Assembly (NCBI GenBank): GCA_947568835.1
Contig: OX387610.1
Span: 9,883,501-9,947,500 of the forward strand
Origin: Protonemura montana
Lineage: Eukaryota; Arthropoda; Insecta; Plecoptera; Nemouridae
Length of the DNA stretch: 64,000 bases
Direction: 5' to 3'
Positions 1-64,000 of this stretch are shown here, piece after piece. Each line of letters begins with the position of its first letter. Position 1 is the stretch's first letter. The notes beneath the pieces are model-generated. The model was given only the letters and a program-made list of their open reading frames with translations. It had not been told where the DNA came from and ran no database searches. The position numbers and the translations under genes are program-made.

Positions 1-413
1 GAAAATGTCTGTTAGGAAATGCCCGTGCAACTATCCCATTCCATGACCTACCTGGGAGAGTTGTGTGAAGTTGCGGTTAACCCCATATAGTATAGCAGAC
101 CACCGCGCAGAAAATGCCTGCTTGTAATAAACAAGAAAATGTGTTGCACTAGAGTTTCTGCCCAATCCCCACTAAGATGAAATGAATTGTTGATAAAGAG
201 ATGGGGCCTTTGAAAACAGATTTCTTTGACCGAACGAATGGCAACCATTATCATGTGCAATAAAATGATACAGCTCTGGCATAATTCCCATTTTGTTGAC
301 CCCTCATCATTTGAATCTGTATTTTCACACTTGTTTGAACACACTCGCGAGATTCTTTTCACCCCACTAACTTCGCTCAAATATGTTTTCTTAATCCCCG
401 AGTGGTGACTTAC

Positions 414-709
414 AGCGTTGTGGTCATCGTAATCTGGAGTGTCCGAGTGGGGTTTGTCTGCTGCCGAGGGTCCAGCACTGCAAGGTGTAGTTTCTCTCTC
501 TTGCTGGCTGCGGAGAGCTTCGCGGTTGGCACGCACATAAGTTTCGAAGATCTGCCATAGGTTCATCGTCGTTAATTGCACCAACACATCTTGCCCCGGG
601 CTAACAGAATGTGCTCGGTCACTTTGGTCTGCGTCAGGGGACTCTGCCCGACCTGTGGATGGAAAACCATAGTTTGGTTCGGAAATTCCAATAATCGCAT
701 AATATTTGC
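414..709 (-). CDS. Coding exon of an unrecognised gene (partial)
   Basis: A reading frame on the minus strand stays open from a stop near 755 and looks coding down to an exact GTAAGT donor whose GT lies at 413-412. The acceptor is less certain; a TCTAAAG site at 710 would give this 296-nt exon, ending in phase 0. The translated product contains the segments GKYYAIIGISEPNYGFPSTG near its start and MNLWQIFETYVRANREAL in the middle. Its second half is polar and acidic, ending in DYDDHNA. Codon choice is balanced and GC content is higher than in the flanks. I see no ATG suitable for a start, so it is probably an internal exon. The gene would continue leftwards, in the last 400 bases or beyond the window. 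The frame also stays open past the donor, but that part is low in complexity and I regard it as intron. No family recognised. Confidence 0.5.
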
Positions 710-759
710 CTTTAGAAACCACGCGAGCACGAAGCAAATCAACACGATTTTTTATTTAG

Positions 760-1255
760 AAGAGCATAGATGGGTTTGCATTTTCCAAAAAAAAAACCTG
801 TTTACGTTCTCTACTTCTGAATTTTGATAACACTTAAAAAAAATACCTACATCAGTTGTCAGTACATCTGCTATCAAAAATTATTAAAGTTGACTCTCCA
901 TTTTGCTTAAAACTTTGTGTTTCTAGACTTGAAATGATGTTGTACATTTGCTGTCTTTTATTTGGAGAATCGTAATAAAACACGTCTTATAACAATGTGT
1001 GAATCCGGCCTGTAAGTACCAAGGAGGCCCAAACCCGGAACTACCGATTGGATCGCCCGATGTCTCTGGAAAGTGCCGCCAACGCACTCAAGTGTGGTCC
1101 CACGAGGAGGTAGGATGCGAGATACAAACTTAGCCTAACCCAATATCTGCTTACAAGCAAACCCAATTGACTCCGGAAACGAAAACAAAATCAGTAAAAA
1201 GATTCCCAAGTCCCTTGCTAGCTGTCTGGCCAAAATAAAAATGTTACTTGAGTAC
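760..1255. other. Gap: no feature seen
   Basis: AT-rich DNA with homopolymer A runs. A small patch at about 1000-1120 has higher GC, but I see no frame, splice pair or repeat that I recognise. Confidence 0.4.
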
Positions 1256-1259
1256 AATA

Positions 1260-1900
1260 GCGTCGCCGCAGCGGTGCGTCGATGTTTACCAGGCGTCGGC
1301 TCGTAGCTCAGGTCGTAGTCGTCTTATTCTGGAGTCTTCGGCGAATCTCTTAGTTGGCGATCGCACCCGCGTACTTGCCGCTCAATTCTCTGTCGGTCGC
1401 TGACGGTTCTTTCGATACGCTGTCGGATGATCGCAGACTCGCGTCGTCGTTGTATCGCGATGACGGACCGCAGCTCCCTGTAACGTCTTCTCGGTACCCC
1501 GGCCTGGAACGTTCTCCCTGATTTTCCCGTTGGTCTTCCTCGAGCGTTCCTCAAGCTCCCTCTCCAGATTCCACAACTCGTGACTCCGTCGACCAATCAT
1601 TGGCTCGCGTCCAGCTTGTGACCATATTTGGAGATGTTCGTCCACAGGGATTCCCCATGTCACTACTATCCAACTTACTCAAATATCCCTCTATTTTATA
1701 TTTAATGAACATTGCAAATAATTGGGAGAGGCAGTTTGGAAAGGGTATAAGGGACAGGACCTCACTGCGAGCGTCAGCACATTCCCCCGAGGAATCGACA
1801 CCCACTATCGCCACTTCGAGATTAAATTATGCTGCAATCCGCAACCTAAGGCAAGAACACTGGCGCCCCATCCGAAACTTATCAGAGAATATTTTTTAGA
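1260..1900. other. CpG-rich stretch with overlapping Arg-rich frames, unassigned
   Basis: This stretch is much richer in CG dinucleotides than its surroundings. Several minus-strand frames overlap; two of them encode Arg/Glu-rich text such as RQRIERTVSDRQRIERQVRG. A plus-strand frame is also open from about 1600 to 1899. The overlap of open frames on both strands is what GC-rich, CpG-rich DNA does by chance, so I do not call a gene. It could equally be a decayed repeat or a promoter-proximal CpG island. Confidence 0.3.
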
Positions 1901-2034
1901 CGCACGTGTGCATTATGTGCATTATGTGCACCTAACAGGCCTTACATGAGTGCTGCAACCAAATCGAACTGTGAGAGTTTCCTGAATGCACTAAAACCTT
2001 TTTTAATGCCTTCAGGAAACACCAATTTTAATTT

Positions 2035-2412
2035 CGGCACTGGTCTACTGGCGTCAGTGAATTAGTGGATGATGATGATGATGATGATGAGGATAATTAT
2101 GCACCTAACCTAGCTAAAAGTGAGAAGGGGAAATCCGGTGCCGGCACGTAGCCTACTCCTGTCGAACAGCACCAAGGGGACCACTGGCTCAACGTCCCTT
2201 CCGAAGGACGGTACAACTCGAACAGCAGGATTACTCCATAAATCCATGCTGTCGAGAGGTTGATAAGCAAGGTGAGAGAAGTTACTGAACTAACTTTCAT
2301 CCCTCCAAACTCTCTCCCGAACAGAACTGGTCATGTGTATGATGGTCACCCATCCAATACCTGACTCAGCGCAGTACTAACCGGTTTTTCCAACACGCCA
2401 AACCGGTCGGTA
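2035..2412 (-). repeat. 5S-derived SINE, nearly full length
   Basis: Minus-oriented copy containing the 5S-like head (about 2340-2412), the conserved body with the CCTTCGGAAGG palindrome, the CAT/ATG-rich stretch (GATGAT repeats at 2070-2090) and part of the 3' region. The TGCGTCGTTAAAC tail is missing, so the 3' end is truncated. Confidence 0.85.
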
Positions 2413-2473
2413 GCAAACACAAAAACCATAAAACAGGAAATGCACCAAGATAACATAATTTGCACTCCTATAC

Positions 2474-3862
2474 TTAGATTAATTTGAGTTTGCCACTTTC
2501 TGGGGTGCTTGTACCAACCTACAAAACATGACACCATGATGCTACTGTTAACTATCCGATTTAAAAGCAACAAAATAATGTTTTTCTTTGGTTGAAACAT
2601 TTAATAACTTCAGGAAAACAAAATATTTAATGAAAAACAATAAATGTTAATCAACCAAAGTTCAAATTAATATATTTTGGATTACTTTTAACTTTTATCA
2701 GGTTTTGGCAGGGCCAGGAAACCAAACTTGCAAACCGCTTTTTGGCAGCCATTGCTAGGATCCGCTAGAGTACGGTAGGTATTTAGCAGAAGCCATTAGG
2801 ACTTTTAGTTTTGCATTTAAGTTCTTATTTTTCAATAGAATTAATTTCAAGTAAATAAACTGATAAATTCAAAAAGAATTTAATTGAATAATGCATTGTT
2901 CTATCATAATTTTCTGGTTAATTTTCAAACTCCCCGGTGAATGCTAGCTTTATTTTGCATTCTAAAGTTGGCAATATGTAGTCTATAAAGTATATAAAGC
3001 CTATAAAGTCTATAAAGTCTATAAAGTCTATAAAGCCTTGCTATAAAGTATAGCAAGGTAAGGCCACAGATAGACAAATCTGACAACTGTACCTTTCCCT
3101 CGCCGAGAAGGTACCGACATGCTGTTGTATGCCAGCACTAAGGAATTCCCCAACGTTACCCGTTGTTCTTTGTCCACCCGCTAGTAGAGCAGGCTTTCAA
3201 TAAGGCACGTGGTCCTGTGGCAATGGAGTTTCGAGCAAGAGAAAGATAAAATGATCATCTTGTTAATCAATTAAAACTGTTTGATATCATGGCAATTACT
3301 TTAGAGCAGGCACACTACAGTTGTGTTAGCCTTACCTTGCTACAAGCTGGTGGACTCTGATTACACATTGCCAACTTTAAAATGCAAAATTAAGCCAGTC
3401 TTCACCGGGGAGTTTGAAATTAACCAGAAAATTATGACCAAACAATGCATCATGTACTTAAATTCTTTGTGGATTTATCAGTTTATTTACGTGAAATTAA
3501 TTCTATTGAAAAATAAGAACTTAAATGCAAAACTAAAAGTCCTAATGACTTCTGCTAAATACCTACCGTACACTAGCGGATTCTAGCAATGGCTGCCAAA
3601 AAGCAGTTTGCGAGCTTGGTTTCCTGCCTAAACCTGATAGAAGTTAAAAGTAATCCAAAATATATTAATTTTAACTTTGGTTGATAAATATTTATTGTTT
3701 TTCATTAAATATTTTGTTTTCCTGGAATTATTAAATGTTTCAACCAAAGAAAAACATTATTTTGTTGCTTTTAAATCGGATAGCTAACAGTAGCATCATG
3801 GTGTCATATTTTCCTGGTTGGTACAAGCACCCCAGAAAGTGGCAAACTCAAATTAATCCTAG
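2474..3862. mobile_element. Foldback element with arms of about 540 bp
   Basis: The left arm (2474 to about 3068) is the inverted complement of the right arm (about 3320 to 3862). Matched landmarks include TTGAGTTTGCCACTTTCTGG at the left against CCAGAAAGTGGCAAACTCAA at the right, CCCCGGTGAATG near 2934 against its complement near 3403, and the inner ends TAGCAAGGTAAGGC (about 3052) against GCCTTACCTTGCTA (about 3330). The arms differ by small changes throughout, roughly one base in ten by eye, so the element is not recent. The left arm carries an extra TATAAAG-type tandem repeat. The 250-bp spacer has no frame I recognise. The apparent similar peptides starting MFQPKKN in each arm are simply the two arms read on opposite strands. 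It may be a foldback DNA transposon or an inverted duplication; I see no transposase. Confidence 0.8.
2990..3050. repeat. Short tandem repeat, TATAAAG-type
   Basis: Six or so imperfect copies of a 9-bp unit (TCTATAAAG and variants) are inserted near the inner end of the left foldback arm and are absent from the right arm. Confidence 0.75.
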
Positions 3863-4329
3863 TGTAAACACGTTTTGGTCACTTAGCATTTTCAGAATGA
3901 CTAATGTATTTAACAAACACATCTCAGCTTGTTTATACTTTCGAGTGTAAACACGTCAAGGAAATATTATCGCGCAATGGTGCATTCGTGATGACGTCAG
4001 TGGCCCTAGAGCGGGTGGTCGCCAATGTCTTGGGTGGCATGCGGAAGTTTATTATCTATATATTTTGTCACTACATCTTGATCAGTTTAATTCTATCCAT
4101 CATTGAGGAAGGGTGTAAAGAGTACTTCTAGTCTATCTTGTAACATCGATCGATTTTACAATGCCTCAGTGCTCGTTTTACGGCTGTTACAGTACCAATA
4201 AATCAGTACCTCGCCGAAAATCACTCGGCACATGTGCATCTTTCGAAATCACTGGGAAACGGCTTGCGTAGTCCACATTTGCATCAAAAAATATTGTTAT
4301 TACGGCCTGCATATGCATGTAATGTGGTA

Positions 4330-4475
4330 TCGTCCTTTCAAACTGATAAGGCTCCAGCAACATCCGCGATATGTGGAGATCGGGGTTCGAGTCCCCTTTT
4401 GGGCATCTCATTTTGAGAGAGTAGCTGTGTTCCGAACAATAAAATACCCTGCGGATTGCAAGCGTTTGCAATTTA
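4330..4475 (+). mobile_element. tRNA-like repeat, degenerate copy
   Basis: A tRNA-like core lies at about 4345-4408, with a clear B box (GGTTCGAGTCCCC) and an acceptor-like end TTGGGCATC. The 3' flank (ACAATAAAATACCCTGCGG then ATTGCAAGCGTTTGCAATTT) is shared with 31655-31712. The 5' half is poorly conserved. The same core occurs at 27297-27465 and 51561-51683, where flanking inverted repeats are clearer. It is not a functional tRNA gene, because the anticodon arm is not canonical. Confidence 0.6.
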
Positions 4476-4520
4476 TATCAGATTGAGTCTGATCACTAAC
4501 CACGTGGGCGCAAGAATAAC

Positions 4521-4964
4521 ACCGAACAATTTGGCGTGTTGGAAACACCGGGCCTCGTGAGATCACTGAAGTTCAGCAACACTACGCTGAGTCAGGTATT
4601 GGATGGGTGACCATCATACACATGACCTGTTCTGTTGAATGAACTTCAGTTGAATGATCTGTTCGGGAGAGAGGTTGGAGGGATGAAAGTTAGTACAGCA
4701 ACTTAAATCGTCTTGCTTATCAACCTCTCAACAGCATGAATTTGTGGAGGAATCTTGTTGTTCGCGTTGCACCGTCCTTCGGAAGGGACGTTTAGCCGGT
4801 GGTCCCCTTGAAGCTATTCGACAAGAGTAGACTACGTGCCGGCACCGAGTTTCCCCTCCTCCCTTCTAGACTAGGTTAGGTTCATCATCATCCTTATCAT
4901 CATCCACTCATTAGACCAGTGCCACAGTGCGTCGTTAAACACCACAAATGAATCAATCAAATCA
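4521..4964 (+). repeat. 5S-derived SINE, full length, with target-site duplications
   Basis: This is the best-defined copy. It is flanked on both sides by the same 11 bases, GCAAGAATAAC (4510-4520 and 4965-4975), so the element is 444 bp. Order of parts: a head resembling 5S rRNA, with the conserved GATCACTGAAGTT..CAGCAAC and GTATTGGATGGGTGACC segments (about 4560-4615); a short duplication near 4640; a conserved body (4660-4870); a CATCATCATCC-rich stretch; a CCAGTGCCACAG...GTGCGTCGTTAAACACCAC tail; and an (AATC)n end. In 5S genes these head segments are the internal control region bound by TFIIIA, so the element belongs to the SINE3 (5S-derived) class. Confidence 0.93.
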
Positions 4965-5510
4965 GCAAGAATAACTTGCCATATAAGACTTACTTTAGAG
5001 GATAGGGCTGCTTTGAGGTTAACCTAACAAAAATGAAGGTATTCCTATGGCACCTTTCGGTTTCACCCTTGCGTAAGGTACTAAGCATGGATAGCTACAC
5101 ATCGTGACAGATAGCGGGGTGGAATTTGTAATGTGGCGTGTTTGCGTTTCTGGTTAAAAATAGGCTTTGCAAAAATACAGATGCCAGGATATTTTTAAAT
5201 AAAACTGTCATTTTTGTCATGCGATGCGAGAGATAAGCGGGATGATATTTAAAAAAAAATTGGCGGGGGTGCCAGTCACCCTGGTTAGAATGTTGTTCTA
5301 AAATGTGTAATTTTTGTGAAAATCGATCTCAACAGAATATATAATTTAGGTACTATCTACGTCTGCTACAGCACAACGTGACAAACATTCTCAATTTAAT
5401 TCTGGAAAAGTGCAATCTTTATATTTTAACTGTTCACAGTTTTGAATTCGTATTTTGATGCTTTATAATAGATATTTTGTTTTACAAACAAAGCTTTTTT
5501 ATTAACAATG

Positions 5511-5642
5511 TTGATAAGCAAGGCAAATGTAGTTACTGTACTAACTTTCATCCCTCCAACCTCTCTCCCGAACAGAACTGGCCATATAGGTTACCCATTC
5601 CAATTACTGACTCAGCGCTGTTTCTTAACTTTGGTGACGATC
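5511..5642 (-). repeat. 5S-derived SINE, 5' fragment
   Basis: Minus-oriented fragment holding the start of the body (CTTTCATCCCTCCAACCTCT on the plus strand) and the 5S-like head up to TAACTTTGGTGA. The 3' half is absent. Confidence 0.75.
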
Positions 5643-5649
5643 ACCATCT

Positions 5650-6400
5650 AGCATCCACTCACTCCATGTGCACCTACGTTACGCAATTAATCCATCGCGA
5701 ATTGCATGTATCTAGATTCTAGCAAAGTGCAAGGCTACTCTAAAATCTAGCAGAATCATCAAATGTTTTATAGCCCATTGTTCGGAGTCGGCTTTTGCCA
5801 TCGAATCAACACTGCCAGGAATGTGCATGGGCGGTCAGGCTTTTATGGTAATGCAAAGATGATCGTAAAACTTCTGCAATAAATCGATGATGACAACATT
5901 GCGAACCATTTTCGTATGCTGGCTTTTGATATGTGTTAGATATTGCAATACAATCTGATATGATAAGTCTGCCATCGACAAGAATGTAATTTCAATCATC
6001 AACAGCCGAGACTGCTGACATTTCAACTGTTCACAGCTGATATCGAAATCTAATTTAGCATTTTGATAGTTTCATTGAATCCAGAATGAATCTTCACCAG
6101 ACAGTAATTTTGTCAAATTGTTGTGTTGCAGTGTAATTATTTTAACATACCATTTCGCATGAATTTTACAACAAAGGGGTTGATAAGATAATTTCGGGTT
6201 AAAGTTGCGAGGTTTAGGCGTTTTACGTAAGAAATGGAAGAAGAACATCTGTAGCCAGCAGTGTCTTCCAGTCCCGCATCCTTAGAAATAAGGGGACTAA
6301 ACCAAACGTTTTTTGTAGCCCCAGGTGAAAACGCTGAACTGTATGCAAAGTAATTGCTGAACAGCAAAAACCCATATTGCTGACAACGGTACCAAGTGCA
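5650..6400. other. Gap: no gene supported
   Basis: AT-rich sequence. A minus-strand frame crosses 6137-6472, but it runs into SINE sequence at its right-hand end and shows no motif. I see nothing else. Confidence 0.35.
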
Positions 6401-6452
6401 GTGATTGATTGGTTGATTTTTCGTATTAAGCGACTCACTGTTTTGACAACAG
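6401..6452 (-). repeat. 5S-derived SINE, 3' tail fragment
   Basis: A tail in minus orientation (GATTGATTGGTTG then CGACTCACTGTTTTGACAAC) that lies next to a plus-oriented 3' part of another copy. Confidence 0.6.
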
Positions 6453-6492
6453 CATGTTGTTGGCATTACCACTCATACCTTGCTGTGGCACT

Positions 6493-6709
6493 TCTCGTGC
6501 CGTCCTTCAGAAGGGTCGTTGTGCCGTTGGTCTCTTGGGTGCCCTTCGGCAGGAGTAGGCTGAGTGCCGGCACCGGGTTTCCCTTTTAGACTAGGTTAAG
6601 TTCATCATTCTCGATATCACCCATTCATCCACCGGTGCTACTACGCCAGTGCTACAACGCCTGTTGTCAATACAGTGCGTCGTTAAACTCAACAAATCAA
6701 TCAATAATT
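6493..6709 (+). repeat. 5S-derived SINE, 3' half
   Basis: Contains the CCGTCCTTCAGAAGGGTCG hairpin, GAGTGCCGGCACCGGGTTTCC, the TTAGACTAGGTTAAG segment, the tail GTGCGTCGTTAAACTC and an (AATC)n end. The 5S head is absent. Confidence 0.85.
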
Positions 6710-6935
6710 ATAAAAAGTAGATATTTGAATTCAATGCATGAACATGAAGTTTAACCTAGAGAACCTTGCTCCGAATCCCCGAGTGAACACATGGAGGTAA
6801 ATTGACAACGGTTCAGGTTTCTTAGCGCACAGCCACCTCTTTCTCTGCCGGCTGCTGCGCGGCAGGTGCTGCCCAAGGCACGTGCCTGAAAGATGCAGGC
6901 GTCCTCATCTCCTCTCACAATCAACATCTCGACTC

Positions 6936-6985
6936 CTATAAAGACGTTTGGCCCCAAGCAACGCGGACAGCGACTTCAGCTGGAC
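6936..6985 (+). promoter_or_regulatory. Possible core promoter (TATA)
   Basis: CTATAAAG at about 6936 sits in a locally GC-rich stretch with an E-box-like GGCACGTGCC at 6878-6888. I see no initiator of the TCAGT type at the right distance and no frame downstream, so this is weak. Confidence 0.2.
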
Positions 6986-6999
6986 TTGGTCAAAGATAC

Positions 7000-7990
7000 G
7001 GGCAGACGGTTTCATTTGCTGGCGTGCAAAAAGTGACAGTTTTTTTTTTTGTTTTTTCTAGAGAAGTTGTTCTTAATTTACCATTTTTTGGCGAGACGCG
7101 GGCTGCAAAAAGTGACGTTCGATTTTGTCTTGTGAGGTTCTAATACGGAAAGGTCAAGCTCAAGTTATATTATCTAAAGTCTAACTAATATTCTCTATGG
7201 AAATTCTGCTAACACTGACTTTTTGTAAAAACGACTTGTTCATTTTGATTTGATCTAATCACCAAATGCACCATCTAATCGACCATATACACATAAAAAT
7301 AAAGTGACTACAATACATATGTACTGGCACTACCAATAGAAAAGCTATGGAAAAAAGCATATTCTTTTTGTCATTCACATATCTTAATTTTTTTTCTATT
7401 TATCTTTCTTGTTCCGTTACATCATAGGATTTTTTTATTCTTGTGTACCCGTAACTTTTATGTTATCTTTCCCGATTTCCCTGCGTCTTTCCACATTCTC
7501 TTCGCATCATTATTGCTACCTTTTTATAAGTGATATAAGTATAACCACAAACGGCTTTCTCAAGAAATGTTTCTCGATTGAGGGTACACATTTTTAAGAG
7601 AGTTGCTTTGTTCATAACATCATAATTTTGATTTATAATTATTTTATTATTTAGTCAAAGTCCGGCCAATTGCAAACAATAATAAACCTTTGGTTAATTA
7701 AAAGATAATACCATACACTAACTAACTAGCGAGTACCCATATTTCCGACCACTATACCATCTCGATATCAATTAGTCTACCTCCATCTGACTCGTGAAGG
7801 AAGTCCTTGCAGCCATCGTATCACCTTCACCCGAGATGAGCAGATGTGGAGAAACGCCCCAGGGCCAGCTCGGCACGCGACCAACGTGCTTCTCCCTATC
7901 ATTAGCAACGCCTCTTATTAAAACGCGTCTGCCGCGAGCTATGAACCAAGGAACTAACCGGTCTCAAGCAATATAGCGAGCCGGATTGTG
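7000..7990. other. Gap: no gene supported
   Basis: AT-rich, with T runs near 7040 and 7390. A GC-richer patch at 7790-7980 contains a 60-codon open frame without recognisable features. Confidence 0.35.
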
Positions 7991-7997
7991 GTCAGAG

Positions 7998-8338
7998 AGT
8001 GGCAAACTCTAAGCGACGCTCACTTTCTGTCCTTGCAAATATGGCGGATATTGCTTGGAGATGGCCACTCTCCTGCCGTGTAAACATGGCACCCATCGCT
8101 TGGTGATGGTCATTTTTGACAGTGCAAACGTGGCACCCATTGCTTGAAGATGTCCACTCTCTGGCCGTGCAAACATGGCGGATATTGCTTGGAGATGGCC
8201 ACTCTCTGTCCTTGCAAACATAACACCCATCGCTTGGTGATGGCCACTCTCTGCTTTTGCAAAAATGGCGGGCTTTGCTAGATGGCCACTCTCCTGCCGG
8301 GCCAACATGGCGGCAATTGCTTGAAGATGTCCACTCTC
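7998..8338. repeat. 45-bp minisatellite, locus 1
   Basis: Seven to eight imperfect head-to-tail copies of a unit containing GATGGCCACTCTCTG, GCAAACATGGCG and ATTGCTTGGA. The CCACTCTC landmark recurs at about 8064, 8154, 8199, 8243, 8285 and 8331 (a diverged form is at 8109), a period close to 45. Because the period is a multiple of three, frames stay open across it on the minus strand; these are not genes. The same unit forms an array at 49580-49860. Confidence 0.9.
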
Positions 8339-8660
8339 TTACTACACCGATTCACAGTACGGCTTGTGGCTGGACCGGTCTGATGTTACACAACGGAGAG
8401 CGAAGGTAAAAGGGTTTTGATAGCATCTGTGAAATACAGGTCTGGGGGATAATTGGGGCCTCATCTCAGATCGATTAAGAAGAATAGAGAACATATGTTG
8501 TTGGCTGTTACGTCTTCTTGGATGGTGGTCGACGTGTGCTTGGGCTAAAGGAAGCTTTGATCCGGGGATTAAACTGCAGCTGACTGCTAAGCTGAGATGA
8601 TTATTTTTGATGTGTTTTATGAGGTGGCTCGACTCGCTATATTCTTTTGCTAGAAGCGAA

Positions 8661-8855
8661 ATTGTGGTGTTTGTGTTTAACGACGCACTGTTTTGACAGA
8701 GGGCTTTGTGGTACTGGTTAAATGGTCAGTTAAATGGTTGGGTAATAATAAGGAGAGTACTTGACATTTGTATTACAATACATGACCCAGCTTAGTGTTG
8801 TTAAGCTTCGGTGATATCACGAGAATCGGTGTTTCAACTTTCCGAACCGTTCGGT
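8661..8855 (-). repeat. 5S-derived SINE, internally deleted
   Basis: The 3' tail (GTTTAACGACGCACTGTTTTG, in part) is joined to a 5S-like head (TTAAGCTTCGGTGATATCACG and CCGAACCGTTCGGTG) with most of the body missing. Confidence 0.8.
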
Positions 8856-9590
8856 GTCTTCATAAAAGAGGGGGCAGTGTGAGATATCTTTTGGAGATTC
8901 GAACAGAAAATCGTAAGACGTACACTTTTTCTGTTTGGAATCGGAATGGAGGAACTTGAACGTTTTTGGTATTTTTGTATGTGAATTTGGTTAAGATTAA
9001 ACAGGGGGATGATTGCTGGCATCTTTCGAAACCTTGGGTGAATTTTGCGTTGATCCTGACCGCGAGGTGTAGACATCTTTCACGGTCACGATATCTTGGG
9101 GTTCAATTTCCGACAGTTTTAGTACATGCACCCTTGCGACCTTGTTTTGCAAGACGAACGTGTTTCGGGGCTGGAATTCGGTATTTTTCCGTCGCATCTT
9201 CGATTTCTCTTCTCGCTGCTTTTATGACGGTCAAAATTTCATCTCACCAATCTTTGGGACACAAAAGATGGAGCCATTCAGAGTCTGGGCCGAGGTCCAT
9301 TGAGAAAAATAACAGGATTTGGTTTACGACCGAATTGCATCCTTTTCAGTTTTGACGAACCCAAAATTGATAAATATCTGCTTGAAATTGTTGGTCTGGA
9401 CAGCGAGCCAGCCCGCGGATTGGATCAGTCCTTCTGAAACGCGGTGTGTGCATCGCCAATCTTGAATTGAAAACCACTTGGTTATAATCAAGACAGATTG
9501 GCAATTCCATCCACAGATTGGTAAACCTTCGTTTACTGACCATTGGGTGGGGTCTCAGTTTCTTGGTCCACACTCAAAAAAGACTTGAAA
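8830..9590 (-). other. Possible decayed coding sequence, unassigned
   Basis: About 750 bp with higher GC than the flanks. A minus-strand frame at 8997-9197 encodes text such as QNKVARVHVLKLSEIEPQDI, and neighbouring frames carry protein-like text interrupted by stops. I cannot name a family. It may be an old transposon gene or chance. Confidence 0.25.
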
Positions 9591-10190
9591 ACGTTTGTAG
9601 CCTTACGCAAAACCTATTTTTAATTAAGTCAAATGTTTGGTTAAGATAATTTTTTGCTTCTCAAAAATTCTTGTTTGGCTCTTTTACATAAATTAGCCGT
9701 TTGACTTGAGCTAACTTGAGTTATACGCTAGTAGCCGCTATGCAGCCGTTACGTAAGTTAACTAACGGCTTAACTAACTGCTTAAGTTAACTTTCGAATT
9801 TAGGTAACTCTTGAACTGAGTAAACTTAATAAAACAGAGTTGGTTAGGGCAGCGGTATGTGTTGAAACCTATCTAACTAGGCGTTAGACGACAGTTAAAG
9901 TTATCCCATTTGAAGTGAACTTAACTTAGGTTTAGTTTGGTTACCTGGATTAGTAATGACTAGTTAACCAAAAGAGTTCTAAATTTGGTTAGAGAAACAA
10001 AAAAAAAAGGTTCAATAATTTCACGCGATTTTTGGAAGTCGACAATACAAATTGACCAAGCATTGTTAAATTTTCATATGTCTACTAAATAACGATTAGC
10101 ATCATTATGTATTTTTTCCACTTTTTATCCGTTTCCTGGACCACAAACAAAGCGCGAGAGGAGCAGACGGATGGCCCCACAAAGAGAAGG
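9590..10190. other. Gap: TTAAC/GTTAG-rich simple sequence
   Basis: From about 9700 to 9990 the sequence is rich in short motifs such as TTAACTAACGG and GGTTAG, without a fixed period. No gene seen. Confidence 0.4.
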
Positions 10191-10195
10191 TCTAA

Positions 10196-11338
10196 TTAAT
10201 GGAAACGTATGATGCGATTACATCTGTTGGTTGTCATGCCAACACCGGGTTTAGGTGCAGCAGCTGGAAGGTGGAGTATTTTATATGATTCGGGTGGCCA
10301 GATGACGCGGTAGCCGGATTGTGGTCCATTCTTTGCTTGGACAGCATCCATAAAAAAAACTATCATCATGGTTAATGCACGATGGGAACAGATCTGAAAG
10401 AAGTTTTCTAGAATTCTTTTACAGTGAGTTCTGTAATATGTAGCTATATAGTGAAGTGTAAAATATATTTGAAATCTATTGTAGATTGTCACAAAAGTGC
10501 AAATAACAATAGAATGGGAAGTGGTAGAAAAGTTGAAAACTTCATATACGTTTATTTCAGAGTGCTCTAAAAATTTGAAAAGTTTGATGCCACAGTATTT
10601 TTTTTTGTCTACAAAGTTTAAAATTATTAGAAGAATTTTTGGAATTTTGTTTGCAAAAATTCAATTTGTTTAAAACTTTTTATCCGATAAAAATGTGTTA
10701 AAAATCTGAGCTGCCGATTGGCCGTTAGAGCGCGAACAAACACACAGATAGACACACACGAAATACGCAAAATAAAACATAGAAGAAACAAGTATTAATG
10801 TTTTTAATCACCATATATATGAAAGCATCACAGCGTTTAAATATGGTATCGAGAATTTATTCCAATTTGAGTCCATCCCTCGCTTGCTGGCTGAAAAACC
10901 AATAACCCTACCACATTAACATGTGTACAAATCTACATTATCAGATTTCTATTGACATGTATTTGCTATTTGCTATTTAAAAGAATAGTCAATGTACATT
11001 TCAGAGTAATTTCAGAGTCAACAGGTACACTATGTCTTACGTAATTATTCATTAACTTAATAAATAAGAAGCATCACATTTTAAATTCACAAGAGCTGAC
11101 TGAATACACCTAACCAAATTACGTAACACCAAAGCGTGTGCACGATTGCCCTGCAATTAAAACAATTAACCAATTCATTTCGAGCAAGATTGCTGCTTGT
11201 TGCATTAAAATCAGAAGAATTGCACCAATGAAATGCACACATAAACGTTATAACCGTCCAACACTTGACCTAAATACCTGAAGACATTTCAAATTCTTTG
11301 CTTACCTGGACTCGAACCGAATGGCCATCTGAGATCAT
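10196..11338 (-). CDS. Candidate small secreted protein, two exons
   Basis: Exon 1 runs from 11338 (ATG) to 11306 and ends at a CCAG/GTAAGC donor. Exon 2 runs from 10393, after a TTCTTTCAG acceptor, to a TAA at 10198-10196. Both junctions are phase 0, giving 76 residues. A hydrophobic stretch ALTMMIVFFMDAVQA (about residues 17-31) follows a polar N-terminus with Arg and His, consistent with a signal peptide. The predicted mature part is about 45 residues, Pro-rich in the middle (WPPESY, PAAAPKPG), with a single Cys near the C-terminus. No family recognised. A possible TATA-like ATATAG lies near 11390. Exon 1 contains a perfect tRNA B-box consensus (GGTTCGAGTCC), so it could instead be part of a tRNA-derived repeat; in that case translation would start at the Met-Met in exon 2. 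No canonical AATAAA was seen just downstream. Confidence 0.4.
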
Positions 11339-11399
11339 CAATAATCGAGCGCAGTGCAAATTCAGCTTCTTGCTTTTGTACTTACTATATTAGGCCAAT

Positions 11400-12760
11400 A
11401 AAAGTGAAACCGATGCGACACTGTTGTCTTTTGTTTTGGGGTTTGTGTCGCCCCCAAAATTGAGGCGGTCAGCGGACAGGTAAACGTCAAAATATCGGAA
11501 GGTACCAAAGTAATTTATGGGAGATTTATTGCCTTCTTGAGAGACCTTGAGAGATGGACGACACGTTGCGGCGACCAGGTGAATTGTGTTTTAAAGGTTG
11601 ACCTTAATTTTAGAGTGATTCTTCTCGATTTTTATACTTTATTTTTGGAGAACGTCAGGTAGGTTATTGTGCCGGGTTTCTGTCGGGGTGTGCCCGACGC
11701 GATTTTGCTGACAACCGGCTTTTGTCGCGGGAATTAGATCTGCTCGGTCTTCTTTCTCTGCTCTTGTCTGTTTTCTTAGACTCTGTAGGTAAGATGCTAT
11801 TGACACCGACTGTTTTGAGACAACCACCAAGTCTCAGAAACTAGATTTTCAGAATTTGCTCTCATATCCCCTAAACGACAGAACGCAAGTTCGAAGTTGT
11901 TTAGATTTTGAAAGCTGTGCTACAAAAAATGAACAAATTAGATAACTGTAAATGCATGAATTTTGGTCAGGTCTGCAAAGGAAGATGATTGCAGCCAATC
12001 ATACATGGCGCTTCCAAATATTCAGAAGTTGTTACCAAGGTGATAAAAACTTTACCACACAATTTATGGGGGTTGACGAAGACTGGAATCTTCCAAATCA
12101 CAGTTTTAAACCAACCTTTTAGTTTGATTTATATTTATGTTTCTGTGTATACGTTTCGTTCACGTGAGTTTTAGTTTTAAGTAACTAAACATATAAATAC
12201 CAAATGTGATTCACAATTAAATATCAATATGTATATGATCTTATGGCAAATAAATAAATAAATACAATAAAAATGCAATACAATACAATCCATTCAGCGC
12301 TAAAAAATCTTTGACATTAAAAAAATGATTGCAAAACAATTCCGCTAACAAGATCTTTCGCCTTCTTGCTGAATAAGAGGCTAAATCACATTAGAAAACA
12401 GTTCGGAATGTCCAACTCAAGGTGTCAGCACTTTTGCGGCATCGCAAACAACTAAACTCCGTTTCACCCCGAGAGGAAAGGGGGCTTGCAACTGTTCAGC
12501 GACTATCCACTGCTGCTTAAGAAAAATCGACACCCCACGTCTTGAGCTGTTTTAACTTATTAGAGAGACGTTCATAGGGTTTTCTGAAGCTGGGTAATTT
12601 CAAAATTATGCTTAAACTCTGTAAATGAGCTTCTAAGAATGTAATTGCTTTCTATTTAAAAAAAAAAACGTAAATATTTGCTGATTTTTAAGCATTATTG
12701 TCTTAAGCCAAGAGATCACCGATATGTTGAAGAAAATGCAACAATGAAGTTTTTTTAATT
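11400..12760. other. Gap: no gene supported
   Basis: A 63-codon minus-strand frame (11639-11830) has a basic, polar product without motifs. The rest is AT-rich. Nothing recognised. Confidence 0.3.
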
Positions 12761-12765
12761 TATTA

Positions 12766-13000
12766 AAGTTGGTACAACAACTTCACTCGCCTTACTTATC
12801 AACCTCTCGACAGCATGCACTTATGAAGGAATTCTGTTGATCGCGTTCTACCGTCCTTCGGAAAGGACGTTCTGTCGATGGTCTCCTTGGCGCTCTCCTC
12901 CTTTCTGCTACAAGTTAGGTTCATCATCATCCTCATCAACATTCACCAACTCTGTGTCACAGGGCCCGTCGTCAAAACCGTGCGTCGTAAAACACAATCA
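12766..13000 (+). repeat. 5S-derived SINE, body and tail
   Basis: Starts within the body (CAACTTCACTCGCC), includes CAACCTCTCGACAGCATG and CCGTCCTTCGG, and ends with CCGTGCGTCGTAAAACACAA. The 5S head is missing and part of the body before CTACAAGTTAGG is deleted. Confidence 0.85.
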
Positions 13001-13097
13001 TTTGAACCAATAACGCGACATTACATGCAAAGCGTTTACAAAATAGAGATGAACAACAAACGCAATCGATTCAATTGATTAACTATTCCAATCTTAA

Positions 13098-13300
13098 CCT
13101 ACAAGCGCAAGTTCTTTCCTGTGCTTGCCTCGATGATAGTGCAACATCCGTGAGAACTCTCGGGCCCTGGTGTCACCATCGCCGTCGATGACCCCTGAAC
13201 TGTCACTGACAGTGGCGGGCGGATGTTGGAGACCGACAGTGGAAATGCGTCCTTCTGACCTGATCAGAAGATATGGATAAATCTGCATACGGCCTAGACA
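13098..13300 (-). CDS. Possible coding exon, unrecognised
   Basis: A minus-strand frame with GC-rich, codon-like composition runs between a possible acceptor (GTGTCTGTCTAG at about 13301) and a possible donor (CTTGTAG/GTTAAG at about 13098). An ATG near 13288 would give a 64-residue product beginning MQIYPYLLIRSEGR. The middle is acidic (VIDGDGD) and the end basic (HYHRGKHRKEL). No family recognised; it could be an internal exon or a short intronless frame. Confidence 0.35.
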
Positions 13301-13431
13301 GACACGACGAACCGTCCGAGCAAGAAACAAGTTCAAAAGATAATTAAAAAGGCAAATTTTTATTTAAATTGGGAATCATCGCAATGGGCAGAATAGTTTA
13401 AAATTATGAACATATCTTTCCTCTTAAATAT

Positions 13432-13490
13432 TTTTATCCAATCGGGGCCTCGAACCTCGGTTTACCTAATTACCACCTGTGTTGATTGGA
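13432..13490 (-). repeat. Short tRNA-like sequence
   Basis: On the minus strand a 9-bp stem (TATCCAATC with GATTGGATA) encloses a B-box-like GGTTCGAGGCCCC. The D arm is missing and the core is only about 57 nt, so it is not a tRNA gene. It may be a distant relative of the tRNA-like inverted-repeat family. Confidence 0.35.
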
Positions 13491-13499
13491 TATTGACTT

Positions 13500-14830
13500 T
13501 TGAAGTAGTGATGCCACTAAAAACCTCTTAAATTTAAATTAATAAATATTTACAAACTAGCAGTACCCGCTGCCTGACGGCCGCTTTAGATTTTGAGGGA
13601 GTGTAAAATTAGGTATACACATTTTTGATAATGCTGTAGTGATCATGATATTGAAAACTATAAGAAGTTGTTTAATATTGCATAGTTATTGTAAAATTGA
13701 GGAATTCTTGAACATAAATATTATTAAAAGTTTTTACTAAGCCAGAACTCTCGTTTTTTCACGCGGAATCTTCGTATTCAGTCTCAAATTTGTATCAAAT
13801 TTGTTTGTTTTCTGCACAAAACAACAAACAGATAAAAAAAAACTTTTGAAAAAGCATTATTTCTCAAAAACTGAATTAGATTCTTGATTAATTTTTTTTA
13901 GACTTTTCTTTGTCTCTCAGAATTTTCCAGATAAATCATCCAAAATAGCGACCACTTGGCAAGATAGTTGCATTTCTTACGGCATGAAATCTATGCTCAG
14001 TCTTTGGAAAAATGTGGCTGTCAGTAACATAAATAATTGCACTTCATGTCACGCTAATGTTATAAAACATGCTGAGAGAAATTAATTTCATTTACGCGAC
14101 CAACCTTTAACTAGCTTGTGATACTAACTTCCAGGATTTTCACTAACATTTTTGGTAAATTCATGTATTCACCCATAAAATGTCTCCCATAAGACACAAA
14201 AAACCTTTGAATTTTTCCCCAAAATCATAATACTCTCTTTTAAACTGAACTTCGATCTTGAAACCAACGCAAAAGACAGGCTACGTTTAAAAAAACGGAC
14301 ACACATAACTCCCATCCCATATTCCCATAAAATGCAAATCATTCTACACACTTAATTGCGTTTAGTGCGTAAAACGAGCGTGAACTTGTCCTATGGTGTG
14401 CGCTCACAACAGAGTCGGTGTATATCGCTGTGCTTATGCTAATCATAGTTTGTGATCCCACACAGGTGTTTAATAATTCTGTTATTGACCCAGTTATTAA
14501 CAAGGTAAATTGTGTCCTTTTCTTTCACATCCGAGTCTATTGTGAGAATAATCATTGTCAATTGTCGTTTATCAGGTGCAAGAAAGTTTACTGCGCAGGA
14601 AAGTAATTAAAAACAAAAAAGCGGTCTGTTTTTTTTTTTCTTGCCTTTTCTTCCAAATTAAATGTCGCGATCGAGTGGAGGATATCATTTTTCATGTTCA
14701 TATGGGGCGGAAATCGTTGAAAAAGGACGTGGGAATTTTCGAAGAATACGCTTTAATCATGCCTGACCGCAGTTAATCGTTGATCAAGATTACAATTTGG
14801 TATACCTTGTGTTTGTTGTTACTCCTGCGA
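13500..14830. other. Gap: no gene supported
   Basis: AT-rich. Two overlapping plus-strand frames at 14418-14776 have T-rich, low-complexity products. Nothing recognised. Confidence 0.35.
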
Positions 14831-14835
14831 TGACA

Positions 14836-14905
14836 ATTTGTGGTGTTTAACGACGCACTGCTTAGACATACGACCTTGTGGAACTGGTATACTGTCATTC
14901 ACGTT
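14836..14905 (-). repeat. 5S-derived SINE, 3' tail fragment
   Basis: GTGGTGTTTAACGACGCACTG followed by the GGAACTGGT segment in minus orientation; nothing else of the element remains. Confidence 0.7.
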
Positions 14906-15204
14906 TTGATGGGGTGGTTATTAGGTTTGGCATGTAGTTTTCGTTTTTTTTTTACACAATCAGCTTGAACAGGGTAAATAGGTAGTGCAAAAAATTATTT
15001 TAAATGCTAAAAGTCCTAGATAATATTAATTTGGAAGCTTCCAAAATGGAAACTCGCCCTGCACAACAAGTTTTTACAATAAAGAATTCATAAAAGTTCG
15101 TGACAAACTATATAATTGACCTTGGGTTCAAATAATGGATTGAAGGAATGTCAGCGATCGCCTGCCACTGTCATGGAGAAATCATTTGCTTCAATGATGT
15201 TAGG

Positions 15205-15500
15205 ACACCCATCCAAAAACCAGATTCGTGCGACAAGATACTTAACTTCGGCAACTTCTTGAAGGTCATCGTATTCACCATAGGATATGCTTATCTTGAG
15301 ACGTCCGAGCGTCGGTCACGTTAAGTGGTCACCCATCCAAAACACGGTTCTAGCGTTGTCTTGTAGCTTAACTTTTCAAAGAACATCTACCATTTGATGA
15401 TATGCTTCTCGCTGGCTGTAAATATTGCCGATCTTTGATATCGTTGTGCGGTGACCCATCCAAAATCCAGCCATAGCGCCGTGTAGCTTAACATATCTTA
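15205..15500 (-). repeat. Three degenerate 5S-rRNA-like units
   Basis: Three segments resemble the inverse of the 5S internal control region: CACCCATCCAAAAACCAG..TTAACTTC (about 15209-15252), GGTCACCCATCCAAAACACG..AGCTTAAC (about 15329-15372) and GGTGACCCATCCAAAATCCAG..AGCTTAAC (about 15446-15490). Starts are 115-125 bases apart, close to the 120-nt length of 5S rRNA. The sequence between the segments does not resemble the rest of 5S rRNA. They may be a decayed tandem of 5S-derived units or heads of SINEs. They are unlikely to be working 5S genes. Confidence 0.6.
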
Positions 15501-15529
15501 GGTCATTGTGGCACATATGCCGTGATTTT

Positions 15530-15568
15530 CAGGCTGTGTGTCGGCCATTAAAAATGGCCGACACACAG
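15530..15568. repeat. Perfect hairpin, 18-bp stem
   Basis: GGCTGTGTGTCGGCCATT is followed after three A bases by its exact reverse complement. A related direct fragment (GTGTGTCAGCCATTTTTAT) occurs about 45 bases further right. Confidence 0.9.
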
Positions 15569-15899
15569 CCTCCTTGTCCATTAGTTGTTTTGACGAATCT
15601 TGTTAGTAGGCAGTGTGTCAGCCATTTTTATTACTTGTTTTAATCGAGGTTGTCGCGATTTATTGACAAGAGTAAGAGGTTAGATTTATCGATCTTGATC
15701 ACACGAGCGATGGCGTTGTTCGAGCGCATTAATTCCCATGATTACCACGCATTTATGATGAATTTATTGAGAGTGATACGTCGATCATTTTCTTTGTTCC
15801 CAGCTGTTCGCAGTTATTGTCATTTTTGTCACCGCAGGATTTATATTCTACATGATGCATTTGATTCTCACCATGACTTACCGTGAATAAATGTGTTAT

Positions 15900-16895
15900 T
15901 GATTTGCCTTCGCTTCGCTTTCTATTCTGCTGATTAAGAATATGAGCATACACAAAGGTACAGTTAGGACTAGTCTTACAATGTTACTTAAATAACGTAC
16001 GGTTTAGATGTAAATTGAGGAATTTGATTGGCTGTCGCCATGGAGATGAGTCTTTAGTTGTCTTTTTTAACTGAAAGTTATCTTTGCTTGGCTGTGTCAA
16101 AATTTTGTTACATCAGAGTGGGATTAAACGCAGAATGGATCGTCTTGAACATTTTTAGTTGTTCTTGCTTCATTTCAAACCAATCCCTCGGCTGGTGCAG
16201 AAAAATGTAGACTATTCTGCTCCAAGTTATTCAGATCTGACACAAACGAATACAAAACGGTGGCCATGTTTGCGCGCTAAATTACAAAGTAAGGAAGAGT
16301 AGGTTTAAGCAAAGGAGTAGAAAAGATCAGCACCAACGAACATATCTATGGTCAAACTTACACGTATTATAAATTGTAAAATTGTGAACATGGGCACCAT
16401 TTATGTAATTAAGATCAAAAATCTATTTTATATTCGTTTTTATGTAAAAATTACACGAAATACTTAAACCAGAAAAAGTTTTATTTTTAAAACTTTGTGG
16501 CCAGGGAAAAAACCACAAATCGAAAATTGTTTTACCAATTAAAAAAACCTTTGGGGACATTTTTGCAGATATAATAAGTATATTTTGGAATCCTGTAACT
16601 GAAATCATAACTGAAATATAATTCATGAGTTGGCATGCTGGGAGCAGTTTTTGGGCTGGTACCTTTTCTCATGGGTTGAACTGAAATGTTTTGTCATATA
16701 AATAACCATGCTTCAAAACAAGAATCTCTCTACAGATTTTCAGCAAAGAGCGCCGTACAAAACCAATCAGATTCAAAAATAGTATAAATAGTAATAGTAA
16801 TAGTAATAGTAAATAGTAATAAATAGTTAAATATGATGCCAATACCAGGTAAGAACACTTGCACAAAGAAACTCCCCGATTAAAAATCGATATCA
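15900..16895. other. Gap: AT-rich, with a TAG/TAA trinucleotide tract
   Basis: Contains an (ATAGTA)-type simple repeat at about 16785-16832. Otherwise I see nothing. Confidence 0.45.
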
Positions 16896-17010
16896 TCTTG
16901 TTTTATTGTTACAATTTGAGTTTCACTTATCAATGTTCCAATGGATTTTTTTTTCTGAGCAGAACAGACCTCAGTAAACACTGACTAAAACTGCATATAC
17001 ACCACCTCCC

Positions 17011-18615
17011 CTAGACATATGGTTCGCCAGGCAATACTTCTCTGTAAGTGTATTCGCTTGGCACGACGCCCTCCAGATAATCAGCGTCGCCGTAGCCATT
17101 GCCTGTTAGATCCAGGGTAACACCGGCCAAGTCCGGCGCCGAGCTGACATTATTCAACATGGACGCGTCTTCGCAGTCGAACTCGTACAGATCTCCCGAT
17201 ATTTCTGCCATGGGAGGAATATCGTCGCCGCCACAATGTCTTTGGTCGATATTTACCGTGTCCAATAAGGTCGAAACTTCTTCAGAGACGCGTTCCTCAA
17301 CGTCCCTCGTACTTTCCTCGATACCGTGAGCATCTTCTACCTCAGCCTTTGCAGCGTCAACTTCTAGGTCTTCAGCCTTTTGTAGAACCGGAGTGGCTTT
17401 CTCTACACAGTCAGTTATTTTGGCTTGTAATGATTTAAAAATGTTCAATTGAGTAGACGATTGCACCTTTCGACGGTTAAGATCATGCACCAAACTAGTA
17501 GAAGAACCAAGTTCCTGTGCACAATCTGCGCCACGCCAAAAGTTTGTGATCTCGGTGCTGCTGATCATTCTCACCAACTCCTTCTCATAAGGTGTACAAT
17601 AGCGAGTGATGTTGGGAAACAGACCTTTGCTGTTTTTAGGCCTGGTATCTTTTGGGGTTACTGTCACACCAGACATTACTTCGAGTTCAGCCAAACCACT
17701 TTCGTATTCCGGTTCAGAACAGTTAGAGACATTAGACATTGATTTTTGGTCTCTCGTCTCTGACCACCACATTTTACTTGAGTCTTCATGTTCAAACGTG
17801 TTAAAATAGCTGCAGGAAGCGCTAGAACCGAGTATTTTTGCTATGCCACCAAAGATTGTTTCGTCGTTTCTTTTCTTGGGCATACCACTTGCGTCCTCGA
17901 GCTCATAATTACTAGTGCAGGCGCTGGAGTCTCTGGGGATACCTCTACCTCTAATGACAGTTTCAAAGCCTGTCGAGTCTTCGTAGTACATATCATCGGT
18001 TTCGTTTGGACCTAACCAATCAGAAAAGCTTGTGCAAGCGCTCGTTTCTCTGAGAATTCCAGTTACGCTGTAGCTCGTCGGTCCATAACTGCTATCATCG
18101 TCCCAACATGCACCACTTGTGCTAGGTTCCAACCACCAATCATGTTCCCATTCGCTATCCACGACGTTCCCGTCAGGAGTTAGATTTCCAACCGGAAAGC
18201 AAGTACCGTAATGACTTTCAAATGAATTACTGTCAATCTCAATTTCTTTGTTGATTGACCCGTTGCTTAAAGCATCTTTTTTACCAGCAACAAAAATTGA
18301 TTCAATGCTAGGCGCTGGCGATGGCAGAGGACTGTCTACGTGGTAGTAACGCCGCTTCATGAAGTCTTCGAATGACATTTTCCCAGTTTTGTCAGTGTCG
18401 TAAGCTTCAACCTTGGTTGAAAAGCTTTCCACAGGTAGAAATTTGCTGCTTCCGGGTAAGGGCATTTCTTCGCAGAGGCTTAGTGCATTCAAGACCAGCG
18501 CACTCGCAGCTTGAACTGTGGAGGGGGTACGTCTGAGATACACGGTACCGCATCTAGAAATGTCCAAAGAGAGCTCACTTAGATGGGAGCTTTCGTTTGC
18601 TATGTGTGCTTTCAT
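17011..18615 (-). CDS. Acidic 534-aa protein with one EF-hand
   Basis: A long uninterrupted frame. The ATG at 18615-18613 is the first after an in-frame TAG about 100 bases upstream. Residues about 66-86 form an EF-hand-like helix-loop-helix; the loop D73-T-D75-K-T77-G78-K-M80-S81-F-E-D84 has calcium-ligand residues at the usual places, with Asp rather than Glu last. The N-terminal 60 residues may be helical. Residues 150-310 are acidic, rich in Ser, Asp and Trp/Tyr, and contain degenerate repeats around SACTS (about 192-196 and 231-235) and SASCS (265-269). Residues 400-450 are Glu/Ala-rich and could form a coiled coil. No signal peptide or membrane segment is seen, so it is probably intracellular. 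An AATAAA lies about 105 bases past the stop (16907-16902). A TATAGG-like box near 18796 might be the promoter. I do not recognise the family. It may be a single-exon gene or a large last exon. Confidence 0.85.
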   Translation of the reverse strand: MKAHIANESSHLSELSLDISRCGTVYLRRTPSTVQAASALVLNALSLCEEMPLPGSSKFLPVESFSTKVEAYDTDKTGKMSFEDFMKRRYYHVDSPLPSPAPSIESIFVAGKKDALSNGSINKEIEIDSNSFESHYGTCFPVGNLTPDGNVVDSEWEHDWWLEPSTSGACWDDDSSYGPTSYSVTGILRETSACTSFSDWLGPNETDDMYYEDSTGFETVIRGRGIPRDSSACTSNYELEDASGMPKKRNDETIFGGIAKILGSSASCSYFNTFEHEDSSKMWWSETRDQKSMSNVSNCSEPEYESGLAELEVMSGVTVTPKDTRPKNSKGLFPNITRYCTPYEKELVRMISSTEITNFWRGADCAQELGSSTSLVHDLNRRKVQSSTQLNIFKSLQAKITDCVEKATPVLQKAEDLEVDAAKAEVEDAHGIEESTRDVEERVSEEVSTLLDTVNIDQRHCGGDDIPPMAEISGDLYEFDCEDASMLNNVSSAPDLAGVTLDLTGNGYGDADYLEGVVPSEYTYREVLPGEPYV

Positions 18616-18819
18616 AAGTTTTTGTAGGTAACGCCGTAGCGAGGATGTCCGAGTTGCCCGGCCAGTAACTTTTTTAGATATGCAGTTCGTTTTCGTTTTC
18701 TTGATAGCAGTAAATCCTTGCGACTAGAGCAACGGAAGGAGAGAAGATTTTTTTTTAAATTTCTCTGTACTCTCGAGTAGTTTCGAAATAGTTCCTATAT
18801 TTTCTAAGATTTTAATTAT

Positions 18820-19080
18820 CATTCGGGTGAAAGGGGGTGGAGGGGGGGAGGGGAAGCGTCTCAGAGAAACATCTCGTCATAGCCATGGGCACTGTGGTTG
18901 CTTGGGAAACTGTGAAAACTTTGAAAACTGTCGTCTGAGTCGCTGGTTCGATGCCGGAGCGCGATGCTGTGCAACACTCTCCTCTTGACGCCGTCCATAG
19001 TGAATCTGCAGGCGTAACGGAGACCCACGTTTCAGTTCATGAGCTGCACCTTTTTTAGACTATTACGAGCGGTGGTGGCT
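18820..19080. other. G-rich tract and short gap
   Basis: GGGGGTGGAGGGGGGGAGGGG-type sequence at about 18833-18853 could form a G-quadruplex. It lies upstream of the 534-aa gene, on the opposite strand. Confidence 0.5.
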
Positions 19081-19165
19081 CCCTATCCCTATCCCCATCC
19101 CTATCCCCATCCCTATCCCTATCCCTATCCCTATCCCTATCCGTATGCCTATTTCTATCCCTATC
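19081..19165 (+). repeat. Microsatellite (CCCTAT)n
   Basis: About 14 units of CCCTAT with a few CCCCAT and other variants, directly before a SINE tail. The unit is not the arthropod telomere unit TTAGG or its complement. Confidence 0.95.
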
Positions 19166-19238
19166 CTTTAGTAGTGTGTGAACCGGTCGGCATCCCTAGA
19201 CCACGGCGAAGCATAAGACATATAAAAGTATTGCTTAA

Positions 19239-19312
19239 CAACCGACGCCATTAGACCAGTGCCGCAGGGCCAGTTGTCAAAACAGTGCGTCGTTAAACAC
19301 CACAAACAATAA
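19239..19312 (+). repeat. 5S-derived SINE, 3' tail fragment
   Basis: CCGACGCCATTAGACCAGTG, then CAGTTGTCAAAACAGTGCG and TCGTTAAACACCACAAAC. The rest of the element is missing; the CCCTAT array lies about 75 bases upstream. Confidence 0.85.
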
Positions 19313-19635
19313 CCAACCTTAAGCCAACAACATTCAAGAAATAACTCAAAAATCATCTAAACTTGAAGATGTGATCTACAAATTGGGAACGCACATGTTT
19401 TGAATTTATTGCACCTTTTCTGCAATATATGCGATATATTATAAATGTGTCTAAACTTTTACGGATTGGGAAGCAGTTATGATGTTGGAGTCAACATTTT
19501 ATTCGTTTTTACAGCTCATGGATTGAAACGTGCGATTTCCTCTGTGCAAACTTTCCTTAACACCCAAACCAACTGGCTTTATACGCTGACCACAAAAAAA
19601 AGCACGGCATAAATTCATATTTTCTCAACAACAAT

Positions 19636-21024
19636 TCAATCCCAATCTATAAAAGAATGTGATCTCCACGCCTCCAAGTAACTCTGGCTAGCTTTCACGA
19701 ACCTTCCAAGGTACTCAGCCTTCCAGTCGATGGTCCGTGACGGTTGAGCTGCAAACAGTTCCTCAAGAGACGCTTTGTGGTTCGGTACCGTACCGAAGTC
19801 CCTTATCAAGTACGACCTCCACAGCTTCTGGTCGTTGCCCAAGATGTGCAAGTCCGTGCAGGTCTCGGAGAGAGCCCTCCAGTCATCCGGAACTCTCAAA
19901 CTCTCGAAGATCTTCAGCTTGACCTCGGTCGGAAGCCCCGTGATACTTGCGTTTATTTGGCCGTGCTCTTCAAGGATCATGTTTCTTAGGGGGTGAACTA
20001 AGTTCCTGAAAAGCAGGGACAGCTCGCTTAGCTTGTCGAACATGTCTGGGATTTCTGCCTCCTTACTGGCTACGTATCTTGATGGCTGGATGTTGATGAT
20101 TTCGGCCGTTGACGAGAAGTTGACGAACAAGTTAACGATTAGACTGTCGTCGATGGTGTTCGTGGCAGAGCTTGTCTCGACTTTCTTCGCTAGGAACTGG
20201 CAAACGGCTTTGTGGCAAGGGTTCAATGAGAACTGCATCGAATATTTAGAGCCGTTTGCGGCGCGCCAGTTTTTTGGCATTTTTTGGATTGCTTTTAGTT
20301 TTTGAGAGTCGTAGGAGTTGCCGTACGGGGACGTTGGTCCTGGAAATGTGAGGTGGAATCACAAATTAGAGGATTTTGTTTGAATAGACCTAAAATTTTC
20401 CACAAATCGTCCTTAAAAAATGATGTTAGACCAGAACAGCCCACAAATTTCACAACCAAGCGATCTTGTGCGATAAAAACTTTGCCATACTAGGTTAATC
20501 ACCGAAGTTAAGTAACACTGCGCTGAGTCAAGTATTAGATGGGTGACCATAATTATTATCATATTATCATCATGACCCACTTATTCACCGACGCCATATT
20601 GGACCAGTGCCATAGGGCCCGTTATCAAAAAAACATGTCGCTAAATCCAAGTAATCAATCGATAATTGTATATAGAACAGGAGTTTCGCTCATTCAAATA
20701 AGTATAACCCTAACCTCGGCCAATATTTAGCCACATTTTTAAAACACAGATTGCAAGATCCAGCTCTTGATTTTCATTGATCAAAATACTTAAATTTTAT
20801 CGATAGCTATCTATCACCAGGAGCGAACCTGTAAGAACGTCGTCAACGGCCAACGGCGTGAATCCCGCCTCCGCCATGAGTCCGAATAAGATGACAACTG
20901 TCAGATCGTAATCTGTCAAACTGTCTGCGAGTTCTGTCTTGACTTCCAAGATGAGTCGTTCTAAGTAGTTAGGCAGCCGGCTCTGACTGCACTCCCCAAT
21001 CAATGTTACTGCGTCTTCGCTCAT
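19636..21024 (-). CDS. F-box protein, FBXO7/nutcracker type
   Basis: Two exons: 21024-20829 (ending ACAG/GTTCGC) and 20339-19636 (after ACATTTCCAG); both sides are phase 1, giving 299 residues. Exon 1 and the start of exon 2 match the FP domain of FBXO7, which binds the proteasome regulator PI31: DLTVVILFGLMAEAGFTP corresponds to ALIVLIHLLMLESGYIP in human FBXO7, and MPKNWR to MPEKWK. The F-box spans about residues 195-245 (LPTEVKLKIFESL..LSETCTDLH..LWRSYLIRDFG) and is followed by DWKAEYLGRF, as in the human protein. F-box proteins join substrates to the SCF ubiquitin ligase; fly nutcracker acts in caspase control and proteasome function. Compared with human FBXO7 it lacks the N-terminal ubiquitin-like domain and the Pro/Arg-rich tail. 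An in-frame stop at 19636 after FIDWD ends it. The intron holds a SINE (20494-20668). AATAAA lies at 19410-19405. Confidence 0.85.
20494..20668 (+). repeat. 5S-derived SINE in the F-box gene intron, internally deleted
   Basis: Head AATCACCGAAGTTAAGTAAC..GATGGGTGACCAT joins directly to the 3' region CGACGCCATATTGGACCAG and the tail; the body is deleted. It is antisense to the host gene. Confidence 0.85.
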
Positions 21025-21029
21025 GTTTT

Positions 21030-22560
21030 TATTGTTTTTATGTCGGTTTCACTGTCGAATAGGAGAAATTTTGAAATGGTTGCCGAAAGATTTGCGTTGA
21101 GTTTTGTGAAATGCCTGCTTGTTTCTTTTGTTACGATAGATTTGTCGAACAATCCGCAGAGTCGATTACTGTGATCTCAAAAATAAAGCAGGCATTGGGA
21201 TTTATTATCCAAGTCCGTTTGATTTTTTTTTAAAAAGCGTTTTGAAATGACTCAAAAAGAAATTTTTACGTCATGGCAAGAAACAACGGAGGTCTTTATT
21301 TACCTGCAATAACGCCCCTAAAAATTAGAATACTATAACATTTGTCATGCATGCTACACCCACACACGGCTATTCTTATTTTTTCACTCTTTAATTTAAT
21401 TAAAAGTTAAAACACATGTCATAGCCAACATACAAAAAAAAAAAGGCTCTATACATATTTAGACAACAAACTCTCCCCCCCCGATGATTTCCCAAAACAC
21501 TAATAAAACTCTTTCCCTTGCTACATTCCTAAACCGCATTTTTCAAAAATATCATCTAGGGCATGCTTGTGACCTTTTCCCTGCTCCAATATATAGGTTA
21601 ACCAAGCCACGTGACCTTATCATCGCAGCCTCCACAGCTCGGGGAGATGAAATGTCAGCCGTCTAGGGAGCGTCAAGGCACGTGATCACCATTATCCAGC
21701 TTCCGTGGGACTGGACCGGCACCCTCCTCAAATATGACCCCATATTCTATATTCCCCTGTCACGGGGCTCATGTTCTACCTTTTAACTTGATTAGTACAC
21801 ATCTCATTTGACTTGCGTAATTGCTTTGGTGCGGGGTAGGGGGACTGGATCATCTCTGGAATAGATGTTACTTTTGTGAAGAGGGAGCGAACAATTTGGG
21901 TCACTTGCGACGATGTTGACTTTATGTTTCAATGCGGGCAGGAGTTTTAGGGATAAAGTGTTTGGAATATCCTATCTAAAATTGGTAAGTTCATTCGAAA
22001 AGTTCTGCAAAGGAGTATTTTTCTACATTAAGATTAAATCTTACCACTATTAACAGCCCCTTGGTTATGAAGTTAGAGATTTTCAACAACCAAAGACAAC
22101 AAAGAGAACCAAGATAATCAACACAATGGGGTGATTATAGTCAATAAATTTTTAATCAATCTGTAAATACCAACCTGAGCACGAAATTGAGTAAAAATTC
22201 ACTTCAGATTGTATTCTGCTGTGTGCTATTGAATGCAAAACCAACGTATCCTAAATATATAATATAAGTATTCAACAATTTGCAATCTTCAAATGTATTA
22301 CGCTGGCCTATGTATGTTATAAATCTAATTTTTGTGGATCTGACACAGTATTGTTACCTTCGCAATGTTAACATTTAACGACCCGTTTAAATCTATATCA
22401 ACAAAGTCCTCCATTACGCGACGCCATTTAAAAAAAAAACCGTTACTTTCAAATCTAAAAATTCTTTGGCAGTTCTCTAAGCTACAGGTGATCACGCAAA
22501 GTGTGAACAGAGAAGTCGTCACAAAAGTCGGTTGGAGCCGAATCTCCCACAGTTAGCGGG
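21030..22560. other. Gap: no gene supported
   Basis: AT-rich. E-box-like CACGTG sites occur at about 21609 and 21678. The short frames have no motifs. Confidence 0.35.
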
Positions 22561-22645
22561 CCACCTGGCTTGTCGACCACCTTCCACCTTCCACCTTTGA
22601 CGGCCACCTCGGCACCGGAAGCCAAGACGCTCCGTCTCGGAAGTG

Positions 22646-22825
22646 TATAAAATACCAGTATTATTAGATGATCGTCGGCCGGAGTATGTGAGATAAACGG
22701 CGGTCCGTGGACAACAGCAGGTGTAAAGAATGAGGTGGGACCAACGTGTAGACATCAGTGGCGGAGGGGGTCCAGTGGTGAAGGATTGCCGAGATGAAAC
22801 AACGGTCCAACGATCTGTATGCTAA
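22646..22825 (+). promoter_or_regulatory. Possible TATA promoter with a short ORF
   Basis: TATAAAAT at 22646-22653 sits in a GC-richer patch. Downstream, a 31-codon frame starts at an ATG at 22730 (product begins MRWDQRVDISGGGG), and a possible donor CAG/GTGTAA lies at 22720. Nothing further supports a gene. Confidence 0.22.
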
Positions 22826-22898
22826 TTTGTGGGGCGATACCTATGTTGGCGACCGCGTTTGTGAAAGTTTGGTTTCGCTGGAAATCTTGAATACCCAT

Positions 22899-22970
22899 TT
22901 AGTGGCAAGTGTCATAGGGTCCGTTGTCAAAATTATACGTCATTAAACACAACAAATCAATTAATCAATC
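22899..22970 (+). repeat. 5S-derived SINE, 3' tail fragment
   Basis: GGCAAGTGTCATAGGGTCCG and TTGTCAAAATTATACGTCATT, then AAACACAACAAATCAATTAATC. Confidence 0.75.
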
Positions 22971-22999
22971 TATTCAGTATTTTTTTTTATTATTCGTTA

Positions 23000-23850
23000 T
23001 AAGATCTTTGGTAATGTCTACTGACAATTTTTCGTTTCAGAAAATAAAAATTGCAGCAACAATTACATTTTTCTATGTTCATTTCACAAAATTCTGCAGT
23101 TGATTAAAACTAGTTTTCTATTATTACCCGGATTTTTGTTTTGCTTGAGAATGTTCCTGTAGATCAGCGGATAGTTTTAGTCCCTTTGGGCTAATTAGCG
23201 CATGTTTAACATGAAGCATTTAATACCTTGAGCACCAATCCAAACAGGCCGTTAGTCCTTCAACCAGGTGTTACAAAAATATGTCCATTCCCATTTAGCA
23301 AACTGATAAGAGAGATTTGCTTGTTGTCTTTTAAGACTTTTTCAAAATTTAAATGACATTAGATTCTCCAATAGCCTATTGACAAAATTCACGATAGATG
23401 TGTCATCGATTCCTTTAAAAAACAATTCGGTGACTGCGATAATTCTTAAGGCTCTTCGTAAAACGCGTCTGACATCCAAAACATTTTTCACATTTCCCAA
23501 AGTGAATTCAATTTGACAAATCCCGTTAGCACCAGTTTTTTTTGGAACCGACTTCCATTTCATAGAAAACAGCTCAGGATGGAACGCCAGGTATTCCAGT
23601 AATTGACAGACTGTTGCACTGTCTCTCTCTCTCTCTTTTTTTTTTTTGAGAGAGGCATGTCCCGCTAAAGATGTACGCCAAGGATGTCTTCAGTTTTCCA
23701 ACGGCTGAACCAATATGTTGCCTGATGAAGCTGTTAAAATATGGAGACCATGTGGAAGACGACTGGTAGCCGGTTTACCCGCACTTTTACTTTTAAGAAC
23801 TAGAAGCAGTGGAGCGATTTAAATGCCAGAAATACTGTTTGTAGGTATAC
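23000..23850. other. Gap: no gene supported
   Basis: AT-rich, with a (CT)n then poly-T tract at about 23620-23648. A 73-codon minus-strand frame (23342-23563) has no motif I recognise. Confidence 0.35.
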
Positions 23851-23854
23851 TATG

Positions 23855-23978
23855 GGGGCACCGGACTTTTCGTCTTCCTTTCCAGGTTAGGAATGGTTTA
23901 TTATAACGCTATCAATCGGTGTAACAATTAGACGAGTGTGACAGGAATCTTTATCATAGCAATGCGTCGTTAAACGTG
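23855..23978 (+). repeat. 5S-derived SINE, diverged 3' part
   Basis: CACCGGACTTTTCG, CCAGGTTAGG and the tail AATGCGTCGTTAAACG, in the expected order but diverged. A further tail remnant in minus orientation is at about 24258-24276. Confidence 0.6.
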
Positions 23979-23999
23979 ATTTAAATATTAAAAAAACCA

Positions 24000-25000
24000 T
24001 ACAAAAATGGGGTTTGTTATTTATTTTCGAAACTAGTGCTAGATTAGGGTCTAAACACCGTACTTACGATTTAACTTTATTTTAATTTGAGGAATTTAGG
24101 GACAAATATGAGAAATAATTTAAGAGTATTTGCTAAATCATACTGAAAACGGCACGTGACAAATACCAATTAAATTTAAGATAGATATCAAATTTTAAAT
24201 AATGATTCTACGCATGGCTACGCATCTGGCTTTTCGTTTGGATTAAATAACCAAATCTATCTCTGTTTAACGACGCGTAAATTCGAAAGTAATTTGCAAA
24301 TTAACACGAATGGAATCGTATTAGGCGATCGCGTTCTTGATGAAATTTATCACACAAAAAAATCTCCACCATGGGATGCCAGTTCTGTGAAAAATCCTTA
24401 GCAATTTGCAATTCTCACCCTTTATACATCAATGAGGTTCTAGCTCATAATAAAGCCCCTGGGCTAGATCCACTAAGCAGCTTTCGGGGTTCAGTCTATG
24501 GTAACAAATCATGAAAATCATGCGACATTGACTGTGATTTAAATTTCAAATTTCGTGGCGGCCCAGGACTTCAAAGTATACAAAAGAGTTATTCTAGAAT
24601 TGAAAAAATTCACAACAAACATCTACACGAATGCAGCTGGAGGCTCAAATTTTCATTGGTCGATAAATGAATGAAGCTCAGAGTTGAATAGTGATAAAAC
24701 AAAATTAATATTATTTGATCGCTTCCAGTGTCCTGAATTATTACCGCTATTATTGTTCACAATTATTGTTTTAACCTTTATCTTATAAAATGGAAACTTT
24801 AAGAGTAATTGAAAAATAAGAGAAATTGTCAAAAAAACGCAAAATCTTCCCCCAAACCCCAAGCCGATCATGCATCTATTTCCAACACCATATCACCCCT
24901 ACCCTAACTACCACATCGCCATGGCAACACAACCTAGTGCAATTATCTGTGAATAATCAGTTGTCGCATGTTCCAGTCGTCTCCGTCACGCGACCTAAAG
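24000..25000. other. Gap: no gene supported
   Basis: AT-rich, with short frames only. A minus-strand frame at 24653-24871 starts with a hydrophobic run but lacks an ATG with clear context. Confidence 0.35.
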
Positions 25001-25255
25001 GGGGGCAGGTGAGAGGAGGAGGGGGGGCAGGTGAGGCTGTGTCACGTGAGGCACTAGCAATCTTCATCCCATTATAAGGACGGGGGTGGCGGGGGTTGGA
25101 GCCAAAAGGGGGGCGGTTAAGAGGCACCGCCCTTGCCGAGGGGGCGCAGATTTGTCTGGCGCACCGGTGTACGCAGAATCTCGTTTGTTTTGCCCGGCAC
25201 GAACGTCGTGAGGTTCTGGTTTTTTTTTTGGGCTATGCGTCATTGGTTTAGGAGT
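25000..25255. other. GC-rich island
   Basis: G-rich patches (GGAGGAGGGGGGGCAGG near 25013, GGGCGG near 25110) surround a TATAAGG at about 25073 and a CACGTG at about 25042. It looks promoter-like, but no transcript structure can be proposed. Confidence 0.35.
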
Positions 25256-25479
25256 CATGGGGCTGATGTTTTACTAGTGGTTTACCAGAGAGAAAGTAAA
25301 TTTAAACATCTTCATAGCAAATAACTTTACAGTGGGATTTTCAAATAAGACATGAATAAAAACATGAACATGAATAATACCTAAGATAATACTATGTTCT
25401 GCCAATATGAAGTGTTAAGCCTTATTGTGAAGATATCAGTTAGGTACTTCGATATTGTTTTCCAATGAGTAAATCACAA

Positions 25480-25550
25480 TTAAGTCATTTTATTAAATTC
25501 AGTAAATTTAGAAAATTCAGAAAATTCAGTAAATTCTGTAAATTCAGTAG
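25480..25550. repeat. AATTCAGTA-type tandem repeat
   Basis: Six or so imperfect copies of AAATTCAGT/AAATTCAGA over about 65 bp. Confidence 0.7.
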
Positions 25551-25599
25551 GTATTTCCTCGCTGGTAAAATAACATTAATTTTAAGAACGACACGGGTA

Positions 25600-25800
25600 A
25601 GTCTACAGCATTGTCCTCGCCCTAGATGCGTCGCTAAGTAAATCGTCCTTGCCCTAAAAGAGTCGTCAACCACACTGTCCCACTCAGTGCGTCGTCAAAC
25701 AAAGCGTATCTATTTAAAATCCATCTTCATGCACAAGTCTCTGACCTCACCCTATAAATGACCCCACCCCAGATGCGTCGTAAAACACAGCGTCCCTGTC
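25600..25800 (+). repeat. Degenerate tandem of the SINE tail motif
   Basis: GATGCGTCGCTAAGTAAATCG (split), GAGTCGTCAACCACACTGTCC (split), GTGCGTCGTCAAACAAAGCG and GATGCGTCGTAAAACACAGCG (split) recur every 30-80 bases, each resembling the TGCGTCGTTAAACAC tail of the 5S-derived SINE. Confidence 0.55.
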
Positions 25801-25995
25801 CTCGCATGGATCCGGCGACGCCGCGTGTTTGGCCGTCGCTTATTCAGCGTCGCCTTAGCAACGACGCCTCGACGTCGGCGTCGGTGTGATGGCCGGCCGA
25901 TCGGCCACGCATGAATATATTGATCTCGAGCGTCGCGGCGCTGGAGGTCGCGACGCCCGACGCCCTACGTCAGGCAGCGTCGAGTTTAGCTGGCG
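25795..25995. repeat. CpG-rich island of GCGTCG/CGACGC words
   Basis: About 200 bp dense in GCGTCG and its complement, on both strands, unlike the surrounding AT-rich DNA. It follows directly on the tail-like tandem at 25600-25800. A similar stretch occurs at 50575-50820. Confidence 0.65.
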
Positions 25996-25999
25996 ACTT

Positions 26000-27290
26000 T
26001 AGGCAAAGGGATTTGGGAACCCACTTATAGGTTACTCAGCACTCAAAATTATAATTAGCGACAGAGTCAGCTCGGACGACTGAAATTACATCTTATTTAT
26101 TATTTATTTTTTTATTCCGTCGCTACACTTATTTTCACTAACAATACAAACTATCTGATGGAAATGACAGTTGCTAGCAGTGAAATTAATTAAATAAATA
26201 CCCACACGGGTAAGTTTGTGCGAGGGAATGCTATAACTGTGTAGATTACTTATCTTAATATGCAAGATCATCATCTTGATTCGACGCTAAAATAACACAG
26301 GAAACTTAATTTTAATTTGGAAGAAATTTATTTTTTATCGCTTAAAACTGTGACCAATTCTTGAAATCTGACCGTGAGAAATGCTTCTTTATATTTTTTT
26401 CATTTATGCACGGTATCAACAAATGATCAGATTATTTGATATTTGATTTATAGATTGCATGTTGTAGGATTTTTAATCACATATATAAACTAGGATACAT
26501 AAGTCGTCAATAAATCAATTTTAATAAATTCCACACATTTACACCACATTTACAAGTACACCTTATCATCATTATCCGTTTGCCCGTAACATCAGCTGGC
26601 CTTTCTGGCATTTTAAACAGTTTATTTAAAACATTTTGTAGACATGCATGCCTTATATTTCTACATTTCAAAATCTTGCTCGCTGACAGCTTAAAATCAA
26701 TTGTGCAAACAACACTTCAACATCATTCAAAAGTTCTTATCGATTTTCTTATAAAGCTAATCTTCTAAATCTAATTGGTTCTTATTATGATCACATGCTT
26801 TGCGGCAGTGATATGGACAATTCGCTACAACCGGTCGTCTTCGAATGGAGAGGGGTGGTGGGGAGAAGAGGGGGGGGGGGGTCAGCTCTAGGGATCCGAC
26901 CCCCCTGGCCAGTGGTCACAAAATTTTACCGGCGACATTTTTGTTGATGCTGCTTTGATTCTGAAGAAGAAAAAAATTACATCATATATTTATGTTGATA
27001 ATTCTGCCAATTAAGAAAAGGGTATTTTGCTATTATTCAGACTACTACCATCTCACAAATGTTCACTCAACTAAAATACACAATTGGGTACACTTTTCTG
27101 AGTGTAGTTGTGTTTTTATTTTTTATAAAAAAAAATATATATATATCTAAATTTGAATATTGATATGCCTTACGACTGTCAGAAAGGATCATACAAATTA
27201 GTTTGCCAAGGTTTCCAAAAATTGCCAAGGTTACTCAAGAAAATGTTGTGAAATCTTTTCGAAATTTTAAATGCTTGCAATGGGCTTAGT
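26000..27290. other. Gap: no gene supported
   Basis: AT-rich. A G-rich tract at about 26850-26882 could form a quadruplex, and (AT)n runs occur near 27135. Confidence 0.4.
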
Positions 27291-27296
27291 ACTTTA

Positions 27297-27465
27297 TTAT
27301 TATGAACACTATTAACCTCTCAAAAATTGGTGCCCAACTGGGTAACCAAACCCCGATTGCAACCTTTTCGCTAGTATTGCTCTAACTGGTTGTTAGGTAG
27401 AGATCGGAGTTCGAGCACCCGTTTGGGCACCAACTTTAAAGAGGTTATTAGTATTCATGATAATA
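27297..27465 (+). mobile_element. tRNA-like repeat flanked by inverted repeats
   Basis: The left arm (27297-27340: ATTATGAACACTATTAACC, then CTC..TTGGTGCCCAAC) and the right arm (27421-27465: GTTTGGGCACCAA..GAGG, then TTATTAGTATTCATGATAAT) are imperfect inverted repeats of about 43 bp. The interior contains a B-box-like GAGTTCGAGCACCC. The acceptor-like stem TTGGTGCCCAAC/GTTTGGGCACCAA is tRNA-like. The gene starting at 27582 begins about 100 bases downstream. Confidence 0.7.
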
Positions 27466-27534
27466 AAATATTCGACGTGAAAATGTCTTTACCAAGCAAT
27501 TAATCACTGCTATCATTTAGTAATTTCAAACAAC

Positions 27535-27567
27535 AAAATAAAACGAAGCTTTCGACTTACCTCAGTG
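27535..27567 (+). promoter_or_regulatory. Core promoter: TATA-like box and TCAGTG initiator
   Basis: AAAATAAAA at 27535-27543 lies about 28 bases before the initiator CTCAGTG (A at 27564). TCAGT with the A as +1 is the arthropod initiator consensus. The next exon's ATG is 18 bases further on. Confidence 0.55.
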
Positions 27568-27581
27568 AGCTGCCAGGCGCA

Positions 27582-27868
27582 ATGGCTAAAACACTTTTGC
27601 TGGTTGCTTTCCTATATTTCCAACTTTATATAGTAGCAGGTAAATAACCACTTAATTACCATTTAAAATACCAATCCCTCGGTAATCACAAGAACTTACT
27701 AGCCTCAAATTAAACGAATGATTAGTTATATTTTTTTTGTGTATTTGGGTTATATCTGATAGGTTGTTAAACCTATTGCATTATCTGTTTTTAGTCCTGC
27801 CTGATTGCTATTTAAATTATTATGGTCGATATGATAAAACAAGATTGAGAAATATTGTTCAACAGTAA
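27582..27868 (+). CDS. Candidate 43-aa secreted peptide, two exons
   Basis: Exon 1 (27582-27639) encodes MAKTLLLVAFLYFQLYIVA, a textbook signal peptide, and ends GCAG/GTAAAT in phase 1. Exon 2 (27795-27868) follows the acceptor CTGTTTTTAG, keeps the frame (joining codon GTC, Val) and ends in TAA. The mature part would be about 23 residues: LPDCYLNYYGRYDKTRLRNI and three more. It has one Cys and a GR pair after YY that could, in principle, be an amidation and cleavage site; that is speculation. An AATAAA at 27907-27912 is 39 bases after the stop. Promoter, two splice sites, frame and poly(A) signal all agree, so this short gene is better supported than its size suggests. No family recognised. 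Confidence 0.55.
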
Positions 27869-27975
27869 AAATTTCCAGAAATCGTCTTTCACAGCCATTT
27901 TAAAGCAATAAACGCTGATAGTTTCATGGACGGCATTTGAAAATTAAGTTTGGAATGATTCGATTCTGAATTTGT

Positions 27976-28175
27976 ACGGGACCAAGGGGACCACCGACTT
28001 AACGTCCCTTCCGAAGGACGGTACAACGCGAATAACAGCATTCCTCTACAAATCCATGCTGTCAAGAGGTTCATAAGCAAGGCGAATGAAGTTGCTGTAC
28101 TAACTTTCATCCCTCCAACCTCTCTCCCGAACAGAACTGGTCATGTGTTTAAAGGTCACCTATCCTACACTATGT
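27976..28175 (-). repeat. 5S-derived SINE, body fragment
   Basis: Contains CGTCCCTTCCGAAGGACGG, the CATGCTGTCAAGAGGTT segment, CTTTCATCCCTCCAACCTC and the start of the head region. It lies head-to-head with the next copy, about 70 bases apart. Confidence 0.9.
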
Positions 28176-28246
28176 TACCCTGGTCAAATAGCCTCTTTAA
28201 GTGTTTCAATCTTTTCTCTCGAGTCAAGCTACGGAATATCTATACA

Positions 28247-28671
28247 GAACGGTTTGCCGTGCTGGAAACACCGGTTCTCGTGAGATCAGCGAAGTTAAGC
28301 AACACTGCGCTGAGTCATGTATTGAATGGGTGACCATCATTCACATTACCAGTTCTGTTCGGGAGAGAGGTTGGAGGGATGAAAGTTAGTACAACTTCAC
28401 TCACCTTACTTATCAACCTCTCGACAGCATTTATTTGTGGAGGAATCCTGTTGTTCGCGTTGTACCGTCTTTCGGAAGGGACGTTTAGCCGGAGGTGCTC
28501 TTCGACAGGAGTAGGCAAGTGCCGGCACCAGGTTTCCCCTCCCCCCCTTCTAGGCTAGTTTAGGTTCATCATTATCCTCATTATCATCCACTCATTCACC
28601 GATGCCATAAGACCAGTGCCGCAGGGCCAGTTGTCAAAACAGTTCGTCGTTAAACACCAATAATCAATCAT
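28247..28671 (+). repeat. 5S-derived SINE, full length
   Basis: Head GGAAACACCGGTTCTCGTGA, GATCAGCGAAGTTAAGCAAC and TATTGAATGGGTGACCATC closely match 5S rRNA. The body, tail (GTTCGTCGTTAAACACC) and AATC-type end are all present. Possible imperfect target-site duplications: GGAATATCTATACAGAA before, GGATACCTACAGAA after. Confidence 0.92.
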
Positions 28672-28726
28672 CATGGATACCTACAGAATGTCCAAAGTTA
28701 CAAATGACAATTGCTCAACTTAGGAG

Positions 28727-28752
28727 ATATATATATATATATATATATATGG
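28727..28752. repeat. Microsatellite (AT)n
   Basis: About 12 AT units. Confidence 0.95.
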
Positions 28753-29142
28753 AGAGAGGGACGGATCTGTCTCAGTTATCTCAGTGCCAACTTAAAAACT
28801 ACAAATCAATATAACATCGAGATATCCAGACTGTAACGAAAAGTATCGAAAGGAATAAACCACATTTTCTCAGACAAATTTTTATTTCGCTAAATCTTAA
28901 ATTTAATAAAAAATAACTCACTATGATAACAAAAATGAAATATATAATTCCACTTATTTAAAAATTAAATCATTTATTTATAAACATTGAAATAATAGTT
29001 AAATCATATTGTTTTCTTGGACGGTTTTACATACTGATAAATTATTAGTGTCATTTCATTGCGTTTTATAGTTTGTACCATTTACATTATCTTGGTCAAA
29101 CTTCGGTAGGTATGTGTTAACTCTAATCACAAATAAACATGT

Positions 29143-29514
29143 TTACGAATGCGGCATACCAAAAATCTGCACATCGAAGTCAATACCACTCGTCCCGTTC
29201 AACGAAACAAAGTCCAGAGTGATCTTTTTCATCCCAATTCGACCGCCAGTCATCCTGGCATACCCGCCATTACCGTTAGCAGATTTATCCAGAGCTATCA
29301 CGGCCGACACGATAAACTCTCCACTAACGCTCTCCTCGTTGGGGTACGAGACGGATGTTTTGACCACCTGACCGTTTTGTGGCGTCATGGTCACCGTCTT
29401 CGCGTAAAGTAGCGAGTCGCCGGTGTGGAAGCATCCTTGGAGAAGGTTTACTCCTTGGGCGATGGAAGCCAGTTGGAAAAGTGCCAGAGCAAGGAGGACG
29501 TATTTGAAGAGCAT
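29143..29514 (-). CDS. MBF2-family secreted protein, single coding exon
   Basis: 123 residues. The ATG at 29514-29512 is preceded by the acceptor TTCCAATTTCAG (6 bases upstream), so the first intron lies in the 5'UTR. Residues 1-21 are a signal peptide (MLFKYVLLALALFQLASIAQG). The mature protein has the MBF2 pattern: GDSLLYAKTV near the start, VSYPNEE, then NGNGGYARMTGGRIGMKKIT and a terminal DFDVQIFG. MBF2 was first described in silkworm as a coactivator; most family members are small secreted proteins found in insect haemolymph or saliva, with unclear roles. A 5'UTR exon ends at 30189 (AAAAG/GTATG) behind a TATA box. AATAAA lies near 28978. It lacks the intron found in the second copy at 33592-34791, suggesting intron loss or a retrocopy with a new 5' exon. 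Confidence 0.82.
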   Translation of the reverse strand: MLFKYVLLALALFQLASIAQGVNLLQGCFHTGDSLLYAKTVTMTPQNGQVVKTSVSYPNEESVSGEFIVSAVIALDKSANGNGGYARMTGGRIGMKKITLDFVSLNGTSGIDFDVQIFGMPHS

Positions 29515-30250
29515 GTTTGCTGAAATTGGAACACAGAGATAATTATGTTTCGACGCACGTCTACTTAATCTAACGTTAGCAATCGTTTGAAACAAAAAAA
29601 TGTGTTTTTAAAGCTGGGTTTTTGAATGTTTGTAATTTCCTGCTATGATTTTTGGAGTCTTGATAAAGATAGCAAGCAATCGGAACCTAGGAAATGGTAC
29701 TATATGATTTAACAGCTGAGAAAAAACTACGATCAGTGAGGTTCAATTTGTTTAAAAATTCGTGATTTGCTGAAAATTAAAAAAGAGGACTTGCATTTTC
29801 CATAGCGATCTCTTTTTTTTTATCGATTTCAGTAAAATAAAGTTGTCTAAATTATATCAAAAAAATTCCTGATGAAAGGCGTTGTAGACAAACGGTATCT
29901 TCAAGAATGAACACAGAAATATCAAGTTTTTTTATGGTCAAATCTGAAAATTAACAACATTTGCAGAATAGAAATTCTCCAGGAATAATTTCAAGCAACA
30001 TCGCACCGAAATAAACGCAGCTAATCAACGTTTTTCTCAGTGAAATGCAGTTTTGGAATCATTCATTCTAATAAGAACTGTAGCCTGAATTATGCGGTTG
30101 TAAGCGTTTAATGCTTTAGTTATTGAATAATAACTATCAACATACGCATAGCAACATTACTAAAATATTTCAATACGAAACAACATACCTTTTAGTGTTT
30201 GACCAGCAATGTGACTCTATTTTAAACTTCTTTAACGATTTATGACAAGC
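29515..30250 (-). other. 5'UTR exon and intron of the MBF2 gene
   Basis: The donor AAAAG/GTATGT is at 30189/30188, and the acceptor TTTCAG ends at 29521-29520. The first exon would run from about 30245 to 30189. The intron is about 670 bases and holds no repeat I recognise. Confidence 0.5.
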
Positions 30251-30269
30251 ATTACTTTTTATGCTTCGA

Positions 30270-30277
30270 TATTTATA
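30270..30277 (-). promoter_or_regulatory. TATA box of the MBF2 gene
   Basis: TATAAATA on the minus strand, about 80 bases before the 5'UTR donor; a start about 30 bases downstream falls near 30245. Confidence 0.5.
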
Positions 30278-30760
30278 CTAAACTTGCTTACAATAATCGC
30301 AATCACCTAGCTTAACTAAAATACACAACCAATACCTCGCTAATATCAAGTTGCTCGATAGACGCTTGGCGAACGGATATAACGGATAAGATTTGCTGAA
30401 AAATCACTTCATATTGTCACTCCCATACAAAATAATTAAGTCTTATATAGAAATTTCACTTTTGTCGATAAAATTAATGCTTAAAAATGTGTAGGACTTT
30501 CACTGTCTAATCTTTCGGTGCATGATGTGGTATTATTGGTTTGAAATTATTTGCCACATGACGGAAACCCATCACCGACGAGCAAGCACTAAAAGCTGAC
30601 CAACTGATAAGTCAGCTGATATCAACATTGAAATTAACAGGAGACTCAATGATTTTTGCATCAATTTTCAGATTTATTTTTCACAAACATGGAAATTGGA
30701 TAACAAGTAGACATTTTGGTGACATTTAATAATCATGTTGGGTGTCGTGTAAGCCAGCAA

Positions 30761-31910
30761 CTAAAGCTCATCGCCAAAGCCGATACGAATCGGTTCTGAA
30801 ACAAACAAAAAGTACTTAGTAAAATAAAAATCAAATCTGCAAATATATTCGCTTATTCTGGGAAATCTTGTAAAAACTGGAAAATTAATTATTATATTGG
30901 TAATTAAATTATGAAAAATCTGGTTCGCTATAATCTGAAAATAGTTTAATGTGTTGCAATCATAGCTGAAAAATATTGTTTGGAGTAGCCTTTATTATTT
31001 CATGTCAAAAATATTGACAGCATTGTTGTTTACGCTTCTAAAATCGTTACCTATTGACACAAACTGTCAAGAGTGTAGTTACCTCCATTCTGTGAACCAG
31101 AAAATCCCATTTGGACATCACCTGAAAGTAAACAATCGCCCATCATTTTAAAACGTTCCCAATGCTATTGGTACTACGAGTGGTACGTTTACAAAATCAG
31201 TTGACCTTGAGTTCCGACTCGAACGCATATCCTACGCACTGGCACCGGTTTATCCCGCCTACCTTTTAGGCAAGATTAGTTTCGTCATTTTTAACTCCAT
31301 TCACTCATTCACAGATGCAATAAGGGACCAACGGTCTAAGCAGTGCGTCCCTAAATACCACACATTTGGTTATTTGCCTTCACTTTGAGCCTGCCGTAAG
31401 CTTGATATCACCGAAGTTAAGTAATATTGCGCTGGGTCAGTTATTGGAAAGGTGGCCTAAATTAGTTCAAATACTTCACTCACCCTGCTGATCACCCTTT
31501 CGACAGCCTCAGGTTCATTATCATCCTTGTCATCAACTATTCAAAGCATTTATTATTAAACTCAACAAATCAACCGCTTAAGAGATTGCACCGTCAAGTT
31601 TAGAACAACATCATATTCATTCTTTATATAATAATAATAATGCAATAATAATAATAATAATGATAATAATTAAATACCCCACGCATTGCAAGCGTTTGCA
31701 ATTTAAATAAGATTTCAAATACCAACCTCCATACTTCTTCTTAATCATCTTCCTGAGCTGTTTGACGCTGAGATTAGGATCGACGTCGTTCCCGACAAAC
31801 TGACGCAAAATCTTACGGTACTCCTCATCGTCCATGTCGTCTGGTTTCTCAAAGGCCAAGGTCATCGCGACGCATGCCGCCAGAAGGAGGGCAATCAGGG
31901 TTATTCTCAT
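30761..31910 (-). CDS. Secreted 85-aa protein, three exons with a 39-nt microexon
   Basis: Exons: 31910-31727 (ends GGAG/GTTGGT), 31121-31083 (39 nt, between TTTCAG and GGAG/GTAACT) and 30795-30761 (after TTGTTTCAG, ending TAG). All junctions are phase 1 and the frame is open throughout. Residues 1-19 are a signal peptide (MRITLIALLLAACVAMTLA). Residues 20-60 are charged and probably helical (DDMDDEEYRKILRQF, then VKQLRKMIKKKYG); the microexon encodes Gly/Ser-rich text and the end reads IGFGDEL. The last four residues, GDEL, resemble an ER-retrieval signal (KDEL/HDEL) with a non-basic first residue, so either secretion or ER residence is possible. AATAAA lies at 30678-30673, 83 bases past the stop. 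A 5'UTR intron is likely: acceptor AATTTCCAG near 31961, donor CTTAAG/GTAGGA near 32399. Family not recognised. Confidence 0.65.
31201..31370 (+). repeat. 5S-derived SINE, 3' part, diverged
   Basis: CACTGGCACCGGTTTATCCC, then AAGATTAGTTTCGTCAT and tail GCAGTGCGTCCCTAAATACC. It lies in the first coding-region intron of the 85-aa gene, antisense. Confidence 0.75.
31405..31576 (+). repeat. 5S-derived SINE, internally deleted
   Basis: Head ATCACCGAAGTTAAGTAATA..TGCGCTGGGTCAGTTATTGG and part of the body, then CAGGTTCATTATCATCC and a short end. In the same intron as the previous copy. Confidence 0.8.
31617..31712 (+). repeat. ATA-rich tract and tRNA-like-element 3' flank
   Basis: (ATA)n sequence followed by ATTGCAAGCGTTTGCAATTT, which also follows the tRNA-like element at 4330-4475. 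Confidence 0.6.
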
Positions 31911-32059
31911 AACGCCGAGGGGGTGGTAGTAGTTTGGTAACTAATCCCAAAAGTCCTGGAAATTAAGATAGTGCAAAAAATGTTGTAGGTTGGGGTAAGT
32001 CGTATTGAACGACTATTAAAACGTATTAGAACGTATAAGACGTATTGAAATGTATCGAT

Positions 32060-32332
32060 TGGTTTGTTGTGATAACGACGCACTGTTTTGAAACGGGTTC
32101 TGTGATACTGGTTTAATGGCGTTGGTGAAGAGAGGATGAAGAAAACGATGATGATAAGCCTAATCTGGCTTAGAAGGAAAGAGGGAAACCCGGTGTAGGC
32201 AGATAACCTTTTTCTGTAGAAGAGCACCAAGGGGACCACTGGCTGAACGACCCTTCCGAAGGACGGTGCAACTCGTCAAAGAAATCTTCTACAAAATAAT
32301 GTTTTCAAAAGGTTCGTAGACATGACGACAAG
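32060..32332 (-). repeat. 5S-derived SINE, body and tail
   Basis: GATAACGACGCACTGTTTTG, AAACCCGGTGTAGGC, CGACCCTTCCGAAGGACGG; the head is absent. It lies in the probable 5'UTR intron of the 85-aa gene. Confidence 0.85.
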
Positions 32333-32559
32333 ATTTCCCAAAGAGTTGATTGGAGATTTTTTCAAATTTAGCTGAGAAAATAGTGTACAGATTTTCCTAC
32401 CTTAAGAGATGGCGGAATGCCGAGGTCTTCGCGGTGTAAGTCGATTGGAAATGTAGATTTTCTAAGCAACTCGCGAAAAGTTCTGTCCACACCTGATATT
32501 TGGTTAACCTCGCGGCGATACGAACTGGCCTATGACATGGGGACACATATACTTACGTC

Positions 32560-33585
32560 ACTCCCAACTTAGCTTGGTTATGTTGAAAATAAGTACGAGT
32601 TTATCTAATTGTTAAGTAGGTTTTGGTAAATGTTTTTGAAGAAGCTACGTTGAAATTGATAGGAAACGATAATCAGGAACTTTATCATTTTTGTGAAAAA
32701 ATGAATATAGAGCAGAAGGACTATTAAAAATATTTTTATTTTACATTTTGTACTTGAACTGAATCGTTATCGTATTTATTTTTAACATTTCACTAAAAAA
32801 TTACTGGATTTATTTCTTTATAAACGTCGAATACAGTAAGGTTTAAAGTATTACTATGTCCACACGTGATTAGCTAAACCTGAGAATTAACAGTTTATTT
32901 GAAAATAACGTCTTTTTTCTTTTATCGGGTCTAAATAATAATATTTTTGTACTCTGTTTATTTGTTACTGACCAAATATCTGATTCAAATTATTGCCACT
33001 GTCTTTCATTGGCTTTCTTGGCATTGCTGTCGTTCTACCTACTAGTATTTCAGCGTCGTGCCGCTGAGAAAGCTGGGTCATGTTACGTTTGATTGGATTA
33101 AAGCAGCCTTTCAAATACTTGAAGGACTTTAAAGTAGAAGCAACTAAATAAAATATGGAAACGAAAAAGATTCAAGTGGAAATAAACAATTCGGAACTTA
33201 GCGAATGTCTTCAATAGCTTTTCTAAAAATAACGTCATTGGAAATTACTAAAGGAAAATATTAGCGTAGATAATTTTCAATCTAGGAAATCTCTAAAAAC
33301 CCTAGAACATGTTGAACCCTAGTTGATGGTTGTGACTGGGACAAAATAAACATCAAATACCAAAACTTGATGCTGAAAGAAAAGCAGGAGACGCCCATAA
33401 TTTGTCATGCTACATTCATGTCTTTAAAGTTCATCGGTTTTAAGTGCTAACTGATTTGGCCCACTTTCATTTTCAAAGCTGAGATCCAAGCTAATTAAAT
33501 ATATCTACTTAGACCTGTCAAATTTTAACGATTTTAGCCGGTATTTCAGTGCACAAAAGCAAGGATTCAGCAAAGCTAGCAGAAA
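32560..33585. other. Gap: no feature seen
   Basis: AT-rich intergenic sequence between the 85-aa gene and the second MBF2 gene. No repeat or frame recognised. Confidence 0.4.
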
Positions 33586-33591
33586 GTGCAT

Positions 33592-34791
33592 TCATTGCAC
33601 AACCTTTCTCCCATAAATTTTAAGCACAAAATTGAAGCCGTGTCCGACCCTGGACTTGAACTCGATCTTGACTTGCTGCTGGCCGACACCTCCCGATACG
33701 ATCCTGGCCTGGCCGGCGTCGGTCATGTCTTGATTGGCGGCGTTGATGAAGTTGATGACCTCGGCGCCTGCGACGCCTGGAGGGGGGTACGTCACGACGC
33801 TGACTACCACTTCGCCGGGAACGGCCTTTTGCCACACTGTGCGCGAGTATAATATCTTGCTGCCTGGAAGGAGCACAGAGGATTATGTTCAATATTGGGA
33901 CCCAAAGACGCAAGAAGCCTTTCTTAAAATAGAGTTCGGGGACTCGGTTACAATACACGATAGACGAATACAATAAATGAATTTGAATCAGCAAAGGATT
34001 GTAAATGTGAATATTGTTTAGCTGTTATCTAGAACTTTAAGACTTTAAATTTTGACTTGTTTCCATGCTCATTTACATTTACCATGTACCAAGAGTCTTC
34101 TTTTTTTATCAGTATTTAAAGAAATGGAAATAAAAACATAATTGAATTGAATTAAATTGTGTAATAGACAGGCATAGGACGTCCTATTAATGTGAGAAGG
34201 CCCCTAAAACCATAGGAAGTTTAGGTGATTATTTCCACTAGATTTAGGAGGTTATGTAAGATAAATTACTTTCTGATAAAGGGTTGGCACAGAGGATTTT
34301 TTTCCTTTTCATCGGACCCAAAGGTCTGAGCCCACAACTAACCTTATTTAAGGGACCACCAAGAATTAAAATGCACTTTTAAACCATACGCTTTGACTGC
34401 TTTAGCGACAAAAAACGGAGGATACTACTAAATGGAGTCACCGTCGTTTTTAGCGTAAAGATATTTAATTTTATTATTTCTCGCAGATAACTCGCTTTTG
34501 AGACTGGTTTTCACAAAATTATTGTGTATTGTTGCTTAACTTAACGATTCATACGTGTTTTAATATTTTACGTCAGTACTACTAAATTTGAATTGTTAAA
34601 AAGGACGGCCGCAAGCGCCATCGGGTGGCAATTACCGTTACCACGTGTTCTACCTCTTGTAAGATAGCTCCTTGTAGCTTACCTGCACATCCCGAGAGCG
34701 TCCCTGCGATCAGATGGCTGGACTGACCCTGGGCGGGATTAGTCGTCAACTTGAAGGCTAGCATCAACAATAACAGCGTCTTCGGGAACAT
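33592..34791 (-). CDS. MBF2-family secreted protein, two coding exons
   Basis: Exon 1 (34791-34683) encodes MFPKTLLLLMLAFKLTTNPA (a signal peptide) and ends GATGTGCAG/GTAAGC in phase 1. Exon 2 (33863-33592) follows CTCCTTCCAG and ends TGA. The joined protein is 126 residues. The MBF2 pattern is clear: GSKILYSRTVW after the splice, VVTYPPPG, INAANQDMTDAGQARIVSGG, then VKIEFKSRVGHGFNFVLKIY with a final GR. In the family the last two strands typically read FKSxRGxGxxFxxxIYG. An in-frame ATG eight codons upstream (at 34815) is possible, but the later one gives a normal signal peptide. An acceptor-like AATATCCCCAG ends near 34837, so a 5'UTR intron is likely. The intron contains a dispersed repeat (34440-34570). 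Exon 2 has unusually GC-rich, CpG-rich codons. Confidence 0.85.
34440..34575 (+). repeat. Dispersed repeat, copy 1
   Basis: TTTAATTTTATTATTTCTCG and CAGATAACTCGC..GAGACTGGTTTTC resemble 46945-47040 (same strand) and 52215-52320 (inverted). Termini not resolved. It lies in the intron of the second MBF2 gene. Confidence 0.6.
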
Positions 34792-35657
34792 TGTCTTTGT
34801 GGTAGTATTTCGCATTAAGGAGTCACCATCGTAGATCTGGGGATATTGGTTGTGTCATTAAAACAGTCGAATAAAGTGATGAAGGTCTCATCTTCATAGA
34901 AGTTCATATCTGAAATTGTTTATGGATAATTTGATAATTCTCTAGCTTTCCTAGTTCCACGCAAATGTGTATTAATTATCCTGTTTATTGTGATTATCGT
35001 AATTTTTTTATTATGAGTGTGCATGATTTTTACTCTAAAATAACCTTTCTCTATCCTGTATAAAGTTTTCAATTTCGGCCCTATTTGAGCATTCAAGAAC
35101 TGACACTTCTTGCTTTCTTTATTTAGGTTTTGAGAAACAAAATGTTCTAGTAACAATCTTGTAGATAAATATTCGTTAACTACTTCTTTAAAAATTAAAA
35201 AAATTGAATTGCAGAACAAACAGAACTGTTTTTACGCATTTGCAATGAAGTCCATTTCTGTTTTATTTCCATGTTTAATAAACTTTTAGACCCAGGCTTC
35301 CTTTGAGATTTTACCAAGTTTCAAGGAATTCCATCTTTTACTCAGAAGTCGGCTTTCTATGCTATGCAGAATAGTAGTATTGCAACTCACATTTAAGTAT
35401 CAAAACTGCACTCTGAGTCTAAACTGACCTAAACAACCGAAATAAGAATCAGTAATCTAAAGAAATCGTTTCCTTGCTAAATTCATAAAACCATCGAATC
35501 AAGGAAATGTTAATCAATTTTAACCACGTGTTAATCATGCACTCACATACCGTGACCAAAAAATACAAAAACACTCAGTATTTGCTCTTATAAGTTGTTT
35601 GAAAACACAAAAGTCTAATTCGGGCACCCACGGTTCACGACCGCAAACGCATTTGTG

Positions 35658-36300
35658 CTAATTCGGACTTGGACCAAGTCCATCCGGACTTGGAACCAGC
35701 TCTCCGTTGAAGACATAAACGTCCTCGGAGATGTACAGTCGCTGGAGTTCAACCCTTGACTTATATTTATTGTCTAATTGTTCATTCCATTCATTCATTT
35801 CATTCTATTCTGTACATTATATTGTTCGCTTCATCTAGTATCACATCACGTCATTTCATCTGGAATTCCATTTTGAACATAAATTATGAAAACTCTGTAA
35901 ACTACCTCAGCCACCGGCAATGTAAAATCTACCATAGCTGAGTAAATAAAATAATAATAATAATTTACACGAATCCAAAGTAACTCGGTTATCAGTGCGT
36001 TTATATTTATTCTGGTATAGTAGACCAGTCTCATAGACCAGCCTTAAGTTGTCGATCTTGGCACAAAGTTGTAATAAAATACAGGGTCCATTATTCACAA
36101 AACACCGCTAAATCTTTATCTATATTCAACCGATAACGCGATTAACATGTGCATCGATGCTATCTTCTTTTGATGTGATGAAAGTTCAAAAACTCACCAT
36201 TAATTTCCGGGTAAAGTTGTTGGATATGCACTGCACTCCTCCGTTCACACAAATGCCACGGTCCAGGGTCATACAGCATCTTATATAGAACGCGAGAGGC
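35658..36300 (-). CDS. Candidate Cys-containing small peptide, last two exons
   Basis: The last exon (35741-35658), after GAACTCCAG, encodes RLYISEDVYVFNGELVPSPD plus seven residues and ends TAG. The previous exon ends at 36198 (AATTAATG/GTGAGT), and one of its frames joins in phase 0: MTLDRGICVNGGVQC, then ISNNFTRKLM. The same frame stays open upstream (reading GPPPLAFYIRCC) to a stop near 36323, which favours a coding internal exon. Its 5' boundary is uncertain: it could begin after TATATAAG at about 36280, or further left. Against this, TATATAA at 36281-36287 could instead be a promoter. I have not found an upstream signal-peptide exon, so the N-terminus is missing. The two exons separately look coding and agree in phase, which is the main support. 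Family not recognised. Confidence 0.42.
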
Positions 36301-36517
36301 GGTGGTCCTCGTATTAAGTTTCATCTGACGAGATAAACGCTATTTTTTTTAAGCTTTCCATCGAGTTTAGGATCCCTAAACGTTTTTTTTTTTTGGGACA
36401 CATTTCGAAGATAATAGGAAGATAAACGTTTATTTGGTAATTTCTTTGTCGATTACTTTTTTAGCGAACGGTTATAGTATTTAGACTCATGTTTACTTTG
36501 TCTAACCTTGGTTATCA

Positions 36518-36655
36518 TTTTGACAAAAACTATTTCAACTGGGTTTTGAATGCTAAGTGAAGAATAACCAGATTTCCGTTAGCCGCATGTGATTTAGTCG
36601 AATAGTTTTTCTTCACTTAGCATCCAAAACCAAGTAGAAATAGTTTTTGTCAAAG
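36518..36655. repeat. Inverted repeat with arms of about 47 bp
   Basis: TTGACAAAAACTATTTCAAC..TTGAATGCTAAGTGAAG is matched by CTTCACTTAGCATCC..GAAATAGTTTTTGTCAAA in inverse, around a spacer of about 40 bases. No coding content. It may be a small non-autonomous DNA element. Confidence 0.8.
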
Positions 36656-36659
36656 ATTT

Positions 36660-39600
36660 GTTGTATATTGGGTTTAAAACGACTTGAACTCTGCATTGTC
36701 ACGCTAATGTTGCTTCACCTGTAGGCGATCTAACTTGACTTGGCATCACGATTTGGGTGGTGCGTTCCAAGATTCAACTCTACAAGATAATAACATGTCA
36801 ATAGGTAACAATACTGGTACTACATAACAATTTATATATTCAAATAGTTTTAAAAGGAATTCCAAGGTTGGTTTTTTTTTTAACACTGTAGAGTGCTTAT
36901 AGGTCATAGTCAAGAATTCGGCGATCAATTTTTTCGGCTCGTATGCAATTCATGATGCAATTTTTCTATTGTTCGGTTCGGTTCGGTCTGGTTTTGATTT
37001 ATATTTGTCGATTAAATTTACAGTTCTTGTGGTGGAATGCTCTATAAGTTACTCCGCTTTAGACATTTTTTTTTAAATTATTATTATTAACAATATAACA
37101 ATATTAGTGTATGCATTTTATAGAATGTTGATTTGTTGTCATTAATGGTAAACCTACATGATTACATCGTGGCAATAAACATATTATTACTGACTGCATA
37201 TTGATAGTTACTTACAATAAAATACCTACTTTTCAGTTATAGTCAAAGATAGGTTTAGTGACCTTTGATGTTTGGTATAATAGTCCATTCCTTTAGTTAA
37301 GTATTAAATAAAGGTTTGTTGAAAAATGGACTCATTTCTGATATTATTTACCTATTTGTCTAGGTTAAAAAGACTTAACATAGTGAAATAAACCCTTTTA
37401 TTGATGATTTTAGCAAAAAGGAATATGAATAGTTACAAAGACATTAGCATATTCCTCATGTATATCACCTGTCAGTATTTGGGTGACTTCAACACAGATA
37501 GGTACAGTTTTTTTATACCAAAGCAATTCCTTAATAGCGTTTTATAAACCAGACGCCACTGATTTCATAACGGTACCTGTGTAACACGGGTTCGAATCGA
37601 AAGAGAGAGCTTCACCCCTCCGAAAGGGGTGACTTTTTGCCCTGGACAGCGTTATAAAAGCTAGCCAGTGTCCAAATTGAAAGGGACACGTTCGCCCATT
37701 CACCCGTGGATATTTATTAAGGGCTAACGGTGTACTAGGGGTGGGGTGAGTAACTCGATATGGGGTGCAAACATTTGAGAAGAGCGCTAGGTTTTAGGGA
37801 CAAGCCCTTTTGAGTTGGGTGCTAGGATGGCACCTCCACTTTAGGTGTTATAGCCTCGGAATATAAGGAACTATGTCTAACCTTGGTGGTATAAAGGCTG
37901 AATTTTTTAAATATCCTTCGATTTTATCGAATTTGACAACAATTTTACAATAAGGACAGTTGCAAAAAGGAAATGCATGCCGATTTGTTTCCTTGCTAAA
38001 AATAATTGAAGTTTTCATGACATTTTCTACTAATTTTCAGAAAATCAACATAACGTATGATTTTTTTTGTTTCGTATAACAAATATAAATATAAATATAT
38101 ATATATACAAATAAGAAAATATACTAAGTTGAAGCAAATAAAATAAAATTGTCTGCAATTCTTTATCTTACATATTTATGTCTTCTCGTTTCCTTCTTCT
38201 TTCTTAGATTCACTATGGATACAAGCACGTTATTTCCAAAATTTATTTTTTTTGCCATACAAAATCGTTCTATTAAAAATCGATCAGACGTCATTTTCTA
38301 CAGCTCCTTTTTGCAATCGCAATCTAAGAAAATTAGCGTAAATCTTTGAATAGTTTTTAAAAGAACTTCTCGCTTTATTTAGCTTGAAGATTTTGTTTAC
38401 AATAACATTTGAGAACTGAATTTTACAAAAATTACAATAATTAATTACAGGAGTATTGAATTGTTTCCAAGTTCTTACAGCCAAGCATCTTGTTTTCACT
38501 TATTTAAGCATCTGGTCAGTCAATTGTTACCCTACAAATTCTTATGAGTCAACTTTTTAAAATCATTTCTTTACAACCAGTCCGAAATATCGACTATGCC
38601 ATGAGTGTGCATTTATTTGAAACATTCAGTTCAAAGAGAAACCATGTGTCGCCGGATCAGCGAGTTCAATTTGTAAGATCTCGCTTATTCAAATTACCTT
38701 GACCGGGTATCGAACGCGATCTCCCGAAAATATCGCCCACACGTTTAGTGAAATTAATATTTTAAATATAGCACATTAACATTTTACACGCTGTCAATTA
38801 AAAGGAGCAAGATTTTAAGTGAAATTAGTTTAAAAGGTGATGATTATTTCTCAATTAAATTCCTCCGAGATTTTGCTATTATAAAAATCATGTACTTTAC
38901 ATATGAAAAGAATGCAGTTTGTAAGAATCATCTTCAGCAGATTCATGGGCTTGAAACACGCAGAAATATGAATTAGTTTAACTTATAAAAGAGGTCAAAT
39001 TATTTTTACTAAATTTGAGACAGAATTAAAAGAACTAAAATAAAGATCTAATCAAGGAAATCTCTGCCACACAAAGAATTTAAAATTAGAATCACGAATC
39101 TTTAATTGTTTTAGTGTTTCTCTGTTCGTACCATTTTTTAAATATCTGGTTATAAATGTAACTGCCAGTACAAGACTCAGGTAATTAGATACCTACATTT
39201 TTATTTCAATATATTAGAGTTATCTGGAGAAAATTAAAACAAATTTTACAATCTGAAAGTGCTGCTAAGGTTGTATGAGCAGGACGTACATATTTTGCAG
39301 AAAAAAATGCTATATTTTCTAAAATTCTCTGTTAGACCAAGCAAAATTGTCCACGAATATAAATATCAGTGCTATAAATTAAAAATCTATAAAGTTAATT
39401 AATTCAAAAATCATTTTTAGCTTGTAAAAAACTAACATCTGTACCTAAATAATTCTTATTACTTGATTTAGGCAAATAAAACTATTTTTACCCTAAAACT
39501 AAACAAATTCTTAATGCAACAGACTTGGTAGCACAAGCATCACAAAGACAAAATACTTTAGTGAAACTGTACTTAGCAAAGTAGTATCACATTATGCCGT
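36660..39600. other. Gap: no gene supported
   Basis: AT-rich, with an (AT)n run near 38085-38106. At 37560-37700 a GC-richer patch contains a B-box-like GGGTTCGAATCG, a short inverted pair (CACCCCTCC with GGGGTG) and TATAAAAG at about 37651; this could be a decayed tRNA-derived repeat or a promoter. Nothing else recognised. Confidence 0.35.
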
Positions 39601-39639
39601 CCATCGCGTAAATTAGCATATCAATGAGCACGGGTACAA

Positions 39640-40029
39640 GGGGGTCATTTTTAGCTGCTGCCCGCTCAGGGTCCGGCAGGTAGCACCGATTCAAGTGCAC
39701 CCGACCAGTAGGTAAGTAAGCCGGTTGCTAGCACCCTTAGCTGCACCTAATCCGTACCGAATTGACCTCTGGCGATCTCGACCGGTCACCGGTGTGGGGC
39801 GACCGGTCACCGCACGCAATCTAACGAAAACGAATTGAGATTTATGGCGTTTGGGTGGTTTTTAACTCTTTAAATCAAAATTAGTGTTTTCTTAAGGTTG
39901 AATCCAAAAACACATGAGTCAATTACTGGATTTTATCTTTCTAACGGTTGTTTTTTATTTAATTTCAGTGAAAATTAGCTGTTCCGAATTGTTATGATCT
40001 TCGTGCAAAATACGTTCTCAACTTACAAG
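39640..40029 (+). other. Possible first exon and small internal exon of a transcript
   Basis: A GC-rich patch ends at an ideal donor, CAGTAG/GTAAGT (exon end 39711). At 39969-40029 a 61-nt exon is delimited by TTTATTTAATTTCAG and TTACAAG/GTAAAA. All three frames of that exon contain stops unless translation starts at its internal ATG, so it is 5'UTR or a noncoding RNA. A further acceptor/donor pair surrounds 40875-40982, whose frame continues to 41079. Confidence 0.3.
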
Positions 40030-40399
40030 GTAAAAACAATCAAGATTATCCATAATATCGATATCCAAAGGGAACTTTCAAACTGATAAAATTTTATTTT
40101 TTAAAGCCCATAGTTGTATTACCGTCTCTAGTTTCAAATTTCAAAAGCGCTCCAATAAAAATCAGTTTCAAATCTCGTTGGAAACCGTTCGAATTAGTTC
40201 ACTTGCCAAATGTTCCCATGAGCGTATTTCCATGACGGGCACCCTGACCAAAGAGGCAAAGAGATGACCCAGGTCCCTTATACCGATGGTCATTTTCCCG
40301 GCCATGGTCAATCCCTTCGTGGTCATCCCTTCGTGTCCAAAGGGTTGATCGCCGATCATCTAGATCATCGAGGTGGGGGACCCCGGAAGGGTTTCAGGT

Positions 40400-42370
40400 A
40401 GCCGAATTATACAATAAGTGATATCAAGCAAATATCTTTGTCCGCTTTGGGATGGACACACTGTGTTGGTCAAATCGGTGAGACTGACCTTATTCCATGG
40501 GAACATAGACATTTCTTTGATCGTTGGTTACGTGTCGGCATGGGAATTTTGTTTGACGGTTTTAATTCTAAGATGCACTGGGATGAGAAGATTTTTTTTT
40601 TTTAAATCAGAATCCGGATCATCCCTAAGATAGCTTGGTTTTTGATGCTGCGCATGTCTGATTTCTCTGGTTTTGGTGCTGAAATTTTAAGATTAGTTTT
40701 ATGTTCAAAGCTACCAAATTTTCTTCAATTTCTCTTGTCAATATTTTACTGATTTTCTCAAAATTCTTGATGTAGACCTGGCTCAAAAACAAAACTAATA
40801 TTTTTTAGGTATTGGCAGGTTTTTGTCTGTATTTAACGGTAATTTTAGAGCCACAAACTATAATTCCTTGCAGGCGATGTAAGAAACGAACGTAAGATGA
40901 CGACAGCGTTTTGCCCATGCGCAAAAATCGCCCCGCTATTCATAACCAACAAAGCGATGTCTGACCCCTTTCTGATTCAACAGGTCGAATTTTGTGATCT
41001 AATTTTTTTGTACCGCTTGGCTCAGACCATGGGTCATCTTGACCCACCCGTCAAACTAATTCAAAACAAAAATCGTTGAGGGTCGAAAAACGTCTAAGAA
41101 AAACCTTTTCCTTTAAAAACCTTCATCAAACATTAAGAACACCATTTAAAGTGTAACAGAAATTTTATTCAAATTCTTAATTGTGTTCCCGGGTAAAAAA
41201 GTGAATTTATTTTTGGGTGGTGGTCGGGGTGGGCCCGTGGTCAGGGTGCTCAGCGAGTTGACCGCGTCTGACCATTGGCCATTTCGGGACGTTTCGTAAA
41301 CCCTTCCTTCGGTCCTTTGTCCTTAACGATCCAATTTCTCTGCGACGCCGAGAAAACGGGAGCAATCGACGGTCAGAAAAAATATCGTATTCAAAGCTTG
41401 CCAACGGTCAATTTCGGACATTGGAGTCGGCTATGAAACGTTTTTTACCCCGAGGACAATTTAATCGGTTGATATTAAGAAAGTGTTCAAAGGAGTGTTT
41501 CACCGAAGCTGACAGAACAAATCAGAGTAAATTTAATCTTTATTTGTCAAGAAACTGTTAAAAAAAATAGCTTTAAATCAGAACTTTCATGAATAAATTC
41601 GTTTTTACATCAATTTTTATCAAATTTATTGATTATTTTCATAGTTTTATTGGCGATCTGCTTTGGTGAGTTTAACGCATGTCATCATGTTAATAAAACT
41701 AGAGTGAAAAGACGTTACGCTTTTTTTCCTTATTTCATTTTGTTTTTTTGGTTATCAAACCAGTTTTGATTTGACAATAACACAGGTCTTATCACAACAT
41801 ATTTCTAAAGCGAAATCAAACAAAAATATAAAATGCAGAAAAATACAGCAAAAAAACACACACACACACACACACACCAAAAAATGAAATTTTATCCCCA
41901 AGTACAATTTCATGTGTCCAAATATAATTGTTTACTTACAACCACTATCACCGACTCAAAAAAATAATCTTACGACATTCTACCGAATATCCACAGCACT
42001 CACATGCTTAACAATCACTTAATTACGCTAGCCACATATAATGACGAATGTCTGGTATCTCTTCGTACAACACAATCATTTTCCATAATTCCAAAACGTT
42101 ATAGTCTTATCCTGAAAGGCGGACCAGCACAATATAATAACTGGTTGCATGTCCTCATATCCTTAGATAGCGCAGCTCAAGTCACCTCATGTTATCTTGA
42201 CCTGTTCCTTAGACATGAACATCAAGTTCTCTGCTTGATTACTGACGTCGTACTGTCTGGACTACTATCGCTAGGAGATAACAGCAAAGTTGATGAGAAA
42301 CCTTTGGTACTCGTTCCATAAAATTGTTGTCCATTTTGTTATTGAAATTGGATAAAAAGTCAAAGGGATT
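40400..42370. other. Gap: weak frames and a (CA)n microsatellite
   Basis: (CA)n at about 41857-41877. A plus-strand frame at 42004-42321 (105 codons, product with two hydrophobic stretches) and one at 40897-41079 have no recognisable motif. I do not call either as a gene. Confidence 0.35.
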
Positions 42371-42387
42371 TTTGAATTTACTAGATT

Positions 42388-42765
42388 TATTGTGTTTCAC
42401 GACGCATTGTTTTGATAATGGGCTCTGTGGCACTGGTCTAATGGCGTCGGTGTATGAATGACTGATGATGCGGATGATGATGAACCTATCCTAGTCTATA
42501 AGGGAGGAGGGGAAACCCGGTGCTGGAACACAGCCTACTTCTGTCAAAGATCACCGAGGGGATTACCGGATTAACGATCTTTCCAAAGGATGATTTAAAT
42601 GGAAGAACAGGATTACTCCACAAATCCATGCTATCGAGGTTGATAAGCGATGCGAGTGATGTGATACGTACTTGAATTCTTCTGTTTATCTCTACCGAAC
42701 AGAACTGGTTATGAGTATGATGGTCACCCATCTAATGCCTGACCCAGCGTGAAGATGCTGAACCG
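42388..42765 (-). repeat. 5S-derived SINE, nearly full length, diverged
   Basis: Tail TGTTTCACGACGCATTG, GATGATGATGAACC, AAACCCGGTGCTGG, CAAATCCATGCTATCGAGG and part of the head (GATGGTCACCCATCTAATGC). The innermost head is missing. Confidence 0.88.
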
Positions 42766-42769
42766 TACG

Positions 42770-44320
42770 CTAAAAGCTACGCAATGACATCTGTGTACAT
42801 TCCGTTTAAGTGCCGGATGACGGCACGATAGATATTGGATTCGTCGTTCTTCGAGATTAAAAGTTTTTTTTCAACAACGCAATGATATCCTTCCATTTTC
42901 TTGACGGGCTTCTTGATTTTCCTTAAGTTCAAAGTGGCCAGTGCTTTTGCTATCTGCTGATTGCCATGTCCGATTCATGAAAATTTGACTGACACTATCG
43001 ATTTTAATCAAAGGAAAACTTAAAAACTGTACGATACCATTATGATTAAAATAGTAATGGACTTTGATCATATACATTTTGCTATATTTATTTGTCTAAA
43101 GAAATGACCGTGACCCTCAATAGTCTGATAAGAAACTGACAGTTACCTAAATAGAGAATAAACTGTTCCCATGGCACAGCGTGAAGGTACCTGCAAAGGT
43201 GATGAGAAATAATTTTCCATCTTAAAGGCGGCAAATCAAGTAATATCTAGGTAAAGTATGCATTGAAATTTTCATCATAATCGTAAATTGCTTGCAATCC
43301 TCGTTGCACGTTGAAAATAATTACATATTGAATATCACATTAATCGATCTTTGTCTTCATACTTAAAGTCAATAATTAGTGTTCATAAAATAACAAGCAG
43401 AATAGAAACACTGCTTGTTATTTAGATAATTCCAAGTCATACTACTTTAAGAGGATATCCAAGACTATATAACATTAAACGCTCCAAGAAAGTACGATTT
43501 CAACCATACATAAATTGATGAGAACACAACCCAGTGTCTTAAGAGATAATTCCTTCCTTTAAAACGTCAATTACCCCCTTCCCATACGCAATTGGTCAGC
43601 GCAGTACTTCTACGTAGGTATCAACTATGTAGTTAACATTACATATTAGAGCCATCCGCAGCCAACCAATTCGGTTGACAATCAAGAATCGGATGTTGTC
43701 TTCTACAAAATTTCGGATGTTTTTACCAGAAAACCACTCGCAACTCATTATCTCCAAATTGTTTTCCCAGCAAACTCCGTCTCATATGCTAGCGTACCCA
43801 ACAGGGAAAGCAAGGTATTCTGCATTTTATCTCGTTTGGCCACGTTACGTGTCGTCGGAATTATCATAGTAATTGCCTTTATTGCTGCTGCTATCTTCGG
43901 CGCTTTTTCCACGAAGACCTGTTTGGAGCTTTATCTTCGCAATGAGGTCACTCTGGTGACCAATAGCATGGCAGGACACCTGCTGAAACTGACCAATCAC
44001 TAACAAGATAGTGACTCTGTTATCTGTCACTAACAGTGTGTTAGAACTGCGGTGATTGTCGGCCACATAACCTAGGTATGATGTTTTTTTTTAGGAATTG
44101 GTGTTTTGCTATCCTGTAATATTAGCAAGGGTCGTGGAAGAAATTAAAATTCCTTGTTTGTGGCTTTGAAATAAAATGTTCGATTGATAATCATTTCGTT
44201 GGAGGAAAATCAATTTATTTAAAAATCGACAGCTATCCAAAAATATGGTTGACCATTAAGGTCTCGCTTACTGATCTATATTTTAATACAATTTGTTATT
44301 AATAAATTTGTGATTATGGT
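42770..44320. other. Gap: no gene supported
   Basis: AT-rich; a 64-codon plus frame (43675-43869) and an overlapping minus frame (43845-44066) show nothing recognisable. Confidence 0.35.
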
Positions 44321-44328
44321 TATGGTAA

Positions 44329-44570
44329 TTATGAAATGTTGTTGTACAAATGGTTGTGCAAGATGCAAATTGATGATTTAAGAATGGTAGGAACTATTGA
44401 ATCTAATATTGAGAGCGAGATGATGAATCGCTGGAGGAAGTTAGTGAAAAACGCCGGTATTCCTGCCCGAGCACCGACCAGCAGGCCCACTACCTCCCAT
44501 TTTCCGACAGGAATCTGGTATCGTCTGGACAAGTCGGCGATGCAGGGCTGGTAGATCTTCTGAGCTTAAA
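44329..44570 (-). mobile_element. Remnant of a non-LTR retroelement ORF (C-terminal part)
   Basis: The minus frame reads CIADLSRRYQIPVGKWEVVG, then LLVGARAGIPAFFTNFL and later ILKSSICILHNHLY. The pattern (hydrophobic strand, VGARG, then a helix and an end motif of the SxxILxNHxY type) is what I recall from the C-terminal region of LINE-type proteins with restriction-like endonuclease domains. This is recognition by memory only. No reverse transcriptase is nearby, so it is a short fragment. Confidence 0.4.
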
Positions 44571-44589
44571 AAACCTATTTGAAGTGGTG

Positions 44590-44700
44590 TTATAGTGTAG
44601 ATGTTATAGTTAGAAGTGATGTTATGGTTATAGTTATAGTTAGTTATAGTTAGTATAGTTAGATGTGTAGTTATAGTTTAGATAGTGTTGTAGTGTTATG
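44590..44700. repeat. GTTATA-type simple repeat
   Basis: Imperfect short repeats of GTTATAGTTA, partly also TAGATGTTATAG. Confidence 0.75.
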
Positions 44701-44759
44701 ATGTAGGTTTAGTCATAATTTTGGAAGCTACATCAAAGATCGATGGTTTTGGTATGCTT

Positions 44760-45640
44760 TCCTGCTGGGCTCAAAAATTTACTTTACGTAAATGAAATAT
44801 GTCATAACTAACAGCTTTCAAATGTTCCTTCTTTATAATTCTCGTGCATTTTCGCAAACTATTGAAAATGAATATTATTTGCACAATGATTTTAGTGGCA
44901 GTTCGAGCAACTGTCGCTCTAAACATAAACGCACAGGAAATCTGTCTAAAAAAAATGTTTTAAACTTTTCAAAGACCACGATTACGCTTAAAGAGATGTC
45001 ACTTAATAACAATAAAACAATTGTGTCAATTCAATACGTAAATCTGATCATTCTAAACTAGTTCTTCTATTAATAGCTTTACAATCGACTTGCCCAAAAC
45101 CATATTGTGACAAAAATTAATAATCACACAGTTTCTATTTCCGGTAAATGCTTTTAGATCTCATTTAATTAGGTGACTAATTAAATCAAACTTTTCAATT
45201 ATGACTTGCTTTGAGATGAAACGAAAACGTGAAATCCAAGTCTAGTTCTTATCAATTATTTCTCTGATAATAATTAATCGACAAGGAAATGCGACTGACA
45301 GCTAGCACTCCACCAGAAACTGGAACAAAGATAACACCTCTGCGTGCTGAGCATAAATCCTCTTTCTTTTTAATATCTTGCATACTATTATTATAATGAT
45401 ATCAATTTCAATAGGTACATATAAATTGCCTGCAAAGCTAATCACCGTAAAGTGCATTTTGCAACTGCAATAAGAACAATAATCTGTGATGACTTGTTCT
45501 ATAAATAATGAGTGTGACATATCGATCAAATTTCTTCGTGTAAAAAAACTGTTTTTATATCTTTGAGAATATGGAACTGAAATCGCTGGGATATGGCAAT
45601 GATGGCGGGTGTATTTACAGGCACATACGAGATTTGAATT
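44760..45640. other. Gap: no gene supported
   Basis: AT-rich, short frames without motifs. Confidence 0.35.
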
Positions 45641-45642
45641 GT

Positions 45643-46093
45643 GGATTGATTGATTATTGTGTTTCATTACGCACTGTTTTGACAGCGGGCCCTTTGGCAC
45701 TGGTCTAAATGCTATCGGTGAATGAGTGGATGATGATGAGGATGATTATGAACCTAACTCAGCCTAGAAGAGATGAGGGGAAACCCGAAGGAATGTAGCA
45801 ATCCGTAGCGATCCTGTCGAATCAAAAGGTCCACTTCCCGTCAAGGGGATTACCGGCTTAACGTCCCTTCCGAAGGACGGTACAACTCGAACTGCAGGAT
45901 TCCTCCACAAATCCATGCTGACGAGAGGTTGATAAGCAAGGCGAATGAAGTTGCTGTGCTAACTTTCATCCCTTTAACCTCTCTTCCGAACAGAACTGGG
46001 CATGTGTTTGATGGTCACCCATCCATTACCTGACCTAGCGCAGTGTTGCTTACTTCGGTGAACCGGTGTTTCCAACACGCCAAACCGTTCGTG
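45643..46093 (-). repeat. 5S-derived SINE, full length
   Basis: Includes (GATT)n start, CATTACGCACTGTTTTGACA tail, body with CGTCCCTTCCGAAGGACGG and head CGGTGTTTCCAACACGCC then AAACCGTTCG. A short insertion-like segment (about 45798-45845) differs from other copies. Confidence 0.92.
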
Positions 46094-46099
46094 TCAAAG

Positions 46100-46930
46100 A
46101 GATTCATACAGGATTGTGTGTTGATCTTTATTTAAAGAGAGAAAACAAACGAATTTGATCGGGGTATAGGTTCTTACAATTGTAAAAATGTCGCTGCTTT
46201 GTCGAGATAAGCAAGGTAATTTAATTTTAACTACGAAAATGGGACGAAAATGATTACAAAATGGATTAAATCAAACTGCGCCTAACTTTGACCAACACAA
46301 GGGAAATAAAATAATGTCACTATTGAGGAATCACATCGTCCGAGTTGTACAAAAAAAAGGTAGATCTTAATTAGAACTAGTTCACCGACATAATCGCCGT
46401 GTCGCATAATTGAGAGGCCAGTAGACCAATTTCCTTTGTGCGAATAGTTCACAATAACTGCACATTCCTAGCCGCTGGACGATACAACGACACCAATCTA
46501 TTGTTTTGCTTACTTGTTTGGCTATCGCAATGCATCATTTCTTTTATACAGTCGTTCTACAATAGATGACGCTGTCTTAGTTCGCCGCCATATTGGTACA
46601 GGGCTTTTGAATCAGTATGCATATCCTTAATCGACTTCCCAAAAAAAGGTGTTCCGAATTTTGATTGGTGTAAAAGTTGCAATATCAGCTCCAAGTTTTT
46701 TAGTAAATTTCAGTTCAAAAAAGTTAAAGAACTTGTGAGTTTTGAACTCCTATCCAGTTTAAGGAGCTGGATCAGAAATATTCTTCACAATACAGAATAA
46801 TGATATCGTCTTTTTACCCTGATTTTAAACGGTTTTTAGGCCAAATATCAAAATACACAAAGGAATACAAATACCAACACTAAAATAACCAATACCGCGC
46901 TACCATAGCGCAAAATGGATGGTGCTGCTA
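46100..46930. other. Gap: no feature seen
   Basis: AT-rich, nothing recognised. Confidence 0.4.
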
Positions 46931-46939
46931 AGCGGAACC

Positions 46940-47045
46940 AAATTTAATTTCGTTATTTCTCGCAGATTACTCGCATTTAAGACTAGTTTACGCTCAATTA
47001 CTCTGTAATAATGCTTACCTCAACGATTAATAAACATGTATCGAT
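46940..47045 (+). repeat. Dispersed repeat, copy 2
   Basis: AAATTTAATTTCGTTATTTC, then TCGCAGATTACTCGC and ACGATTAATAAACATG; similar to 34440-34575 and inverted relative to 52215-52320. Confidence 0.65.
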
Positions 47046-47406
47046 ATGTTGATCCGTAGTTAATTAATTGTAGAGATTTGTTAAAAAACATTACCTTCAG
47101 TTATACCAAGCGTTGCAGGCTAGTTTGACCAGCAGAAAGTTGAACATTAACGCTGACTTTATCTTGATATTATCACAACCAAACGATAATCCAATCAGAC
47201 AGAAGATTGGACTAGCCAAATATCGAAAGCGAGCGTTTGGTCTTCACCAAGAGAGAGATTTAATTGTCGACTTGATGGTTTCAACACAACTCTTCCTAAT
47301 TGCCCATGTGCTAAAGTAGGCTCCGGAGAGGGTCTAATTCATTATCAGGTCAATTACACGACTAAAATTTCGTTGGTATTAAATTATAATACTTTGTAAT
47401 TCATAA

Positions 47407-47604
47407 TTGATACCTCGTGTGGCAAGAATGGTTGAAATTTCCACCAAAACACGTTCATATCCACACTATCTGCCATCTGGTATGAAATTTCATATTCGTT
47501 CTCATCCATCCGATATTGTTATTAATTGGATATATACGTTTAGTTTGGAAACAATACCAAAATGGTATGAGTTGCAAAAGGAGAGTGGACGCAAAGGAAG
47601 TTAG
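47407..47604 (+). other. Weak coding-like frame
   Basis: A 65-codon plus frame has text such as YPHYLPSGMKFHIRSHP and ETIPKWYELQKESG. It lacks an ATG at its start and a convincing acceptor. No family recognised. The frame just upstream (47113-47319) is similar in quality. Confidence 0.2.
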
Positions 47605-47609
47605 TTGAT

Positions 47610-49570
47610 TTGTTCATTTTTTATGACTCCAAAAAAACGCACAGAAACATCAGACGCTTGTTTATTATTATTTATTTAATTACTTAGCATAATATCTGGT
47701 TTGATACGGTGACTGGTGCTAGAACAAGAGTTAGACGGTTCTAGCTATTTGTTACTTTTGAAATTCTTGAGGTTAAAAGATTTTTTAATTTCATCGGTTG
47801 TACGCAAAAAATTGCCTCTAAAATTTGAAATCATAGATGCAATCAAACTTTTAATTGTGAAATTCTAAGAAAGAATAGAGTCAGAAACAGAGGTCATAAC
47901 AGCATCATTTTTACATATAAATCTTGCTCTAGAATTATGGAAATGAGCTACATACATGTTGAAAATTATTCATTTACGACCACAATGCCCTCACACGAGA
48001 TACAAGTTAACACCGAGATCATCATTTTCCTGAGAGCGTCTTGATGATTGACCGGCGACGTGGTTGTTGTGTGCAGGTACAGTGTTTTGCCGTTGGTCGA
48101 TTCTCAGATGGCTAATTAGTCTGTGATGTGCCTATTTATGCATCGCATCCACACAAGAGTGCAACAGTTTGAAATCCTGGAAAGCAACAATCATTACCTT
48201 CTTCGCTGCGCGGTCAGAAGAAGAGTCATCACAGTCTATAGTTTATCCGATGAGTTGGACTCTTGTGTCGTTAACAGATGCTAGCGGTCACTGCTTCTCC
48301 TTATCTTATAGCCAAGTTGGTTATAAGATAAGGAGTTTGAGATAAACTTAAAAAAATTGGGGGTACCTTTAAAAATTCTGTAAACACTGGCTGGTCATCT
48401 TTTAACTCTGCGAAGCTTATTTCTGGCTTGAAATGATCATCATATGGAAATAATTAATATTAAAATCGAGGGAAATCTTGACGAGTACGGACATCTTTCG
48501 ATTGGCTTTCCATAGCAGGTCAAGGAAAGGGAATAACTTCAGAAACATCACAAATTTGCATCCATCTACGAACAGGTTTTTTGTGAAGTTACGATGCATT
48601 TCAGACTAGAAACTGTTAACTTTCTTATCAGCTCGGTGAGTTATTTGGTTATTCAATTCAGTGAGCACTCGTGTCGGTTTCGGACTTAGCCGCCTTCCTC
48701 GACGAAAAATTCGTGAACTTTTTAAAATTCTTTGCTCGAGGTCGAGCAGCATTCAAATCAGTATCGTCTTCGGCAACAGGACGAGAAAGTAGCAGGTCCG
48801 GGGTATGATTCCACGCATGTAATTGAAAAGGACCTCTAGATTTTCAGAGGAAATTGTGTGATAAGTTCTGTCAAACTAACGCTCTAAAGCGCTTATTACG
48901 AACGCTCATTTCTACCAACATTCGAGATACAAACACCATCAACTATAGCGAGCTATTGATAATTTTGATTATCAACCTAACCTAACTTAACCAGTATAGT
49001 ATTCCTAAAGTAACCAAAAAGCAGACTTCGTCATAAACAATCCATTTGGTAATATGCACAGCGGAATCACAACGCCAACTATGGTCTATCTCGTCGAACT
49101 ATCTCGTCGAACAAACTGGGCTACCTAACCTAACCAATCTATCCCTGAAACTTACTCTTACCAGCAAAACAATAGGTACCTATAACCAGAGACATAGTTT
49201 CGTCAGGACAAGAGACAAGCAACCAGTGCACCAACTATAGTATCTCATCGGGCAGACTCATCATCAAGCAAACCAATCTATCCGCGATGAACTCGGCGGA
49301 GTGAAACAAAACTGGATCTAAACGGATGGAGGGACAACTCATCTTATTCACCATAACAATGTTACAATAATTACTCGTACCAACTGAACTCGCGCGTCGC
49401 TCGATGTATACCCATCTCGCTCGCACACCCGCAACTGCTAATTGCACCTGTCTTTGTCTCGCCTGCTTTAGCTGGAATGGCGCGCGGCGATGTGCTCCAC
49501 TCGTTTCTTACACATCTCTTGAATTAGCATAGCAGTTTAAGTACGAGACGACGGTATGGCATGTAAGTGA
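47610..49570. other. Gap: no gene supported
   Basis: A minus-strand ATG frame at 48417-48599 (60 codons) contains FVDGCKFV, faintly recalling a DUF1091-like motif, but is too short and otherwise unlike that family. Short CTAACCTAACC runs near 48977 and 49127 are too brief to be telomeric. Confidence 0.3.
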
Positions 49571-49579
49571 GTCTGTGTA

Positions 49580-49860
49580 CGGGTCAAAGAGTGGGCATCT
49601 CCGAGAAAAAGCCACTCTCTGACCGTGCAAACATGGCGGTCATTGCTTGGAGATGGCCACTCTCTGGCCGTGCAAACATGGCGGTCATAGCTTAAAAATG
49701 GCTACTCTCTGGTCTTGCAAATATGGTGACCATTACTTACATATGGCATTCTCTGACCGTGCAAACATGGCGTCCATTGCTTGGAGATGGCCACTCTCTG
49801 GTGTTGCAAATATGGGGACCATTACTTGGAGATGGCCACTCTCTGACCGTGTCGGAGTGG
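49580..49860. repeat. 45-bp minisatellite, locus 2
   Basis: Six units with the same consensus as at 7998-8338 and in the same orientation; the CACTCTCTG landmark recurs at about 49612, 49657, 49702, 49747, 49791 and 49835. An 80-codon frame across it is an artefact of the period being a multiple of three. Confidence 0.92.
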
Positions 49861-50196
49861 TCACTCGTCGTTGCTCATTTTCCTTGTAGTCGATGACTTA
49901 GTCTGCCAGGTAACAGATGAGGTGAACGTGCGACACGGGGTTGTCGTAATTAGTGTGCGAGATAATCGTACATCGCCGTGGTTATTGTTTAAATGGCGTT
50001 CTGGATCAGGTTGAGTGGCGGTAATGCGAGCGACGGGTTTTCGGCTACGATTAGGAAAGGAATTGAAGATTCTTGTCTTTTTTCTGTTAATGAAGGAGAG
50101 TGATTTTCCTTCGTGGAATTCGAGGTAGTTATTGTAATTGTATTGTATGTATTCTACAAGTATGTCTGCGCGCCTGCCTTTTCTATATGTTCCATA

Positions 50197-50455
50197 CACT
50201 TCATTCGCCTTGCTTATCAACCTCTCGACAGCATAGATTTGTGGAGGAATCCTGTTGTTCGCGTTGTACCGTCCTGCGGGAGGCGGTCCCCTCGGTACCC
50301 TACGACAGGAGAAGGTTATGTGCCGGCATATAGTTTCCCTCCTACTTTCTAGGCTAGGTTAGGTTCATTATTATTTGATCATCATTCACTCTTCCACCGC
50401 CGCTATTAGTCCAGTGTTTTGAGCTAATTGTCATAACAGTGCGTCGTTAAACATA
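50197..50455 (+). repeat. 5S-derived SINE, body and tail
   Basis: CACTTCATTCGCCTTGCTTA through CTAGGCTAGGTTAGG to GTGCGTCGTTAAAC. The head is missing. Confidence 0.9.
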
Positions 50456-50574
50456 AAAAGTTAAATCAACTTAGACATTTCAACGTAGTCATACCATACA
50501 TGAAGAAAACTGGCACAAAATCGCACTCATCCACAGATTTTCCAACCACTGCAACATCATCATCGATTTTTCCC

Positions 50575-50820
50575 CAACGCGACGCTTCAGTGAACTCTCG
50601 CCGACGCCGACGCCAGCGTCTCGTGCGACATGAAGCGTCGGTCCCGTGCAATCGTGGGCGCCGCGACGCCAGCATCCCCCTCCCCCGGCGCCATCGAGGG
50701 GAAGGAGGGAGGGGGGGGGGGGGCGACGCCTGGTTGGCGGTGGGGGGTGAGGGGGACATGGCGTCGTGGCGCGACTGCAGTGACGCAGCGGGCAGGCGTC
50801 GGCGTCGACTTGGAGATAGT
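50575..50820. repeat. CpG-rich island of GCGTCG/CGACGC words with a G run
   Basis: Dense GCGTCG/CGACGC words with a run of 14 G (about 50708-50721), on both strands resembling 25795-25995. Several overlapping frames are open in it on both strands, so I call none of them. Confidence 0.65.
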
Positions 50821-50998
50821 TGGTGTTGGGGCTGTTTTTTTTAAAGAGTTTCTACGACCGAACCTGTGTCCTCTAAATGAGATCTTATTGATGCTCTTTG
50901 ATAAGATACGGTTGATGTAATAAATGGGTGTTTTACATATCATGAACATGGCAGAAATATTGGAAATATTAGGAAAAACATGTGTCAATTAATTTTGG

Positions 50999-51069
50999 GC
51001 AGCACAGTGTTGCTTAACTTTGATGATCTAACGAGTACTGTCGTTTCCACAACGTCAAACCATTCGGTA
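50999..51069 (-). repeat. 5S-derived SINE, head only
   Basis: CAGTGTTGCTTAACTTTGAT and CACAACGTCAAACCATTCGG match the 5S-like head in minus orientation. Confidence 0.75.
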
Positions 51070-51079
51070 AAACAGCCCC

Positions 51080-51480
51080 TACTGTCACTTGTCCGCCAAA
51101 CACTTTTCTGCGTCTCACGCCATGGCAATGACTCATTGCTTACGACCGACCAAAAGGAAGTCGCGGTTGACTCGGAACGAAACCCACCGCCGCTCCACGC
51201 AAAGAGAAGCCGACAAGCACATGATGCCACCTCATTGGGATTGTCGCGAGATCGTACGATGTCCCGATTGGAGTGATAACATCACGGCATCCTCCCCCGC
51301 ACCTACGACGCGCACTTGTTTTCCAATGCATCATCCACTGCATTGTGTCTGGACGATGAGTTGTTCAAATCGCTGTAGCTCGGAAGTCAGCAAGCACGTT
51401 GCAGTGATTTCAACGGAATTGCTGTTACTGTTGCATTATGTGCTTACAATTTTGCAAAAAGATTGAAAACTAGAGGTGAA
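51080..51480. other. GC-richer stretch with overlapping frames
   Basis: Frames on both strands overlap (for example 51089-51466 plus, ending in a hydrophobic LLLLLHYVLTIL tail). I cannot tell which, if any, is coding. Confidence 0.25.
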
Positions 51481-51560
51481 ATTTTAAGCAAATACTTGTG
51501 AATGGGCTTTGGTGGTGGTTTTATTGAAAATTATGGTATCTTCATCAAACTTATAAAATA

Positions 51561-51683
51561 CACTAAAATCGTCTCACAAAGCCAGTGTCCAAATAGCTCA
51601 ATGGTTTAGAGCAACACCCGCGATAGGTGGAGACGGAGGTTCGAGTCCCCGTTTGGGCATCAATTTTTGAGACGCTTATAGTG
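51561..51683 (+). mobile_element. tRNA-like repeat flanked by inverted repeats, best copy
   Basis: Core 51585-51662: acceptor-like GTCCAAA/TTTGGGC pairing, A box TAGCTCAATGG, B box GGTTCGAGTCC, a possible anticodon stem CACC/GGTG around a 7-base loop lacking T33. Flanks 51561-51580 and 51664-51683 are inverted repeats (CACTAAAATCGTCTCACAAA against TTTTGAGACGCTTATAGTG). The A and B boxes suggest RNA polymerase III transcription; the anticodon loop argues against a working tRNA. Confidence 0.7.
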
Positions 51684-51699
51684 TTGATAATAATACAAT

Positions 51700-52950
51700 G
51701 TTCTGTAACAAAGTCTGTAGTAGGGTATACATATATTGCACAGTGTCGCACAGAAAATTGAGAATAATCAATTATTAAAAACGTCTCATTACGGTATGCG
51801 AGTAATGCGAGTAAAAAACGGTTCAAGGAACAAAAAATTTGAATGTTTTTGAGAACTTACAAGTTGCAAAAAGCGAATATCTCATAGGCAGACTACCCCC
51901 TTGTACGATTGGGGATTTCCAGGCCACCCATGGAAGGAATTCCCCGCTTAGATGATTGAATACACCACCGATGAGTGATAAATTGTCATCGAAAGTCTTA
52001 ATTAATTCCGTCGCACGTTAAAGTATGTCGCGTCATTGTCCACGACATCAATAGCCGGACACGGAAGCTGACCGACGAATTTCTGAGACGCGAAATCGTT
52101 GGAATTGAAACGCACAAGGAAATGCGTGCTAAAACACCTCACAGAAGCTTCGGGGGAAAATTGATTTGATGGTACGTAGGTTTTTTTTCGGACGCGAGTT
52201 GAATATAAGTGCGGAAAGAAAAAGTGGGAACTTATTAAAACGTAATTGAGCGTCTAAAATGCGAGTAATCTGCGAGAAATCACGAGATTAAATTTTTTAA
52301 TCGCAGTATTTTAGTAAAAAACGCCACTTTTTCGGGGTCATATCTTAAAAATTACAAATTAATTATTGGCCTTGATTATTTTATTTAGATACATTTAGGA
52401 TGACTAAACTAGGTAATTTTTTAATTTTTTTGTGGTTCTTTTGTGATCGGAAAATTGTCAGGACTGCTTAAACCCTTGATAAAGTAACAGGTACAAGTAA
52501 CGAAACGTTGGGAAATTTAGCTGTTCTTCACTAAAACCCAGTTTTAAAAAGCTTTTTTCAAAACTAGTGCTAAGGCTAATTCAAGTAGACATGAATCTAA
52601 AAAATGTAATTTTTGCAGTTATTTGCGTGAAGTCGACGTGGTAATAATTCGGAATTATTCGCGAATGCAGTTAAACATTGGCACTAAGACTCTGACCATA
52701 CACTATAAATCCAATGGTCCAAGCGAATGACGCCAACGCTATAGGTAATCATGTCGCATGCGGGAAAGCTAGTTTTTCTCACGTGTTTCCTTCTGGTCTT
52801 CGCTTTTCCTCGCCGATGAGCATTTAACTGTGTTTGTCGATTTATCATAGAGCCATGTTGACTTTGAACTCGTTTTAATACGAAGTTAAATGCTAAAAAA
52901 ACCGTGTATTTGATTTAAAATACTACCTACTTAAATCCCATTTCCAGTAA
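51700..52950. other. Gap with a dispersed repeat
   Basis: Apart from the repeat at 52215-52320, nothing recognised. Confidence 0.35.
52215..52320 (-). repeat. Dispersed repeat, copy 3
   Basis: TAATTGAGCGTCTAAAATGC and GAGTAATCTGCGAGAAATCA are the inverse of the copies at 34440 and 46940. Confidence 0.65.
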
Positions 52951-52957
52951 ATTGTAA

Positions 52958-52988
52958 TATAAAAAGCCAACACAAAATAATCAGTTCG
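52958..52988 (+). promoter_or_regulatory. Core promoter: TATAAAAAG and TCAGTTCGCT initiator
   Basis: TATAAAAAG starts at 52958 and TCAGTTC starts at 52981, with the initiator A 25 bases from the T of the TATA box. The sequence after it is A/C-rich and free of ATG for about 200 bases, as in an insect 5'UTR. A GC-rich patch at 53260-53465 could be part of the first exon; it has no clear donor. Confidence 0.45.
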
Positions 52989-53205
52989 CTTCAAGCTTAT
53001 CTCAACTCTACTCACAGTTCACAGAACAGAAACGATAAAAAATAAACAAAGAAACTTTACTTTACCTGACAGTTTAGTTTTCAAGCGCTCAAATTTGGAG
53101 CACTTATTTTTCTAAACGATTAAAGAAATAAATAATAACATCCTTTAGACAAACCCTAACCCAAAGATCACAACAGAATCGTAATAACACAACTTTCAAT
53201 AAGGA

Positions 53206-53230
53206 AACATTGCGTCGTTAAACACCCAAA
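53206..53230 (+). repeat. SINE tail remnant
   Basis: CATTGCGTCGTTAAACACCC only. Confidence 0.5.
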
Positions 53231-54523
53231 CTCCCTGCAGCGATACCCGCTCATCGCAAAGTGTCCCTCTTGCCAAGCCATGGTATCGATTCTTTCACCA
53301 GATCGTGTAAAGTAGGCAACCCGCCGAGTGCCGGGTGGCTACCGGCCGTTACAGCGCTAATCACCCGTTACGATTGTCACCTGTTCGATGCCGAGGTGGC
53401 CCGACGAAGCCGGTGTTGGCGATTTGAAATCGAAAGGTGTCTGCACTCAATCGGGGAACGTGTTTAAGTCTTAATTATCTCTGTTTTATTTTCTGTACCG
53501 ATTGATGAATGTTAGACAGCATTGTGGTAGTTTTCACACTGGAAAGTTAATGGTAGCTTAATTGGTGATTGGGGTTGAATAACTTTTTGAATTTATTAGA
53601 ATTAGTTTGATTGAATTATTAGGTATAAGTCTAGGTATAGAAAACAGGATTAAAAGCCATTGATAGCGGGATGATTCGATGCATTTTTTACAGATAAACT
53701 GCTAAGATTTGGTTCTCGAAAATATATGTCTCAGTTATATTTGATTGGCGTGCCGACTAGCCCATGTTTAATTTCCAATTATGTCCCATATACATCTGCC
53801 ATGATTACGAATTGTCCGTTAGCAATTAGTTGGCGTATGTATCCCGCATTTCGTTTACAAATGTGTAGTCGAAAACACGCTTTTGTTTCAAAGAAATGAT
53901 CCACATTTGGATAATGTGGACACATTTCTTCGATGTCGCATAGCATTTTCTTCTTGAAACATTCTATGAAAGTGCTCGCCATTTTGATTATCCAGAGTAT
54001 TTTTTTAAAACATTTCTGGACCACTATAAAAGTCCTCGATTTAATTTAAAACAAATCACAACAATTTAAAGCGATTTAATATAAATCGAATTACATTTCT
54101 TCAGTTCTCTTTTTATCGTTTTAAAATTGATTTTTCTGTCTCTTTCTACTATAGCAACCACCAGGAAAATATTTAACAAATCTTCAATGGAATTTATACA
54201 GAATTCAAGACACCATCAATAATAATCTATCATAAATCTATCGACTAAAATGTTTTTAGTTCCCTTTCTACTATTTTCCGATTGATTTTTCCAGCCGTCC
54301 TCCTTCCCAGCAATCATCTAGCTAAGAAACGCTCCAACTCACTATCACGAGAGGTCTCCTAGCCGAGTAGCCAGCAACGATTCTAGCCGAACTACACCGA
54401 AGCGGTAGCCGCTGGTGCATCGTTGATGAAACGGGGGTAAGGCGGCGCGACTGGCAAGTCAGTGATAGCATCTTGGCAGATGGATCAGGTAGTAGAGCCG
54501 CCGGTGCCGGCTTGATTCTCCTC

Positions 54524-54808
54524 TCAGTTCACGTTTCGACGCGAGGGAGAACGGTGGTCGAGGCACGTGTTAAGATTCGAGTGGTACATAAGCCGTGACA
54601 TCTTAGTTTTGATTGATTTTCAAGACTTTTTTGTGAGTGTTTTTTTTGTTGTTACCGAGTCCAAGGATTTTTGTAAAAAGTGTGTGTTCATTTTTGGTTT
54701 TTTGACGTTTTTGTGTGTGGATTTTGTTGATTTTTGTGTTTTGACCGCTGGGCAAGACTGTTCGTCGAAGATATAGTGAGCGACGTAATTTTGTTGGAAA
54801 CAGAGAAG
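54524..54808 (+). promoter_or_regulatory. Possible TATA-less promoter and first exon
   Basis: A GC-rich stretch (54300-54560) leads to an initiator CTCAGTTCACG (A at 54526), with a DPE-like GGTCG about 31 bases downstream and a CACGTG at 54564. The stretch after it has no convincing start codon and ends in a very good donor, CAGAGAAG/GTAGGA (exon end 54808). Together these suggest a 5'UTR exon followed by a long intron, with the coding exons to the right, probably outside the window. Confidence 0.4.
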
Positions 54809-54809
54809 G

Positions 54810-57800
54810 TAGGAATTCCAATTTGTCTTATAATTTTTGTAGATTTGTTTTGTAATTTATTTGCACGGTTACTTTAGGTTTGTTTATGTTTTTACCTGAA
54901 CTAGGATAGGTACATACTTGTTTGCAGAATTAATCGGCTGTGTTCATCATCCCGTTTCCTATTTGGGTTACCTTTTTTATTTCAAATCAAATAGTAGGTA
55001 GACTTTACAGAGTAGGTATATACCTACAGCAGATTGATAAAAATATTAGGGTGTCGGATAAAGCTACAATTATACTTCACAATCGATTTCTTATTATTTA
55101 ATTTCTTACGTCCCCAGTTAACCCTGTTTTGGTCCAACAATTGTCATCACATTTTAACAAATTAACAATTAGTATTATACATTTTTCAAAAATGAAACAT
55201 GTCAGAGATTTACAATTTCTTGTAACAATCATTCTTGCATAAAACCGCGATTCGTTAAAGCAGCTATTAATGTAATGTTTAATTAAGACCGTAAGCAACC
55301 TGTCAAATTTCTTTCCTCTGGTTAGCTGCAAATAAAAGTTCTAGCCCATGATCCCGCACTCATCACAGAAGTATAGACTTAAAATAAAATTTACATATTT
55401 TCGCAATTTATAATGCACTTTTTTTTTCTGGCTAGAGATGGGCATATCAAAATAATTATACCTTACAGCATTGCAGTTCTTTAATTACTGAACAACTCGG
55501 CAAGCAGCTCTCATTGATTCCAATCTCATTTGGCATTTGAATTAATTTCATTATATGCGCCTTGTACGAGCGTTGAGTTATTAAATTAGGAACTCTCAGT
55601 TCCTAAACCGACTTGTCCTATTTTAGACACACACACAAATATCATCATCTAAACCTATTCTGGTAAGATCCGTTGCCAAAATTTACGGTTACCAAAATCA
55701 TTGGCTATTATTAAACTCATTATAAACTTACACTTCTATGGTCAAAGTAATAATACTACACGATGACCAGATGAGGTGTTGATATGTTAATTTCTTGTTT
55801 CGTTCTCAACGGAAATCATGCTATGTCATGTGTCGTGTCCGAATCATTCATTCTGTCTCCGTCCGATTGTTTCTGATACGATGACGATGACCCTTTACTT
55901 GGCACGATTTGGCATTCGATGGGTGTCCACGGGAACGTTTCTGGCCGTGCCTTTTACAGATATGCATTCCTAGTCGAGAGCAGACTGCAAAACCAAGAAG
56001 CTGATAGCTTTTTGGATATTAACAATCCAAATCCTAAAACAATCTTAATCTTAAAACAGAATATTAAAACAGCGGTTTATTTGTAAACAAAAACAAAGTA
56101 ATTTGTCAGTGTCCTAATATTTCTCAACGTATATTGATTATTTTTGGTGTTGCATTTAACAATTGTGCAACTGGCTTTTCATGTTACTTTCTTTGGTCTC
56201 CGTTTAAGGTAACGATTGTGGCCAAAATGGTTGGGAGATGACAGGAGCATACAGTTAATCATGATTTGAGCATGACCAGTAGGTATACTTGTAGCCCAAG
56301 ATAAACTGTGCTTAAAATTCATCAATATAATACTAAAAACCACACTTAATACACAGTTTTGTAGAAAAAAGTATAAAACTCAAGCTTAAAACTGTTAAGG
56401 TGCACGACCCGAGAGATTATCTTCTAGTTAGTATATTACTAAACGCACCAAAGACATGAGAGATTCTGGACATGTATTTCTAAAAAACGAAAACGCACGA
56501 ATTTTCTAATAAAATTCAAACCTTTCTCGATGGTACAACGTCGAATGCTGATCTGCTTTCGCGACATCGTCACTGTTGTCCGCGAAATCTGGAAAGTCTC
56601 ATGATTAAGGAAGTGGTGTCCCAACGCGACGTTTGCAAGGCTTGGGTCGCCATTTTTCGGCGCGGACATTTCGCAAGTGAGGCGTTTGATGAATATTATT
56701 TCTTCGGAGTCGACATTTTTTTTAGTGACAATAAATATCGTTACGTAAGCTTACTAGGTAATAGTGATGGACGGTATCAATTTTCGCTCGTGCCCGTAGT
56801 TAGGATTGTGAAGACATCGACGATCTGGGACGTCCGACGAATGTGAAGAAACTTTGGTTTGGTTGAGTGCTATTCAATTAAAACTGATGCAAAGATATCC
56901 AGAAGAATTTAGCAACACGAGTTTGTCAATTGAAATGGTTAGAATATCAGGATTGGTGGTTGAATGGGAGATGTCAATGTTTAATTTCCTGATTTTTTTA
57001 ATTTGAAACGGGTATTAACTAAATTGTGGGCAACAGTAGAGGTGATGTAAGTAATTTAAAATTCAATTTGAAATCCGGGTTTCGCAGCTGAAATAATGGA
57101 TTCAATATAGTGGAAAAAAAGGTGGAGTTAATCAAAACATAACTGACGGGCAAATTGTGGATACAGAATTTTAGATTTTCATAAAACTAGTTTTTGTAGT
57201 CAACCATTTGAGTTGGAACAGTAAGTCTGGTTTAGCTTAAGTAGGTACATATGAGATTAAACTTTTGATACATATCAAATTAACTAAACCTCGTCTTCGA
57301 ATTTATTTAAAAGATCACCTGAGAAATGAAAAGAACATCTTTATGACAAAGTTTCAGTGAACGCCTTAAAAAAAAATCTATCGCATCTCATCTATTGTCA
57401 ATATTGAAATGCAAGATTTGCGACCGCAACTTCTAATTTTTTGTGTTGAGGAAATTGAAGCTAATAAATAAAAGATAGGAGATAACAATTTGAAGTGGGC
57501 ATCAAGTGTCGCGTCTGGATCGCGAGATATCGCGGAATGATGCTGCGATTATCTTTATCAGTTTCACGCCGAATGGGAGATGATATCTTGCATCAACGGT
57601 TAGGTGTTTAGTGACTAGAGTTCAGTATATTCAATGGTGCAATTTTTTGATTGGTACTAAAATTAGGCCAGGTAATTTGATATAAGTTTTATTTTTAAAT
57701 TGCTGATAAGAAAGTGATAATCTTCATCTCTCTCTGTCACTGGCAAAGATGCCCTGAAGTATCTTGCCGATATACACTTTCAACACCTACATCGTAGAAG

Positions 57801-59690
57801 ATTACCAATGATCGAAATTGTATTCAGGTAAATTACTATAATATGCAGCTTTCTTTTTTCCATTTAGCATCACATGAAATCTCATTAGATAGCATTTAAT
57901 CAATTAAACACGTTAAACGTCAATGCATTAAACTGAAAATTGCAATCGTAAAATTAGCTGTCGTTGAAAATATTGCACTACGGCAGAAATGTGCCTTCCG
58001 CCAAATAACTGGCGTGCAAGAAATGGGCCTTGTTTGCAGAGGACAAAGTCTAATCGCACCTGGGTAAAAATTTGCTGTAACGATCATTTTTAACTGCCTT
58101 AATCTTGAATTGCTTGGTCGCTGTTTTAAAGTTAAAATTTTTGTTTTCCTCATTTTTTTTGGTATCTTGGTCGTGTATGTTTTTCCTTATACTAAATTTG
58201 TTTTCTATTTTCTATTGATTTCCCATTAATATCTCGCCCAAGTTCAATATCTGCTCAACTTGTTTTTGGAAGATGAAAGAAATTAAAGTTTCGCACACCA
58301 AATATTTACTGTTACCTGCTACGAGCCGAATCTGAGATTTGAAAATCGTCACTCGCCCACAAGTAGCATGTGGACATTCCGTTGATCTCGTGCATGAAAT
58401 TAAAATGTCATTAGTAACTGGAGCATATGGGTCTTAAGACCGAAACAAGGAGACCATGCAGTTGGCTTGAGACGCTTGGTGCCAGCTCCCAAAGTTGCGT
58501 GGCCAACAATTGAAATCTCGAGTCCCGCGTGCTAGTGTCATTTTCATTCGTTACGGTCCTAAAATCAGGTCTGCAGCCAGTAGGCACGCATTGTCTTGAC
58601 TTCGGGATTCTAGTAATTGGCTTCATCAACAGAGATAAAGAAGTAAAAAGAAACTGAGAATTGTGACGAGATGCATTGTTTGTAGATGTTAGTAACGATA
58701 TAATGTAGATTCGAGAAATATTTGTCATTAGGACAAATTTGTCAAATTGGTCCGAAACTTTGTTAAATAAAAAGGTGAAATTTTACACCAAAAATATACG
58801 GAAAATAGCTTTTGATTCTGATATCGCGATTTACGATAATTTTTATCGAGCATCAAAATAATTAATTAATATTATGTGACCATAGAACATTCCTGTCCAC
58901 TAATTACCTGCGAATGGATCTTGAGCTACAGAGATAACAGTTTCCGGTCGATTTTTAGATGAGTAAGTCCTTATCAACTTTTGTCACTGCTGAACAAAAA
59001 TCGTAATCGATGGTCAAACATATTTTCAAGGTACCTAGACATCTTTGGAGGCTGAATGACAAAACGAAGTCGCGATCACAGAAGATTTCCCAGAAGTTAT
59101 TATTTTTATTGTTTCCTCCCATGGCATTTCTATGGCATTGCTTCCCATAAATAAACCAATTTATAATCAATTTTGTGAAGCGCATTTAGCTTATTAAATA
59201 ATTCTTACTGGTTCTCGGTAATGTTAAAGTGTAGGTAATGTTTCTGTTGACTGAAATCCCTGCCGCGGCGCCTTGTTTTAACACCAGCCAGAGCGCACAA
59301 TCAACGGTATCACATTACGTAACTGAAATCTCGGACAGATAATACCACAGAGTTACAGAGAAGATGTTGTAAATACCACCCAGCGCCCGTCATCATTTAG
59401 TATACCACACACCAACTCAAACCAATCACTTCTTTAGAATCAATTTTACTTTGCGGTTTCCTCACTTTTTCTTCCTATCAAAGACAATTCGATATCGCGA
59501 TTTAAATTTATTTCCTTCCGCAATTGTGGATGAAGCGGGATTTTTAAGAGATTCCAAATGAAAGGTGCCGCAAAAATGATATAATTTAAAGATATTTTAG
59601 CTCTGTTGAGTAAGTCGTGGTTCGATCTAGTTTGTGGCTAATTTTGTTGATGTAATATTTTCCCCTGCGGTAAAAGATAGTAGAAGTTTA
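54810..59690. other. Gap: long AT-rich stretch, possibly an intron
   Basis: Nearly 5 kb without a supported frame or any copy of the 5S-derived SINE, which is common elsewhere. Frames at 56439-56846 and 58411-58728 have no motifs. Confidence 0.4.
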
Positions 59691-59699
59691 ACATAGGGG

Positions 59700-60546
59700 T
59701 TAAAAGTTGAGTTTGTACGGCGTTTTAAAATGTTCAGGTGTTGTAACCACAATGCTAACAGTTTTACCCCAATAAGGGTAAATCTTAAACTCTGATTTGT
59801 GAGTTTGGCCCCTGTACTCCACTGTCGTTGACAACCTCAGCTCGAAGTTCGTGAAGAGACGGCTTCTCTTCACCAGATTGTCAGGCCTGTGCGAATTGTT
59901 GAACAACAACACTGGGACTCAAATTGCCGTGAGAGTTTCCCCGTTGTTCCTGGGAAGCGTTTAGCGACCGCTGAAATCCCATGGTCAGCCGACCGGCGGC
60001 ATGACGACAGCCAAGATCATGAGATGCTGTGAAGTCAGCTCTGTGGTCATGTGATATGCAATTTTTAACATCCGTTGAGTTTGGTGACAAACGGATAGAA
60101 ATAAATAATGTTTGAAAGGAAATATTGTTCTTTTTTATGGATGCCATCTTTACAAAAAATATAAAATAAAATTGCTGTCAAAAAACCATATGTTCATCAG
60201 ACTGTAATATATCTGGTGAAATAATCAGTACGACTCCATTTTAAAAGCCAAATTCTAACATAACATAGCAAAGAACTTCTTTACAAAGTACAACCCCTGT
60301 TTCCTCACGTAACCGTAGAACCCACATTTATCAGAACTGGACACAAAGCTATAAACCATATCAACTATAAAACTCTGCTATATACGAATTGCGCCATCCC
60401 CGCAAAGACACAATACTTCCTGGACACCTTAAGATATGCTAAACGTAAGGGTCCCGTACAGCATGTCATCTGCACCACTACCACTGGTCACTCGCACATA
60501 AAAGGAAGCAAGGGGTTAAGCCAATCGAAAAACTAAGCGTGCCCAT
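59700..60546 (-). CDS. Candidate secreted 83-aa protein, two coding exons
   Basis: Exon 1 (60546-60482) begins ATG 12 bases after an acceptor TTGATTTGCAG, encodes MGTLSFSIGLTPCFLLCA (signal peptide) and SDQ, and ends at CAGTG/GTAGTG in phase 2. Exon 2 (59886-59700), after ATTCGCACAG, completes a Trp codon and encodes PDNLVKRSRLFTNFELRLST, TVEYRGQTHKSEFKIYPYWG and a final segment ending PYKLNF, then TAA. The mature protein is basic with alternating residues suggesting beta strands and has no Cys. The 5'UTR intron just before the ATG is also seen in both MBF2 genes. AATAAA lies at 59512-59507. The exon 1 donor is only fair, so the join is the weak point. Family not recognised. Confidence 0.45.
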
Positions 60547-60549
60547 AAA

Positions 60550-62210
60550 TTTCACTTCCTGCAAATCAAGATTCGTCCGGTAATTCTGTCCCGTTTTTTT
60601 GACAATGGTTCCTGCAGCTAACAGGGTATGGTACGACTGGTTTGCTCGTCTTTGGTCGCTTGGAGTGACCCGTGTCACTAGTCTAGTGTTGTGACCCCTC
60701 TGGGCTTATGCCGTGTAAACTACGTGTTTAGAGCTGGTCGCCACGAGCGGCGAATTACACACATAATTCTCGGTTCGTTGTGAGAATCCTGTTTTGGTAA
60801 TAATTGGATGGAAGATGGGATGATTTACTGTGGACGTGTTAAATGTACGCACGGTGTCGTTTTTTTTTTTTTTTTTTGAATAGAAATGACGCTTATCTGA
60901 ACTTGGTTGCATTGTACGCTGTAGCGTGTGCGGCCGTTACGGAATTTTGAATCGAATGGGGTGCAAAATATGCTTTGGGTGATTGTTGCAATGTCTTTTC
61001 CCTCTCTAAGATGGTCATGGTTTTGGTAAAAAAATAAGAGTTTGGCCGTTGGGAATTTAATTTAATTTAAATTAAATAATTTATTGTTTTGTCACCAGAA
61101 CCAGAACCATAGACTTGGCTCAAGCATTCAAGTTTATGTTTTTTCTCCTATATCTCTCGTGTCACCAGCTCAATTTCAATTTGTATCATTTAGCTTACTG
61201 TTTCAAATGTTTGAAACACAATTTTATAGACTTTTTTCTCAATTTTTTTGTGAAAGAATTCCACTGAAACTGTGGCAATTCATATTACCTACGTACGAGA
61301 TTTCACAGCGTAAAAGGAAACTATCACCCGCTCTTTGCAAACATCATACATCTATAGATAACACTTTTTAGGAAATGATCTCAGAGCATTTTTTCCTGAC
61401 CGAACCTAGCCGACAGAAGCTAATTTCTATGACTCACACACCAAAGCGTGACTTCTCCTCGGTCCTCTGAGATGCTGTGACAAGATGCTACCTCACCTAT
61501 TACCACCCAATTACCACTAATCTAAGAAACAAGGTGTGGCACGCGTAGAAAGAGGCGAACAGTCATTTCAAACCGTCAACCATCTCTGGTGCTTTAGTAT
61601 CACCTTAAGACGATTCGTTAATTTGTCTGCGTCCAGATTTGGTCTTCCGTAAAGATCGTTGAACTGGCGTGGTCCGGGTACCAGGTTCGTGGCCGGACGT
61701 CGGGTGCATCTCGCCGATCATTTCCTGTCTCCTCTCGAGTCGAAGGAGGAGACGTTGAAAATCTTAATCGAATTGCCTCTGGAGTGAAAATTAACTATTT
61801 TTTTCCGATTCAAAGCTTGCCTGATACGCTATGATGACTACAGTGCTACTCACAATTCAAAGATAGCGTTTTCGCATATTTCGAGAGTATTTGATCTGGT
61901 ATTTTGGCTTTAGTTTAAGAGGGTTTGCCTACCTAGACCCCTTCTCTTTAACTTTTCCAGTGGAATAGTCTACATCATGTCATTTCCATTATACCGGGAA
62001 AAAAATAATACAGATTATGGGGTCCTGAGGAGCCCAAATTAGCCCAAATTATTATTTTTGTCAAACGTAAGCCAAGGCTTCCAAATTTTGACATTTACTC
62101 ATACACAGCTGTAGTGCCTCTGTACGAGCAAATAACTCCTCTTAAGATAATGACGATGACGATAATGATAAAGATTGAGTCTGGTGACATATCTTATCAA
62201 ACTTTGGAGA
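60550..62210. other. Gap: no gene supported
   Basis: A poly-T run at about 60860-60877. A GC-richer patch at 61610-61760 shows no frame. A plus-strand frame at 61084-61371 encodes F/Q-rich text only. Confidence 0.35.
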
Positions 62211-62218
62211 TCATGTAG

Positions 62219-62548
62219 TTATTTCCTGTAGTTAGAATTTTTAACATCAGACCAAGCAAGGAATGTGAAATCAAATCAGATCCCAGAAAAAAAAAACATA
62301 AAAAGAAGTCGACTGTATTTTACCTACAAATCCAATGTCAATTCCAAGTGATCACAGGTTCCAAGAAAGTTCGAGACGAGATGACCCTTTGGTCCATGCA
62401 GCCTCTACAATTCCAAGATGTTATGATCGAGTCAAGTCACATCGCAGTGTCGGCGACGGTAAAACACGCCTCGAGAGCGAACAATTCCTTAGCAGCAGCG
62501 GATTTCTTGGCAGACGCACATGCGTTTGGACTCTGGCAGGATGCGTAA
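62219..62548 (+). CDS. Possible coding exon, unrecognised
   Basis: The frame is open for 110 codons from a TAG to a TAA. Its second part (from about 62350) has coding-like codon use, with text such as VRDEMTLWSMQPLQFQDVMI and ADFLADAHAFGLWQDA at the C-terminus. No ATG precedes this part in a good context, so it would be a terminal exon; the acceptor might be GATCACAG at 62357. A second plus frame overlaps it (62335-62583), which lowers confidence. Confidence 0.3.
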   Translation, partial: LFPVVRIFNIRPSKECEIKSDPRKKKHKKKSTVFYLQIQCQFQVITGSKKVRDEMTLWSMQPLQFQDVMIESSHIAVSATVKHASRANNSLAAADFLADAHAFGLWQDA

Positions 62549-62589
62549 TGGCTAGGTTGGGGCACGCATGCTGGGTCACTTGACATTTA

Positions 62590-64000
62590 CAAGTGAAACT
62601 TTGTGTTGGGGGTGCGTTCGTGGAGGTGTAATCGATTTTGAGGGGCATGTTTATTGGATGAAATCATTTGACTTGCGGAAAATGAATGTCCAGTGACACT
62701 AGCGTGCTTGCAATTTGGAAATTTGAAAAGTGAACAATGATTACTTTAAAACTTTATAACCGTGCGTACTTGGGCAAAATATTTTACCTTGGGGAGCCTG
62801 TTGAGGTGAAAGCATCAGCGGGAAGCGATGAAATAATAATAAAATAACCCACTTTTAATTTCTAATTTTAATTTTCCCTTATGTATTCAGGGAACTCAAA
62901 TTCCGGTTAACAATAAAATTCACAATCACCCTACAATACGTTGCAAAATCAAAAGAAAACTAACTTTAATAACCTTGGAGGCCCTTAAACTAACTTCACG
63001 CCACTGGTTTAGCTAATCGGCTTGAAGCACAACAATCGGTTAGTCACTAGTCAATGACAAGTCGACTCATCATCACCCCTCGAAGCGATCGTTTATCCCC
63101 CAATAAACCATCACCATCTCAATATGCCGAGTTTATCTAATAGATTGGTACAAGGGGGCGCGGGTTGCTCCTATGTGGGGAAACCCCCTCCAGACACCGC
63201 GCCATGATCTGCACAGAGGGGGCCAAAAGGTTAAACCAGAGTAACAATAGGGATGATGAAGCGAACTCACATTCATAAGCTACTGTCAAAAAGTTGCTGT
63301 TGTATTCTTGTGGTGAAGCTAACACCGGTGCTGTTAGCATGTTATTCATGTTACAATGCTCGGGTACTGAACACTTTGCACCAAATATTTACACATGTAG
63401 GTAAACCAAGTGTTACTATGGAGTGTATAGTGTTAACAAAGCATGGTGGGTAAACCAAGGGAGATGCGTTCGATGATTTGATACCGATATCTGAGTTGAT
63501 GATTCGCTTCGAATCGGTTTTTAATTTGGGAAAAGCGAAACTTTTCTTTGTACTTTCACTGAGTTTGCGGAATTAACAATTTCAAACGATTTTTATGCAG
63601 AGGCGTTGGCGTGGCTTCTTACGCTTCATTGACTTTTTTGGTTACATCCTTGATTTTTCCGGTTAATCGTTGGTTTTCCGGTCAGTCGTTTTTGATTTTC
63701 CTGGCTTATTTCTCCGTTGGGTGGTCGTAACTTTTCCGATTCATCGCTGATTATTTAAAGCCAAGATGGTCAACTGAATCCCGATGCGCCGTTTGTTTTT
63801 CCAGAGCTACCTGTATTTTTTTAATACCTCACAGATTTTTAGTACAGTCCTTCTTGCGTCTTAAATCAAAGATGAAGACGAAAATCGCAAAACAGACAAA
63901 GCTTTTCACGGCGTTTCACTCTCCTCAGGCCAACCTCTAAGCAACATCCGTCACCGACATCAGTCCAGCACGTCTTATTAACTCGTGATTATATCGTCTC
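62590..64000. other. Gap: no gene supported
   Basis: AT-rich; short overlapping frames near 63137-63453. Nothing recognised. Confidence 0.35.

Follow-up and report, generated by a model that had tools for sequence, protein, structure and literature searches.

A SINE3-type retroposon in the genome of Protonemura montana, headed by sequence derived from 5S rRNA, is very probably being converted, by the route proposed below, into satellite-like DNA whose repeat unit is its own promoter. In several copies of this element, a 91-bp unit that corresponds to consensus positions 49-139, and thus holds the A box, the IE and the C box together with some of the body, is repeated head to tail. A 22-mer spanning the unit-to-unit junction occurs 23,969 times genome-wide with at most one mismatch (16,001 times exactly), while the reversed junction pattern, used as a control, has no match in the genome. 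The assembly (34 contigs, 258 Mb) was entered through a stretch of 64 kb, hereafter the window (C13:9883501-9947500), in which an initial annotation had recognised a SINE with a 5S head. This reading is supported, and tandem arrays of the promoter, situated in other parts of the genome and invisible from the window, are added to it.

The length of 444 bp given in that annotation for one copy, here called the index copy, is borne out by identical 11-bp duplications at 4510-4520 and 4965-4975, which leave 4521-4964 between them. Within this copy we take the A box to lie at about 4570-4584, the IE at about 4587-4592 and the C box at about 4600-4617. The features of the index copy are as follows.

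4510..4520, + strand: 5' target-site duplication GCAAGAATAAC, identical to the 11-mer at 4965-4975
4521..4964, + strand: 5S-headed SINE, 444 bp, old copy (81.6% identity to the provisional consensus)
4537..4612, + strand: 5S-derived part of the head, consensus 17-92 (Rfam 5S, 39.3 bits)
4569..4659, + strand: single equivalent of the 91-bp unit that is tandem in other copies (parsed as one unit)
4570..4617, + strand: 5S internal control region (gap-free mapping from the consensus)
4928..4944, + strand: conserved 3' tail TGCGTCGTTAAACACCA, presumably recognised by a LINE (pattern search)
4965..4975, + strand: 3' target-site duplication GCAAGAATAAC, perfect match to 4510-4520

The other copies in the window, all from profile matches, are the following.

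2032..2411, - strand: SINE copy, consensus 1-393
5508..5638, - strand: SINE fragment, consensus 42-179
6484..6708, + strand: SINE fragment, consensus 209-439
8672..8855, - strand: SINE remnant, split into consensus 1-112 and 341-427
12762..13001, + strand: SINE fragment, consensus 136-432
14831..14898, - strand: SINE 3' end, consensus 371-438
19235..19312, + strand: SINE 3' end, consensus 361-438
20459..20653, + strand: SINE remnant, split into consensus 5-97 and 343-431
22904..22958, + strand: SINE 3' end, weak match (E 0.00067)
23853..23979, + strand: SINE fragment, consensus 290-428
27974..28170, - strand: SINE fragment, consensus 76-272
28245..28665, + strand: SINE copy, nearly full (Rfam 5S, 40.8 bits)
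31174..31508, + strand: two SINE fragments, consensus 230-433 and 31-189
32063..32333, - strand: SINE fragment, consensus 156-432
42385..42764, - strand: SINE copy, consensus 50-433
45649..46091, - strand: SINE copy, nearly full (Rfam 5S, 41.3 bits)
50195..50464, + strand: SINE fragment, consensus 151-436
50999..51068, - strand: SINE head fragment, consensus 1-70

In all, a search of the window by nhmmer with the 444-base consensus returns 22 matches (E<=1e-3), in both orientations and at about 20 separate places, which agrees with the 5S-headed family described earlier; three windows shuffled in three-base blocks give none. These matches span 4,462 of the 64,000 bases (7.0%), so that the statement that the family dominates the window was too strong. 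Rfam recognises 5S rRNA at three heads, at 4521(+), 28245(+) and 45985(-), all above the gathering score of 38. The tail TGCGTCGTTAAACACCA is present at 14 places of the window with at most three mismatches, two of them (25774 and 53211) outside the 22 matches. The window also contains a frame with an MBF2 domain, which, like the abundance of (TTAGG)n in the assembly, is in keeping with an arthropod host, and two related minisatellites of 45/90-bp period (8053-8339 and 49611-49851), which are about 73-84% alike between the two sites.

The 5S ancestry of the head was assessed against a host 5S gene (L031:1501-1619, 117.5 bits). Consensus positions 17-92 align with this gene at identical coordinates, with 67 of 75 aligned bases matching and one pair of one-base gaps, and the consensus reaches a score of 100 where the maximum over 500 shuffles is 38. 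As the initial annotation had anticipated, the alignment extends over most of the TFIIIA control region, and the rest of the element is free of 5S similarity: beyond position 97 the score is 16, chance level against a shuffle mean of 16.7. By segment, the consensus differs from 5S at 3/33 positions in 17-49, 5/25 in 50-74 and 0/14 in 79-92; conservation in the control region is no higher than in the upstream 5S part (17-49). By box, with limits that we assume from general 5S gene numbering, the differences amount to 2/15 in the A box, 2/6 in the IE and 0/13 in the first 13 positions of the C box. Of the TFIIIA promoter segments, the alignment thus covers the A box, the IE and the first 13 of the 18 C-box positions; the last five (consensus 93-97) all differ from host 5S. 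Positions 1-16 are not recognisably 5S (11/16 differ without gaps). Since the coordinates coincide over 17-92, consensus position 1 would, by register alone, correspond to about 5S +1. The element is short and noncoding, its longest stop-free stretch being 73 codons (63 from a methionine), and no TTTT occurs in the 444-base consensus. Host 5S genes were also seen on C11 (about 1-110000; L034-L038 and L053), where each repeat, of about 9.5 kb, holds three of them in mixed orientation. Near a 5S gene in L038 and L053 there is a histone 3' stem-loop, so that 5S and histone genes are probably linked.

The element behaves as a mobile one. Target-site duplications with a score of at least 11 flank 10 of the 26 copies with both ends available (the window copy entering twice, as L001 and as the window) as against 2 of 750 mismatched flank pairs; in the other 16 copies a duplication of that score is missing. 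The family was recently active, since many dispersed copies of full length show 96-99% identity with the provisional consensus; the index copy, at 81.6%, is older. Together with the 5S alignment over 17-92, the duplications and the dispersed near-identical copies support its identification as a 5S-headed SINE, that is, a non-autonomous retroposon of SINE3 type. The initial annotation had named two outcomes that would speak against this class, a head no more similar to 5S than chance and a lack of target-site duplications; the alignment exceeds chance, and duplications are present in 10 of the 26 copies. The Rfam 5S matches in the window could be ascribed to processed 5S pseudogenes or decayed 5S genes that belong to no mobile family, but this is refuted by the common non-5S body of about 350 bases, by thousands of unit-to-body steps in the genome, by the target-site duplications and by the 96-99% identity of dispersed copies, and its probability is practically nil. 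A Deu domain, for which a fish segment served as query, gave no significant match (191 of 1000 shuffles score as high). Searches for relatives returned no match in viral contigs (two patterns) or prokaryote contigs (one pattern), collections that hold no animal genomes.

As for the 3' end, a partner LINE would presumably reverse transcribe the SINE RNA by way of its ...GTCGTTAAACACCACAAATAATAATAA tail, and the LINE family concerned would end in GTCGTTAAACACCACAAATAATAA. The predicted LINE with the 3' end of the SINE was not found: the SINE tail is present in none of 30 reverse transcriptase (RT) loci with 1.5-kb flanks, out of at least 150 RT matches. Among the tails in the loci examined, 40 of 43 have SINE-like sequence upstream, and the remaining three show no sign of a LINE by eye.

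The arrays of promoter units are joined to the rest of the element at many places, with 7,581 head-to-unit steps genome-wide (a count that includes the second array type described below) and 7,555 unit-to-body steps. Of 52 unit runs in the loci examined, 17 have at least two units, a proportion that is no genome frequency because likeness to the window copy decided the choice of most of these loci, and the presence of arrays that of some. Runs of 4, 5, 6, 10, 12, 13 and 17 units were found, the longest of them running off the end of its locus; the parsing into units splits the array of L029. Along the initial 2.3 Mb of C1, 100 exact junctions are listed, which resolve into 26 arrays, with an inferred size of 2 units (14 of the 26) to about 49. 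No junction is present in the window or in the 30 RT loci, from which it follows that the arrays are unevenly spread. In a second array type the C box is joined to the start of the element with a period of about 92, and this junction occurs 1,625 times genome-wide; one locus, L082, carries both types. The 91-bp block itself is bounded by a direct match, AAGTTA, at about consensus 49 (A box) and again at about 140 (body).

The unit might instead have arisen as an independent satellite straight from 5S genes or pseudogenes, with SINEs acquiring it later. There is a precedent, as 5S genes have given rise to satellites in other animals. It is nevertheless disfavoured here, and highly improbable, in view of the composition and the setting of the arrays: the unit includes consensus 93-139, about 47 bases without a 5S match, and 8 of the 14 arrays of at least three units lie between a SINE head and a SINE body.

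Small arrays move together with the SINE. A copy with three units in L022 is flanked by a perfect 13-bp target-site duplication, and another three-unit copy in L081 by a weaker one (score 9). The 5'-truncated copy of L027, with 12 full units, lies, to judge by eye, between 12-bp duplications that differ at one base. Unit divergence is 0.046 within arrays vs 0.055 between them, and 3 of 500 label shuffles are as low (90 units from 14 arrays; the cut-off L002 array is left out, and a garbled terminal unit from one L022 array is included here but not in the higher-order and variant analysis). Two of the four tested arrays of at least eight units, in L021 and L080(+), contain a four-unit higher-order repeat, with 2.77 and 2.5 differences per unit, respectively, at lag 4 and 4.5-7.0 at other lags; the two arrays without this period are L027, where the lowest value falls at lag 3, and L080(-), which has no clear period. 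A marker variant of L021 is found four times in the genome, three times inside the L021 array at a spacing of 364 bp and once elsewhere on C5. Among the 45 variants seen in more than one unit, 24 are confined to a single array and the other 21 are shared between arrays. The locus-specific variants and the four-unit repeats of two arrays point to growth in place, while the 21 shared variants and the two arrays without that period suggest that part of the arrays may have been dispersed in array form. Of the features by which SINE-derived satellites are recognised, three are present: tandem units taken from a portion of a SINE, runs of at least four units, and homogenisation or higher-order structure at the level of the locus.

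A sequence of steps would account for this conversion. The 5S head would place a type 1 RNA polymerase III (Pol III) promoter inside the transcript, so that, to judge from its anatomy, each SINE copy could carry its own start signal, and the cDNA would be inserted with the target-site duplications observed. The AAGTTA match would have caused the initial duplication of the A-IE-C block, which may have happened once and then spread or may have been repeated at the match. Short arrays would spread with the SINE, and slippage or unequal exchange would afterwards extend them at the sites of insertion. At fewer places, the second junction has likewise given rise to tandem arrays. Internal transcription starts were considered as well, with array copies beginning 48 nt before an internal A box, and the BLAST boundaries of L004 and L026 seemed to agree with them. 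By eye, other 5' ends scatter, and duplications are apparent at L017, L018 and L027; this proposal was therefore rejected in favour of ordinary 5' truncation.

The position of the arrays along the contigs is not even. When the 40 matches most similar to the window copy are compared, 9 of 16 array-bearing copies lie within 10% of a contig end as against 3 of 24 others (Fisher P 0.005), and 10 of 16 vs 7 of 24 within 20% (P 0.053). A 61-mer of the body, which marks one subfamily, has 745 exact matches in the genome. On C1, the only contig listed fully, 54 of its 59 matches are within 10% of an end (11.8 expected), and on C2 to 2.2 Mb there are 41 places among the matches listed, about 19 per Mb vs a genome mean of 2.9. 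The 61-mer occurs in loci both with and without arrays (L007, L015, L018, L021, L022, L023, L030 and L081). For the second array type, the matches listed on C1-C4 give 53 loci, 20 within 10% of an end (10.6 expected) and 52 within 20% (21.2 expected), a listing that may be thinned, because the one-mismatch junction listing omits places present in the exact one. RT matches are within 20% of a contig end in 103 of 147 cases (C8, C10 and C30 left out) and, leaving aside C11 and C16 with their dense clusters at the ends, in 50 of 91, so that they provide no clean control. A former proposal that the youngest copies are at the ends was dropped: full-length single-unit copies of 96-99% identity are mostly inside contigs, and the 61-mer marks only one subfamily. 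Contig ends are not proven telomeres; on C1 the first listed (TTAGG)n stretch is 0.9 Mb inward. Interstitial (TTAGG)n was seen at C1:916562-1101646 and at about 11.6 and 16.5 Mb, with 13,014 overlapping exact 30-mer matches genome-wide.

That arrays and one body subfamily are crowded near contig ends could reflect segmental duplication or gene conversion and not insertion or growth there, a possibility of some weight that we consider rather unlikely. Duplication involving SINE copies does occur, since an inverted pair of SINE arrays in L081 has outer flanks that are also duplicated, 98.7% alike; against this explanation, copies at L022 (0.11 from an end) and L008 (0.02 from an end) have target-site duplications of their own. 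The L081 pair (32-629 and 4004-4601; C1 at about 8.95 Mb) consists of an inverted SINE array with its 5' flank around about 2.6 kb of other sequence. Three inverted array pairs with a spacing of about 3.4 kb are present on C1. A composite DNA transposon was rejected for them because the interiors of two pairs (L080 and L081) are unrelated, and the common spacing is thus treated as coincidence. An inverted-repeat element at L080:2290-2690, which recurs in many of the loci examined and in the window at about 36474-36649 and 52359-52611, is probably a MITE-like family.

Arrays so numerous might also be functional and kept by selection, by increasing SINE transcription through TFIIIA/TFIIIC sites, as a sink for these factors or by organising chromosome ends. 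The A-IE-C block stays within the unit whichever of the two junctions is used, the number of units is very high and array-bearing copies are nearer contig ends, all of which would suit such a role. Among the units themselves, however, mismatch is 0.035 at positions 50-97 and 0.019 outside, so that the boxes are, if anything, more variable than the linker (permutation P 0.054, in the opposite direction). The control region is thus no more conserved than the linker and gives no sign of selection on the boxes, and more than half of the arrays listed on C1 (14 of 26, up to 2.3 Mb) are just 2 units in inferred size. We therefore regard selection for function as unlikely, with a slight chance of being right, and prefer conversion of the SINE into a satellite by duplication, spread and growth in place.

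A tandem array of another kind was observed beside the true 5S gene of L031 (1781-3119; C4 at about 25.51 Mb), where a 52-bp tRNA-like unit is present in 25 full copies and a cut one. This unit keeps box A and lacks a complete box B. A related single element lies in the window (51587-51659); the tRNA-like element has matches in many of the loci examined, and in L013 it is flanked by GTCTCAAAAA-type ends. With two unrelated promoter-bearing repeats turned into arrays, the 5S SINE with its two junctions and this tRNA-like element, one may ask if any Pol III promoter tends to be amplified in tandem in this genome. If so, duplication would be driven by Pol III transcription or by the binding of factors and would seed new satellites near chromosome ends, and the genome would gain about 24,000 extra 5S-type control regions. 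We hold this generalisation to be doubtful, although not negligible, because the tRNA-like unit lacks a complete box B and a single such array was found.

SINEs with a 5S head are known in vertebrates and in some insects (PMC7245038, PMC3272025, PMC8010984, PMC10886601). In the excerpts of these papers drawn on here, the insect SINE3 elements comprise SINE3-1_TC of Tribolium, HaSE3 of Helicoverpa, and PxSE4, PxSE5, LaSE2 and CsSE2 of moths, with Plutella among the hosts (PMC3272025, PMC8010984, PMC7245038, PMC10886601). With 5S-headed SINEs in print for Tribolium, Helicoverpa, Plutella and other moths, the remark in the initial annotation that few arthropod examples are known is fair. Like the present SINE, the insect elements as described in these excerpts have a 5S head with A, IE and C boxes, a body of other origin, target-site duplications and arthropod hosts. 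PxSE4, PxSE5, LaSE2 and CsSE2 are given as 294-389 bp, compared with 444 bp here. The comparison covers the layout of the elements, and the excerpts, unlike the present data, mention no promoter arrays. With vertebrate SINE3 elements the present SINE shares the 5S head. Deu-domain SINEs have that domain in the body, for which the fish segment gave no significant match here (191 of 1000 shuffles score as high). Cassandra and Ajax are likewise non-autonomous retroelements with a captured 5S promoter, but in the portion of the source used they are LTR elements, which carry the 5S sequence within the LTRs and have a different mode of replication (PMC10886601).

The closest precedent for the promoter arrays, in the parts of the literature consulted, is provided by the satellites of squamate reptiles that derive from tRNA-related SINEs, sSat1-3, which prefer subtelomeric positions (PMC10702118). 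According to the available text of that report, their units are also cut from part of a SINE, number from a few to hundreds and include locus-specific alternating subvariants, and the snake unit holds promoter box B and some body (PMC10702118). Their subtelomeric preference may have a counterpart in the present arrays, which are nearer contig ends, although these ends are not proven telomeres (PMC10702118). As far as the same text goes, most squamate arrays have one SINE terminus, while 8 of 14 arrays of at least three units here lie between head and body (PMC10702118). The present arrays further differ from those described there in their 5S-derived SINE, their arthropod host and the whole type 1 control region in each unit. 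Among the open-licence papers listed in the searches, none was seen to describe arrays of this kind for a 5S-headed SINE or for any arthropod. The element is best filed as of SINE3 type, with the promoter-unit satellite as a new variant. The birth of satellites from mobile elements is a long-standing question, and here one family in one genome presents a series from one unit, through a small array bounded by target-site duplications, to long arrays with higher-order repeats. Since one genome holds the whole series, the steps of the conversion can be tested with long reads and related species. The arrays also raise the question of the effect that tens of thousands of extra TFIIIA-type sites have on Pol III.

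Matches to mitochondrial genes were observed in addition. COX1 is recognised by Pfam on the mitochondrial contig C34, where one strand presumably carries ND2-COX1-COX2-ATP6-COX3-ND3 plus ND6 and CYTB and the other ND5, ND4, ND4L and ND1, which we take to be the ancestral arthropod order. Two loci on a nuclear contig, L039 and L041 (C4 at about 5.76-5.78 Mb), also match COX1, one of them with a Pfam score equal to that of the mitochondrial locus L040 (C34); they are either recent nuclear copies or an assembly inclusion.
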